Positions 1-64,000 of a stretch of 64,000 nucleotides of DNA are shown piece by piece. The stretch comes from Gloeophyllum trabeum ATCC 11539 (lineage: Eukaryota; Basidiomycota; Agaricomycetes; Gloeophyllales; Gloeophyllaceae). Position 1 is the first letter of the stretch. Each line of letters opens with the position of its first letter. Position numbers and translations under genes: made by a program. The DNA lies in the NCBI RefSeq assembly GCF_000344685.1, contig NW_006920410.1, forward strand, positions 1,264,414 through 1,328,413, read 5' to 3'. The notes under the pieces were generated by a model. That model saw nothing but the letters and a program-made list of their open reading frames with translations. It ran no database searches and had not been told where the DNA came from.

Positions 1-23
1 CTGCCGTAACCACCCTCAAAGGA

Positions 24-29
24 TATAAA
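24..29 (+). promoter_or_regulatory. TATA-like box of the sphingomyelinase-like gene
   Basis: TATAAA lies 55 bp upstream of the ATG at 79, a normal core-promoter distance for fungi. It is inferred from sequence and spacing only. Confidence 0.45.
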
Positions 30-78
30 CAACGCACTTCATGAGAAGGCAGAGTGCTGCCCCGGAACTGAGCAGCAA

Positions 79-3000
79 ATGGCATTGATGACCCTCCTTC
101 GTAGTCTTGTAGGCGTCTCCCTGGTCTTGACAGCAGCTAATGCGGCTTCGCAGAGTTACGTCGGACTTATCCAGCCTTCGACGTATGCGCCTCCAGGAGC
201 CTTTCCGACTTCGCTCTATTCGAGCTATTATAACGTGCCCACGGCCACTGTATCCCAGGTTCAGCCTGTAATTTCAGATCCTGTCACGGTACAGCTCAGT
301 CTCCGCCGGTGATATTTGTTGAGAACGACCTAATCATTCCACCGTTAGCATGAGATATATCCTTTCAACCTGACGGATCCCAACACCATTCCAAATGTAT
401 GGTTTTATCTATCTGATATCATTGATATTCACGCCTATGCCCCAAGAATGACACAGTAGACCCTCACCTGCTTCCTCCACCGGCTACATCCTCGGCTCTT
501 GTCACACATGCAATCGCTCAACTCGCCTCCATAGCTGCTAATCCTGTCTTCGGGGATAACACTTGCGCAAGATGTCAAGCAGGACTTGAAGTAGCCAAGT
601 TCGCTGTTTTGGCAGCTCCGGAAATCGGGCCTGATTTGGCCGTCGCCGCTTGCCAATATTTTGACTTTGACTCGGAATGCCAACTGACATACATGTTGAA
701 CAACCTGGGAGGAGTCGTTACGCAGCTCCTAGCCTTCGCTGATGTTGGAGGTTATGACGGGCAGGTAAAGTCGGAGCCAATGAAACTGATTGACTGGTCG
801 ATCTAAGCTGGTATGCAGGCTATATGCGCCAATTTCCTCGGCTCGTGCGACATGCCACTGACAACACCTCTAAATTCGACCGAGTGGTTCGCTAAGCCCA
901 AGCCCGACCCTCTCCCTACCCCTAGGCAGCCTACCGGCGAGAGACTCAAGGTCTTGCATATCTCAGACGCGCATATCGACCCTCGTAAGAGTTTTTGTGC
1001 GGCGGGTAACACGTGATTCAATTGACAGTATGATCCAGGATATACCACAGGCGCCGAGTCTAATTGCAGCGACTATCTTTGCTGCCGTCCTAACGTGTAC
1101 AGCAATGACGGCCCTGGTACTATAACCGTTCCTGCGCCCCGTTACGGTGCATACTACTGGTACGGTTGCCGTCTGAGACCAATCTCATGCAGTGAACTCT
1201 ACCATGCTTTAGCGACTCCCCTTATGCCCTAATTACGGCTGCTTTGGAGTCAATCCCTGTGCTAGCTGGAACCCAGGAGACTGGCTTCGACTGGACCATT
1301 TTCACTGGAGACTTGGTCAGCCATGATCCTGATTATCAGTTGCAAAGGTCTGTTTCCCGAGACCTCGGAAATTGAAGACTGACAGGTCAATCAGGTCTTA
1401 CATTATGTACACCGAAGTAAACATCTACCATCTGTCCCTCAATACCGCTTTACGAAATTTTCGGTCTTAGACTGTTCTATACGACCTGTTCAAGCGGCTC
1501 CTGGGTTCCGGTCCTGTCTATCCGTCACTTGGAAACCACGATACACACAATGAGTGAGTCCTATGCAAGGACTCCTGCGCCGTTCTCTGATACAAGAGCA
1601 ATTTCAGAGCGCAAGATGCCCCTTACTCACTCGGTGGATACCTTGCCGAACAGTTTAGCTGGTAAACCGGCCACTCCATCAGTCTACTGCGTCACTCAAT
1701 ACTTGTCTGATCACATACACAGGAATTATGATCACGTCTCCTCGCTCTGGGAGTATGAAGGATGGATCAATGAAACTGTTGCTAACTATGCTCGGACGCA
1801 TTATGCTGCATACATGGTCAGACGCACTGATGGTCTACGTATTATCACCCTCAATACCGACTTCTGTAAGGCGCTCGCCCGTCTAGTGCCCTTTCACTGC
1901 TGACAGATTCCCGCAGGGTATCGGTAAGGGTATCGAGATTCTCAAATCTTCGTAAGAATTGAGGCGGGCACGACCTTGTAGCGCTAACTACTTCAATTAC
2001 ATCAACATGACAAACCCGGACCCCTATGGAATGCTGAGATTTGTCACTGACGAGCTGCAAGACGCTGAAGACGCAGGAGACAGGGGTAGGTTGCTGTCCC
2101 AGTAGGCATGTCCAAACTCACCGATTCTGATAGTCTGGATCATCGGACATGTCTTACCGGGATGGGATGGCACGAACGCGTTGTACAACCCCACAGATCT
2201 TTGTACGCTTGGTCTATAAGGTTCAGCAACGTCTCTGAGTACTGACCTACGTTCATTCTAGTCTACCAGATGTAAGTCCACCATCCTCACGAGATTCCAC
2301 CCTCTGCTTACCTTAGGCTGACTTAGCATCGACCGCTATTCGCCGCACGTTATCGCAAGTGAGTGCACCACTTCTCTCTGCAGTTGTTTTTCAGAACTTC
2401 CCAATATCAGACGTATTCTTCGGGCACTCACACGAGGATGAGTTATCGGTAAGTGCTCTGAACTAAGGTGCGTTCCGACCCTGGATAATATGACGTGGCA
2501 TCAGATCTACTATACAAATAATGGTACAAATATGAGTGCAGCAACAGCTCTCACCCCCACATGGGTGAGAGACCTACTACGTCTTTCGTCATATATATGC
2601 CTGTAGCTGTTTGTGCAGGTATGCCCGTCAATCACACCACTCACCAACCTCAACTCCGGGTTCCGTATCTACGAAGTGGATTCTGGAGTGAGTACTGCTT
2701 AGATTGGCCCGCTTCGACTTGACCTGAACACTGCTATAGACTTTCGACATCCTGGATGCTCATACGTAAGTGCCAATAATTGCCGAGCCTCGCCCTATTG
2801 AGACCCTTATCCAGTTATTGGGCGGACGTCAATACATTCGCCGAGCTCGATAACCAGACGGAATATGGTCCGGCTTATCGTTATGAATACAACACCCGTG
2901 AAACTTATGGCGCCAACATAACATGGGGTCTCAATGATCCGCTCAACGCAACTTGGTGGCACCTCGTTACAGAAGGTACGTCTTTGCTCTAGATCTCCCC

Positions 3001-3269
3001 ATTATCTCGTTGTGGAGAATGATGTGGCCCGCAATAAGCAATGGAGGCTGAGCCGTCTCTGGTATCGGTAAGTAACATATTTCGCTCCACCTGCAGATTC
3101 TCGCTCTTATTTCCCTGTGCAGACCTTCAACACCTACGAGGGAAAGAGCTCCGTTCGCACTCAACCCTGCACCGGTGAATGTGCGACCGCCAAGATTTGC
3201 TACATGCGAAGCGGTTCTGCTAGTTTGGCTGCTCAGAACTGTCCATCTGGATACGGGTCTGTGCAGTAG
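79..3269 (+). CDS. Secreted acid sphingomyelinase-like phosphodiesterase
   Basis: A multi-exon gene for a secreted metallophosphoesterase of the acid sphingomyelinase family, expected to cleave sphingomyelin or related phosphodiesters outside the cell or in the vacuole. The ATG opens a hydrophobic signal peptide (LLRSLVGVSLVLTAANA). A saposin-B-like, cysteine-paired segment follows (NTCARCQAGLEVAKF, about 560-850). The metal-binding blocks come in family order: HISDAHIDP (about 957), TGDLVSHD (about 1307), LGNHD (about 1530), GHVLPGWDG (about 2150) and FFGHSHEDE (about 2420). All are intact, so the enzyme looks active. More than ten short introns interrupt it. The stop follows CPSGYGSVQ. It converges on the M35 protease gene, with 125 bp between the stops. 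The substrate is inferred from the family. Confidence 0.88.
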
Positions 3270-3394
3270 TGGATTGCTGCGTCTCATCATATGGAAGTTG
3301 AAGGATGTCTCGGGTGTGTTGTCTGGTTAATGTGCATGCAGAGGCGGACCCTTGTTCCATTTGATCTTACTTTCTATAACAATGCAATGTACAG

Positions 3395-4727
3395 TTAAGA
3401 CAGAGAGGGGTTGTTCTCTGCGAAGTATTCGTGAGAATCAGCGTTCATGATTGCCTCGCTGGGGTCGCTCTTCGCCAGCGACTTGGCCGAAGACTGGCCA
3501 TAAACATAATCCTGGGTGCCGCCGTTTTGGGTGAAGTGGGATGACTCGTGAACGAGGGTTCCGCCCTGCGGGACAGAGTTATCAGTTGTGCATATCTGCA
3601 GTCGGTAAGTATGTACTAACCTTCGAATCTGTACCCGTAACAGGGGCATCCCAGAAAGCGCCGCAAAGAGTTATGTAGCCGAAGTCGTCGGGATAGACGT
3701 ACGCGTAGGTGCCTGAGTCAGTGCAGGTGCAGTCGTAAGTGAAGGAAGAGTAGTCATTGCCGTTCAAGTTGTTGAAGTGGGTCTGGACCGTGGAGTGACG
3801 AGAGGAAGTGTAGGTGCCGAACCAGGTGGTGTACCGGGTGGTAGACGAGGTGTGGGACTTCAGGTAGCTAATACACGACGCTTTATCAGCAGCTGTCGTT
3901 ATACTAGAAATGTAAACAGGCGTACGAGAGTGCATTGGCAACGTATGTCTGAGCGGCAGGGGCAGCGGAGACGAGAGCGCTCTTCTGAGAAGATGAGCAA
4001 CCGTTGTAGCTTTCCCTCTTGCCGAACCTCGAGGCCGGCGTAGGGCTGACGCGAGCCTTGACGAGCTTGCCAGACAAAGACAGCGTGTGCACATCCTCAT
4101 GGTTGGCGTACAGAACGTCGCCGACGACACCGTCGTCATCGACATGGTAGAACACGTTGCGAGCTTCGAATGAGTAACGACCTTCACCCGGGGTCGTAAA
4201 GTTGTACGCAGACGAGACTAAGGGGTATTCCGGTGAGATTTGAGGTACATAAAGCTGATGAATGATCGACGTACTATCGTGCTCGACTTCGATAGACTTC
4301 CCGGCTTCAAGTACGGTGTATGCGCCGAGCTCGGCGGCCTTCGCAGGAACATATTTGGCCTGAGAGTGTACAATCCAAAGTCAATGGAAGACGGGAGGAG
4401 CGACTCTCGTAATTACTAACTTTAACTCCGATGAACTGAGGGGTCTCCCCTGCTTCGGTGGTGATCCTGAACGTGTCCGTCGGGATCCTGGACAGCGGGC
4501 TGTAGGGGTCGTTAAGGAGCTTGAGCGTCTCGTCACCGGTGTTGGTGATGGTCGCGGTGACTTTCAAATTGTCCACGCCATCGACGGTGTCGGGACCTAC
4601 CAAGAGTCAATGGGGGCACCAAGCAAACATACAGATGTTGCCTACCAGAAACCTTGACCGAGATGTCGCGCAAGGCGGAGGCGGAGAGCGTGCCAAAGGC
4701 GACAGCCAGGAGGGCCGAGGATAACAT
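3395..4727 (-). CDS. Secreted M35 (deuterolysin/peptidyl-Lys) metalloendopeptidase
   Basis: A secreted zinc protease of family M35 (aspzincin), close to peptidyl-Lys metalloendopeptidases of mushrooms. The ATG at 4727 starts a signal peptide (MLSSALLAVAFGTLSASA); a prepro region with an immunoglobulin-like fold (VTATITNTGDETLKLLNDP) precedes the catalytic domain. The catalytic part has RYTTWFGTY, YVYPDDFGYITLCGAFW, the zinc helix HESSHF (HExxH) and the C-terminal block with the third ligand Asp (MNADSHEYFAEN). Introns lie near 4597-4648 and 4370-4430. A 58-nt intron (3868-3925) joins two frames so that the family motif SYLKSHTSS is rebuilt. A last intron lies near 3570-3620. Lys-type specificity is inferred from overall resemblance. 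Confidence 0.9.
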
Positions 4728-4807
4728 GGTCTGGTTGCGCAACTGCTAAGCCTTTAACCCCGAGACTGTAGCCACGGCTGCTCGGTCGACTCTGACTGTA
4801 GGCCGCC

Positions 4808-4813
4808 TTTATA
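4808..4813 (-). promoter_or_regulatory. TATA box of the M35 protease gene
   Basis: Read on the minus strand this is GGTATAAAGG. It lies about 80 bp upstream of the ATG at 4727. Spacing and motif fit a fungal core promoter. Confidence 0.5.
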
Positions 4814-6119
4814 CCCAGATTCAAGAAGGGCGGGCCCGGCAACGGTACGACATCATTGACCATGCTGGTAGAATAAAGATAAGATTCGTTCCACAGGGTA
4901 TGAGCATGGCGTGATGCGCCAAGGTCTTCGAGAAGGCAGCACAGGCAACAGAGGAGAGCTCACGTTCGCGTCATGTTTTCCCGATGGAGACCGGACGCCG
5001 GTTCGTCGCTCGTGTTCCATGTCAAGTTACAAAGGCGACGGTATGGTACCAGCAAGGCCAAGAGATCCTCGCGAGAATGATAGTCGGGATTCGGTGGCGC
5101 AGAATCAGACTCCATCATGTCCAGCAGAGGCCGGTGACGATCGAGGCCGTGAGCTGTGCTGGTTGATAGTCATGAGCATCCGCGTCATCCGGGCATACTT
5201 GCATGAAAATTAAGCTATTCGCATCAAATCTGAGGCAAGCGCACATGACAATGCAGTATGTACGTTGCAGTCAAGATAACGGGACGGGCCTTGACATATC
5301 GTGCGCAATGGAAGACAACAGGCAAGGACAGAAAACACGGAGGGATGGAGGAATCGACCGCATGCTGCGTGGCCTACAGCCGTTCAGGAGGTCTGGAGTG
5401 ATTACTTATGATGAGTCCAAGATGAGTCGCTGCTAGCGTCTCCTATGCAAGGATTGAAGTCGAAGCAGTGAGAGCGTCACTGACGGTCGACGCCACTCAG
5501 CCGGAAACAAAAGACGCGAAGAGCAGAGCAAGGATGAGTGGTATAAATCCGGCAAAGGGAAGGTCTACGTTGTGAGGTCTATTTATATAGGAAGGACGAT
5601 GAGTACCCTACCAGTCGTACAAGTGGGTCCTTTGCCAATGCTATCGAGCAAGCTTTGTGTCGACGCGATCGCGCGAAGGCGGCGCCGGCGAAGTGGTCAT
5701 CGTTCAATAGGCAGGGTTACGCACAACAGGAGAGCCGTCTGACAGATCTTAGGAAACAAATGACAAACTTCGAATGGCCGTGGATACTCAAGCTGAAAAC
5801 AAAACAAACAGATAGATGTATCTGCCAGAGGAGTGACTGTCCCGCGTAGTGCTCAGAGATCTAGACCTGTTCATCGACAGTCCTCCCAGACTCCTTCCAC
5901 GATCAAGTCCTTCCCCGACCTATCTTCATCTTTGCAAGTGGCGCTAGGCAGCAAATGCAAGAACGAGTATTGCTGGATGCTGGAACAAGCACTCCTCGCT
6001 TTCAGTCTGAACTGGGCGGCTGACAGTCCGTGTCTGCATAGGTGCTGGGGCTGAGCTCAACTGCCAAGTCCTCGTTGCGTACCGCTCTTTTCCCATCTGG
6101 ACGAGTTCCGCTACAGATC
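4814..6119. other. Intergenic region, divergent promoters
   Basis: About 1.3 kb between the divergently transcribed protease and arrestin genes. It contains only short ORFs without recognisable motifs. TATA-like stretches occur near 5541 and 5580, and may serve a transcript leading to the arrestin gene with a long 5' UTR. I see no supported gene. Confidence 0.5.
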
Positions 6120-9042
6120 ATGTCGACTTCCAGGAGCTCAGCCGGCTTAGGACTGGACTTGGGAGATGGATCCGATACCGGCGGAACGGTGTTGTCAGGC
6201 GCTATTGCTCCTTCGACCACTTCGTCTCACGCAACAAGTACCAGGTCCAGTACCGTGCGCTTTCGCGCGAACGAAGGGAACCCACACAAGAAAAATGGGA
6301 CTAATACTGCGTTATGCGCCGAGGCCATTCAAGACGCAGGTGCCCTGGGTATGCGCTCTATGCGTAGTATGCGAGGACTTCTACTTGCCGAAGTTGGCGC
6401 CTCTATGGTCGAATTCAATACTCCGAACAGCGGATCTGGATTTAGGGAAGGGCTACGTATCGCACCCGAAGTCCTCACACCGGGGGGCGGCACCAGAGTA
6501 CAACGGAGTCGACATCTGTCCTTGAACGAGGGAAGGCTTACCAGACAACCCACTCTGCTTAGTGTCGGCTGTTCTCCCGCAACGAATGCTGCCGAGCTTA
6601 AGTATCTCTTGGGGAATTCTAATACAAAGCTGAAGGCCAAGGCGAAATTAGGACCATCTCCTGGATCTGCTTCTACTCTCGGTTCTACTAGTGATGGTCC
6701 TAAAATCTACCTGGAACAAGCTAAAGCGCGGGCAAGAGTGGAACTTGACATCATTCTCAGCAACGATACCTGCGTTCAGGGAGGGGTATTGAAGGGACAG
6801 GTCAATTTATGCATCAGGAAACGGTCCAAGAAAGAGGCCCCTATTCTTCTCTCGGATGTGAAACTCAGGATCGTCGGCTTCGAGTGTATCCAGAATCGTG
6901 ACGGAAGACATATCTTCTATCAATATGCTGTTGCGTTGAACGCTGTCGCTCCTGCTTTATCACCGATATATGTGTCCGGGCCAGATACGGAAGGCTACAT
7001 GGAAGCGAAAGAGGGGCTTCATCGAGTGCCATTTGCCGTGACACTGCCTATAGAAAGTGAATATGGATCTCCTAAAGGTGTCCTTACCCTTCCATCCGGC
7101 GTGGCCGTACGTTACATAGTCATGAGGTAAGCTCCAGGACTTTTGCTTTCAGTACTTACTTACTCGCCCGACTTTTTCATCAGCTCAGCGAGAGTCAAGG
7201 ACACGAAATCTGGGAAGCAATCAATTGCACACTTCTACAGGCAGTGCGAAATATGGCCAAGGCTGGACCCGTCTGCGATCCTGCTCTCTGCGCCTCGGCC
7301 TATACAGAGCACGATAGCAGCGCCTCTTTTCATGGGGGGCTCCGGTCGTGTGAAACTGAATGCAGTTTTGCATCGTCTCCATTGGGTGTCGGGTCAGCGC
7401 TGCTATGCAACCATTAATATTTCCAATAATTCCAAGAAGACCATTCGAAGTGTGACCTTGGCTCTTATTCGGACCACGACGATCTTCAAGCCTAACCCTG
7501 CTCTGGATGCGAACCCTAGATATTCGGACCCTGATGCATGTCAGACGTCCACAATCCGAAAGGAGGTGGCCACATCCACGCTCGAAATGGGACAGCAGAG
7601 CTCGAAAGGACACGCTAGCGCGAAAGGGTGGTGGACTGGCGTGGGACCAAATACTCACCTCGAATTTCAGCACTTTATACAGATACCTGTGAGTGAGTGT
7701 TGTGATCTTAGCCGCCAACCGTTGCTCACCGAAAGGCAAGCCTGATGCAGTAACGGTCATGCGCGGCCGACTCCTCGAAGTGGAGTATACATTGCGCGTG
7801 AGCGCTTCAGCCGGTTCGCTCACGTCGGATATCCAGGTCATTGTGCCCCTGCGCATAGTCAACTTCATGTCCATCGATCCACCACCAAGTTCCTATGCGC
7901 CGTCTAACATTTCCGACTCCAGCGCGGTATCACGTCGATCGAGTGGCGTCGCGCAGCTCGTTCCCGACCTTGGAAAGGGAGTGATAGATTACTCGTTCTA
8001 CGCAGAGAGTAATTCTGAAGCCGATCGCAACGTTCCCAGGGACACCGCGACACAACACGACGACCCCTCCAGCGCGACTATGTCTGATTCTTCGGGCCCA
8101 TCCCGCCTTCAGAACCCTCATTCCTTGATCAGCACCCGTAGCAATACGGAAGACGGAATTGGAGAAGAGCAAGAAATGCCTGAAGGTGAACTGGATGGTC
8201 CAGAATCCCTCATGGACCAAGTGGAGGCAGAGCTGGGGAACATGCGGCTATTCCATGCCAGCCTGGGCGACAACGACGACGACGAGATGGTACGATCAGT
8301 GGTTGGATCAGCCAGGCTGGATGTCAACGATAATGGCGTATTCGATCCCGTGCCTTTCAGTCTTACGCCACAGCTTACTCTGGGTTTACCGCCAGAGCCC
8401 GTACGCTTCTATCACCGACGTGAGCCCACCGAAGGAGGCCAAGTCGATATGGCTGATACGCAGGGAGAGCATGTGCACGCTGTGTCGCGAACTCGGAGCA
8501 AGACCGTCTCAGAGATACCTCGGCCAGCATACGGAGCTAGAAATCCGTCATCATTTGCTGAACAGGTCCAGGTTAAACTTCTGTCCACAAGACTAGCTGA
8601 ATCTGCTGACATGTCCATGTCTTCGAGAGCCGGTTCCACCTCGACGAACCTATCGCGGGATCCCACTATCGAACCGCCGGCCGATACCCACAACCATGAA
8701 GAAGATCAGTCTGATGCAATGCGATCGCATGCGCGTGAGGACATCACCCATTTACGACGGTGTCTTCCTGCCTCTCAGCACGGTGTGGGTCATCATACAC
8801 ACTACGCTAGCGAGGAAGCCCTCGCCGGTCGCGCTAGCCTAGGTAAAGGGGCAGCCGTTTCCGCGTCGCAATCTAGTCCAGCATTGACGGTGCCTCGACC
8901 TGTAGCCCGCGACAAGCCTAATGGTGACTGCGTAGGCCGGCCAACTGCATTCAGAGCGACTGCTGGTACCAAGGGCGGATCATCCGTGCGCGCTAGGATC
9001 GCCGAGCTAGAGCGAAGAACCAACGGGCTCCATCAGGCCTGA
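6120..9042 (+). CDS. Alpha-arrestin family protein
   Basis: A three-exon gene for a protein of 937 residues. Introns are 7127-7183 and 7689-7740, both rejoining frames cleanly. The start is the first in-frame ATG, at 6120; upstream in-frame codons are not ATG. A disordered, Ser-rich N-terminus of about 210 residues precedes an arrestin-N region (ARARVELDIILSNDTCVQGG onward, about residue 200) and an arrestin-C region ending with VIVPLRIVNFMSIDPP. A long disordered acidic/Ser-rich tail follows, ending in a short helix (RIAELERRTNGLHQA). Fungal alpha-arrestins are adaptors that bring Rsp5-type ubiquitin ligases to plasma-membrane transporters. I do not see a perfect PPxY motif (PPSSY is the nearest), so ligase binding is uncertain. 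Confidence 0.8.
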
Positions 9043-9162
9043 TGATCCACATGCATCTCTTCTGTACATGTATACTGAGAGGGAAGATATTAGACAGGAT
9101 TCAGGTACTAGAGGTAGCGTGCTGAATGGTTGTTCGTCCGCACATGTGTCATTGTACAGTTA

Positions 9163-9191
9163 CAGTGGCCGCAAAAAATATCCGGACACCG
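9163..9191 (+). repeat. Left terminal inverted repeat of the Tc1/mariner-like element
   Basis: The outer 29 bases match the right end with one clear mismatch (A versus G at the 16th base). The TA duplication precedes them at 9161-9162. Confidence 0.8.
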
Positions 9192-9995
9192 GCATTTGAG
9201 GATGGAAATTTTCTTCGGCGGGAAGGACTGCGACTCCTGTAAAGCTGAATGCGGGTTTATTAAAGGGTCAGAGGGTTTCTGTAACGCACATACCGGAAGG
9301 GGGCATATACAGCCTAATAAGGGAGATATGGGTGAATCAAGACATGGTCAGTGGAACACTCTGAAGAATCCTGGATACCAGCATGACAAGATGGGTGCTA
9401 GTTGAAACTATGCCTGCAATGCATAGTCTAATAGTCTACCTGAATGCTGCTGTAGCTATCAGGTCAAAGGGTATCCTGGTTGCTTCACAATAAATTCCCC
9501 AAAAATATTCCATAAAACCAGCAGTTGTAGTTTTCTGTATTCAGGCAAGCCAGCATCGAGTCCCCTTGGCCCCAGCTGATGTGATTTAATATCTCTCACG
9601 AGTGTGGATGACAATGGCTGGGTCATTGACTGCTCCCAGGGCCAATAAAGGCAGATTCACATTTTCACCCCTGAAATGATACATGTTTTCTATGAATTTT
9701 AGGGGATGCTAGTCATGCCCCACCCAGGATCCCTGGCTTGTATTCAGACCTTTTGATCATGGTATTCCAGCAGTAATATTGGATTGACTAGAAATTGTCT
9801 GGATCATGTTCTGTATACTGATCTTTCGAGGCCAAGGTCATGATGACCTGCCATTATGCATAAGTACCAGATATGGGAGTTATACACCGCATTAGGGTGC
9901 ACACCAGGGAGTGCGAGAGGAGGTCTACAGAACCCCTTATGAGCTTCACTTGAGACCAAGGTCTTCCCTCTGTACAGAATTTTCTTACCAGAGAC

Positions 9996-10024
9996 CGCTG
10001 TCCGGATACTTTTTGCGGCCACTG
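9996..10024 (-). repeat. Right terminal inverted repeat of the Tc1/mariner-like element
   Basis: Inverted copy of 9163-9191, followed by TA at 10025-10026. Confidence 0.8.
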
Positions 10025-10059
10025 TATTGCATTTGCCATTCCCCCGGGGTCCGGGCCGT

Positions 10060-10077
10060 GACGCGACGCGTCGCGTC
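10060..10077. promoter_or_regulatory. Perfect 18-bp palindrome with MluI-box core upstream of the F-box gene
   Basis: GACGCGACGCGTCGCGTC equals its own reverse complement. Its core ACGCGT is the MCB (MBF) consensus of fungal G1/S promoters. It lies about 135 bp upstream of the F-box ATG, and CCGTGA/TCACGG arms flank it (10056-10061 and 10084-10089). Binding is inferred. Confidence 0.45.
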
Positions 10078-10211
10078 GCGTATTCACGGTCACGGGGTTT
10101 GCCGCCGTGCCACCTCATTCAGGGGCTATTCCAACCCCTAGTCGACTGCTAAATTCACTAAGTAGTCCTCGCCATCTTACCCGTTCTTCACCGGAGATTT
10201 CGTATTGGATC

Positions 10212-12790
10212 ATGACAGACCGAGGTCCTCGACGGTCTGCAAGACTACAGACAGTCAAAACCCGTACACAAGGAACGTCTTCTCGATCTTCCGAGCCTCC
10301 TGTCAGGAAGCGTCGCAAAGCGCAGGACACTCATGACCAGATCGTCAATGCGGAAGCTAGGCAATCTATCTTAACGAAGGGAAGGAAGAAGAAGGGTCGT
10401 CTCTGGAAACTGCCCGAAATGCCGCTGGACCTTCTGTTCGAAGTCGGTGGCCCGTTCACTTAATGTTGTAGTGAATTCACCCTAAGCCACCTCTGCAGAT
10501 ATTTGAATTACTGCATCATCTGGACCTCTTACGCTTATCCAGAACTAGCAAGGCATTACGCGCTTGCCTATTGAATCCCTCTGCCGTGTCTGTCTGGAAG
10601 AGAGCGAGAGGGAACGTGGAAGGCGTCCCCGATTGTCCACCGAATCTGTCTGAGCCGCAATATGCTTCGCTATTATTCGAGAATATGTGCAGTGTAAGTC
10701 ATATGAACTTGCTGCCACTTATCGAATCATCCAAACGGCATGGTCCATAGTTCTGCGGGCGATCCGGTGTTATGGAAGTACTGTGGTCGTGCTGCGTCAG
10801 ATCGTGTCACAAGTGCTTCGATAAGCGGTAGGTCTACACCGGTTCTAATCCTGGGTAAAATTGTGTTAATATGGCCGAACAGCTTCATCGGCTTTGAAGA
10901 GGCGCACATCGAGCTTCCGCTATGCAAGGATCATGAACTTTTGCCCTATGTCTGGGACCCTCGACCCAGTAAGCGACCTGTATGCAATACCACCATTGTT
11001 CCTGATCTCTCAAAAGGACGATATGGACAGCTATACATGAAGTCCCAAGTTATCGCACTTTCACGGAAATTTGACAGCCTCAAGTTCCAGACGGACATCG
11101 ATTCTCTCATCAAAGAAACTGTCGCTGCTAATCAAGCCATGCGCCAGGTATGTGTGTCATGATATTCTAGACTGGATTCAGTGTTGATATTGTTTTTTCA
11201 GCACACATCAGCGTGTAGTGCATGGTACAGTAAGATGAGGGTAAAGAGGTGCATGGAGATTGACCAGATTCGCCGGGACCGTCAAAATGCGTATGGAACT
11301 TTATCATGACGGTCACAAGGTTGTGTGGCTGATGCACATTCCCAGGATCCGAGCCAGGATGGAAGCACTAGGATGGGCAGAGGATTTTCAGAAACTGAGT
11401 TGGTCCGAGAAGCGCGAGTATTCTAGACTTCCGGGCGTACATCAGGCGAAACCCTTGACCGATCGCAGTCCGCACTTCCGTTTCACTCTGTCTTCAACTC
11501 GTTTCTGATGTCTGTCTTTCTCAGTGTGGCGTAACTTGCAAGGTCCCATGATAGAGCTCTTCACGAGATTCCGAAATAATCGCATTACAAGAGAAAGATT
11601 GGCCGTTCTCTATGAACGGTTGGACATACTGCAAGATCTCGTTAACGACGAGATACTCTCCTCGGGACCGCTGAACTTCCTGCCCTCCGTGGCCGACTTG
11701 TTTAATCTGTCTGCTTTCAAGGAGATCATTTTTCGGCCAAACGAGGTCGAAGTCAATGCTGCTAGTTTCGATCTTCCAATGTCACTGTACTGGGACTATG
11801 CGTCGTTATGGGTTAATGACGCGTATAAATTGCTCGGGTCCCTTTTCTCTGAACCTGCCGCACCTGACGAAGATCTGAAGGGGATCAGCGAGAGGCTCCG
11901 CTTGGCAACGACGTTCTTCCGATGTGGGCAATGCGATCACCCTGTACCATACCCTCACATTCTGCTGCACAAGTGCATGAGAATGTCCTCGCGCCGTCCG
12001 CATGACTACTATGAGGCAAGATGCTTCGACCATATTGGGGCTGCTCCATGGCTACAGCAGGGTGAACGTCTCACGTTCGACACCGTCGCCAGCAAAGCGG
12101 CGGAGGCTATGGTGATAGCCCGTGGTATGGACCCGAAGGTCGCCACCTACATTGACATGGAGGCTGGAGAGGAATATCACGTCTGTCCATACTGCTCCAA
12201 CGACGAGGTGTATGTTGCCATGACGTGGAGGAGAGCAGTGAGTCACAATCAGTTTGCCTGTTGGTTTGACGAGTTCATCAATATTCTGCTATAGATCTAC
12301 CACACATCGTCCCATCACAGGCAGCCAGACCTCGAGCCCTTGCCTTGGATAACTCTTCCCCGTGCGTATAAGTCAGAAATGCAAGCCCACCAAGATGCAC
12401 AGAATCATGGCATCCTGGACCGGATGCGACTCATGTGCTGCATGCTCTGCAGGCGAGAGCGTATGAGTCCCTCGGAACTCGTTAGGCATTTTGTGGTTAT
12501 GTGAGTATCTCGCACGTTCTGGTCCGTTGTTCTCTCTGAGATTGTCCTACAGCCATCGAGGTGCGCTGGACGAACTGGACGACGATGACAACGTCTTCTA
12601 CATCCACCCGGACGTGAATCACAACTGCACCCCAACGGAAGCGCGATTGAAGGTCAGGTCTGCGGAGGAATTGGCAAATGACGCAGGAGGCCTATTAGAC
12701 GAGGAACTAACAGAAACTGGGTCCCACCCCGCTGCTCGCACTACTACGGATGAAACACCGCACTCGAAAGAAGGAGTCGAGTCCTCTTGA
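10212..12790 (+). CDS. F-box protein with zinc-finger-like cysteines
   Basis: A spliced gene of a mushroom-type F-box family. A basic N-terminus (MTDRGPRRSARL) leads to the F-box: LPEMPLDLLFE, intron, IFELLHHLDLLRLSRTSKAL. The sequence then gives FCGR with a paired-Cys knuckle ending CVRSCHKCF (near 10760-10830), which matches the FC..C / C..C pattern seen after the F-box in this family. Later exons carry IRARMEALGWAEDF, a second Cys block (FFRCGQCDHPVPYPHI), CPYCSND, and finally CCMLCRRERMSPSEL...RHFVVIH, a C2H2-like spacing. Introns lie near 10445-10497, 10694-10741, 10832-10888, 11146-11200, 11291-11346, 12239-12295 and 12499-12553. It probably serves as an SCF ubiquitin-ligase substrate receptor; the target is unknown. 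Confidence 0.75.
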
Positions 12791-13088
12791 GGAAGACCAA
12801 TTGAATCCTGCAACGGCGAGCAAAGGATAATTCTGACAGATGACTCCATGTTTCGTAGGCTACGTGTATATTCTCTTAATTAACATTGACTTCATGCTCT
12901 CCGAAAGATGCATAGACTGCCTCGTACTTCTCGGTCCGACTATGTTAGCTCACTCGCTTGTAATCCGTCTCTTATGTGATGCCCGAATAATACATGCATT
13001 CATGGATGGGTCTATGCTACAGCGTGTGTTGTGGGAACTTCTTCATGGTCATACACTCATTTCTCTTAGCAGTGCTTCTTCGAACGCC
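12791..13088. other. Convergent 3' intergenic region
   Basis: The 298-bp gap between the F-box stop and the dehydrogenase stop. A plus-strand ORF starting at 12840 runs antisense into the dehydrogenase and has no recognisable motif. I see nothing else. Confidence 0.5.
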
Positions 13089-14121
13089 CTAATTGATGAC
13101 GACGCCACCGTTGACATGGAAGACCTGTCCACTGATATAACTCGAGTCTGCGCTGGCGAGGAAAACAAACGAAGTAGCAACTTCGATTGGCTGGCCGGCG
13201 CGACCCATGGGTACCGACTGGCCGAAAGACTCTTTTGATTCTTTCGTCATTGTGGCAGGAATTAGCGGCGTCCAGATGGGACCAGGAGCCACAGCTGTTT
13301 CAAAGCGCATATAGTCAGCATCCAAGGCCGATGATAGAAATGCTGTTCACTCACCGTTGACGCGTATGCCATCACCGGCAACTTGGTTGCTCAGTGCGCG
13401 AGCTAGGCCGATCATGGCGCCCTTAGTCGCAGTGTAATCGATCAACTCAGGATGCCCGACCGCAAAGTTGATGGACGCGTTGAAAATAATGCTTCCACCG
13501 GGACCCATGTTTGGGAGAGCGGCCTTGCAGAAGTAGAAGAAGGAGTGGAGGTTGGTGTCGAACGTGTTGTGCCATTGCTCGGTTGGTAGCGTGGGGAGCT
13601 CGGTGTTGGACTCCTGGGTGCCGTGGTTGAGGACGAGGACGTCCAGTCGGCCGTGAGCCTCCAGATGCTTCTTGACAACTTCCTGGCACACTGATTCTTT
13701 GCGGACGTCGGCAGCGATGGTGACGACCTTGAGCTTGCCGCCGGTCTTGGCGTTTATGCGGGCTTCGACGTCTTTTATTTCTTTCTCCTCTTGCGGAAGG
13801 TACGTCAAAGTCAGGTCGGCACCCTCAAGAGCTATCCGTTGGTCGGATCAGCACCATTTTCAGAGGATAAAATCTCGAAACTAGCACACCATATAGGAGC
13901 GCAATGGCTCGTCCGATTCCACTGTCGCCGCCGGTGATGAGAGCTGCCTTGCCCTCTAGCTTGTTCGCAGCCTTATATGGCTTCCCGTCAGCGGTCACAT
14001 CGTCCAACGGCTGGGGGTCGAGTTTCTCCTGCAATCCAGGCGCGCCGGGCTGGTCCTGCACTGGCTGCTTGTAGCCCTTACGGAACTGCTCGAGGAGAGG
14101 GTTGTTCTTCTGCTGGGACAT
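13089..14121 (-). CDS. NAD(P)-dependent short-chain dehydrogenase, general-stress type
   Basis: A three-exon gene for a classical SDR of about 300 residues. An N-terminal extension of about 50 residues (MSQQKNNPLLEQFRKGYKQP), typical of the YhdF/YghA general-stress subgroup, precedes the Rossmann motif TGGDSGIGRA. The conserved VLNHGTQ, NASINFAVG and catalytic YTATK follow. The C-terminus has the familiar FLASADSSYISGQVFHVNGG. Introns lie near 13824-13887 and 13290-13357. The start is the ATG at 14121, about 100 bp below a TATA box. The substrate cannot be read from sequence; relatives are induced by osmotic or desiccation stress. Confidence 0.9.
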
Positions 14122-14222
14122 GGTGGAGTGTGACTGAGAGATCGCGTTGCGGATTTTCGAAAAAATGCTGGGCGAGTGTTGGGTGCAAAAGATGCTGGAG
14201 AACAGCGAAGGCAGCAAGCAGG

Positions 14223-14230
14223 TTTATATA
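14223..14230 (-). promoter_or_regulatory. TATA box of the short-chain dehydrogenase gene
   Basis: The minus strand reads GTATATAAACC about 100 bp upstream of the ATG at 14121. A strong TATA box suits an inducible stress gene. Confidence 0.55.
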
Positions 14231-14959
14231 CGGAGCTGGAGGATGGATGGAGCGCGAGGTGACGTCAGTACTGGGATGGGCGCCGTCACTGGGCAGTCAT
14301 CGTCGCCGTGTGCTGGGATGTGGCGCGCCATGGTCCTCCTTCGTTCGGTGTTCGAAGCACGGTCAACGTCGGAGCGCGCCTAGGCTCGTCGTCGCCCATC
14401 GCAGTGGTCCTCGACAAGGGCGTCTCCTTCCTGTTCTGGGTACTTGGTAGATTGAGCTTATCTTCGATAAACCCTAAAATGTGGTCACCATCCTTCTGCC
14501 ACAGTGACTGCCGCAAGGCGGAACAATTCTAACATACACCTGATATATTGTACATACAGCAAGTCACAAGTCAAGAGCCATTACATCCGTTTGGAGACTA
14601 TCTACCGAGGCCGTCACTGCGAATATCCATTTGGAATTATCATGATGAACTCAAAGGGAAGTGATATGAAAGACATATTTGATCTACAAACGTTGCGGAT
14701 ACGTTAGTAAGAATTGTATCCCACCATGACATTATTCAGCTAATATCTCAGATTGGCTCGTAGGCTCTGAATGCGCACAGCAGACGCAGCACGATATTCG
14801 CGCTGCTCCTGCTTCTGCATTGACAGCCTACCGCTAATCGCTCACTCGCGGGAATAGAAAGTCAAGAAATGGTTTATGAAGACAATACTACTCACACGTT
14901 CTGTTGCGGGATCTTCAATGCCAGTTATAGTCCCTTTAGAAATTAATTAGACTCGGGAA
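14231..14959. other. Intergenic region between SDR promoter and kinase 3' end
   Basis: About 730 bp holding the SDR promoter and the 3' flank of the dsRBD kinase. Short ORFs on both strands (around 14286-14532) have no recognisable content. Confidence 0.5.
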
Positions 14960-17428
14960 TTACATCTTGCACCGATTACGCACTACGGAAGAACCCCAAC
15001 CCAAGGCAATGCAGGCCTCTCTGGCAGCCACCTCCTTCGCGGCTTGCTTAGTTTCTCCGGTGCCCCTACCTTTCTCTTCGCCGTTGACTGAGGTGGGATA
15101 TCTATTAGTCGACCCAATCATGGATAGTACTTCATACGTGCACGTACCCAGCGCTCTTACAGTCCATCTACCTGCATGCGGAGGTCCGTCGAAGATGGCA
15201 GGATATTGTACCTCCAGACGCCGCTGAGCCACAGTCTGATTGAGGAAAGGGAGGTAAGCTGGGGCCGGTCGTTGTGGAGGCGGCGAGGCCGGTGACGATC
15301 GCGGGGTATGTTCAGGACTCGGGGGAGTCCTAGCACGTGCATCGGGCTTATCCCAGCCAAGTCTGTGATACGCCTGTTGTGCCGCTTCTTCCTTGGCCTG
15401 CTGTTGTTTGAGCCCGCACCCTTTGCCTTGCTGAACTCCGTCAACTGTAGAATAGCATATGAGAATGATACGCGACCTTTCTTGAACTACAGGCACAAGC
15501 TCGAAACATACCAATGCAAGTAACTTCCCATATCAGTGCATGAGAAGGTCCCGAACAAACCGGGTGCCAATTGACTTCGCTATGATGTGCTGCAGCAGTC
15601 TGGTTAAATAATGCCAGATAAGAGCCTGAGGCTGCCGGTGGAGGAGTTTTCGGTCCTGACTCTTCCCCGTGTCGCGCATGATCTTCCATGGGTCGTGTAT
15701 GATCTTCACCGTGTTGTGTATGATGGGCACCATTGGTATTCAAGTTGACTGCTGGGATCATGGATATAGTTGTCTTGCATAGCTTCGGATAGGTGCCAAG
15801 GAGATTGGAGAACCTTCCGACAAGCTGCTCTTTGAGAATGGTATCCACTTCCGACGAATTGACAGACCCTATTTGATTCAAAACATCGATCAGTCTGGCC
15901 AAATCCGGTGTAATCTTCTTCGCGATGTTCACGCTGCGCTTGGGCGTTAGATTCTCCTTCACTTTGGTCTCGAGACCTTCGGTGGGAAGACTATACAGCA
16001 TCTGAAGGTCGAGCTCTGTCCTATAATCTGATAGCACCGCTAAAATATCCTTTGTGCACATTCTGGCCCGTGGCTCTTGCTTCCAGCATTTCTCGATTAT
16101 GCACCAGATTTGGTCCGGAATCGGAATATCTGCGGGGCGTTCAGGTCTTTGACGATTGAGTACCTTCTCCATGACAGCAAACTCTGCTGTATCGGGCCAC
16201 GGTACATTTCCAGTGTATATCTAAGATTTGGATTGTCCTCATGCAACATGAAATCCCGAGCAACACAGTCACTCACCTCAAGGCACACATAGCTAAAGCT
16301 ATACACATCACTCTCCGGACTCCTGGCCTTCGAAGGATCATTGCCGAGAGCAAGCTGCTCTGGGGCCATCCACTGCATGGTTCCCTTCAACGAGGTAGTC
16401 GCTGGGTAAGTACCAGGGGTATGCAGAAATTTCCCTATCCCGAAGTCTGCTATGCAGGCGTGCATTTGATCATCGATGAGAATATTTGCCTGTGACAGGG
16501 ATCAGTGATTCGCTCCCGCTGTAAGTTCATGACTGTAACTCGCCCCCTTCAGGTCACCGTGAACAAACGGCGGGTCTCGGTTATGGAGATAATGCAGCCC
16601 TTCTGCAACATCTTGGATCTGCAAGTGGAATCAGTGTATATTATATAATGTTAATGGAAAGGCGTACAAGCTGGACACGATCATGGTCTGGATGATTTTT
16701 TAAGAACTCCGTTACGTTTCCATAGTCGCTCCAAGGAGATATTAGCGATGGCTTATCTCCAAAGAGCTCCTCCATGCCAATGCCGAGGAAAGGGTATATG
16801 TTCTCATGGCGAAGTTGCCTCCAGGTGATCGCCTCGCGGTAAAATCGCTGCTATTTCGTCAGTAGTGTATGAAATGATCGGATCGTTTAACCAACCTTTG
16901 TAGCTTCGTGTTTCTCGTCGCTACGTAGTATATGCAATCTGGGTACCTTGAGCGCGACTCGAATGGTTCGATTAGTCTCGAGGAGTTTTCCCTTGAAGAT
17001 GTCGCTTGAACCGCCACCGGCAGTGTAGTGAGGCTCAGCTTCGACCCTGTGCAGAAATAGGCACGGAGGAAATATCTCATGCAATTTCACTATCTTTCGA
17101 AGCAAGTCCTCGAGCTCATGGGCATATTCGGGTTTGTCGTCGGCAACCTACAGGGATGTTAATGCTGATCCGGACCTCTATGACGAAACGACATTACCGA
17201 CTGAATTAGGTCCAAGAAGTCGTCCCGAATCTTATCTGGAAGACTAGGAATATGGTCTGCTATTGACTCGCGGCGGATGAGCTGAGGTAGATTCGTGTGC
17301 AATTGTGGATCGCTCAATCTGTGCAGCTCGAGCAAACCTGCATTTGACAGAGGAAATTAGTACCAATGCAGTCCACATATAACGGCCTAAAGGATTCACG
17401 TACCCTGTATCTCTTCCTTCAAGCCCAT
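14960..17428 (-). CDS. TKL-like protein kinase with two C-terminal dsRNA-binding domains
   Basis: A gene of about nine or more introns encoding roughly 690 residues. Exon 1 is 25 nt (MGLKEEIQG, 17428-17404). A helical N-terminal region precedes a kinase domain with gly-rich YTAGGGSSDIFKG, VALKVP lysine, FYREAITWRQL glutamate, HGDLKGANIL catalytic loop, ADFGIGKF and MAPEQ. All catalytic residues are present, but the loop is HGD, not HRD. A linker with a His-rich degenerate repeat follows (about 15630-15730). Then come two dsRNA-binding motifs. dsRBD1 runs from YLALFNQTAA through GPSHALIWEV and, after an intron at about 15450-15514, DGVQQGKGCGLK, QQAKEEAAQQAYHRLGW. dsRBD2 has YLPFLNQTVAQRRLEVQYP, GPPHAGRWTV, and after an intron VNGEEKGRGTGETKQAAKE, AAREACIALGW. 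Both keep the KxxAK...AA..AL helix. The layout recalls PKR in reverse domain order. A role in dsRNA response is inferred. Confidence 0.85.
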
Positions 17429-18045
17429 GATGATGGCCAATTAGCAAACAGTTGCTCTTGTCCGGGCAGGTTGGTAGCTCCTCCGTAGCGATACCTAGGC
17501 GCAGGATGTGAATAGTGGCAGAGCGTCCGCAACACGATATAACTAGGACTGAGACGAGGTGACAAGACAGAGCATGTACAGCCCGAGCCCGTATCTGCGT
17601 CAGGCTGTGAGGTCGATGTTCCGATGAGGAACGTCTGAGAAGAGAAGACGGACCAATGTTAGAACCGCCACCGGCGGGACGATTCGGCGTGGACCTGCCT
17701 TGTAGGCTATGGCTAGATAGCACTCATCATAGCATGCATGCCGTAATCTCCATGAGGCAGGAACGTCACGAGGGCCACGAAACCTGTTACATGTACAGCA
17801 ATGGAGAGCAAGGCCTAGGAGATCATCTCCTATGGGAGATTAGGTGCACCATTGGGCTAGATATCTGCTTACATGATGACACGGTCGATAGATGTATTGG
17901 GCCCGAAAGGAAATTCGATCATCGTGCCATACTAAGTTTCTGCATATCGGATCTCTTCACAACTCTGAGCGTGCAGTAAGAACTCAACATGAACAACATA
18001 CAGGCAGGGGTGGTGATCTGTAGACGTCACGGTGAACTGGTAGAC
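17429..18045. other. Intergenic region between the two kinases
   Basis: A 617-bp spacer between two head-to-tail kinase genes. It should hold the promoter of the dsRBD kinase and the terminator of the MA3-like kinase. ORFs in it show no family features. Confidence 0.5.
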
Positions 18046-19823
18046 TCAGAAGAACCAATGATCCTTGACCAATCCTGCGCCTCTCATCATAGCCATCATT
18101 CGCTCCCATGCTTTCGCCACGGCCCCGTCTTGACGGAAATCTTGTACATATTTGCTCGGTGGCATGAGCCCCTCCGAGAATGCTGTGACCGAGCACAAAT
18201 TCTTCGCGGAAGCGCGCCTGAAGAGTTCCGCTACGAGGTTCACATCCGAGTCCTCGTCATAGACCACCTTGAAGGCTAGTGCGCTGAGCAAACGTGGCCT
18301 ATGCTCAACAGGAAGTTGCCGCAGGAACGTCTCAGCGCAATCCAAGTCGCAAGTATCGAAGAACTCCGACGAATATTCCGATATACGAATGCCCCAAAGC
18401 ATGAAGACAATGTTTTCGGCTGCAAGTCTCGCAGAGGGGTCTTGTTCCCAACAGGACTGTATCAAGGGTGCCCAGATCCTGCTTGGAACTTCGACGGGGC
18501 CGGCCGGCCTACGACCCAACAGCACCTCGTACATCACAGCCAGCTCATTCTTGAGATCTGACCACGGTGGCTTGCCCGTGTATAGCTAGGTTCATATTTT
18601 TCATACGGCTTCAGCAGCAGCGACTCTGGAGCTCACCTCAAGGCAAACACACGCAAAGCTATAAACATCGCCAGAAGGCCTTCGAACGGAGCACCATCGT
18701 GCACCCAGCATGTGGGACAACGCCTCCGGGGGCATCCACCGAAGCGACCCATTTGCAATAGACGGCGGAGAAGTCAAAGTGCACGATTCCATAAAATTAC
18801 TGATGCCGAAATCCGTGATGCAGGCACGCAGATCTGAGTCGATGAGGATGTTCGCCTGGAATGGTTAACTTCAGAAGTTAAGTAGTAAAGACAGCACTTA
18901 CGCCTTTCAGATCGCCGTGGACGAGTTTTCGATTTGGGCCGTGCAGATATGCAAGGCCCGTCGCAACATCTAGTAACTGTCCAGCCATTTGGAATCAACA
19001 ATTGCGCAGTACGACGAGGCGTTCACATACCAGCTTAAGACGATCATGGTTAGGGTTCTTTTCCAGGAACTCCATGACATTGCCATGATAGCTCCACGGC
19101 GAGACCATGCATGGCCTTTTATCAAACAAATGGTCACAAACCCCGAGGAAGGGGAAGATGTTAGGGTGTGAGAGCTGTCTCCACATCATAGCCTCACGAT
19201 GGAACTTCTGCAAGGAGGGTCAACGACTAACGGATGGAACGAGAGAGAAGGTAGTAGACCTTCTGTAGAAGGTCCTTCGTGTGGGCGTCGTATTGCTGGA
19301 ATGTTCGCAAAACTTTAAGGGCAACCAGCTTCCCGTCCAGCGTCCCCTTGAATATGTCAGCATGGCCTCCTCCGGATATTGGGAACTGGTCATCGGTCTG
19401 TACGCCAATAAGGAATAATGCTGGGTGCAGGACCCGCGATTTGTAGGCGATCCTTCTGAGGCTCGTCTCCAACCGTGTACGATCTGGACTCTGATCTGGC
19501 TCTTCATCAATCGACTGTTTGGAAGGTTACACATCACATTTACGGCGAAAACGATGCCGGTGAATCATCCTACCGACCTTCTGCAGCAAGTCCAGGATCT
19601 GGCCTATAACATGTTCAGGCAGACGTATGATACCCTCTGAGACCGAAGCCAAACTGAGGAGCGCCTGGATTCGCTGGCCTGTGGAAGCATCGTTCAGAGC
19701 AGTACTTCGACCATGAAGCACAGCTACGTCAGATAAAGTTAGCCCGAGTCTCTATTCATGCCGTAGATGATACGCCGCCCTACCTAAGAGCTCTGCAGGT
19801 GCAAGAACGTGTCCCTCGAACAT
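18046..19823 (-). CDS. TKL-like protein kinase with C-terminal eIF4G MA3-like domain
   Basis: A spliced gene of roughly 500 residues. The chosen start is MFEGHVLAPAELL at 19823; its exon splices to AVLHGRSTALNDASTGQR. The kinase domain shows SGGGHADIFKG, LVALKVLR, FHREAMMWRQL, HGDLKG followed across an intron by ANILID, ITDFGISNF and MPPEAL, with the same HGD loop as its neighbour. After the kinase C-lobe (CWEQDPSARLAAENIVFML) comes an all-helical region: CAETFLRQLPVEHRPRLL, DSDVNLVAELFRRASAKNLC, TAFSEGLMPPSKYVQDFRQD and WERMMAMMRGAGL. This order and spacing resemble the MA3 domain at the C-terminus of fungal eIF4G. The MA3 call is from memory of the family, so moderate. The true 5' end could include a further exon near 20236-20440. 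Confidence 0.8.
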
Positions 19824-21230
19824 TCCAGCGCTATCTGCGTGACAATAAGTGCAACCGCGATGATCTATGTTGTAGCAGCGCAGCCTATCGCACGGGAGAC
19901 AGCTTCACCATGCTGTGGAGGAGGGAGATTATATCGAACGGCGGCGAGAACTATCACAGGTCTCGATTATTTGACCTCCACAGCAAAGCAGGGCCATCTC
20001 GAACATCTGTTAGTATGACGGCACCCTTAGCACCGCCGCACCAGACACCACGCTTCTCTCTGGGCGCCTGGGGCGGAAAGATCGACATTTTAGCGTACAC
20101 AGCAGACAGATTATTATCACAAGATGTAATTCATCTACCTATTCTGAATGATCTCGCCGTCATTACCCGGCGCACCGGCAGTACACACAAGTCATCAAAT
20201 GCGCATCGAGGACCGAGGCGCTCGAGACCTAGAGCGCTAGCAGTTTGTGAGGCAATTCGATGGCAGGCTGCACAGCAGATCCTGAGACGTCGCACTGTTC
20301 AGCGTCGCGGAGGAGGTCCAGCAGCTCAGCAATGGGATGCAGCGTAAAGATTCAGATGAGAACAAGAGCAACGCGGGCGTCATTAATATTGGCGGCTTGT
20401 CATTGTCAAGTGCATTTGTGGGCGCTTGGGGGTCCATCTCGGTCTTCGGACCGCGCCTCCGACGCATACACAAGCACAACGCATATGTATTCGCATTCGA
20501 AAGTGCATAAGACGCATAAACCCTATGATACATGTGGCCAACCGAAGGCGAATAAAAAATTAATAATATAAAACGGACAAGATCGCGAATCCAGAGGAGA
20601 GCGTAGCACTGCAATAACTGGGGTGTAAGCACGCGCGACACAGCAAGGGGAAGAAGACTAGTGGGGCACTGATCGCGGATAGGCCACGGGAAGTTGGTAA
20701 AGTATGTACGAGGACATAACAAGAAACCAAATAGATACACCGGGGACTGCCGTGGGAGGCGATGTGAGCAGCCGCACTTGGGTGGCCAGCGTGCACCCAT
20801 GCGAGGCCGGACCTATCAAAGGTCCCGCGTGCTCTGCCGCCATGGACGTATGAGGACGAACGTAGGAGCTCGTAGGTAATTGTATGCAGCGCGATGGTGC
20901 AGTCACCTAGATAGCCCTCGCGAATGGGGCCCCGGCGGGCCCGCAAAGTAATCCTAGGGCCCGCAGTACGGGGATCGAAGGGGGGCAGCGAAGGGAGGTG
21001 GACAGCGGCCCGAGGAATCTTCAGCCAGCGAGAACTCAACTCGGGCGAGTCCACACTCGGCCATAGCAGGTCAGACGGGTCCGCACAGACGACCCCGAGG
21101 AATCATCGCCAGCGAAGACACGACTCGAGAAACCCAGAGTCCTATCGCGATCTTCCCTGCGCCCAACCCCTGTCCACCGCTAACCCGCACATACACTCGC
21201 TGCAGAATCAACTCAACCCGCGCCCGCCGC
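19824..21230. other. Intergenic region upstream of the MA3-like kinase
   Basis: About 1.4 kb between the kinase start and the VTA1 stop. A minus-strand open stretch near 20236-20350 reads IAELLDLLRDAEQC, helical and exon-like, and could be an unassigned 5' exon of the kinase. Longer ORFs here (20237-20800 and 20560-21054) lack any recognisable motif and I do not call them genes. Confidence 0.4.
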
Positions 21231-22842
21231 TCAGAGGCCGCCCAACATCCCGAGCGCGATGCGCAGCTCCTTCCGCGCGGTCTCCACGTCCTCGTAGTCG
21301 AGCGCCGAGATCGCGTACCGGCAGTGCTTCTGCGTCTGCGCGATCACCTGCGGACTCACCTCCACCGGCTCCGGGGGCGCGGGGGGTAGAATAGGAGGAG
21401 GCGGGGGCGGGGCGGCATACGCAGGCTGGGAGGGCGGCGGCGGCGGTTGGAAAGACGCAGAAGGTCCGGCGGGCGACACGGGCGAGTGCGAATGCGTAGG
21501 CACGATATTCTTCGGCACAAAGCCCGGCGGCAGCGGCACCCCGTCCACCACCGCGCCCGGTATCGTCGGCTCCGCGCCCACGAGGCCCGGCGGGGGGACC
21601 ACGAACCCCGCCTGTCCTTGAGCCTGTGCCTCTTCCGGGTCGTACAACGTGCTCCCGCCCTCGCTTTCCGTCAGCCCGCCCGTGACGGACGGCGTGAAGT
21701 GCACCCTCTTCGGCGTCGGCGGGGAGGGCGGCACGCTCGCCTTCGCCTCCCCCGCGCCCTTGTGCGCGATGTCCAGCCCGCCGCCGTCGGGCGCGATGCG
21801 CTCGCGCGGGTACGCCGCGCCGTCGTCGCCCAAGTGCACCTCGGTGCCCAATCCCGACGTCTTCTTCGCAGACGGGTCCCAGCCCACCACCGCCTCGGTG
21901 CTCCCGGGGGTCGCGACGGTGCTCCACGCGGGGCTCCCGGGGCGCGCCGGGTCCTGGAGGTGCTTGGGGATGTGGCTGTGCGGGACGGGGTGGGTGTACG
22001 TCGCAGGCTCGGTCGGCGGGGAGATGGCGTTGGCGCGGTGGATGTCCTGTGGGTTCATCTTCGGCGAGGGGGTCTTGCGCGGGGTGCGAGTCGGGGAGGA
22101 GGACGAAGGGGATTTTGGCGGGGAGCCCGGCGCGAGTTTGGGGCCTGTGGTGGATGGAGAGGGGGAGGCGTAGAGTGTGCTTGTGGTGGTTGTGGACAGG
22201 GGAGGAGAGGCGGGTTCGGATTCGGGTTCGGGTTCGGGTTCGGGTTGTTGTGAGCCTGCGGGCCCCGGGGTCGGTTTGCGGCCTTCGCGGAAGGCTTTGG
22301 CTATATCCGCGGCTTTCCATTTCGCGTATCGAATCTTTTCATCATGCTGAGAGCGAAATCGTTAGTGTGTGCAGTCGTAGATATGACAATGGACGTACCG
22401 TATCGGGAACTACAGACTTGTCGAAGATCTTGAGCATCTCGAGGAAGTTCGCGGCCGCCAAGAACTTCTTCGCCGTAGCCCTAGTAGCCATGCCCCTGCG
22501 ATCCTCCGAATCCGCGCCCTCAAACACCCTTAAGCCAAAGTTCTCGACGTACGCCGCGCTGGCGGCCTCGTCCTCGACCGCGTCCGCGCCGCCGGCCTTG
22601 CCGAGGGTGTTGACGACCTCGGCCTTCATCTTCTCGAGGAGGGAGAGGAGGGCGAAGAGGTAGGTGCGGGCGGCGGGGGCCTTGGACTTGAGGGCGATGC
22701 CGGTCTGGGCGGCGGTGTAGGCGCACCAGTAGGACATGATCGGGTCGCGCGAGGAGAGCTCGTCTGCGCGCTGGACGTAGGGGATGATCGCTTTCAGCTC
22801 TGGCGGGACGGGCGGGAGCCCGAGGTGTGAAGTAGTAGCCAT
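21231..22842 (-). CDS. VTA1: VTA1/LIP5, activator of the ESCRT Vps4 ATPase
   Basis: A two-exon gene for 519 residues; the single 52-nt intron follows FDKSVVPDT and contains CTAAC. The start MATTSHLGLPPVPPELK at 22842 fits the family's N-terminus, although an in-frame codon lies further upstream. The N-terminal tandem-MIT-like region (YWCAYTAAQTGIALKSK, FLAAANFLEMLKIFD, IRYAKWKAADIAKAF) binds ESCRT-III. A long Pro-rich linker includes an (EP)n run, and the C-terminal VSL domain (HCRYAISALDYEDVETARKE) binds Vps4. It promotes multivesicular-body sorting at endosomes. GC content and Pro/Ala density in the linker produce long shadow ORFs in other frames. Confidence 0.92.
22213..22245 (-). repeat. 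Hexamer microsatellite (GGTTCG on +) inside VTA1
   Basis: About five units of GGTTCG with one interruption. On the coding (minus) strand they encode alternating Glu-Pro in the VTA1 linker. Confidence 0.7.
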
Positions 22843-22943
22843 GCTCGAGCCGAGGGCGTCAAATGGGACAAAGAGAGCCAAGAGCTCGGATAGGGAAATG
22901 AGAGATGAGATCAAGGCTAGCGTAAGAAACGCTGGAGTTCGAC

Positions 22944-22949
22944 TTTATA
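22944..22949 (-). promoter_or_regulatory. TATA-like box of VTA1
   Basis: The minus strand reads CGTATAAAGTC about 100 bp upstream of the ATG at 22842. Confidence 0.4.
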
Positions 22950-24149
22950 CGCGAGGGGCGTCGTGTTCAGCCTGCAAAGCTCCGCAGCGGGGCAGAAATG
23001 ACCTCTGTGCTAGCGCGCGGGTGGCGTATCCGTGTATTGTTTGGAAGAGGTGGCCGGACGCGTTGAAGCAACGTGTTCTGGGTGCACGCTTCTGTATGGA
23101 GATTTTCCGTCCGAAAAGAGCAGTCCAAGTCAGACGCCGTAATCCCTGTCCCGCCCACTATCCGATCGCGCAGTACAAGACTTTGTTTTCTTGCTGAAAA
23201 GTGATTGATGGATAGGTCGATTGCACTCGATAACAGCAGTCCAGTCTAGTTCAGTCCACGATTTGTCGTCGCTGGCCTTCCTCCGTGGCTGTGCATTTCA
23301 CGTGGACTCGCCGGATGCGGAAACTTGTCGGTCCGGGTCTCCTCCACCTTGACCTCTTCCCCGCCAACGACTGGCAGCTGTACTTGCAATGGATTCACCT
23401 GTCCGGATGTTGTAACGCTCGGTATTACGTCTGCGTATGAGGGATTGCTCCAGTGTGCCATCGTCATCTCCATCATATGCCTCTTGTCAGTTGTGTGCGC
23501 GGAAGGATCAACCTCCCGACGCTGACGTTCTCCTTCCGTATCAACCACGTCGTGCCCCTTCACCCTGGTTACTCATTCTACAAACCCCATACCCAGAGAC
23601 TCTCGGGCGCTCCGTTTGTGCTGTAAATATGGTATCGTTATCAATATGAGGAATGCGTTGTTCATTCGACTTCATTGGTAATTCATCAATGCGCGCCGCG
23701 CACTTGCACTTCATCCTCAGTACTCTATGCCTTTGCAGCAGTCTGATACCCTAGCTTGGGACCAATGTTATGCGAGGGTCCGCTTTCATTCGTGCATTTA
23801 CACGTCGACGTCCAGAACCGGGTGAGCTGCCTACCTCATCCCCCTTGCGTTATACTATTCTGTCATGCACCGACCAGCAGTCTTTTGGGCAGCCCTGCGC
23901 GATGTGCGTCATGTCCTTCGAACTCGCAGTCTATCAGACGGCAGGCAGCGCCTTCCGGACAATGTCCTAGTCTTGGGCTCGTCATTAATAGCCTCGAGGT
24001 CTCACCAACCCGGCATCAAGAAAACTTATCTTTGACCTTGGCCAGTTTTTACGCTCGGGTCTGGCTAGCCCCCAGCAGCCTGCCCTTGCTTTTCATCTTC
24101 TATGCGCCCAGGCTTGATCCAATCCGTAGCACAGCACCGCTGAGGGTAC

Positions 24150-24585
24150 ATATGATTCACATGTGCGTCTTATCACTTGCGCGTTGTGTTCGTCTGATAT
24201 CAATCAAGAGTCGGAGACGAACCTTACCTCGCGCAGTGTCTGCCAGTGCCACGTTTGAGATGTTATGAGTGCCTGGAATCTCCTGGGCTTCTCCTTCGCT
24301 GCCTTCGAACCATCCGGACACGGGTGCGTCTATTGGATACAGAGCCCGCACGTCACCCATCGTGGAAGCTACAATTAGACACTCTCAAGGGCTTGTCCAA
24401 CGCCAAACGCGACAGCTCGTCCATCAGCATCAGGGCCACTGAAAGGGATGCCGAAGGGGTGTATGATACGGGCTATAAGAATAGGTCCTTCGGTGGGTGC
24501 GTAGTCTCCTATGTTCCTTCGGTCTCCCGTTGGCGATCACGCAGGGGCACTCGTGGTCCATAGACCGACCATGCAGATGAAGGGC
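24150..24585. repeat. Diverged tandem duplication, unit 1
   Basis: Shares ordered blocks with 24590-25030: TTGCGCGTT/CTCGCGCGTTATC, GAGTCGGAGACGAACCTT against GCAGTCGGAGTCGAACGTT, then TATGAGTGC.TGGAATC, CCAACGCCAAACGCGACA against CAGCGCTAAATGCGACA, and CAGGGG..A....GACC. Identity is partial and many small indels are present. Boundaries are approximate. Confidence 0.6.
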
Positions 24586-24589
24586 TGTC

Positions 24590-25030
24590 ATTCATAGGTG
24601 CGAGACTCTCTGTCACTCGCGCGTTATCTCCGTCTGGTATGCCTCAGTACCGCAGTCGGAGTCGAACGTTGTTCTATGCAGTGTTGCGACCGCCCGCGTG
24701 CAAGATGCTATGAGTGCTTGGAATCAATATCTGACCGGGATTCCTCTTCCCTGCCTTCATAGTATCGCACGCTGTGATGCAAACGCCACTCTCAATCAGA
24801 GAAGCTGTATTTATAGGTCCTCGAGCACTTTCTCAGCGCTAAATGCGACAAAGCTCTCTGTCACCATCAGCAATCACGGGTGCCAGTGAAGGAAATATCA
24901 AAGTGGCGTAATGCATGATCTTTCGCTATGAAGATACTTATCTCGGTATGTCTCGTGTCCTATGTGATTCTTCCGTGTCATGTTAGATTTAACAGACGTT
25001 CAGGGGACACCATCTTTCACATCCACAGAC
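24590..25030. repeat. Diverged tandem duplication, unit 2
   Basis: Second copy, directly downstream of and in the same orientation as unit 1, about 445 bp away block for block. Confidence 0.6.
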
Positions 25031-25478
25031 CACAGATTCATGTATCGAGTAGAGTGATCACGAGCTTCCGCCGCACGTTCTCCGGCACGTATCATTACAG
25101 CACTTCGACTTACGACATCTATCAATAAAACTCTGCACATGTATTTTACACCAAGGTGCTGTATATAGTTCCTGCTATCGCTACAGCCTCGACTGATGAT
25201 CATCTCCTACATATAGCAGCTCGTTCATCCATCGCAGAATACGCAGCAACCAGATTCTGCCCAACTCCCAAACGCCACCTATGATCAGCAATTGAATGCG
25301 TCAGTTTCTGTTCCCACCGCCGACAGCATCATGATGCCCCCGGGCACGTCGCGCTAAAGCACCTGGCGAACGAGTACGAAACATCAAATGCTCCATTGAT
25401 ATTGTATATCTCATTCATCTCGACGTGACCCCGCCTTACTCCCCTGCCCCCTCCCCCCTTTCCCTTCGCGGTCGTGCT

Positions 25479-27059
25479 ATGGGCGACATACTCGTATCTT
25501 CGTTCTGGCAGGATGAGTCCGCTCAGTATTTGGCCGTGTCCGGCGTGGCTTTGGTCATGTGGGATTATTGTACGAGCTTCGACGTAGAGGTACGTGGTGT
25601 CTTTGTGAAAGGGGCGGGATGGTGGGCTTATATGTTTCCTGCATCCTAGGTAAAATATTTTTGGAATGGCGAGTGGAGCTTGTCGCGGGTCCTGTTCTTC
25701 CTGGTGAGTAGCGTATCCTCCAGTCGTGCTTTAATGCGGTGTCATCAACGTCGGCCGCGCTCTCCTTGGACAGAATCGATATATAACACTGGCTACATTC
25801 ATGTAAGTACTATAATAACCCCCTTTTCTCCCCCGCTGATATTTACCAAGTAAGGAGATATACGGTACCGCGCGACCTCTTCGCTCCCGGCTACTCGTCT
25901 GCTAACGATTCCTCTCAGTGCTAGGAAGCCAAAGTCGTCATCCACCAGTAAGCGCAGCGTGAACGTTCGTGTCTATGACGCGGCTTTGACCAATCACGCA
26001 GATGTAAGACGAAGTGGACCTATCCATGATTCGACGTAGCGCTGAGTACCCGATCGTAGATGGAAAGTCCTGATAGTCTGCACGGGCCTCCTGCTCTCCA
26101 TCATCCAGGGTGAGTTTGCTGCCCGTTCGACATTCGACGGTGGCTCAAGTTAATGCGTGCTGCGCAAAGCCATGCACACCTTACGGCTTTGGTACCTCTC
26201 CGCGAGATCGAAGCCGCTCAGAATCGCACTCGTGCTCACTTTTCTTCTCTTCGTCATCTCGCAAATGCTCGCGTCGATATATGTCGTCGTCGCTTTCGGG
26301 TCACCCCAAGGCCTTGCCAACAAGGACCTAATAAGATCCATCACCATACAGCAGAAAGCGTGGCTGCCTGCCGTTATCGTGCATGCGATTCTGTACGGTT
26401 TGTGCACGGCGCGGACGTATATGCGGAGGTCGGGGCTAAAAGACGAGGATGCCATCAGAGATCGTGTCCTGTTAGAGTAAGCGTCTTTCCATGAGACTTG
26501 CCCGCAGCCGGTTTAATATCGTTCTGTAGGGGTGCTGTATTTTTTGTAGTTTTATTTGGTGCGTCAAGCAATCTAAGTCGGTCCGGCGCGTGTGTCCATT
26601 CGCCTTTCTGACTATCGCACAGGCGCACTCCTGATATGCGGCGTAGGCGGTTTCGACGCCAACACTACAGTAAGATGATTCACCCCCATCTGGAAAATAG
26701 GCTGCGAATTCATCATTTTCCTGCCAGGTGGAGATACGTGCTGTATACTCGAAGTGAGTAGTGAAGCACTACGTCTCCCATCACCGCTACAACGACGTGG
26801 CCTCTCTAGCTTCGTGACGGCACTCATGTCAGTGTCAATGTCCCGTCTGATGCTCAGCATCCGTTCTCTGTCAGTCTCCCTCGGGACTGATCCGGATTGG
26901 CTCCTCAGCCACCTGGAGATGAGCAGGCTGCACTGGACGAAAGGCGCACGAGACGGCGAGCTGATCGTCGAGGTGGGGGTCGGGCGGACGGAGGATGAGT
27001 ATGAGTTGCAGACGCCTAGTAGTCATGGCATGTCTCGCTGTACGACACATGCACCCTGA
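25479..27059 (+). CDS. DUF6533 polytopic membrane protein, copy 1
   Basis: A heavily intron-split gene of a family abundant in Agaricomycetes and of unknown function. The ATG at 25479 starts MGDILVSSFWQDESAQYLAV. The DUF6533 signature follows across introns: SGVALVMWDYCTSFDVEV, VKYFWNGEWSLSRVLFFL, NRYITLATF. Further hydrophobic segments include VLIVCTGLLLSIIQ, LRIALVLTFLLFVISQMLAS and WLPAVIVHAILYGLCTAR. The cytosolic tail has MSRLMLSIRSLSVSLGTDPD and WLLSHLEMSRLHW, and ends in acidic, disordered residues. The gene is tandem with a paralog starting at 27578. About seven membrane helices are expected. Exact splice sites in the middle (25650-26160 and 26480-26760) are uncertain. Confidence 0.75.
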
Positions 27060-27577
27060 TATGATCACCATTGCGTGTCTGGTCAATCAATTGGAAGTGT
27101 AAAAGTATGTCAGGCCAGTGGCAGCACATTGAGTTATATTCGGACTGGCCACAGATATGTCCACCCCGAGCCTTTGAATGGTCGTTCAGGTGAGCTGCGG
27201 CGTTGTACGAGAAACCTAAAATAATGAGCTGTTTGTGGGACTCATCTTTGCTGTTTAATAGGTTCCCCCAGGATGGTATCACTGTCCTGAACTGGGAATT
27301 ACAGTAGAGCTTTGGGGCCATTCCAGCTTCAACGAGCCAAGGGATAAACCCTTTCCGACATGTGATCTATTCAGCAGGCTTGAACTCTCCGAAGGTCTCG
27401 GATGGGAGGCAGAGACCGGTAACTTGTATCCCATCGGTCTATGTAGGCATTGTTACTTTGCAGATCATCAGCTCGTTCCCTGTCATTGGCTCCGTATCCT
27501 GCTACTTAAGCCAATCGCCCTCGATCCATACTACTCCCCTAACGAACTTCATATCCTTTAGCTTGTACTGGGCATCA
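27060..27577. other. Spacer between DUF6533 paralogs
   Basis: A 518-bp gap expected to hold the terminator of copy 1 and promoter of copy 2. No gene seen. Confidence 0.5.
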
Positions 27578-29169
27578 ATGGGCTCTACGCGCCATCTTGT
27601 CCAAGTGCTATTCAATGACACCACCGCGGTGTCACTGATCATGACCGGCATAACACTGTCCTTATGGGATCACTGCATCTGAATCACACTGCACGCTGAA
27701 GTAGGTCGCTTTCAAAGTGTATGCTCCTTGCCGTTTGTCTCAAATCGGCCCGACAGGTGAAGTACTTCTGGAAGGGCACTTGGAGCTTACCCCGGATCAT
27801 GTTCCTTTTAGTGAGGCATGCAGTGCGCTAATATTCACCTACTCATTGCCTCTTGATGTCGACAGAACCGGTATACCTCGTTATTCGTTTTTCCTGTGAG
27901 TGTATGATTCGTGCGCGGATGTTGTACGATAATTAATTGACGTCATTGGCTCGCAGACTTGAAACCTTCGGTGCGTTTTTTTTGTTGCCTTGCTGATCAC
28001 GAAGTGACGTCTACAAGTTTTCGCGTCAGGAGATCAATCGCAACCAGTGAGTAGAGGGAACCTTTTTGTATGTTGTTTGAACTCATCGACCTCGTCGGAG
28101 CAGACGTGAGCCATGGTTGAACTTTCCCGTTCCATTTTGCCTAGTTTGCCCCGCAGCTGGGCGGTGCTCATCCTCGCCACCGGCCTACTACTCTGCCTAC
28201 TGCAAGGTTCCGTGACCTCCATCGACGACGTTATTTTTTGCGCTGATTCTTGCCTTTGTATTGCCCACTAACTTCTCAGCTATGCATACCTGACGGCTCT
28301 GGTATCTGTCGTCAGGGTGATACACCATCAGATTCGCTCTTATGGCCACGCTTCTGCTATTCACTGTCTCTGCGTTCCCTGATCTCGGGAACGTCGTAGC
28401 GAGCTTCGGGTTCAGTGAAATCCGTGCGCAAAGCAGGAATATCCAGCGGAAGGCTTGGTTCCCGGCTATCCTCCTGCAAGGCGTGCTGTACTCTATCGTA
28501 GTCGAACGTAGATTCAAGGGGAACCGCGGCAATGTCATATCGTCGCGTGTCCTATTAGAGTGAATTTACGTCTACATGTCTGTGCAATTCGTCTGAAGGC
28601 ATTTCCCCTGGTCCCAACCTGGTCTAGAGGTAGTTTATTACTCGCCATCATGTTCGGTTAGTCTCCAGCGGCAGCTTCATATACCGGAATCATCACGCAT
28701 GTCACTCGCCTCTGCAGCGTCCTTGGTATTCTGTGTCATTGGTGCCTTTATCCCGTTGTCACACTCAACGGTCATGGTATGTGCAGCACACTCCCTACCG
28801 GTATCACGATGGAGTCGACCTTAACTTTATCAGCTGTACGCCCGCGGCGGTATACGCGAAGTACGTGCCATCCACCATACACAATGTCAGCACCTCAGGC
28901 GCGATCTGCGTGACAGCTTTACCGCAGCTATCATGTCGGCATCTATGTGCCGTCTTATGCTCAGCATACATTCGTTGTCAGAAGGGCTCGGGACGGACCC
29001 ACAGTGGCTTCTCAGCCATTTGGAGATGAGCCGTATACAATGGAAGCAGGGATCCCGGGAACGTGAATTGCTCGTCGAAGTGCAAAACACTGAAAATGTC
29101 GAAGTAGAGAGAACACCCACGAGCGACGGACGTGCTTCAACGAATCGACGAAGCACACGCATGTGTTAG
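27578..29169 (+). CDS. DUF6533 polytopic membrane protein, copy 2
   Basis: Paralog of the preceding gene with the same exon plan. It starts MGSTRHLVQVLFNDTT. Matching blocks are LIMTGITLSLWDHC, VKYFWKGTWSLPRIMFLL, NRYTSLFVF, WAVLILATGLLLCLLQG, IQRKAWFPAILLQGVLYSI and SSRVLLE. The tail is MCRLMLSIHSLSEGLGTDPQ, then WLLSHLEMSRIQWKQGS, ending in a Ser/Arg-rich stretch. The middle exons are more diverged than the tail. Function is unknown; a transmembrane location is clear from the hydrophobic segments. It converges on the orphan gene at 29527. Confidence 0.72.
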
Positions 29170-29526
29170 ACAATACCGGTGATATGTTTCAGTTAGGACC
29201 GAGTAACTGGGCACACGCCGTTCCTTTCTCGTACAATTGAATATATACTTCAGAAGTCAAGGATATTGCGATGGTCCGGTATGGCTGTCGCATAGGATAG
29301 TACCTCCCGCCCCGCGCCACAGATCCCCTTCCAGGAAGATAAAACGGTTGGATTATTTGACATAACCCGAAAGTACCAACAGGTGTTATGTGTAGCGTCG
29401 ATGTTAAGTCACCACTCACACGTAGCCTAGTAACCTCCCAGTGTTTGTGCGTAATATGAAAAGTTGCGAAGGCGGGAATGACGAAGCCTGTTTATAGCTT
29501 CATGTGTGGCTTCTTCGCGAAACGAG
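29170..29526. other. Convergent 3' intergenic region
   Basis: 357 bp between two convergent stops. No gene or repeat noticed. Confidence 0.5.
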
Positions 29527-30687
29527 TCAGGTGTTGGTCTTGGGCAAGCCGATCTCGATAGACGCAGGGCTGTCTATGAGGACGGGATGGTCACTCCCGA
29601 GCTGAGTAAGGAATATTGGCGGATGGGGCTTCTCCGGACTTGCATCAGCAGCAGGATCAGCAGCCGCTACCCGAGGAGATGAGGTTATAGCAGAGGCGGA
29701 AACGGTTCCTTTGGACAGCACTGAAGGAGTCGATGGACGGGAAGTCAAAGGCCCAACGTCGTACCCGCTCGACGGATCTGCATCTGGAGGTGCAACAGGC
29801 GAGGTAGTCGGAGTAGGCTGGACCGTGGAAGCATTCCCGCCCGATGCTGTAAAGTCAATCGTAGGTGTCCGTAACGAGTGGAAAGTAGTGACCGCTTGGG
29901 AGAGTTCATCCAGCTGAAGGGAACCATACACGTTATGTCTCAGCCAAGTCAGCAGAAGTGTTGACTGAAGTAGGGGTTTGTTCACCTTCTTCATAATGTC
30001 ATCTATAGCCTCCTTGCGCCCCATAAACTTGTCAGCCAGTCTGTCAAATTCTTCGTCTTTCGCCTTCCTCTTCTCCTTATCGGAGTCAAGCTCGGGTTCA
30101 GTCTCGCCCTCACCCTCAGTGTCCCATACAGACTCGCGCTCCCTCAGTCGCAGTGCTGCTGTGGCAATCCTTTCATCCTTTCCTTTCCTGTGTCTCTTGT
30201 TGTCAGGCTGTCCAATCTTTTCCATGGTGACATGCATAGCAGCAATGTCACTCTGTAATTCACGGATACGGGAGAGATGGCTCCATAACTGGTCTCTGGT
30301 AGCTTCCGGATCTTCCAGAGCAGTGTTAACCGGCGAATGCATTGTTCCTAAGGGCGCACCAGTGAAAGGATCGTACATAGTCTCTGGAACAGGCGTAGGC
30401 GCCGCTGTAGACGGTGAACGAGAAGGGGTTTGGTCGTTTGGTACCGAGCCATGCTGGGCACCCACACTGGATTTCTGCGACGATATAGCAGTTTGACCGC
30501 CACCAGATAATTCCGCTAGAACAGCGTCATGGGGGTTTGACAAAGCAGCAGGGGCAGCACGTTGAGACACGCCTTCGCCGGCCTCGCGGGATACGGAGGA
30601 CCTTCGCGGCAGTGCAGAGGAGTCGAGCGTATCAGTCCCAGCGCTGCTTTCCCTATGCCCTCTGCCGGCAAACCATGAACCAAGCAT
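29527..30687 (-). CDS. Uncharacterised intronless protein, 386 aa
   Basis: A single uninterrupted reading frame from ATG 30687 to the stop at 29527, unusual in this intron-rich window. I do not recognise a named domain. The N-terminal 130 residues are disordered and Ser/Pro-rich. The central part is helical and probably coiled-coil: TRDQLWSHLSRIRELQSDIA, then a basic patch (NKRHRKGKDERIATAALRLR), an acidic run (DTEGEGETEPELDSDKEKRK) and FDRLADKFMGRKEAIDDIMK. The C-terminal third is again low complexity. LTWLRHNVYGSLQLDELSQA may be a short fold. It shares a 321-bp divergent promoter region with the gene at 31009. Confidence 0.65.
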   Translation of the reverse strand: MLGSWFAGRGHRESSAGTDTLDSSALPRRSSVSREAGEGVSQRAAPAALSNPHDAVLAELSGGGQTAISSQKSSVGAQHGSVPNDQTPSRSPSTAAPTPVPETMYDPFTGAPLGTMHSPVNTALEDPEATRDQLWSHLSRIRELQSDIAAMHVTMEKIGQPDNKRHRKGKDERIATAALRLRERESVWDTEGEGETEPELDSDKEKRKAKDEEFDRLADKFMGRKEAIDDIMKKVNKPLLQSTLLLTWLRHNVYGSLQLDELSQAVTTFHSLRTPTIDFTASGGNASTVQPTPTTSPVAPPDADPSSGYDVGPLTSRPSTPSVLSKGTVSASAITSSPRVAAADPAADASPEKPHPPIFLTQLGSDHPVLIDSPASIEIGLPKTNT

Positions 30688-30920
30688 TTGTCTCGAAGAG
30701 TTGTCAGACTAGGACCGGAAGAAGAGTTTACAGAACAAATACCGTATTTGGAATCACGACATACGCGTCGGTAGGTTCACGGATTCCCACGATTACTCCG
30801 CTCCGCTTGCCGTCAGTAGTTCGTCCGCTCAGCGTCATTGGCACCCACCGATGTTCCTTCTCCAACGTAGCACCCAGCACATTGCATCATGCCCAAGGTC
30901 ATGGATTACTTAACCCCTCG

Positions 30921-30928
30921 TATAAATA
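30921..30928 (+). promoter_or_regulatory. TATA box of the small membrane protein gene
   Basis: TATAAATA 81 bp upstream of the ATG at 31009, in the 321-bp divergent region 30688-31008. Confidence 0.5.
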
Positions 30929-31008
30929 CAGCTCGTTCGTCCGTCCGTATCCCTTATCCGAGTCACCCTACGCTACTACAGCTACTACAGTAGTATTACA
31001 TTCGCAAG

Positions 31009-31843
31009 ATGTGGATTGCGCATTACGCCTCAGGTGCGTCGACCTCTTCAATTAAATTGACGATTCATTCATCAGTGAGCATCTCCCAGGTCTCGTTGCC
31101 AAACCATTTGCTCCTGGTGTCCCGCTCTGGCTCCTCGCTTTAGCCGGAGCTCTGCCTGACGCTGTGTTTTTCGTGCTGAATTTCCTCGGTATCGAGTCTT
31201 TCCAAGTAGATCCCGGTCTGCAAAAGAAAGGATGCTTCCCATATGCTACCGACTATCCTTACAGCCACTCTTTGGCTGGGATGTTTGTAGTAGGTGCGTA
31301 TCAACTTTGCCATTCTATTCATTTTGTGTTTACGATATTGGCCTGCAGGTGCAATTTTAGCCGCTGTCTACAAAACCCAGACAAGGCGACAAGTATCATT
31401 CCAAGACTTGGCGGTGATCACCCTCACCTCAGGCAGCCATTTCCTGCTCGAGTGGCCTTCCCACCGCGCCGATGTCAAAGTCATGCCGCATGACAATACC
31501 TCCTTCGGCGCTGGCCTTTTTGACCATCCAGGTCTCATATTCGTTTCGGAGACGCTGATATTCCTCGCCGGGCTATGGGTGTACACTAGTTTCGCCCCGT
31601 TGGCTACAAGGTCCGGTTATAAGCAGAACATGAACTGGTTCTGGGCCGTCATTGGCGTGATGGTAATGCAGCAGGCCCAGTTTAGTCTGAATGCGTAAGT
31701 ATTTCGGGCAGCGTTTGCATTAAGCTTGTAGGCTCATATAAACTCCCAGGGCTCCGACGACGGAAACCCGATGGGTCCATGCACCAGCGTTCCTGGGTGA
31801 AATTCTGGGGAGTGCCTGGCTACTGGGGAAGCTCGAAGGCTGA
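31009..31843 (+). CDS. Polytopic membrane protein, possibly YdjM-like
   Basis: A spliced gene of about 220 residues. Exon 1 (MWIAHYAS) joins across an intron ending CTCCCAG to GLVAKPFAPGVPLWLL, which restores one continuous hydrophobic segment. Later parts are DAVFFVLNFLGIE, CFPYATDYPYSHSLAGM, then GAILAAVYKT, LTSGSHFLLEWPSHRADV, TLIFLAGLWVYTSFAPLA and WFWAVIGVMVMQQAQFSL. A last intron near 31697-31750 leads to APTTETRWVHAPAFL, EILGSAWLLGKLEG and stop. The SHSL and SHFLLEW..HR.D patterns vaguely recall the YdjM/LexA-binding membrane hydrolase family, but this is only a suggestion. Function unknown. Confidence 0.7.
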
Positions 31844-32478
31844 GTTTGGCCACCATGACCCTTGACTCTATAGTGGCCGATCCGGAGTAATCGAAGTTCT
31901 GTGTCTGTTGTATTATTCTTGTACTTTACATACAAACGCAATGCAGTTGTTTCAATATACGACATGCTTCTCGGAACATGTTCAAGAAGAGCCCGATGCA
32001 CATCAATGACCTTCTTCAACCCACGAGCCGCTCTACTAGCACCCGCGTCTGCGGCTGCCATACAGTATAGATAATGGCAATTCTTCCGTAGATCCCTGAC
32101 CCTTTTTGTTTGACATATCAAAGTTCGTAGCATCTCTGAATCAGTGCTCATGCTCACCGCCCGACTACCTTCGGGAGGGCGGTTAGGCCTATTACGAGAA
32201 GGTAATGTGCCTAACGGTGTCACGTACCCTGCGGCAACGGCAACGACAAGCGTCAGAATATCTTTCCCAGTGAGAGCATAGGTCCTCGTTGATGTTGGAC
32301 AGAGCCTACTGTAAGTTCAAGCCTGGGCACAATTTCTGTGCAGTTGTACGAGGGGTGCTATTTAGCTATTATTCCAGAGAACTATCGTGGTATGTACTAG
32401 CGCGTAGATATATTGGAATAACAATTCAAAAACTTCGCCGGTGTGCCCTAGGTGTGATTATGTCTACTTCGCCGGAAA
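31844..32478. other. Convergent intergenic region
   Basis: 635 bp between convergent stops. A 167-codon minus-strand ORF overlapping it (31720-32223) lies partly antisense to the preceding gene and shows no motif. I see nothing supportable. Confidence 0.45.
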
Positions 32479-33586
32479 TCACCAATGACCAAGCTCCACG
32501 ACGTCGGTGTCGAAGCCTAGCTCGAGCCACCTATCTACTCCAGGGAACCTCTCCGCGTTCCCCCTCAAGCCTACATATCCCGCCTGGTCGTACACGCGTG
32601 CGGCAGGATTGCCGTGTGAGACGTAAAGCACAACGGCCTGCTTGGTCTTCAGAAGGCTAATTGGAAAGAAATGCACATTAGACAAGTGTGGCCCGTAGTT
32701 ATGAACCTAGGGAAACTTACTGCTTAGTGACCCTCCTAACCAGCCTCAGAGCACATCCTCTTTGCCTCCACCTCGGGTTGGTGTATACCTTAGTTATAGC
32801 GGCAACATTTGTCGAGACCCGGGTGAACGCTACGATCGAAGCGATGTCGGGCTCTCCGCTCTCGTGCCTGATCTCATGCACCCACACTTGTCCATCTTTA
32901 ACCAGCATCCTTGCCTCCTCCAATGCTCTCTCAAACGTGAGGAGGAAAGGAGGAGAGGTCTCGCTAAAAGCTTGGCATAGCTCGGCGATGACCGGCACGT
33001 CTCTGTCAACCGCTGCACGAAGGGAGACGGAGAAGCCATCGAGCACGGTCATGGTCTTGTTGATGAAGGATTTCGCCGTGCAGTACGTGAACGTCGCTGC
33101 GTAGTACTTTGGCGAGCGAGCGAGTCGCACACCAGCCACTTGGGACCAAATAGCAGCAAAAATTTCTGTCACTGGCTCCGGGGCGAAGATTGAGAAGACG
33201 CGCTCCCGACTGACACCTGCCCCAAGTAGTTCATGGACGAGGGCTGCGACAGCAGGGCGGGTATAGTCGAAATCGAGTAATTGAGAGAACGGCGCGGAAG
33301 CAAAAATGAACACAGGATAGGGCCCCATCGGCCCCTCCGTACACGAAAGAACGAAGTCAAGAACACCGTGCCTCTGACAAACAATCCAGAGTTGGTCTCG
33401 AGGGAGTGGGTCGTTGTGCCGTTCCTTCTCTATGGTTTTCAATAGATGAGGCAGAATAATGTTGGCGGGGCCCTCGACAAGGCTATCGCTCCGTAGAAAG
33501 TCGAGTATGCCGTGAGGAATGGAGGACGGGCTGTGGTAGGATTGGGCGCTGATGTGGTCCCCAATCAGAGCGCTCGGAATCGGCAT
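32479..33586 (-). CDS. GNAT-fold acetyltransferase, copy 1
   Basis: Encodes 347 residues with one 64-nt intron near 32660-32723 (RRVTK to HLLKTKQA). The start is MPIPSALIG at 33586, which aligns with the paralog's MPISTSTIY; the open frame extends upstream only to a GTG. The N-terminal half has a conserved block (IVCQRHGVLDFVLSCTEGPM, PVFIFASAPFSQL, RVFSIFAPEPVTEIFAAIW). The C-terminal half is a GNAT domain with SIVAFTRVSTNVAAITKVYT, the acetyl-CoA loop WRQRGCALRLV, and VVLYVSHGNPAARVYDQAGY. Substrate unknown. A divergent paralog lies at 35259-36278. Confidence 0.82.
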
Positions 33587-33653
33587 GTCGAGGATGTAGT
33601 TGGGGAGATGGGCGGCGACGAGGGTGATGGTAGCTTCGAGTGGGACGACATCC

Positions 33654-33659
33654 TTTATA
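33654..33659 (-). promoter_or_regulatory. TATA-like box of GNAT copy 1
   Basis: TATAAA on the minus strand about 70 bp upstream of the chosen ATG (33586). It supports that start over an upstream one. Confidence 0.45.
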
Positions 33660-33984
33660 ATACCCCGGCAAGCTATGAGAAGCTCTGCTGGTCTGTGTGC
33701 ACAGGCAGATAGAGGGTGTATCACAAGTATGAAGTCCGTTTGCTCCCGCGGGGTCAGGTGTTACAAGCTATGGACGTCATGGACGCAGTGAAGTTGAACT
33801 TGGTATAGCTAGTAAAATCGCCCCGGTCTGACCTTGTTCCCAAAATTCAGAGAGCGAAAGTTTCATCGTCAGATGCCGAGACGCTGGATGTCAACATGTC
33901 AGCGGCGCAAAAGGGGCCTAGTGGGGAGTGCATCTGGTCGCACACAAAGAGCCATGCCACCCGCTCTCCCGGTGAATCAGCTGT

Positions 33985-34987
33985 GACTTAGCAACGCGCA
34001 ATCAGGCTTCCAGCGGCTTTCATGGCAAAGTGATGGTACATACTGGCGCACAGGAAGCGTGGCTTGAAAGGCCAGTGGAGCCCGCTGGCATGCGCCGAAC
34101 CGTCCAGCGCCAGCTGCGGACACCTGTCTCATGTAGATATGCGGTATACTTACACCAGCGCTACAGGAGGACGGTACTCCGCAGATTTTCGCTCCATGAA
34201 GGAAAGATGCGAGTTACACCGTTTGTTGGTACAGCACTTAAGCAAGAGCCTTGGTATGCGTTTGATCAGAGGATAGCAACGTATAGCCTCACGTAAGATC
34301 CGATTTACTCGAGAAAACAAGGCAAAATGACTTACTTCGTTATAAGCGCCTGGGCTGAGCGCTTGATGCACTTCTTTCTCGTGAGCCCATGGCATCCATA
34401 AGAGATTGCGTCCACAAACCCCGTGGTACCCGGCCTGCAGAATTGCTTTACATTCCCGTATATCCGTTCATCAGGGAAGCAATATCGACCAGCGCCAACT
34501 ACCCCCCCAAGCCGTGGTCGTATTGAAACCTGGTCAAAGGGAGGGAGGCAGACTGCCACAAGCTGTGTCATCCCGCGATTATGGGGGGAACCTGAAGAAG
34601 CTCGACTTTCGAGTGCACATCAGCTGGAGTATCGGGCCGCCCTCTTTCAGATGTGAAGGAACCGGAGTCGTCCTGATCGTTAACCTGAAATTTTTGGCAG
34701 AGCTGTGAGTATACGCGCGAGGGCCACACTGCAGGTGCTGTATCCCCGTATCCAGCAAGTTCCGTCCTCAATACATTCCGCGAGGGTTGGAAAATCGCTG
34801 AGATAACGGACATTGATGTTCGCATGTCGTCGAACTTACAAGGAGAGGGCGTGCGAACGCGGCGCCAGGCGAGATCGAAATCTCGTATAGGCGATGTGTC
34901 AAAACCTTCTTCGCAATCACCGCGACGTATTGATATGAACTGGCATAACCGCGAAGTACATTCAGCGTGCGAGGTGCTCCCTGCATG
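33985..34987 (-). CDS. Possible spliced gene of unknown function between the GNAT paralogs
   Basis: Low-confidence model. On the minus strand an exon-like stretch reads CQFISIRRGDCEEGFDTSPI, then DFDLAWRRVRTPSP. A perfect-looking 42-nt intron (GTAAGT...CTCAG, about 34793-34834) joins it in phase to IFQPSRNVLRTELAGYGDTA and PAVWPSRVYSQLCQKFQ. Further coding-like blocks are AGYHGVCGRNLLWMPW, AHEKEVHQALSPGAYNE and, after another GTAAGT intron, IRCYPLIKRIPRLLLKCC. I cannot assign a start, a stop or a family. It may be a real gene, a pseudogene or chance. Confidence 0.3.
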
Positions 34988-35258
34988 CCAGGTATATGTA
35001 TATGTAAATTGGTGGCAGTACTAGTACGGATACGTCATAATGACAGTTCCATAAACAGGGTGTGTGGCTATCAGTACATTGCAATTATTGTACGGTATCG
35101 GGTATGTCTTCATCTATGCTACATGACAATGTCCTAGGCCTAGTACAATTATGAATTGATGACGGGTCGATGTGGAATGAAGAGACATTTGTGGAAGCTT
35201 ATTCTATACAGATTGTTTCGGGGTCAGATGTTCATTTTTGGCAATGATCAGTTCTCGT

Positions 35259-36278
35259 TCACCAATGTCCTAGTCGTGTAACCTTCGGGTCAAATCCAAG
35301 CTCGAGCCATGGGTCTACCCCCTCGTATTGCTCAGCATTGCCGCGCAGTCCGACGAAGCCGACTCTGTCGTAGACCTTCGCCGCAGGGTTCCCGTGCGAC
35401 ACGTACAAGACTACGCTCTCCTTCGTCCTCAGCAGGTGCTCCGTCACGGCTCTGACGAGACGCTCCGCGCAACCTCGCTGCCGCCACAGGGGGTTGGTGT
35501 AGACCTTGGTGATGGCTGCGACACGGTCACTCTCCCTGGTGAATGCTGCGATGGAAGCGATGTCCGTTGCGCAGCCACCTTCTGATATCTCGTGAACCCA
35601 AATCTTTCCATTATGAATAAGCATCCCCGCCTCCCGCCAGGCGGCCTCGTGGGACAGGATGAACGGCTCCGAGGTGGCCGCGAAATCTCTGCATAGTCGA
35701 GCTATCGCAGCCTGATCCTCCTCAACGGCGGGACGAATCTTGTACGACATCCCCTGCACATAGGTCATCCTGCGCTTGACGAACGTGCGACGAGTGCAGT
35801 GAGAGAAAGTGGCTGCGTAGTATTCCGGTTGTGATGCGAATTGTACTCCAGTAAATTTGCACCACCGCTTCGCGAACGCGACTGTGATGGGCTTGGGAGC
35901 GAATATGGAGAAAACCCGCTCGTTCGGGACGAGTTGATGCAGCCTGGAAGCCATCTCTTCTATACGGGGAATCATGTATGATTCGGCGAGTTGGGAAAAA
36001 GGAACGGCGGAGAAGATGAAGATGGGATAATCACCCAGGGGGCCTGTTGTACAAGACAAAATGAAGTCGACGGAGTGGGAGCCGTGCAGGGGTTGTGTGG
36101 TGCAGACTATCCAATATTGCCCGTATAATTGCTCTTTGTCAAGGCACTTCAGCGCGTGGGGGAGCATGATATTTGCATCGCGCTCGCGCAGGTTGAACGC
36201 GTCCCAGACGTATGGAGGGAACTGCGCTGGTGACTTGTACGAAGTCACGGAGTATATGGTGGATGTCGAGATTGGCAT
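35259..36278 (-). CDS. GNAT-fold acetyltransferase, copy 2 (intronless)
   Basis: A 339-residue single-exon paralog of the gene at 32479. Same order: IVCTTQPLHGSHSVDFILSC, FIFSAVPFSQL, RVFSIFAPKPITVAFAKRW, EYYAATFSHCTRRTFVKRR, then GNAT motifs SIAAFTRESDRVAAITKVYT, WRQRGCAERLV, VVLYVSHGNPAAKVYDRVGF and the shared end LELGFD...LGHW. It lacks the intron of copy 1 at the EHLL/KHLL position. The near-identical C-terminus (GLRGNAE..GVD.WLELGFD) and weaker N-terminus show that the GNAT part is more constrained. Confidence 0.85.
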   Translation of the reverse strand: MPISTSTIYSVTSYKSPAQFPPYVWDAFNLRERDANIMLPHALKCLDKEQLYGQYWIVCTTQPLHGSHSVDFILSCTTGPLGDYPIFIFSAVPFSQLAESYMIPRIEEMASRLHQLVPNERVFSIFAPKPITVAFAKRWCKFTGVQFASQPEYYAATFSHCTRRTFVKRRMTYVQGMSYKIRPAVEEDQAAIARLCRDFAATSEPFILSHEAAWREAGMLIHNGKIWVHEISEGGCATDIASIAAFTRESDRVAAITKVYTNPLWRQRGCAERLVRAVTEHLLRTKESVVLYVSHGNPAAKVYDRVGFVGLRGNAEQYEGVDPWLELGFDPKVTRLGHW

Positions 36279-37246
36279 GACAGCGTACTGCGGTTTGTGT
36301 GGATGCGAGGATGAGGGGTATTGTTGAGTTGGTGATAGCCATGGTTGTCAAGGCCTGACTCTTATACTGTCAATGGACGCAGTGTCAACTGGTGGTTCAG
36401 CTTGCACAGGTACGTCCTGACTCTACCGTGTGACTCATTGATTTCCTGGCATTACTTGGAAACGACAGCTGCACAGGAAACATACCGAATCCGGTACGGG
36501 TGCGCCGTACACGATCGGAGGGCGGCGGGCGCACGCACGTACAAGGAAGGTCGGCTATATTGCTCCACGTCCAAGAACGTATGTGGACGTCGCGGTGCCG
36601 TTCCCAATGTTTGCAGTTGGCTGTGGGAGGGCTGACTTGCCATAAACGATGAGCATCCGTATTTTCGAGATGATATATTACAAACCTTGCTTCACTGTAA
36701 AACGCCCCAGAAAGGCAAGGGGCGGGTGATTCGATGTCGGCATTAGCTAGGGCTGACCAGAGTGCCGAACGTCTTCGTTGCGTTGACTCGGATGCAGAGC
36801 GTGGTTGCCAGTTTGGGGGGAGGGCGGTCACAGGCTGTGTATATGAGTCGATATGTATCATGCTATGGCAGGTCCATGACTCGGACGAGTCCCAGATGCT
36901 GTGAAGCACAGTCGCCCGGCCGTGAACGGGCCATCGACCAAACACTTAGCTGGCCGGGGGACATTGAGATTGGATTTGTTGCACAGTTGAGACAAGTCGC
37001 ACATACATAGCCAGGGTCATACGCCACCTCCGGGGAATAGCCTTCAAGCTGCATTGACTCTGAGAGATTGGCGAAACATCAACTGCCACTGAGACACCAG
37101 ATCTGATCCGATCTGATCTGATGGCAGATCACCTTGTAGCCACGTGTGGGATCTTTGGCTTCGCTTAGCATTCCCGGCCTTCACCCGCCACCGCGACAGC
37201 CTGCGCGTCTCCCATACGCTCGACAAATTTATTCACAACTTGCGCC
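36279..37246. other. Divergent intergenic region, ~970 bp
   Basis: Between GNAT copy 2 and Pop3. A 182-codon minus-strand ORF (36397-36945) has no recognisable motif and is not called. A short direct repeat of GATCTGATC occurs at 37095-37122. Confidence 0.45.
37095..37122. repeat. Short direct repeat (GATCTGATC/GATCCGATCTGATCTGAT)
   Basis: Three to four imperfect units of GATCTGATC about 130 bp upstream of the Pop3 ATG. Significance unknown. Confidence 0.5.
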
Positions 37247-38396
37247 ATGTCAGAAAAGACGGCAAAAACACATACTGCTGTCTCTAATCGGGCTAGGGCA
37301 AAGCAGGCACTAGAGCGCAAGGTCGTCTACAAAAGCGTCCTGGATAACCCGCATCGAATTCAATGGTGACGCCCAACCTTTCTCGCTTCTACCTGTTCTT
37401 CTCAGACAGACATCCTGTAGGCCATCGATACCCATGAATATCGGGAATTCTCTACTCTCACGGGTGATTGCTCTACTTGACGGAGTTGCTTCGTATCATC
37501 TTCTGCGCGATCAAGTGAACAGGGCACGGAAGAAAGCTCGACGCCTAAACGATGGTACCAGCGAAGGAAGGCCCCCGAAGAAGGCGAAGAAGGATGGCAT
37601 GCATCTTCTGGTTGCGGATTCCAACCAAGGCACAGATGTGACTCCTGGAGACTCCCAGGACATGAGCGCAAAAGGTCAGCAGGAAGAAGTTGAGAATCAG
37701 GAGGTAGCCTCCCCCGGTCCGCCAGCTGTGCTGCGCTTCTTGACCATAGGTGTGAATGAAGTCACCAAACGATTGGAAGCTCAAGCCATAGCAAGTCGTC
37801 AAGCCGTGACCAGCTCGAATGACGGGATAGCCGTTACTGCCGCGACGCTCCCTTCTCCGCTCCGGATGATCTTAGCTTGCTCAGCGGACATTGACCCTCC
37901 GATTTTGATCGGACATCTTCCCGGGCTGGTCGCAACATGTAATTCGGCTGCTCGCGGACCCACCCTGTCCACCCAGGGCACTCCGGCGCCTATCAAACTA
38001 GTCCCCCTTCCCAAGGGAGCAGAGTACGCTTTGTCAGAAGCCCTGGGGCTGCGCCGCGCCTCCGTCGTTGCGATCGATGTGCGTTCGTATTTACGCCCCA
38101 GATCTGGTGCGCGGTTAACGTATCCCTAGGCTGATGCCCCGGGTCTATCCATGCTCGATGATCTCATTGATCAAGTACCTACGCTAGCGGCGTCGTGGCT
38201 GACTCCGCAGTCGTTGGTCAATCCGGAGCAATCTCTGGTACCCACTCATATCAAACAGCTACGCACATCGGCACCGAAGGACATCAAGGCTGCGAAACAG
38301 AAACGCGCCGAGGGTAAAGCGGCTGCGAAGGAAAGGCAAAGGCGACGGCGGAAGGAGCTTTCCGACAGAAAGACTCGCTTGAGCATAACAACTTAA
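37247..38396 (+). CDS. POP3: RNase P/MRP subunit Pop3
   Basis: A three-exon gene for 347 residues; introns 37366-37420 and 38079-38129. The first splice restores the family hallmark KSVLDNPHRIQW then PSIPMNIGN, typical of Pop3, followed by SRVIALLDGVASYHLLRDQV. The central region contains a basic NLS-like run (RPPKKAKKDG) and an L7Ae-like half (LRFLTIGVNEVTKRLEAQA, MILACSADIDPPILIGHLPG, KLVPLPKGAEYALSEALGLR). The C-terminus is strongly basic (AAKQKRAEGKAAAKERQRRR). It acts in nuclear RNase P and RNase MRP, processing tRNA and rRNA precursors. Confidence 0.85.
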
Positions 38397-38851
38397 GGTG
38401 CAGAAGCGCCGTTGCTTCCCTGTTTCTGTCCATTGCCTTCCCTGCCGTCGCGAATGATCCTTGTACGTGCCTGTGAGCCGGTACATTCCGATATATGAGT
38501 TCCCTCCCTATTCCCTATTCATAGTAAGGAACACCGATGTATCCGTGCTTCGTACGTCTCTTTGCGGAGGAATTGTGCACTCTGTACCTGTGTTCACTCG
38601 CAATCTGCTGAGTACTAAGAGATATGAACAAGCATCCGAGTCGGCCTGAAGATGAGGTTCATTCCGTTCCAAGTTCGGCCATTCCTAAGCCCTATTCTAG
38701 GGGTACCGGGACATGCCGCGCTAATCGGCTGCCACTGGTACTGTACTAGCACATCACCTGTATATTGCCTGTATAGCCTAGAGTTCCCTCACGATTCACA
38801 CGACTCTCTCATCGCCTTTCCAACATTGCAAGACGCGATAGAAACAAGCTG
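38397..38851. other. Intergenic region between POP3 and DCD1
   Basis: 455 bp. Small ORFs without motif. It contains the POP3 terminator and DCD1 promoter. Confidence 0.5.
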
Positions 38852-40253
38852 ATGTTCGTTGCAATTGTAGGGACACGGTATTCAGGTAAAACGACAGTCG
38901 AAGATTACCTGATTCACCTGAAAGGCTTTACGTCCGTGCGTCTGATTGATGATGAGTCTCTGGTAGCCACATTTTCTTCTGGAGGACTCATGATGCCTTA
39001 CCATGAGTGTGTAGGTGGGGAAAGGATTTACCGCCTCGAACAGCCTGAGTTATAACGGTCATGCCTCTGAACGAGACCTCGCTGTCCATCCGTCAGGGAA
39101 TTCTGTGAGGCCCGGCTCTGACCCGATCAAATCTATGTCATTTAACCATGCTGTAGCCTCCAGACACCAGTGCACTTGGGCGGTTTGCAACTGCTGGAAA
39201 TCAGGCACTGGTTCTGTCCTTCAGGACCCCGACGGAGCTCCTCGACCACGTCACTCGGAACTGGCGATCTGATTTTGTAACGACGGATATCACCTGTAGT
39301 GATGTATTGGAAAAGTTCTCGACAAGACCTTTCTTCCTTCTACTCAGCATCGACGCACCCCTGATGGACCGGTACCGGCGATGCAGTCAATCTTCTGGAC
39401 GACCACTTGAAGAGTTCCTGCAAGAACACGATCACATTGTGTACGGAAATCATGCCAGTTCGCAAAGTGATCGGACAAGTCGACGTTCGTCCTTGAATGA
39501 GCTAAGGCATTTGGTGGACATGCACGTCGTCAATGCTTTCGACACTCTGCAAGCCTTCCATTCACATCTAGACGAGCTGAACATTCTTGACCGCAACCGC
39601 CTTCGTCCTCACTGGGACACATATTTTATGGTATGATTTATTAAAAGAATTCTCGTACCCCTTGACTTAGCCCTATTCACAGACACTAGCCTCACTTGCA
39701 GCGCAGCGGTCGAATTGCATGAAACGCCGTGTCGGAGCGGTTCTCGTCCGAGACAATCGAATTGTGGCTACCGGGTATGTAATTCTACCACAGGGACGAG
39801 TCTGCGCCTCATAACCAGCAGATAGTTACAATGGAACACCGCGTGGGGTGACAAACTGCAACGAAGGAGGCTGCCCACGCTGCAATAGTGGGCTTGAAGC
39901 TTTGGACGAATGTCTCTGTCTCCATGCTGAAGAGAATGCTCTCTTGGAAGCGGGGCGCGAAAGGGTAGGAGTCGGAGCGGTCTTGTACTGCAACACGTTC
40001 GTAGATCTCGCAGCAGCCACTACGATGTATCTGACACGTCATTAGGTGCCCTTGTCTGAAGTGCACAATCAAGATCATACAGACGGGAGTCACAGAGGTG
40101 ATCTATAACCTGAGCTACAAAGTGTAAGCATGACATTCCTCGATTACATCCACATACATCATCCAAGTCGAACAATCTGCCAGGGATGACGCGTCCGCCA
40201 AACTGTTCGGAGAAGCAGGGGTGCAATTGCGAAGACACGCACCTCCTCCTTGA
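38852..40253 (+). CDS. DCD1: Deoxycytidylate (dCMP) deaminase
   Basis: Converts dCMP to dUMP for thymidylate synthesis. The ATG at 38852 starts MFVAIVGTRYSGKTTVEDYL, the P-loop-like N-terminus usual in fungal Dcd1. After one or more introns (about 38990-39200, not resolved) come FRTPTELLDHVTRNWRSDFV, SDVLEKFSTRPFFLLLSIDA, then the deaminase: RVGAVLVRDNRIVATG, YNGTPRGVTNCNEGGCPRC, catalytic HAEENALLEAG and, across an intron, CPCLKCTIKIIQTGVTEVIY. HAE plus CPxxC provide the zinc site. The last intron (GTAAGC...CTGCCAG) gives DDASAKLFGEAGVQLRRHAP. The stop is only 29 bp from the convergent TTI1 stop. Confidence 0.9.
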
Positions 40254-40282
40254 TTACATGGCTCTATGGGGGAACAGTGATA

Positions 40283-43200
40283 CTATGGACTGTCTTGCAG
40301 TAGTTCCGTCAGTATTATATTTGCATTGGTTTCAATCTGCCACCGCTCCTCCAGCATGAACCCTAGAGAGTCGTCTACCGTCCGCGATGTAGCCGATAGA
40401 ACGAGCCAGACAGCATCTTCGTTGTTCTTCCCTATAGCTTTGTACAAATCGCGGGCGCACTTCTGAAGTTCGTTGTGGGCACCATTCGCCAGGAAGCGTC
40501 GAAAGGACATGATGACATCCCAAACCGCAGCGTCCTCGATCCGCACACCTCTAATGGCGGCAGTCATGGTCCTCAACAGTGCGCGGTACAGTCTGTGCGA
40601 GTGAGTGTAGGCGGACTCAGTCCCTATTGCATTCGGCCCTCTCCGAGCCAAGGCATTGGTGGCGTCCGCGGTCTCCAGTTTGTTAAGCATTGTACGGAAC
40701 CGAGGCCATGCATCATCCCAGATTCGTCGCGACATAAACGAGCCCACATGCGTGGTAAGAGCTTCGATTAATTGGGCGGCTGCACTAACAACATAGGGCT
40801 CGGCATCCGATAGTCGGTTTAGCACAAAAGGCCATGCATGGTGGAGAGATGATAGCAGTGCCGATTCGGGCAGTACGGGGACAGCGGACGACAGCAACAA
40901 CAGTATTCTGGCCCGAACACTGGGTACCCCATGAGTCAGGAAATATAGAGAACGGGACACTATTTGCTTTGTCAACGCCTGTGTCGGAGTCGGCGGAGGT
41001 TGTGCAGTGGAATCTGGAGATTTTGCTGACGGTCTTTCAGCATCCGTACTGTCGTCTTTGCCCCATGGTCTTCTCGGGGCCGGGCCGTAGTCAGTTGGAT
41101 CCTCCCCCAGAGGTTGGTGGCGATGGTGGAACCACGTAAAGAATGCATCAAGGCGCTCCTTGCCGCGGTGCGGCGACGTCTGAAAATCTGGCTCGATACT
41201 TTTCGAGGCATGGGCCTCTTCGTCGGCTGCGATCACTTTGATTACTTCTGAAAGCACCTCCAGGAGACCTTCTACGACTATCTCGTATCCATGAAATTCA
41301 TCGAGCCTGTCGAAACATTCCTCCACAACGTCGCCAGCTCTGCTGACGACATCCCGTCCAGCAAGGCGTATAAGCAGCATCAGGACCTTCGCGGCATCCA
41401 TGTCCAGCCACCGGCGCGTGAAGCGACGTGATACGGCATCGAGGATGTAGTCGAAATTCGACAGGACTAGATTAGATGGCGATGCGAAGGAGGTGCTGTA
41501 GGTGATGAAATTCAACGCCACTGAAGCTGTCTCAGCCAAGTACGCATCTGTGGAAACCATGGAATGAAGGACGGGGTATAAGGTGTGGACGAATAACGGA
41601 GTTGCCCGCGATTGAAGTATACCAGTTGTAAGAGCTATGAGTTGCAAGCAAACGGCCTTATGAAGTGAAGGCCGTAGGGCGGCGTTTCGAAAGATAGGGT
41701 TGGATTCCTGTCTGCCCAATGAGACAGGAATTAGTCCCTTACGATACTCAATCAGCATATTTTCGTCCTGCACAGCATCTTGCCTCAGCTGAGATTCGTT
41801 TGACGCATCGTCAGTATCGCCTTCCTCTACTTCATCCCATAGCTCAGAGACGTTCCGAGCGAGTATGCGAGCCAACTTCTGCAATCTGCTACTTCTGGAA
41901 AAGGAAATAGAGTCCATGCTGTCGGCTCTGTCAAGCTCAACTCCGCTAACACCTTCCAGTAGTCTCGAGCCACACCAAAGGGCGGCGACGGCTCTAATGG
42001 TCCTCCCACCGAGCCCCACACTAGCGAACCACTCGACTGTGTATAAGCATTCATCACCACACGCTGTCCCCAGTGATCGCAGCATCCGTTCCAGCGCAGT
42101 GAATGTGGATCGAGAAGAGATATTCCGCAGAGTCATAGCGGGGAAAGGGGTCAGCACAACACCTATCGGACCATTCTCAAGGAGCGATTGCGGCCCTTGG
42201 CATTCCGCAATGACAATGGTAGGCGGAAGGAATTCCAGAACGGACAGCAGCGCCCAACCCCATTTTTCGATACCGCCAGTGGGTCCTAACAATTTACTGA
42301 TCCCCGATGAGACAGAGGAGAAACCGCGACCGGCTCCTACTCCGGTTGGCGTTGATTGACCTGAGATCGTATGACTCACTCGGGAGATTGCTTCAATGAT
42401 CCGTGCACTGTGCTCGACCTTTGCGTCTGAGTGGGTAGGGAGAAACCGAGGGATTGCAGCAAGGTGGTCGCTCATCATCCGCATGAGGGCCCGCCAAAGA
42501 GCGTGATGGACCTTGGCCGAAGGCGACAGAGAGTCTACCAGCAACCCTTCCGCTAGTCTGGCTACGCTATCCAAGTCCGACAGACTTAAGGATAGCAGCA
42601 TAGACAGCAACAGAGGCTGTGTCTGGGGTAGAGTAAGAGACGTAGCACTGACAAGCGCGGCTGAAAAAGACGCCAGCCCCCTCAGGGCAACGGGGTTCGG
42701 GTGTGAAATCAATGGCGTTAACGAATTGATAGCTATGTGCAGCTGGGATGCCGTACCACGTAACCAACTGTCGGTCCTGGGAGTCGTATATGGTAACCTG
42801 AGATTCTGGGACGAGTTCTGCCCTGTCGTGTCGCTGGCCGTCTGCAAGAGGTCTTCAAGATCGTTTATATCCCTTACAGCGCCTTCCGCGACGCAAATAT
42901 CATCGCCGATAGCTTTGATTATGATGCCTCGCAAAACGGCGAGAGCCCCTGCTACGATTTCGCCGTTTGCTGACGTCTTCGATGTCGCGAGACCTAGTGC
43001 GACCTTGCACATTGTACTGACGACACCGGGAAGAACTGATGGAGCCAGTCCAGAGGGTAGGTAAAGCCTGACAAGCAACTCCAGTAGTTGTAGAGAACGC
43101 CGTTGGAGTGTCAGATGCTCTGATGTAGAGGTCATCAGACTCGAGTCCAGGGTCTGTCCAAGCACAGGTATGAATTGAGCAGACTGAATGTGCCCTTGGA

Positions 43201-43774
43201 TTTCTAGCAGACGAGCACGCTCATTGTCAGGCGGTCTTCGAAATTTGATGCGCTCCTCGCCATTCCTCTCTCGTAGTAATGCAAGTAGGCACTGGATTGC
43301 AGCAGCTTTCGTCTCGTCGCTTCTCATCCTGCCTTTCCCCTTGCTCTCCATACCCGTTAAGATAGCACTGGATAGTAGGAATACTTGTTCCCAAGTGCGT
43401 ATGTCGCAGTCCCACCACCATGTCTCCGAAAGGAAGAACAAGATACCCAAGATCTTTTCAAGAATCTGATCCGGTATCTCACGCGAAGGGTTTCGCCTCA
43501 GGATGGTCGATATGGGGAAGAAGACGTAGGATATGAGGGAGGGAGTGAGGATGAAGCCAGAGGCTCCAATGTCGTCCAGAGTGTTCAAGAGCTCCACAAG
43601 TAGCCTGAACACATTGGGAATTGAGCTTGGGGTTAGTGATGAATTTCCGAGCAATGGTACGCAAATTTTCTTGAGCTACTGACGGTAAGTATACAATACC
43701 CACAAACAAGGGGTAACAAGCACCTTCTGAAATACCGCCTGCCTCTGCTCGTCTTCGCCAGTGGCCTGCGACAT
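40283..43774 (-). CDS. TTI1: TTI1, subunit of the TELO2-TTI1-TTI2 co-chaperone
   Basis: A 1147-residue HEAT-repeat protein. A 51-nt first exon (MSQATGEDEQRQAVFQK) and one 48-nt intron (43676-43723) precede a single long exon. Family landmarks are FILTPSLISYVFFPISTILR, ILFFLSETWWWDCDIRTWEQ and the HEAT-like C-terminal half (VSAAAQLIEALTTHVGSFMS, LYRALLRTMTAAIRGV). With Tel2 and Tti2 it matures the PIKK kinases (TOR, ATM, ATR) with Hsp90. The frame is intact throughout. Confidence 0.9.
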
Positions 43775-44288
43775 GCCCAACGGAGCAGATGCGCGATTAT
43801 AACGACGATATTGCAAGCAAAAGTCGAGTGCCCTCTGACGGCGTCAACATAAATAAAGCGGAGTATCCGCGCTCTGTTCCACGTCTACCGGGAGACTACC
43901 AGTTTGCTACGTCGCTCCAGTCAGCCGATGTCCGTAAGCAAGATGGCACGAAAGTATGAACATTGTATATTGACAGATGTAGAACCGGTTCCAGCCTACA
44001 GTCGAGTTCAGTGGCAAGCGTGCGCAGGCATAACGAGGGCGCGCTTAAGTACCGCGAAACAAGCTTTCTATAATTTGCCACATTCGCACGCATCCTTGCA
44101 AGGACCTCCTGTACGTTTGTGGACCGACACGGCGGTGGAGTCCCATAGTCAACGACGGTCCGAGAGGAATGCGCTCTCAGCCTGCGAGGACCGGGTTTTG
44201 TTAAAGTCTTTCCTCTTCGCCGTCGGACTCTGAGCTCGTCCAACTGCTCGTCTCGTCTCATCTCACTTAGAATCTCCAGGACCAGGAG
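43775..44288. other. Divergent promoter region TTI1 / aminodeoxychorismate synthase
   Basis: 514 bp between two divergent ATGs. Overlapping ORFs on both strands (43896-44300) are not supported by any motif. Confidence 0.5.
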
Positions 44289-46648
44289 ATGTCTGTGCAA
44301 AATACTCCTCGCGTCCTACTGATCGATTCTTATGATTCTTTTACTTATAAGTGCGTTGCTTCGACTTGTTCCTCCTCGTCCTACTAAGGATTCCATCCAG
44401 TTTGGCAGCACTATGTCGGAGATCCATTCCTCATTGCATAGTGCACATAATAAGAAACGACCAGCTGGATTGGGACGTCCTTCGCTCGAACTTACACTAT
44501 TTCTCCGCAATCGTCGTCGGTCCTGGGCCCGGGTCACCGCTCTTAGAGGAGGATGTTGGAATTGTCAAGCACGTATGGCACCTTGAGGAACGGTTACTCA
44601 TTCCCGTTTTCGGTGTGTGTCTTGGGCTGCAGAGCCTCGCAGTTGAGTATGGGGCCGCGTTGAAGAGGTTAGCGGTGGTCAAACATGGCCAGATTTCCCT
44701 AATACGACACGAAGGTGTGGAGATATTCAAGGCTGTGGGCGAGATCAATGCTGTTCGGTATCACTCCCTACACGTTGAACTTCGGGACGACGCGGAAATT
44801 GAGGCTCTGGCTTGGGCTGACGATGGCCCCGATGAAAATGGCATCGTTGTCATGGGCATCAAGCATACCAGCAAGCCTTTCTGGGCTGTACAGTACCACC
44901 CGGAATCTGTCATGACCTCAGGCGGAGGATGGGAGGTCCTCTCCAACTTTTGGCGCCTGGCGAAGAATTGGCTGGTTAGCCGTAATCGATCGGTACAACC
45001 ATGGGATGTCCACGCGCACAACACTTTCGGAGCCCCGTGGCCCTGGCCTCCTTCGCCTGAGACAAAGAATCTCGAAGTCGCTAGAAATGTGGACACTGTG
45101 GTCCTACAGCTTCCCGGCGTGAGCGTACCTGGTATATGCGAAATGCTGGGTGTCGGCGACGAAACCTCTCCCTTCGTTCTCCTGGACTCAGCCGCTCGCC
45201 CTGGTCGATGGTCCATCATCGGGTGCTTCGATGCTACGACACCCATTATCAGCTACTTCCTCGGAGATACATATGTCACAACAAGGCGTGGCAATCGTAT
45301 ATCTCATCTGCCCCTCGGATCCCATGATATCTGGTCCTGGTTGGCTTCCTTCATGAGAGAAAGGAAGGCGAAAGGCGGCTGCACAGACAGTCCATTTTGG
45401 GGAGGGTTAATGGGGTATCTAAGCTACGAGCTTGGCGTCGATTCTCTTGGGGTACCACTGAGTGCTTGCCAGCAACCAGGACGAAACCCTGACGTCAATC
45501 TCGCGTTTATCGACCGCAGTATTGTCGTGAACGTCGAGACCGGGGAGATTTTCGTGCAATCTCTCATACCGGAGGATTCTGCCTGGATCGCGAGTATTGT
45601 CCAAACACTCAAGAGGTTAGGAAGCGAAGCTGCCCGATCAACAAAGCGTTCATATGTTATCTCGTCTGTGGTTGATGTGATCCTTCCTGACAGGGACCTC
45701 TACATATCGCGCATCAAGCAGGCACAGGAACATCTTCGATCCGGTAACTCTTATGAACTCTGTCTAACTGCACAGACAAAGGTTACAGTCGGTAAATCCC
45801 ACACGCTCCCTTCCACCGGATCGTCATCCTCGTCTTGGGAGTTGTACAAGTCCCTACGCACTACCAATCCTGCTCCACATGCAGCTTACTTACGCCTCCA
45901 TCCGAGCACGCTAGTCTGCTCGTCCCCGGAACGTTTCCTGTCTTTCTCACGGCCTCCTCGTCCCGTTTGCCAGTTGCGACCCATCAAAGGTACTCTGCGC
46001 AAAGGTCCTGGCATCACAAGGGCGGTCGCAGAACGTGCGCTGAAAGGAAGTCAGAAGGAGGTCGCCGAGAATCTGATGATAGTCGATCTCATCCGCCACG
46101 ATTTGCATGGGGTGGTGGGCGACGACGTGGAGGTCCGGCAGTTCTGCGAGGTGGAAGAGTACGAGACTGTGTGGCAACTCGTCAGCGTCATCGAGGGCTC
46201 CGGATCGATCCGTTGCGCTCGTGAATCTGACGAGCAAGAACTTGGCTGGGAGGCCCTTAAGAGGAGCATGCCACCAGGTGAGCTCATATGCAGCCATATG
46301 TCCCTACCACACACTAATTCGGCTCCAGGGAGTATGACGGGTGCACCTAAGAAGCGCAGTGTCGAGATCCTCCAGACTCTCGAAGATACCGAACGCAGTA
46401 TATATTCTGGGGTATGTGGCTACTGGTGTGTCAGCGGCGCAGGTGACTGGTCCGTGGTTATCCGAAGCTGCTTTAAATTCGACGACGCTTGTGGCGTTGA
46501 GCTTGCTTCTGATCCTCCTTCAACGGAGGAATGGACGATAGGTGCAGGCGGGGCCATCACGGACCTCTCTGACCCAGAGCAGGAATGGGATGAAATGGTT
46601 CTGAAGCTGCAGAGCACACTGCGGGCTTTCAATGGCAAGATTCATTAG
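44289..46648 (+). CDS. Bifunctional aminodeoxychorismate (PABA) synthase, PabA-PabB fusion
   Basis: A 752-residue fusion making 4-amino-4-deoxychorismate from chorismate and glutamine in folate synthesis. The ATG at 44289 gives VLLIDSYDSFTY, then a 50-nt intron (44351-44400) rejoins NLAALCRRS. The glutaminase domain (about residues 1-220) has VGPGPGSP, nucleophile GVCLGLQSLAVEYGA and QYHPESVM. The synthase part has SGNSYELCLT, SPERFLSFSR, RPIKGTLRKG, ENLMIVDLIRHDLHGVV and, across a 51-nt intron (46278-46328), SMTGAPKKRSVE, ending GAGGAITDLSDPEQEWDEM. Lys in PIKGT, where anthranilate synthases carry Ala, supports the PABA assignment. Confidence 0.93.
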
Positions 46649-46764
46649 AGGATCTATTTCCGCTTTCCGGCGTACATTTGCTCAACGCAATTAACTTATT
46701 ATGTATCACATCTTCGTTTATCGCACTTTCACCTTGGGTTACCTAGAGTTCAACATTGTAGCAA

Positions 46765-48334
46765 TTAGGAATTCAACTTCTCTAGCATCTTCAACAGATA
46801 GTCATTTACAATTCTCCCCCTAATTGATACAATCCGTTTCACTCCCAATGCCGAAGTAGGTTGAATCCGTCCGAAATAACTTATCACCTTCCCTTGAGTG
46901 CCTGTAGTAATGAAACGAGAGTTGAAGTTCACGCCATCAACGCGATATGTCGAAGTTCGCTGGGAAAGTTCTTGAACAGCTGGACTAAACAAGGAAAGAC
47001 AAAGCTCACTTTTGAACCTGCTGCCCTACTTTCATGGGTGCATAGATGGTGTCAGCCTCTTGTTCTGGAACCCCCACTCTCAGAGCAGCCGCTCTAACCG
47101 ATCTGGCACGAGAAGCCAAAGAAGAAATCGGAGACAGATCATAATCTGAAGATAAATGCCAGAAGAACGTTGAGGAGATACGGATGAGAGGACGATCCGG
47201 GGACTTCTTGCTCCGACGTTCGATTGCCTGTAATGCGCGAAGGCTGTTAAGCATGCCAAGGAGCGAGTACTATATCTGTACCACGCACCTGCACTGTAGA
47301 TGAGTTTACGACTACTTCATGGTATCCAGCCTTGACCAAACCACCACTAAGGTGCTCCAATTGCTTCCCGGCTTGCACTAGGAGGTAACGGCCAGTGGGC
47401 GGGAACTGTACAGGGATCCGCTTGCCGGTATTTCGGGCCCATATATGTAACCCGGGATAACGAGAACGTCCGTGGATGGTTAAAAAATTAAGATCAGTGT
47501 GAAAGCCGGCCAATATGGTATTCTTCTCATTGTATTTGCGTAGATCGGAGGCAGTCGGTGCCAGCAGATGGGGACTGATAGCCCTTAGATTGACGCGGGT
47601 TACTTGGGACGAACATAAACATACCCATATTTTCCGGCCTCTTTGAAGGTCTCGCGAGGTAAACCGAGGCCGATAGCAGCCATCTCGCACAAATTCTCCA
47701 CACTTCCCGCCTTGATGTTAGACTCTTGTAGGGCAGCAAAACGGACGGACGCACGCGTCCTTCATGGATTTGCCCCACTTCTCCATGGTTGGTTCCCACC
47801 TCTCTCTAATAAACTGTGCTTGGGGAACAACATTCTGCGCATTCAATGCTGGGAACTGAGTCTCATATGGCGGCTTCTCGCTCATCTTCCAGAAGAACCG
47901 GCATTTGGGATCGGGCTGATGACCCGTAATATCCAATGGTCGCTCTTCAGGATCCAGACGAGCTATTACATTCAAGCAAGGCTCGTCCACCGCACATTTC
48001 GGTTTCTCGGTGTTCTCGAGCGTAACACCGACCTGGTAGCCTAGCTCGGGCCTCTCGTCTTTCCGCAGCTCTGGCTCTGGCTGACTGAAGTAGTCTTCTA
48101 ACAGATCAAGAAACGCAGAGTTATCTTCTTCCGAGACACGGGAATCGTGAAGAAGAAGGGCGCCATAGGTTATCAACGCGTCGGCAGCCTAGGTAGCACG
48201 TTGTTGGTCTTGAAATAACAGTCAGAATGCATGTGAGCGCATGCCTTTTTACATTCTTGTACAACTGCTTCAGATTCCGCGGACTGTGAGAGAAATACGT
48301 CGAGATCGACGACTGGTAATGTGGGCTCAGACAT
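46765..48334 (-). CDS. 2-oxoglutarate/Fe(II)-dependent oxygenase (IPNS-like)
   Basis: A multi-exon gene for a fungal protein of the isopenicillin-N-synthase-like oxygenase superfamily. It starts MSEPTLPVVDLDVFLSQS, the usual opening of this fold. Middle blocks are AADALITYGALLLHDSR, ENLCEMAAIGLGLPRETF and the iron-binding AGFHTDLNFLTIHGRSRYPG (HxD). Then come LLVQAGKQLEHLSGGLVKAG, YHEVVVN (distal His region), and PLIRISSTFFWHLSSDYDLS. The first intron seems to be GC-AG: the reading AAG|GCATGC...ACCTAG|GCT keeps frame. The substrate is unknown. It converges on PABA synthase (116 bp between stops) and diverges from UBC12 by 162 bp. Confidence 0.82.
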
Positions 48335-48496
48335 CACGTCCTGCAGAGGCCTCGTCGGACAAAAGAGATGCAAGGAACTGGCGTAAGAAATAGACGCGTT
48401 GTAATCGCTCGCGTAACGGTCGGCTTTTGCCGAATCTGTCCTCCCCGCCCCCACTAGTACTGACTCGCCTCCAGCTTTCTCTCTCGTTCTGCCACG

Positions 48497-49324
48497 ATGA
48501 TCAAGGTATAGGGGCTATGTATGCCTATGTTATTATGCCTGTTAAACCTTCGTCCACTTAGATATGGAGCATGAAGAAGAATGAGGACCAAGCGGCGAAG
48601 AAGAAACCCAAGACGAGTGCCGCCCAGATCCGAGTGCAGAAAGGTGCATGTCCCTCATCTAGTTTATATGCGACACCAAGAATAATAACCTATGCTTTCC
48701 AGACCTTACTGAACTAGAGTTACCATCCACCATGAAGACGAATTTCCCCGATCCCGCCGATCTGCTCAACTTCACCTTGACCATCACTCCTGACGAGGGT
48801 GCGTGTGGCTTAGCTTTCGATGCTTGCTGACCCACTGATGGAATTCCTCGTTCGACCAGGGATGTACAAGGGTGGTGCATTCACCTTCTCCTTCAACATT
48901 AACACGAACTATCCTCATGAGCCTCCGAAGGTTAAATGCACACAGACGGTACGTCAGGCGCGTTCCATTCCTATGGCGGAAGACTGATCGGTCTCGCGAT
49001 TGCTTAGATCTATCATCCGAACATTGACTTGGAGGGGAACGTCTGCCTGAACATCTTACGAGAAGACTGGAAGCCAGTGCTGAATCTCAACTCCGTCATG
49101 GTCGGCTTGCAGTACCTTTTCCTTGAGCCAAATGCAGATGACCCATTGAACAAGGGTACGTTTCAAGTTCGCTTCGCGACCTGGACTGGTTCTAATACGA
49201 TAGTTCATTGACAGAGGCCGCCGAAGAGCTACGTCGGAACCGGGAGCAGTTTATGTACAACGTCAAGAATTCTATGCGCGGAGCGAACATCAAAGGCGTG
49301 CAGTACGATAAAGTACTTGTATGA
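48497..49324 (+). CDS. UBC12: NEDD8-conjugating enzyme Ubc12
   Basis: E2 for NEDD8, which activates cullin-RING ligases. Six exons. Exon 1 is just nine coding bases (ATG ATC AAG) and yields the conserved MIK N-terminus that docks into the NEDD8 E1. Then [40 protein letters not shown], and [13 protein letters not shown]. The core [20 protein letters not shown] holds the catalytic Cys, followed by [20 protein letters not shown]. The end is [16 protein letters not shown]. About 178 residues, the usual length. The match to the Ubc12 N-terminus and WKPVL separates it from other E2s. Confidence 0.95.
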
Positions 49325-49588
49325 TACTCTGTCCTTCTGTTATGACTGTCGGACACGCCCGGACGCCGTGACTAGTGCGGTATGCACGTAATGCAGGTCT
49401 GCCAGGTCGGGCTCCTCAATGAGTGTTAGAGGGAAGGGGCTGGTTATATCACGTAGAATAGATGCATAATTTCTTGTTGTCTTTGCTTGCTTTGCATTGT
49501 CCATTGTATCCACACCATTGTACATTTCTGCAGCAGGGTCCTTTTGCTATCGGTTGTTTCCCCGTCGTTTTGCGAGAGAGATCCATCC

Positions 49589-50133
49589 TCAACTTCCTCG
49601 GTACGTTGTGTAGGAGTAGGGACTGATCAGCAATGGGATGTGATAATGTTCATCTGGTGCAGGAACTTCAAAGGTGATCTATGGCAGATCACAGCAATCG
49701 GACTTCATATATGAAACTATTTCGTACCTCAACCCAAGGGTAGAACGTCTTGCGGCCACTGCCTTCGAAGTAGGGCTTCGTTTTAAAGGTCACTTTGTAA
49801 AGCCGGCCCGCAACAAGTGCCGCATCCTCTTGCTTTCCTGACGCCGGGAACAGGCTCATGCAGCGACCATCGCAGTTTGTGACTCTATTGATGGACATTA
49901 TATGCTCACATGTCTCAATATCTGCAGTCTGACTATGCCTACCCAGTTGCAAGCTCCTTGAAATTGGACCCATCAGCCTGGTGTTCAAGAAGGACTTCGA
50001 CGCCCGCCGCGGGTCTCCCGATGGATGAATCGAGAACTAGTGGCAGCGCAGAGATAAATCAGATACGCAGCATATATTAGACACAGCGTCTAACTACCAG
50101 CGTACCGTGGCATGTGATGGGTGACTTAGACAT
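49589..50133 (-). CDS. 5-hydroxyisourate hydrolase (transthyretin-like)
   Basis: Second step of urate breakdown: 5-hydroxyisourate to OHCU. Hand splicing gives 122 residues from four exons: MSKSPITCH | VLDSSIGRPAAGVEVLL...ATG | VTNCDGRCMSLFPASG...YKVTFKTKPYF, GRKTFYPWVE | ITFEVPAPDEHYHIPLLISP then YSYTTYRGS. The C-terminal YRGS tetrapeptide is the enzyme signature that separates it from transthyretin, and the N-terminal His and the HYHIPLL His/Arg set are present. The length fits the family. No peroxisomal SKL tail is seen, so a cytosolic location is likely. It shares a 91-bp divergent promoter with RRP1. Confidence 0.93.
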
Positions 50134-50224
50134 GGCAGGCACGCTTGGATACGCGATCGGAAAGAAGCAAAGCCCTGGCGTTGAGTTCCCAAAATGGCAA
50201 TACAAACTTTTGGTCATTCCCTCC
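50134..50224. promoter_or_regulatory. 91-bp bidirectional promoter of HIU hydrolase and RRP1
   Basis: Only 91 bp separate the two divergent ATGs, so transcription start sites must lie within or close to the coding starts. Confidence 0.6.
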
Positions 50225-51397
50225 ATGGCGTCCGATCCGAGCGCAAGCGGTGCGCCGCCGCTAGCCAAGTTTCTCGCGTCCACAGGTGCGTATTCGGCTA
50301 CAAATACACATTGCTGAGGTTTACAATTCTTAAGATAAGAAGACGCGGGATAAGGCAACAAAACAATTAGCCAGCTTTCTCTCGAATTCTTCACCGGCTG
50401 AGCTCTCGAAGACCGAGCTTGCAAAACTATGGAAAGGCATATTCTACTGTGCGTTCCACCGTATACTGCTAGGTGAACTTCTGGTCGACTCCGGTTCTGT
50501 CTAGGCTACTGGATGTCAGACAAGCCTCTTGTCCAGCAAGCCCTGGCGAGTGAACTGGCTGAGCTCTTGCTCACGAGCACGTCCACAGAGGCTTCGTTAG
50601 CTTTTCTCTCTGGGTTCTGGGAAGCGACAGTCCGTGAATGGAATGGGATTGACCGCTTACGGTATGCACATATCTGCTCTTCTTAGGCATTTAACGCTAA
50701 ATGTCCACTAGGATGGACAAGTACTACATGCTTATTCGTCGATTCACAAATGCGTCCTTCAGACTTCTCATCCGAGCGAAGTGGGACTCTGAGACTGTAG
50801 ATGCGTATAACGGCATCTTGACGAGAAAGGGCGGGCCATTGTGGTACGGTCAGAACATCTTCCAATTCGTTACATTCTAACTCCCATTCAAGCCCGGACG
50901 ATATTCGTGTTCCGGCGAGCTTGTCGTACCATCTTTCGGATATCTATCTTGAAGAGCTTGACAAAGCAATGGTCAACTCACCTATACCTGACCCTCAGCC
51001 AGCCCCTCTGTGTACATTACTGTCGCCTTTCTTCATCCTCGCTGCCCGCACGCCTTCAAATATTACGTATCAGCGCATACAGTCTGCTCTGATCGACCCA
51101 CTCTTTGCTGCCCTCAAGCCAGTTCGTGTAGAATCCGAATCCGAAGATACCTCTCGAAGAAAGCGACAACGTCTGGAAGAACCGGACTACTCAAATCTTG
51201 TCTCGAATGCTTGTTCAGCCGATCCGGAGAAGGAGAAGGCCCTACCCGTTCACCGACTCCGTAGCGCGATTCTGCGGAAGTTCTTTGACGTTGCTAGCCA
51301 GGAAGATTCACGAGACGCCAACAGACGGAAGATGTACGCCGTTTGGAAAGTACACAAGGAAGATGAAGACGTCGATAGGCCATTGGATGCGAGTTGA
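50225..51397 (+). CDS. RRP1: RRP1/NOP52 ribosomal RNA processing protein
   Basis: A nucleolar protein needed for 27S pre-rRNA processing in 60S ribosome assembly. It starts MASDPSASGAPPLAKFLAST; after an intron DKKTRDKATKQLASFLSN, then ELAKLWKGIFYCYWMSDKPL, which is the family hallmark, with LLTSTSTEASLAFLSGFWEA, MDKYYMLIRRFTNASFRLL and VPASLSYHLSDIYLEELDKA. The tail is charged and carries an NLS-like TSRRKRQRLEE. Introns lie near 50290-50337, 50450-50503, 50662-50711 and 50846-50893. Confidence 0.9.
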
Positions 51398-51493
51398 ATA
51401 AATACTATATAATACAGTAGAGTCAATGTTCTTCTTCCTTCCTCTCTTCGTCCTCCGTACTCTGAATGAGATGCTGCTTCTCTCCGATGATCA

Positions 51494-51879
51494 TTATGCA
51501 ATATAAGTTGGAACCCAGACATTCTGCCACATGTCCGCGCTGTCGATTTTTGGTCTAGAACGACGCTGATTGGCAGGTGTGCGATGCGTGGGCTGCTCAG
51601 TGTCTCCAGTTAATGTGCGCGGGCGGGATATGCGATTTCGGGCGGCTCGGAAGAATGCTAGCGGTAGCAGGCTGCGGTTAGTAAGCATTCAAGGATGGGT
51701 AGAGGACGTGATACCGTACCTTGGAGTCCTGTATTGGTACCAGACATATGACCACATCATAGTCTCAAGCGTACCGAAGAGAAGAAGAGACTATGGAAGA
51801 TGCGCTTTTAGCGGAGAGCTACGATGTGCGAGGTAGTATAACTCACAGGCTTGCGAGCTGCGATGACCATAGACAGCAT
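51494..51879 (-). CDS. Possible small spliced gene, unknown
   Basis: Weak. A minus-strand 33-nt exon-like start (MLSMVIAARKP, 51879-51847) is followed by a consensus donor GTGAGT. Downstream a 64-codon frame (51688-51494) with Arg-rich content reads LLPLAFFRAARNRISRPRTL and ends DMWQNVWVPTYIA. Candidate introns between them could link the parts, but no phase-consistent model convinced me and I recognise no family. Confidence 0.25.
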
Positions 51880-52582
51880 CTTGATTGTGGGGTTGTGAAC
51901 AAAAAGGTGTTGTAGACGTGTGTGCAAGACCAAAGTGCTTTAGCTATTTAGCTGAACAGGCGATGACTGTTTGTGCTGATGACTCTGGACGCAGTCCATG
52001 CACGCCTTATATACCCCATCGCGCAGTGGTACCACCGCCGTTATCTCTGCGAGCGTCGAAATCGACGGAAACATCAGGACGCAGCTGAGGACTCGAGCCG
52101 CCTCGACAGAAGCCTGGTCCCTGAGCGTCTCCGAGCGTGGCAGGTCAGGAGCGGAGGGCGCCTTGCTGGAACGGCATGATGGATAAACGGTTGGAACAAT
52201 TCACGGGTCGAGAGCGCGAGCGAGACTTGGGCAGCTGGAGCGCCACTGACAGGTGCGATGTCGCCTCCTTTCCTGCAGCGGATGCAAGCTTGATAGCGCT
52301 GTGGTCGGAGCGACGGAGGCTCGCCTGGAACGCCACATTCTACAAATTCAAGGCAAGGGACGGTAAACGGTGGCTGTGCTATTTAATCTAGACGGAGTCC
52401 GGAGCGAGGTCAGACCTCGTTCCGATCAGACACGACATTCTCTTGCCGCGTTCCGGAATGTCACGAAGTATCTACAGTCGTCAGTGGGCCCCCAATCTTG
52501 CCACAATTTGAACAACAGGAAGAATTGCATCGAAACATCAGTGACGCAATGAAGAAGACTACAACACTCGAAAAGACTACAG
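51880..52582. other. Intergenic region without clear genes
   Basis: About 700 bp. Overlapping short ORFs in several frames (51885-52552) have no motif. Confidence 0.45.
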
Positions 52583-54830
52583 CTACAAGTCCGGCAACTC
52601 CCTCTGTATCAACCGTGTCCATGTACTCTCCTTCCACCAATCGTCCATACCATTAATCCGGTCCCACAGCGTCTCCTCGTCGACCCCGTATATCTCGTAC
52701 TTACCACCATCCAGCGGTCGGCCGTCTCGCTTGGCAACCTCCAACGCGGCTTTGTTCTCCCCTCTATCATCCCAGTTCAGCGATAGAGATGGAGCACGGG
52801 ATGAATTCGCTTACTTGAGCAGCTCCAACAATTCACGCCTGTCAGGGAAGAACAACCTTGGTTCGAGTACCGCTAGGATTGCCAAGGCCGCCCGGTAGAG
52901 AAAGGCGTCACCCTCTAGGACCAGAACGTCCCATATTCGGGCGCACGCTTCGAAAGGGAGGTGATCTAGGAAGAGGGGAAGCAGCCAGTCGGGAAGATAT
53001 GCGGCGGGAGAGATTTGGTGTTGCTTGAAGTTGAAGTAGACTAAGAGAGGTAAATGCTCAGCCACGAGAGAGGCATCAGATCCCAATAAACTCACTTTTT
53101 GGCATGCCGTCGGCCAGGAGAGTATCGAATATCCTAACACAGCATCTGAATGCAGGCCCTATACACGCTAACGACGAGCATTACCTGTAGTATGCTTCGA
53201 CCTGTCCAGCACGCATCAGATACCTCGTGTCTTAGGGGCTCAACGGGAACTCACATCATCCTTAGCCCCAGGCCCACCATAAAATGAGCGCAGACAATGT
53301 CGTTCAAGCAGATTCCGCATCACCACGAACGCTTGCGGCGGAGGCATATTTATCAAAAACATGCCTGCCACCTTCGCAATTCCCCGTGTATACCCTAGAC
53401 CTTCATCCGAGCGTGCGACTACCCATGCACACAGGATGTCCTTAAGGTCTTGATACAGCGGCCCCGTCTCCGGGTGGAATATATGCAGTGACGGCAGGGT
53501 ACTCCGGATGTCGTCCTCCAAGAGGCCCATTGTGGCAGGAGGAAATGTACCCCCAGAGATGGCGCGTTTTGCACGAGCGAGACATGATCTGTAACTATCT
53601 ACACACTTGTCAGCGGAAGTGATACATTGTCAGTGCAAGAAGTACAATACCCTTGCTTAGTGCAAGCGGATTACCGACCGCCTTCTCCCACATGGTGGCT
53701 CGCAGCTTGGTCGGAATGCCGCTCCACCACAGTTTCCTGAGATCAGGTCTGCGGTGTACGACCCGCCAGTCCGGCAAGACCTCCTTCTCCCACAAATGCA
53801 GGGACTCTTCAATCCGCCGTTCCCTAGCCAAGCGGCGCTCCTGCAGCGCCTTCCGTCGCTTCTCCTCTAAATCGACATAAATATGTTTAATCATCTGCAG
53901 TCGCGCACACCCGGACGAGAGTACTCACAAAGCGGAAGCGTACTTACCAGCTTGGCGGCTCCGCTTCATCATCGCCTCCCAGTCGGCCATGTGCTTCTTG
54001 TCCTCGTCGCGCGGCTTGGGCGGGAGGAAGGGCGGGCGCGTCTTGCTGACGACTTTGTCGAGGATGCTAGGGCCGGCGGCGGAGCGGGCTGGGCGGTGCC
54101 CAGAGGGTTTTGAAGGGGAGGGAGGAGCGGCACTGGATGTTAAAGAAGGGTTCGAGGCTGAGGCTAGGGATAAGGGAGGGGGCTGCGGAGACAGTGTTTC
54201 GGGATGGGACTGAGAGGTGGAGGGGGCCGAATGCGGGGTCGGCGGTAGCGATGGGGACCGGGTCTGGTCAACCTGCTCTTCATGGTGGGGTGATAGAGTC
54301 TGTTCTGGATGAGGCGACGTATCCTGAGAGCTGTTAATGACGACAGTTGGGTATGGCCGAGGCTCTTCCTGCTGTAATTGCTGGTGCTGGGTAGATTCCT
54401 CCCTCTGAGACTTTTCATCGTCCAGAGATATTTGAGAAAAGTTATGGTCAGATTCTGAGAGACCCGGAGTAGACACACTAGACTGCTGCGAAGGTGACGC
54501 GTCCTTGTCAGGACCGGGGTACTCGGTAGGCGGGGAGAGTGTATGCTGATTCTCGTCCAAGTCAAGAGTCGATATCGAGGTACCAGGGCCTACAGAGAGG
54601 CTGTGTACGCTGTGCGAGAGGTCCGCAGTGTCCTCGTCTTGTATCCAGTGGTCGGTCACCGGGAGGTTCTTGCTGAGCTCTTCCCTGATCGCAGCAGAGT
54701 CGAGTCTGAAGGACGTTATGTCCGGATCATCCCCGTCGGAGAATGCGTCGTCAAAGTCAAACCGCGGGGCGCGCAGCTGCGGCGCGCCTCCCGGCGCTGC
54801 CATCTGGACCTCGTCGTCGTCGGACTCCAT
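52583..54830 (-). CDS. TBC (RabGAP-like) domain protein
   Basis: A spliced gene of about 650 residues. A disordered acidic/Ser/Pro N-terminus of about 290 residues (MESDDDEVQMAAPGG onward) leads through a Lys/Arg-rich helix (EEKRRKALQERRLARERR) to the TBC domain. TBC parts are LRKLWWSGIPTKLRATMWEK, LEDDIRSTLPSLHIFHPETG, DLKDILCAWVVARSDEGLGY, YYRIFDTLLADGMPK, YFNFKQHQISPAAYLPDWLL, PFEACARIWDVLVLEGD and FFPDRRELLELL. The arginine-finger motif LxxDxxR is present. The usual YxQGM glutamine finger is replaced by YTRGIA, so classic dual-finger GAP activity is doubtful. A last exon (YEIYGVDEETLWDRINGMDD) ends RELPDL. It shares a 161-bp promoter with GCP4. Confidence 0.88.
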
Positions 54831-54991
54831 GGCGGGAAGCGGGCAGTGAAGGTCGTGAGGCCTTGAGGGACGGACGGGGAGCGGTGTCCGCGGTCGGTGG
54901 CTGTGCGTGTAAGCGCCCGACGGTAATTGCCCGGCGCGTCCGACGCGTCCTTAGGCCTTACATCCAAAGGCCGTATTATAATGCAAGTGCG

Positions 54992-57373
54992 ATGATTGCA
55001 GAAGTCCTGCTGGTGCTCGCCGGCCACTCGTCGTCCCTCTTCCCTGCCGACCACACCGTGCACCCCGCCTTCGTCCCGCTCCTCCATCCTGGCGAGCAGC
55101 AATGTCTCGAGTCCCTGGGACTCATTGCTCTGCGCTACCGCAAAATACGGGAAGCATGCGACGCGCTCTCCCAGTCTCCCTCGCAGTATATATGTGCTCT
55201 GAGCGCGACTCTCAAGCAGATCCTGAAAGACGAGTACGAAAATCTCGTCATCGAGACCGAGGCCAAGGTGCTCAGGCGCGACTCTGAACTTGTCGGCCGT
55301 GGCTCGTTCGTCCCGCTGTCTGCCATTCGAGCAACTTTTTCTGAATGGGAGGCGCCCCTGGCCGCGCTCCAAGCTCTCGTGGACAAGCTGCAGGCAGAGC
55401 AGCACTGGCCTCCCGGAACGCTCATCGACATGCTCATGAACAAGGCGCGCACGGGCGTGCACCGCATATCCGACATCATCTCCCGTCTCTCCGAAGCCGT
55501 GCAGCGAGTCTGGCGAACACAACTCATCGCGTTCCTCGTGCACGGCACCCTCTCCCCAACCGACCCCTTTGTCTCTGACAAGTACGTCCTGCTCGATGGT
55601 GCCATTCCCCGCTGTGTCTCAGCTCAGTCGCGCGAGTCCATAGTATACGTCGGGCGCGCGATCGGCACCGTCAAGGCGGCTAAATGGCAGAAGCAGCTCC
55701 CGCGGAGCCTGGCGATGGAGCATACGAAGATGCTCGAGCGCGTCCTGCCGCAGGATCAACACGCCTTTGACCATATTATTGCGGACATCCGCACGAATGT
55801 CAGCGAATGGCTCTGGCTCAACGTCCTCACGCGGAAAGATGTCGAGGACGCGGTCGACTCTCTGTACGTCGCACTCATACGCTGGCGTGCATCTGTGACG
55901 GAGCCCTCTTGTGCACAGCGCAAATTATTTCCTCTTACGCAACGGCGAATTTGGGCTCGCCGTCATCCGTGAAATTGAGCGGCTGAAGATATCGCGGTTG
56001 ACCGCTCGGGCGGGCCCTTCTACTATGATCAGGGAACAAGACCTACACCTAGCCCTACTCCGCTCTTCTCTAGGAACAACCGCACAACATGACCCTTCCC
56101 TCTCGCATTTGCACTTCCTCATGCCTTCGGGTCCCCTCCGTCCCCTCCTCCCATCCCTCGCAAGTACAGCAGGAAAGAACGTCTCCGCCTCCGGCCAAGA
56201 ACAAACCACCTTCGACGACCTCCTCCTGGGCACGCCGCTCATCCTCACCTACACCGTCACCTGGCCGCTCGATCTCTTCCTCCAGCCCTCCGACCTGCAC
56301 ATCTACGCCGCGCTCTTCGCGTACCTCTCCTCGATCCGCAAGACGCACACGCGCATCCACGCGTGCTGGACGTCACTCTCGAACGCGCAGAGGGCGCGGC
56401 GGCGCTGGACGGGCCTCGGCGAGGGCGGGACCGCCGAGGACCTCGAGGTGCGCCAGGCGCTGCTGAGGTGCGGGTGGGGGGTGGTGAGGGAGATGAATTG
56501 GTTCTTGGAGACGCTGCTGGAGTATGTTATGACGGACGTGGTAGATGCGGAGTTTCGCAGGTTGAAGGTGCAGCTTGGGCAGTCAGGCAGTAATAAGGAT
56601 ACAGCAGGTGCTGGAGGCTCTGGTGTTACGCCCTCTCAGTCGACTAGCTCACAAGTCGCACGGGGCGTTACGCCTTCTCACTCGGTCGGTTCGCAAGTTG
56701 GGCGCGGCGGGCTGCCAGCAAGCGCAAGTGCTTCCGGCAGCACCTACTTGGACTTTACCACCTTGCGGAATATTCACAGCACATATCTGGAGCGCCTCCT
56801 GGTGGGCAGTCTGGTGGCGAACTCTGAGCTGACATGTATCATCCGCCCCATCTTGGAGGTGTGTGAGCGCTTTGTCGCCCAGGTCGAGAGGTGGGGCGGA
56901 GATGTCCTCCCGGCGCTGCTGTTCGAGGGTAGCATCGGGGCTGATGATAGCACAGTCGGCGGGATGGTGAGGGAACGCTGGGCTGTCGTGGCTGAGATCA
57001 ATGATGCAAGTCAAGTTCGTTTCCAAGTGCCTGAATGTGCTAATACATCCTGCAGACTCTACATTCACTCCTAGAGTCATTCTACGAGCAGCTGTCGACG
57101 TCAACGTCCAAGCAGCCGTTTAACGTGACAGGAGACGCGTCCAAGTCCATCCTTATGAACAAGAGTGTCGCGAATACTACCGGTTTTCATACGACATTCG
57201 TGCGTCCCAGAGCGGGGAGAGGCAATGCTGACGGGGACGGAGACGTGAGACGACACGTCGAACGCCTGTTACTACGCCTGGATTTTAATGGGGGGTTCTC
57301 GGGCCCTAGGATTAGACAGCGGACGGCGGCGAATGATGCGGAGGATATTCTAAAGCAAGGAGGGCTCGCGTAG
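54992..57373 (+). CDS. Gamma-tubulin complex component 4-like (GCP4)
   Basis: A 761-residue, three-exon gene. Introns of 55 nt (near 55865-55919) and 41 nt (near 57016-57056) both rejoin frame. The ATG at 54992 gives MIAEVLLVLAGHSSSLFPAD, the standard GCP N-terminus. The GRIP1-like half has LHPGEQQCLESLGLIALRYR, YICALSATLKQIL and VGRAIGTVKAAKW. The GRIP2-like half has ANYFLLRNGEFGLAVIREIE, LILTYTVTWPLDLFLQPSDL and MNWFLETLLEYVMTDVVDAE. The lack of large insertions fits GCP4 rather than GCP5 or GCP6. It belongs to the gamma-tubulin ring complex that nucleates microtubules at the spindle pole body. Confidence 0.85.
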
Positions 57374-57543
57374 GATGTCAGATATTAGTGAATATATCCC
57401 CGCGAAGGGAAACTGTAGACAGCGCGAATTCCATAAGAGCTGTGGCAGCCTATAGCAAGGGAATGAATGAGCAGCCACTGCCAGCTAGTACTATCTAGCC
57501 GATGGCGCGATAATCGTGATGGGGCGAAGTGACAAGGGAGGAC

Positions 57544-57552
57544 GTATATAAG
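57544..57552 (+). promoter_or_regulatory. TATA box of inorganic pyrophosphatase
   Basis: GTATATAAG about 100 bp upstream of the ATG at 57651, fitting a strongly expressed housekeeping gene. Confidence 0.55.
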
Positions 57553-57650
57553 AAGTCAGGCTCTATTCTGGCATGGCCAAACCGTCCTCCTCGGCGCTCA
57601 ATCGATTAGCACAACAAGCCCGCTTCCTCTCTTCTGGTCCTGCTCGCTGC

Positions 57651-58890
57651 ATGGCTTCCCGTCCGTCCGTTTTCCCTCCTGCGTCAAAGCCGAGCTGACC
57701 GTCGTTGCAGAGTACACCCCTCGCGTCATCGGCGCTCCTAACACCCTCGGTCAGTCGAATAACGGTAGGGAAAGAGCAGCGTATTGACATCGTCGCGTAC
57801 AGAGCACCGGGTGTACATCGAGCAGAATGGCCAGGTCGTCTCGCCCTTCCACGACATCCCCCTCTTCGCCGACCAGAACAACGGCATCCTCAACATGGTC
57901 GTCGAGGTGCCGCGCTGGACCAACGCCAAGATGGAGACCTCCAAGGAGGAGCCGTTCAACCCTATCAAGCAGGACGTGAAGAAGGGCCGCCTGCGCTTCG
58001 TGCGCAACTGCTTCCCCCACCACGGCTACATCTGGAACTACGGCATGTTCCCCCAGGTGCGTGCAATCGCTTATCCGACTCTACTTGGAAAGTAGTTGAG
58101 GTTGGATGGTTGGAAGACTTGGGAGGACCCGTCCCAGTCTCACGTGGAGACCAAGGCCAAGGGCGACAACGACCCCCTCGACGTCTGCGAGATCGGTGAG
58201 CAGGTCGGCTACGTCGGCCAGGTCAAGCAGGTCAAGGTCCTCGGTATCATGGCTCTCCTCGATGAGGGCGAGACCGACTGGAAGGTCATCGTCGTCGATG
58301 TCCAGGATCCTCTGGCGTCCCGCCTCAGCGATATCGAGGATGTCGAGAGGTACTTCCCCGGCTTAATCAGGGCCACGAACGAGTGGTTCAGGTGCGTGAT
58401 ACCCTTTTGCTTTTGTCCTTGCCATCTCATCTCATCGTTAATGATAATACCAGGATCTACAAGATCCCCGATGGAAAGCCCGAGAACCACTTCGCCTTCT
58501 CCGGTGAGGCCAAGAACAAGCGATATGCGACCGAGATCATCCACGAGTGCCATGAGGCCTGGCACCGTCTCATCACCGGCGAGAGTCCTGCGAAAACCGC
58601 CTCATACGATATCTCCATGTACGTTACAAATTATCCCCCGTGCGAGGTTTGTCTGACATAGAACGTCATGCGCAGTCGCAACCTCACTATCCCCAACTCC
58701 CCGGGATACACCAAGAAGGACGACCCTGTCTACACCAGCTTGCCTCCCGACTCCAGGAAGCCTCCTGCACCCATCGACCCTGCCAGTCAGTCCAAAATCA
58801 ATTTTCTCCAGTATGTATACCTTTGTTAACCCTCGCTTCCTTCGCTCTGCAGTCTCCAAGTGGTTCTACATCGCTTCCACGCAACTATAA
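57651..58890 (+). CDS. IPP1: Soluble inorganic pyrophosphatase
   Basis: Hydrolyses pyrophosphate to phosphate. Exon 1 is only 10 nt (ATGGCTTCCC) with a weak donor GTCCGT, and splices to give [16 protein letters not shown]. The second splice gives [20 protein letters not shown]. Core motifs are [39 protein letters not shown] (the metal-binding DxDPxD signature) and [16 protein letters not shown]. The end is [11 protein letters not shown]. All active-site aspartates of the signature are present. Length is near the yeast Ipp1 size. Strong C-ending codon preference suggests high expression. Confidence 0.95.
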
Positions 58891-59075
58891 TGCGTTCCCT
58901 TGGCATGTGGGCATGGGACCGGGTCTGTAAAATGGCACGCGAGTGTCATCCAGTGAGATAGCAGTATGATTAGTGGGAAATCGTCTAAAGCTACAAGATG
59001 CATTATATGGCATAAGTGTCGAAGCATACGTGACTTCTGTGCTCCCGCCTCTCGCAAGTGAGGACGAACATGCTT
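58891..59075. other. Convergent 3' intergenic region IPP1/POM152
   Basis: 185 bp between convergent stops. Nothing seen. Confidence 0.5.
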
Positions 59076-62000
59076 TTATCTGCCGACTTTCTCCACGGTC
59101 TTGTCGACCTGCGCTGGAGGATACCGGCAATATTTATCCGAGATGAATGTGACCGTCCAGGTACCTGGGCAAGGATTAGATTCGCACGTTGGAGAGGCAC
59201 AGGCAACGTACCCTCCAAAGCAGAAAAGACAGAATATTCTTTGCTTGTGACGCCCGACACGGTATGCGTCTCGAGGACCTTGCCAGGCTTTCCGCCTTTC
59301 TTTGCAGGGGGCTCCGCTCGCTGATAAGTGAACGTGAATGGCGGCTCGCCCACAAGGGTGAAGAGGATTTCAGCTTGGTCGCCTGGAAAGATACCAGTGA
59401 TTAGGCAACGACCGTCGACCAAGAGCCATTTACGTACCTTCATGGATATCCTGGAAGATTCTCTTGCCGTGCCCGACTTGAGCTGATGGCAGTGGATGAA
59501 CCGTATATCGTAGATCTGACACGGTAGTCTTGCACATTTTGTTCTGGTGTGCCACTGAGGTGATGGAAAATTCTCCAGGTTGCTGCTGGATGATGGAGAA
59601 CGGAGACACTCGGGCGTCCTGAGTGTAGCTTTTACCGTTGACACGATATCTGTGCGAGTGCAAAGCATAAGCTGCAGGGCATCATGTACAGAACATATGC
59701 GTACCCGATGGTCCAGGGAGGGGTCCCCTCGAGCGTGAATCGTGATGTCTCTCCAACGCAGAAATATTCTCGTCGGTCGAAAGGAATGATGGCCGCACTT
59801 TCTGCAACATCCACCCATATGGACCTTAGAGACGGCTCCACGACAGCCTGTTCGCAGCGATTTGCATCCGAGACGGACTCGATCGTCACAAGATGAGGAC
59901 CAATAGACTTGAAGGTGTAAGTGGGGAAATTGATCTTCCACGAGCGCTCCGTGAGATCTACCGTCTCCGTGTGCGTTTCGCTCGCAGCCAGATTCTTGAT
60001 TGACAATTTGACGTGGAAGGGCGGCGTGCCGTCTAGGATGATGAACCCGTCCGTGGAGAATTCGTCGTGAGGAACGAAAGAGTCGTAGAGACAGTAGGTC
60101 ATTCTGGATGAGCTCTGGAATTGAGCCAAAGGACGCATCATCACCTCCTGCTCGAAGAGTAAACGCTGAGCACGGGGTATCGCGACATGCATGTTTTTAG
60201 ACAGGGGGTACGCGGTATCTCCGATTTGCTTGACTTCGTAGTACATCCGCCCGGCAATACCGGTACGCAGTTGGAATCTTGTACGGTGTTGGATACTGCT
60301 GAATGTCGGTTGCTCGAGGAGTGTCATGGCACCAGTCTCGCTGTTCTTTGCAACATTGTACGTCAGTTGGAAAGGAGGCCGTCCTACAGCCAAGCTTAGT
60401 CTTGAACAGGCATGGCAGGTCTGAATAGTCTCTTACCAATTAGGTCTAGATCGACGTGATCGTCTATGCCCTCGCATACAGAAGGTAGGATATATGAGTT
60501 ATTGTATGGCTCATAAACAGCTTCCGTCTCAGGAGCAAGCCTGGCGAATGGTCGTGGTATCCAATCGACACGATATGTAGCTTCTTCCTCGACAACGGTT
60601 CCCGGACATTGTGAGTCAACGACCTTATATTCGGTGTGGCGTTAGTCTCTCAGTACTACTAGCAGTGGAGCTAAATTACCTCGAGAAGCTCGTATAAACC
60701 TCTATTGGTTACATTCAACTGATCATTGGGGTTTTTCAACGTCGCAGTCATCAGGTTCTGCGGCTCTTCACGGCGGCGATATTTGAGACGCCAAGGCTAT
60801 CGCTACTTCAGTACGTTATGTATGGTATTAATAGAAAACTGGCGACTTACACCATCGCCCGTAAGGCGCAGCGGCAAATGAGCAGTCTCGTTTTCCAGTA
60901 CTGTGATATTCCGTTTCCCCTGTTTGCCATAGAATCTCGCGACGGGCTGGCACATTGCGTAAATATAGTGCCGTGAACAGAGAAAATTTTTGCACTGACT
61001 TTAACTCTCCGGACGTTGACCGACACACCTTGAACGGAGAGCGTGCGCTTGCACTTGTACTTATCTTCGATACTCGCTGAGAGAAGGGACATCAACCATT
61101 TGTTTCATTGCAGTCGCCAGGGTGTTCACATACCCAAGTCAATTTCGAAGCTACCTCCTTCCTTATCAATAGCTTTCGGAATTGGTACCCTTATGGTTCT
61201 TCGAGATTCCCGGATATCGGTGACCTTTATGGTTTCTGTACCCCTTGGAGAAACAACTTGGACATCCAGATTCCAAGGCCCAGTGCCCTAAGCGTACTCC
61301 AATTGGTCAAAGTCACACACAGCAGAAGCCACGATGCGCACCCTGAGTTCCACATCCACATCGACAGTGTCACCAGAGCAAGTGTTGATAATCGTCTTAC
61401 CCCGGCCGGGTTGTCCATTCTGCACGAAGTCGGCGGACGATAAAGGATGCACAACTTGGTCGATGCTAGGCCCCTTAAGGTCAATTCTCTTGTAATTCGC
61501 ATCGCTGAGCTGCAGGAAACTGAAAACGTAATGCCCACTGCGGTCGGGCTGCAGCGTGAGCTCGCCTCTGGAACCATAGAACGCCGTGTGCATGTCACGA
61601 GGCGGTTCTTTGTCGCGCTGCATACGATAGTACACTTGGAAAGGAGGAGTGCCGTGAAGGATCAGAGAAGCGGCAACGCCTGTGTCGCCGGAGCTATAGC
61701 CCGAAGAGAATAAGTGCGTTAGCCTATGTTCAGTCTGCATTCTAGGGTGTAAGTACCATTCATGTATTCGCCTCCATTCAATATCCGCAGACGGCCGTGG
61801 CAATTCAACTACCTTGCAAATGTCCGGGCTTAGTATATCACCGTCGCAATACTTGCCTTTGACGGAGACGATAGAGTATTCGCCAGGCGCATTCGCCTGG
61901 AATGTGAGGTCCTTCCTGTCATCCTGGGTGCGAAGAGTACGGGTCCAAGGCTTGTTCCTTCTGCCGCCTTGCCCACTCTCCTCAACTGGAGACGGCAGGT

Positions 62001-63669
62001 ATTTCATTTTGATCTCCCATGGCGAATCCGCCGCATCCGCTTCCTTGGCTGAGACAGTCAATGGAAACTCCGAGCCAATGAGTAGAGAAGCAGGTCTTCC
62101 GGGTCCGCAATGCATGAAAGATACTGCGGGCCGTTGCAAGACTTGCACAACCCGCGTTGTCTTCGTGTTCAAGGCAGGTGCTGCAGACACGCGCGAATCG
62201 GGACCAACACTCCCCTTTCGACCTTGCTGTGAAACCAACGCTTGGGAACTAGTTTGGATGAGGTTCCCGACGCCGTCTGCAACACTCTCAAGCACGTATA
62301 CGTGCGTGCCTAAACTATCCAAGGACGCAGTCAGCGGAACCTTCAACTCTTGAGGTGAATCCGTAGTCCGCTTGTGCCTCGGGTCACCGCGGGCCTGAGG
62401 CGCGTCATCATTGTGGCCGCCTTCGATGCCTTCCACCATGAAATGCTCTCTTTTGCCGTTGACGTCCCTATACCACCTCAAGCTCAACGGCGGCACGCCG
62501 TACAGGCCAATCTCGAAATTGATGTCTCTATCTTCGCCCGCGCACCGTATGTCGCTCCCGCGACGGGAAATAATGTCATCTGTGAATTCCACCCGTGGAC
62601 AGGGCGCCACGACCACCTCCGGGGCATACAGCACACGAGCATCTACTTTCGCCTGATCAAGTACTCGGTGGAGGCGAACGACACCAGGCTTGTCTATGGC
62701 GATGTGAACCAGGGACTGAGTCCTCTGGAGCCTGGATTTGAGTAATTGGCCGCTTTCGTCGTCTTCTGCGTCATCATATTCGTCGTAATCATCCGAGTCG
62801 TAATTTTCTTTCCGAGGGACAGCGGCGCGAGCTGCACTATCCTCCCGGTATTTACGTTCCATGGTATTAAGGTCCTTGACAGTCAGATTATATGATGGCA
62901 CTTTCTCAAGCGTTTCGAAAGGAACGCCCAGCGGTGTGAGGGAGTACTGCAAAGCGATTGGACTGGTGTTGTTGAGTAGGACAGGTACAAAGGCTATGTG
63001 ACCTGGCCCATCCAGGCAAAACATTTGACCGTCTGGATTAAGGCGAGCTGTGCTGATCGGAGACATGCGTACTGTATGTTGACCGAGCAGATGGCTGTCA
63101 TACTGAGATCCCCAGGATATCAACCCGAGACTCAATGTGGATACGAGGTCGGAGAATGTGTATGTTGTCGGGGTAGTGGGAAGCTGTTGGCGACCTAGAA
63201 GACAACATAGGAATTCATCGAAGTAGCAACCTTATGATATCGTGACATACTGAGGAGCCCAAGTTGAGGAAGAATACCCCCTGCGACATTGACATTGATT
63301 CCCCCGAATAGTACTCCGTCAAGGAAGCCAGCAGTCAGGATTTGCAACGCAGTGACAGCTCTGCTGTAATTGAGGCGAGGAATGCGCAGTTGCGATAAGG
63401 CCATAAAGTAGAGCGTATCCACCAAGAGCCATTTTCGACAGTATGACGCGCTAGATGCATCTTGCGGTGAAAAATTATATTGCAGAGCATCGAACAGTTT
63501 AACAGCCTACAACACAAATGAGTAAGAAATGCAATTCTGCATCGCGACGGGGTTCAGAGCCCTAAAACACTCGCACCTGGCACAGCAAACCAAGGCTTAG
63601 AAAGTACAGTCTTTGGGTAGGGAAGTCCAGATATCTCTCTGGAATCAAGGGTGGTGCAGTGGAAGTCAT
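59076..63669 (-). CDS. POM152: Nucleoporin POM152
   Basis: A pore-membrane ring nucleoporin, about 1250-1300 residues, at least ten exons. It starts MTSTAPPLIPERYLDFPTQR with hydrophobic segments LYFLSLGLLCQ, TLYFMALSQL and ILTAGFLDGVLFGGI near the N-terminus. A lumenal array of Ig-like repeats follows. Each carries a G-x-P-P-[FLW] strand motif: GVPPLSLRWYR, GTPPFQVYYRM, GRPPFQLTYN, GTPPFHVKLS, GTPPWTIGY, GEPPFTFTYQR. The regular spacing supports the assignment. The last splice (near 59166-59210) gives FSALEGTWTVTFISDKYCRY, ending VEKVGR. It anchors the nuclear pore complex in the nuclear envelope. Confidence 0.9.
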
Positions 63670-63964
63670 GGTAAGATGATTTCACGGCGCGTCGTCAGAC
63701 ATGCAGAAGAGCATCAGCTGTCCAGAGGAAAGTTCCACAGCAGAGACAGCCGTAGTGTCCAGCGAGAGAGTACGAACTGCGAGTAAGCTGGCGGCCGCCC
63801 CGAGGATGTGTGGCGGTCGTGGACAAAGGCTGTAGACGCGTGAAGTCACGCTTGAACATGTGACCGCTGCTCCGCTTATGGGCGGAAATTGCTGGCATAG
63901 TGTTTCTTTTACCCAAACATCCGCGCACGGGTTTCGCGTTGGCTTTGCAGCTGTGTCGGACAGC
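63670..63964. other. Divergent promoter region of POM152 and the right-edge gene
   Basis: 295 bp. A minus-strand ORF across it (63682-63966) has no recognised motif. Confidence 0.4.
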
Positions 63965-64000
63965 ATGTCGTCTCCTGGTGAGTGCTCTGCACCCGTTACT
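63965..64000 (+). CDS. Possible start of a gene running off the right edge
   Basis: ATG TCG TCT CCT G followed by the consensus donor GTGAGTGC resembles the tiny first exons seen in UBC12 and IPP1. Only this start is visible, so the product is unknown. Confidence 0.3.
   Translation, partial: MSSPGECSAPVT

Follow-up and report, generated by a model that had tools for sequence, protein, structure and literature searches.

A described counterpart of the protein analyzed here is PKR (EIF2AK2), the vertebrate dsRNA-activated eIF2alpha kinase, in which two dsRNA-binding motifs (dsRBMs) stand N-terminal to one kinase domain. RNA contacts of a dsRBM are made by the GPxH loop and the KKxAK motif, and some dsRBMs in other systems act as protein contacts. 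In fungi, defence against dsRNA viruses is generally attributed to RNA interference (RNAi). The layout found here, a kinase followed by two dsRBMs, was not found described in the open-access literature, as far as titles and abstract openings go. As a comparison group we used the FslK kinases, a fungal group near the tyrosine kinases with lineage expansions, in which 16 of 241 members have additional domains and most have none (PMC3937382); the terms dsrm and double-stranded are both absent from the main text of that paper. The kinase studied here is compared with FslK by description.

The window, i.e. the whole 64-kb stretch of Gloeophyllum trabeum DNA analyzed, contains a kinase-dsRBM gene on the minus strand, whose stop and start codons coincide exactly with the ends of the interval 14960..17428 proposed in the initial annotation. 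By manual splicing, the gene has 9 exons (17428-17404, 17337-17198, 17147-16896, 16847-16668, 16618-16544, 16489-16277, 16220-15512, 15444-15148, and 15087-14960), 8 introns, and a 672-aa product. All introns are of the GT-AG type except one GC-AG intron (16490..16543, minus strand) directly after the HGDLKG codons, which is supported by the sequence, by gene models, and by the same residues being joined in the database protein P0001; the tandem neighbour of the gene has a GT-donor intron at this place. GC donors were observed both in the kinase gene (16543) and in the RNase III-like gene described below (L017 4762). A spliced alignment with the 672-aa model itself as the query, which tests consistency only, reproduced all eight introns. 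P0001 (source tag lgn, 664 aa), which may be either RNA-derived or a spliced gene call, matches the model up to residue 661 apart from substitutions at positions 310, 464, and 541. All eight splice junctions fall inside this matching stretch (residues 1-661), and the junction-spanning residues are identical; P0001 thus supports the gene model, short of certain RNA evidence. After the last dsRBM, it has three residues versus eleven in the model (window 14960-15000), a difference that a one-base change in the last exon would give, be it a strain difference or a sequence error.

General caution requires considering that two neighbouring genes, a kinase and a dsRBM protein, were misjoined. We consider this extremely improbable. 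Exon 7 (16220-15512) is one open frame that links the kinase C-lobe to dsRBM 1 without a break, so that the join is independent of P0001, and the same joining is seen in P0001, in P0123 of Heliocybe, and in P0002 of Jaapia. The reading as two separate genes was rejected on the open exon 7 and P0001. On the same strand, the kinase gene is adjoined by what we take, from its motif, to be a short-chain dehydrogenase-like gene (window about 13825-14130, TGGDSGIGRAIA). An Rfam scan of the 64-kb window found no family at gathering score.

The 672-aa protein comprises a helical N-terminus, a kinase domain (residues 102-356), dsRBM 1 (496-562), and dsRBM 2 (595-661). The kinase domain (PF07714; 16038..17009 on the minus strand, introns included) is complete, as originally stated, with ALK, HGDLKGANIL, ADFG, and MAPE all present in the translation. 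The HMM search that had been suggested as a check gave significant matches to PK_Tyr_Ser-Thr (PF07714, 3.7e-41), Pkinase (2.8e-32), and, in two consecutive stretches, dsrm (PF00035, 1.4e-13). Scored singly, dsRBM 1 (28.4 bits, 2.5e-6) and dsRBM 2 (33.4 bits, 6.8e-8) each exceed the curated Pfam cut-off of 23 bits, as do the corresponding domains of the Heliocybe (43.0 and 29.1 bits) and Jaapia (39.9 and 44.4 bits) kinases, six domains of six in total. Both dsRBMs of the window protein, dsRBM 1 (15353..15620, minus strand, with the intron 15511-15445) and dsRBM 2 (14996..15256, minus strand, with the intron 15147-15088), are split at the equivalent place, in phase 1 at domain residue 37, which bears out another point of the initial annotation.

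An AlphaFold2 model of P0001, built on an alignment of 14 sequences (mean pLDDT 74.7, pTM 0.57), predicts an all-helical N-terminal segment (residues 1-78; 17079..17428, minus strand; block means 89-95) and a tail folded as two dsRBMs. In particular, the helix-strand-strand-strand-helix fold is predicted complete in dsRBM 1 (496-559), and the same fold, with a first strand of only two residues, in dsRBM 2 (595-658). The linkers 374-493 and 567-590 mostly have pLDDT below 50. A Foldseek search with the full model showed general kinases in the 50 matches listed and was not informative on the dsRBMs.

The best PDB matches of the kinase domain (best 60 of 1731) are led by the plant kinase CTR1, followed by EGFR, Mer, and RIPK2. 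Since CTR1 comes first with tyrosine kinases close behind, the TKL-like assignment made at the outset fits, and the best named database matches of the whole protein are Agaricomycete kinases. Judged by its sequence, the window kinase resembles the mushroom TKL/TK-like kinases. Residues K122, E144, H219-G220-D221, N226, D239-F240-G241, and E268 are conserved in 14 of 14 rows of the alignment, which includes P0001. Exceptions to HGD occur outside these rows, namely HAD in L027 of the same genome and HGN in the second domain of P0126. As HGD is common to these mushroom kinases, the non-RD motif is no special sign of immunity.

Among solved structures, the dsRBMs of PKR match the tail best (two stretches, 4e-9 together; singly, 0.0024 and 0.052), which is the observation favouring a true PKR or eIF2alpha-kinase homologue in a fungus. 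Nevertheless, we consider such homology very improbable. The PKR kinase domain is absent from the best 60 of the 1731 PDB matches, where the kinases named above take the lead; the domain order is the reverse of that in PKR, as had been noticed initially, the kinase preceding both dsRBMs; and no significant tblastn match (best 17.3 bits, E 3.3, in a weak exon-by-exon test) was obtained to the region of a putative GCN2-type gene on contig C15 (HGTP_anticodon2, 63.8 bits), which holds an LHRDIK motif and thus reads HRD where the window kinase reads HGD. The PDB ranking and the GCN2-region comparison led us to reject PKR homology of the kinase. Of the original description of the gene as a fungal counterpart of PKR, the layout stands, a kinase and two dsRBMs being encoded in one gene, but the protein is not supported as a homologue of PKR or other eIF2alpha kinases.

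The RNA-contact residues are largely kept in dsRBM 2 and partly in dsRBM 1. In dsRBM 2 they read GPPH and TKQAAK, the latter aligned with TKQEAK of PKR dsRBM2 (1qu6). In dsRBM 1 they read GPSH and KQQQAK: Q replaces the first two lysines of the KKxAK motif, and one K is displaced by one place. Because alterations are also seen in Jaapia dsRBM 1, where the last K of the motif is E, and in Heliocybe dsRBM 2, where the GPxH loop is changed, each protein seems to have one dsRBM closer to the canonical pattern and one further from it. In the window protein, dsRBM 2 is likely to bind dsRNA, and at least this domain would be expected to recognize the A form.

The same layout was searched for in other genomes. 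Heliocybe sulcata P0123 (38% identity over 99%) has a kinase and two dsRBMs, and Jaapia argillacea P0002 (JAAARDRAFT_182669) has a kinase followed by two dsRBMs. A search with the tail (residues 505-672) retained two proteins from 1007 candidates, P0001 and Jaapia P0002, and both have the layout. The whole-protein search, capped in size, listed 98 matches from 7995 scored candidates; of these 98, two, P0001 and Heliocybe P0123, contain PF00035; Jaapia P0002 is missing from these 98, and therefore this search can miss members. The layout recurs in two other genera, and the searches made did not show it to be widespread. In Neolentinus, the 380-aa kinase model P0124 shows no dsRBM in Pfam; it may have missed a tail, as its sequence no longer follows the rest of the family towards the end of the kinase domain. 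Several mushroom kinases related to the window kinase carry other extra domains in the database listing, as real fusions or gene-model joins: PF00046 in P0130, PF00780 in P0139, and PF01926 in P0141, which we take to be homeobox, CNH, and GTPase domains, respectively. Fusions are therefore not rare in kinases of this kind.

The closest dsRBMs in the genome belong to an RNase III-like gene on the same contig, 46.5 kb from the start of the kinase gene. Its first 36 bases lie on the plus strand at the window end (63965..64000), and it continues beyond (C1:1328378 onward; L017 3379-4920). It contains two dsRBMs (5.8e-17) and a Ribonucleas_3_3 match (4.5e-7; 30.5 bits, under a curated cut-off of 35), in which the catalytic acidic residues look replaced relative to what we take to be the RNase III motifs. 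Its nearest listed relatives are from Heliocybe (77%) and Neolentinus (75%). Two whole dsRBMs are present in five of its 120 listed relatives (of 157), P0003-P0007, including those of Heliocybe, Neolentinus, and Jaapia, and one in the other 115; in two of the latter, P0117 and P0119, the single domain is interrupted near the intron position. The kinase and the RNase III-like protein are on contigs of equal listed size in Heliocybe (3,419,372) and likewise in Neolentinus (1,528,150), so the two genes probably share one contig in these species too.

Identity between the window dsRBMs and the two domains of the RNase III-like gene is 51-61%. All dsRBMs in the two genes, four of four, have a phase-1 intron at domain position 37, and each gene has one exon that covers the second half of dsRBM 1, the linker, and the first half of dsRBM 2. 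The internal duplication initially suggested for the kinase gene is consistent with its introns, but since the RNase III-like gene shares the intron position and the two-domain exon plan, the doubling may predate the join to the kinase. Because intron position and exon plan are common to both genes, capture of the tail from an RNase III-like gene already carrying the dsRBM pair appears likeliest, while the same data also support parallel duplications from one ancestor. The RNase III-like gene is a putative donor; the dsRBM tree (34 rows, 67 columns) gave no order of descent among the domains, six one-clade tests giving p from 0.05 to 0.49, none under 0.05. Terminal branches in this tree measure 0.79-6.58 for the six kinase dsRBMs, compared with a median of 0.12 across its 34 rows; decay would explain such lengths as well as an arms race would.

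Two related kinases in the genome were compared with the window gene. The tandem neighbour (18046..19697, minus strand; aligned over 18364-19697, with the stop at 18046) is a related HGD kinase with 42% identity in the kinase domain, in which no dsRBM was seen. In the other, a paralogue (L019, C11:586500-592000), some 1 kb containing stops separates the N-lobe (up to HGDLK) from the C-lobe, so that it looks interrupted, a long intron being the alternative; the genome search found no dsRBM match on C11. In a tree of 24 rows, all of them mushroom HGD-type kinases and without Jaapia's own closest kinases, the window, Heliocybe, and Neolentinus kinases cluster with the tandem neighbour and the C11 paralogue (90/90), the window kinase adjoining the latter (86/88). 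The Jaapia kinase domain, 34% identical to that of the window, falls outside this cluster, with weak attachment to an Amanita row (83/70). A clade of the window, Heliocybe, and Jaapia kinases was rejected (AU p 1.4e-7, 24 rows), as was one including Neolentinus (p 1.3e-4, 24 rows); the former was still rejected after four long or partial rows were removed (p 2.5e-5). As the Jaapia kinase does not form one clade with those of the window and Heliocybe, two origins of the fusion, in Gloeophyllales and in Jaapia, are favoured, with thin sampling. The tail may also have been gained once, long ago, and then lost in the tandem neighbour and C11 copies, in keeping with the reduced tree, where grouping Jaapia with the five-row cluster was not rejected (p 0.11). 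A window, Heliocybe, and Neolentinus clade without C11 was not rejected there either (p 0.11).

The explanation we prefer, giving it somewhat less than an even chance, is that a mushroom-type TKL-like kinase acquired a two-dsRBM tail, most likely copied from an RNase III-like gene that had such a pair already, and that dsRNA gathers the resulting molecules. At least two of them would assemble on one dsRNA, of mycoviral, transposon-derived, or endogenous origin, and the raised local kinase concentration would drive trans-phosphorylation and signalling. Such dsRNA-driven dimerisation would parallel the working of PKR, with another type of kinase and, probably, another substrate. The kinase would operate alongside the genome's RNAi genes; matches in the genome were grouped into three Piwi loci, six RdRP loci, and two Dicer-type loci with paired RNase III domains, and an RNAi route therefore probably exists. 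In favour of this explanation are the intact gene, the Pfam scores, the match of the tail to PKR, the predicted dsRBM folds, the kept catalytic residues, the layout in Heliocybe and Jaapia, and the shared intron plan; against it are the divergent RNA-contact residues, the long dsRBM branches, the Neolentinus model without a dsRBM, and the occurrence of other fusions.

Part of this contrary evidence would suit dsRBMs that serve as protein-protein or localisation modules, tethering the kinase to an RNP without being switched by dsRNA and contacting a second copy of the protein, the RNase III-like protein, or Dicer. The departure of dsRBM 1 from the usual RNA-contact residues in both the window and Jaapia proteins, together with the known protein-contact dsRBMs, speaks for this possibility; we regard it as doubtful, given that dsRBM 2 retains GPPH as well as KQxAK, which PKR dsRBM2 has too, and that two dsRBMs are kept in all three species with the layout. 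A further possibility, to which we give slightly less weight, is that the gene arose incidentally while kinases expanded rapidly in mushrooms, as an exon-capture fusion with no selected dsRNA role that is now drifting or decaying. It would account for the long dsRBM branches, the apparently interrupted C11 paralogue, and the extra domains of related kinases, and it agrees with the lineage expansion and 16 of 241 multidomain members of FslK (PMC3937382). Yet the reading frame and the catalytic residues are intact, and the full layout is kept in Heliocybe at only 38% identity, with a like layout in Jaapia.

Taken further, dsRNA-driven gathering of the kinase could mean that fungi evolved a dsRNA-activated non-RD kinase independently of PKR, perhaps twice, by way of a pseudo-RNase III tail, as a second defence arm beside RNAi. 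We consider this bolder claim unlikely, though if it were true, the kinase would be the signalling arm of mycovirus or transposon defence alongside RNAi, and fungi would possess a signalling route for dsRNA comparable to the one through PKR in animals. It would also be a case of convergent evolution with PKR in a wood-decay fungus, with a named gene on which it can be tested.

Compared with known systems, the window protein resembles one group in its kinase and another in its tail. With the Agaricomycete TKL-like kinases, it has the HGD kinase domain in common (13 other alignment rows), whereas the dsRBM tail sets it apart from these and from the FslK kinases. With the Agaricomycete RNase III-like dsRBM proteins (P0003-P0122), it shares the phase and position of the dsRBM intron, but these have an N-terminal RNase III-like domain in place of the kinase and mostly one dsRBM instead of two. 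The Jaapia protein has the same order of domains, on a kinase that is not in one clade with the window and Heliocybe kinases. Finally, PKR likewise combines two dsRBMs with one kinase domain, and its dsRBMs are clearly similar to those described here, but they are N-terminal in PKR and C-terminal in the window protein, whose kinase is of the TKL/TK-like HGD type.
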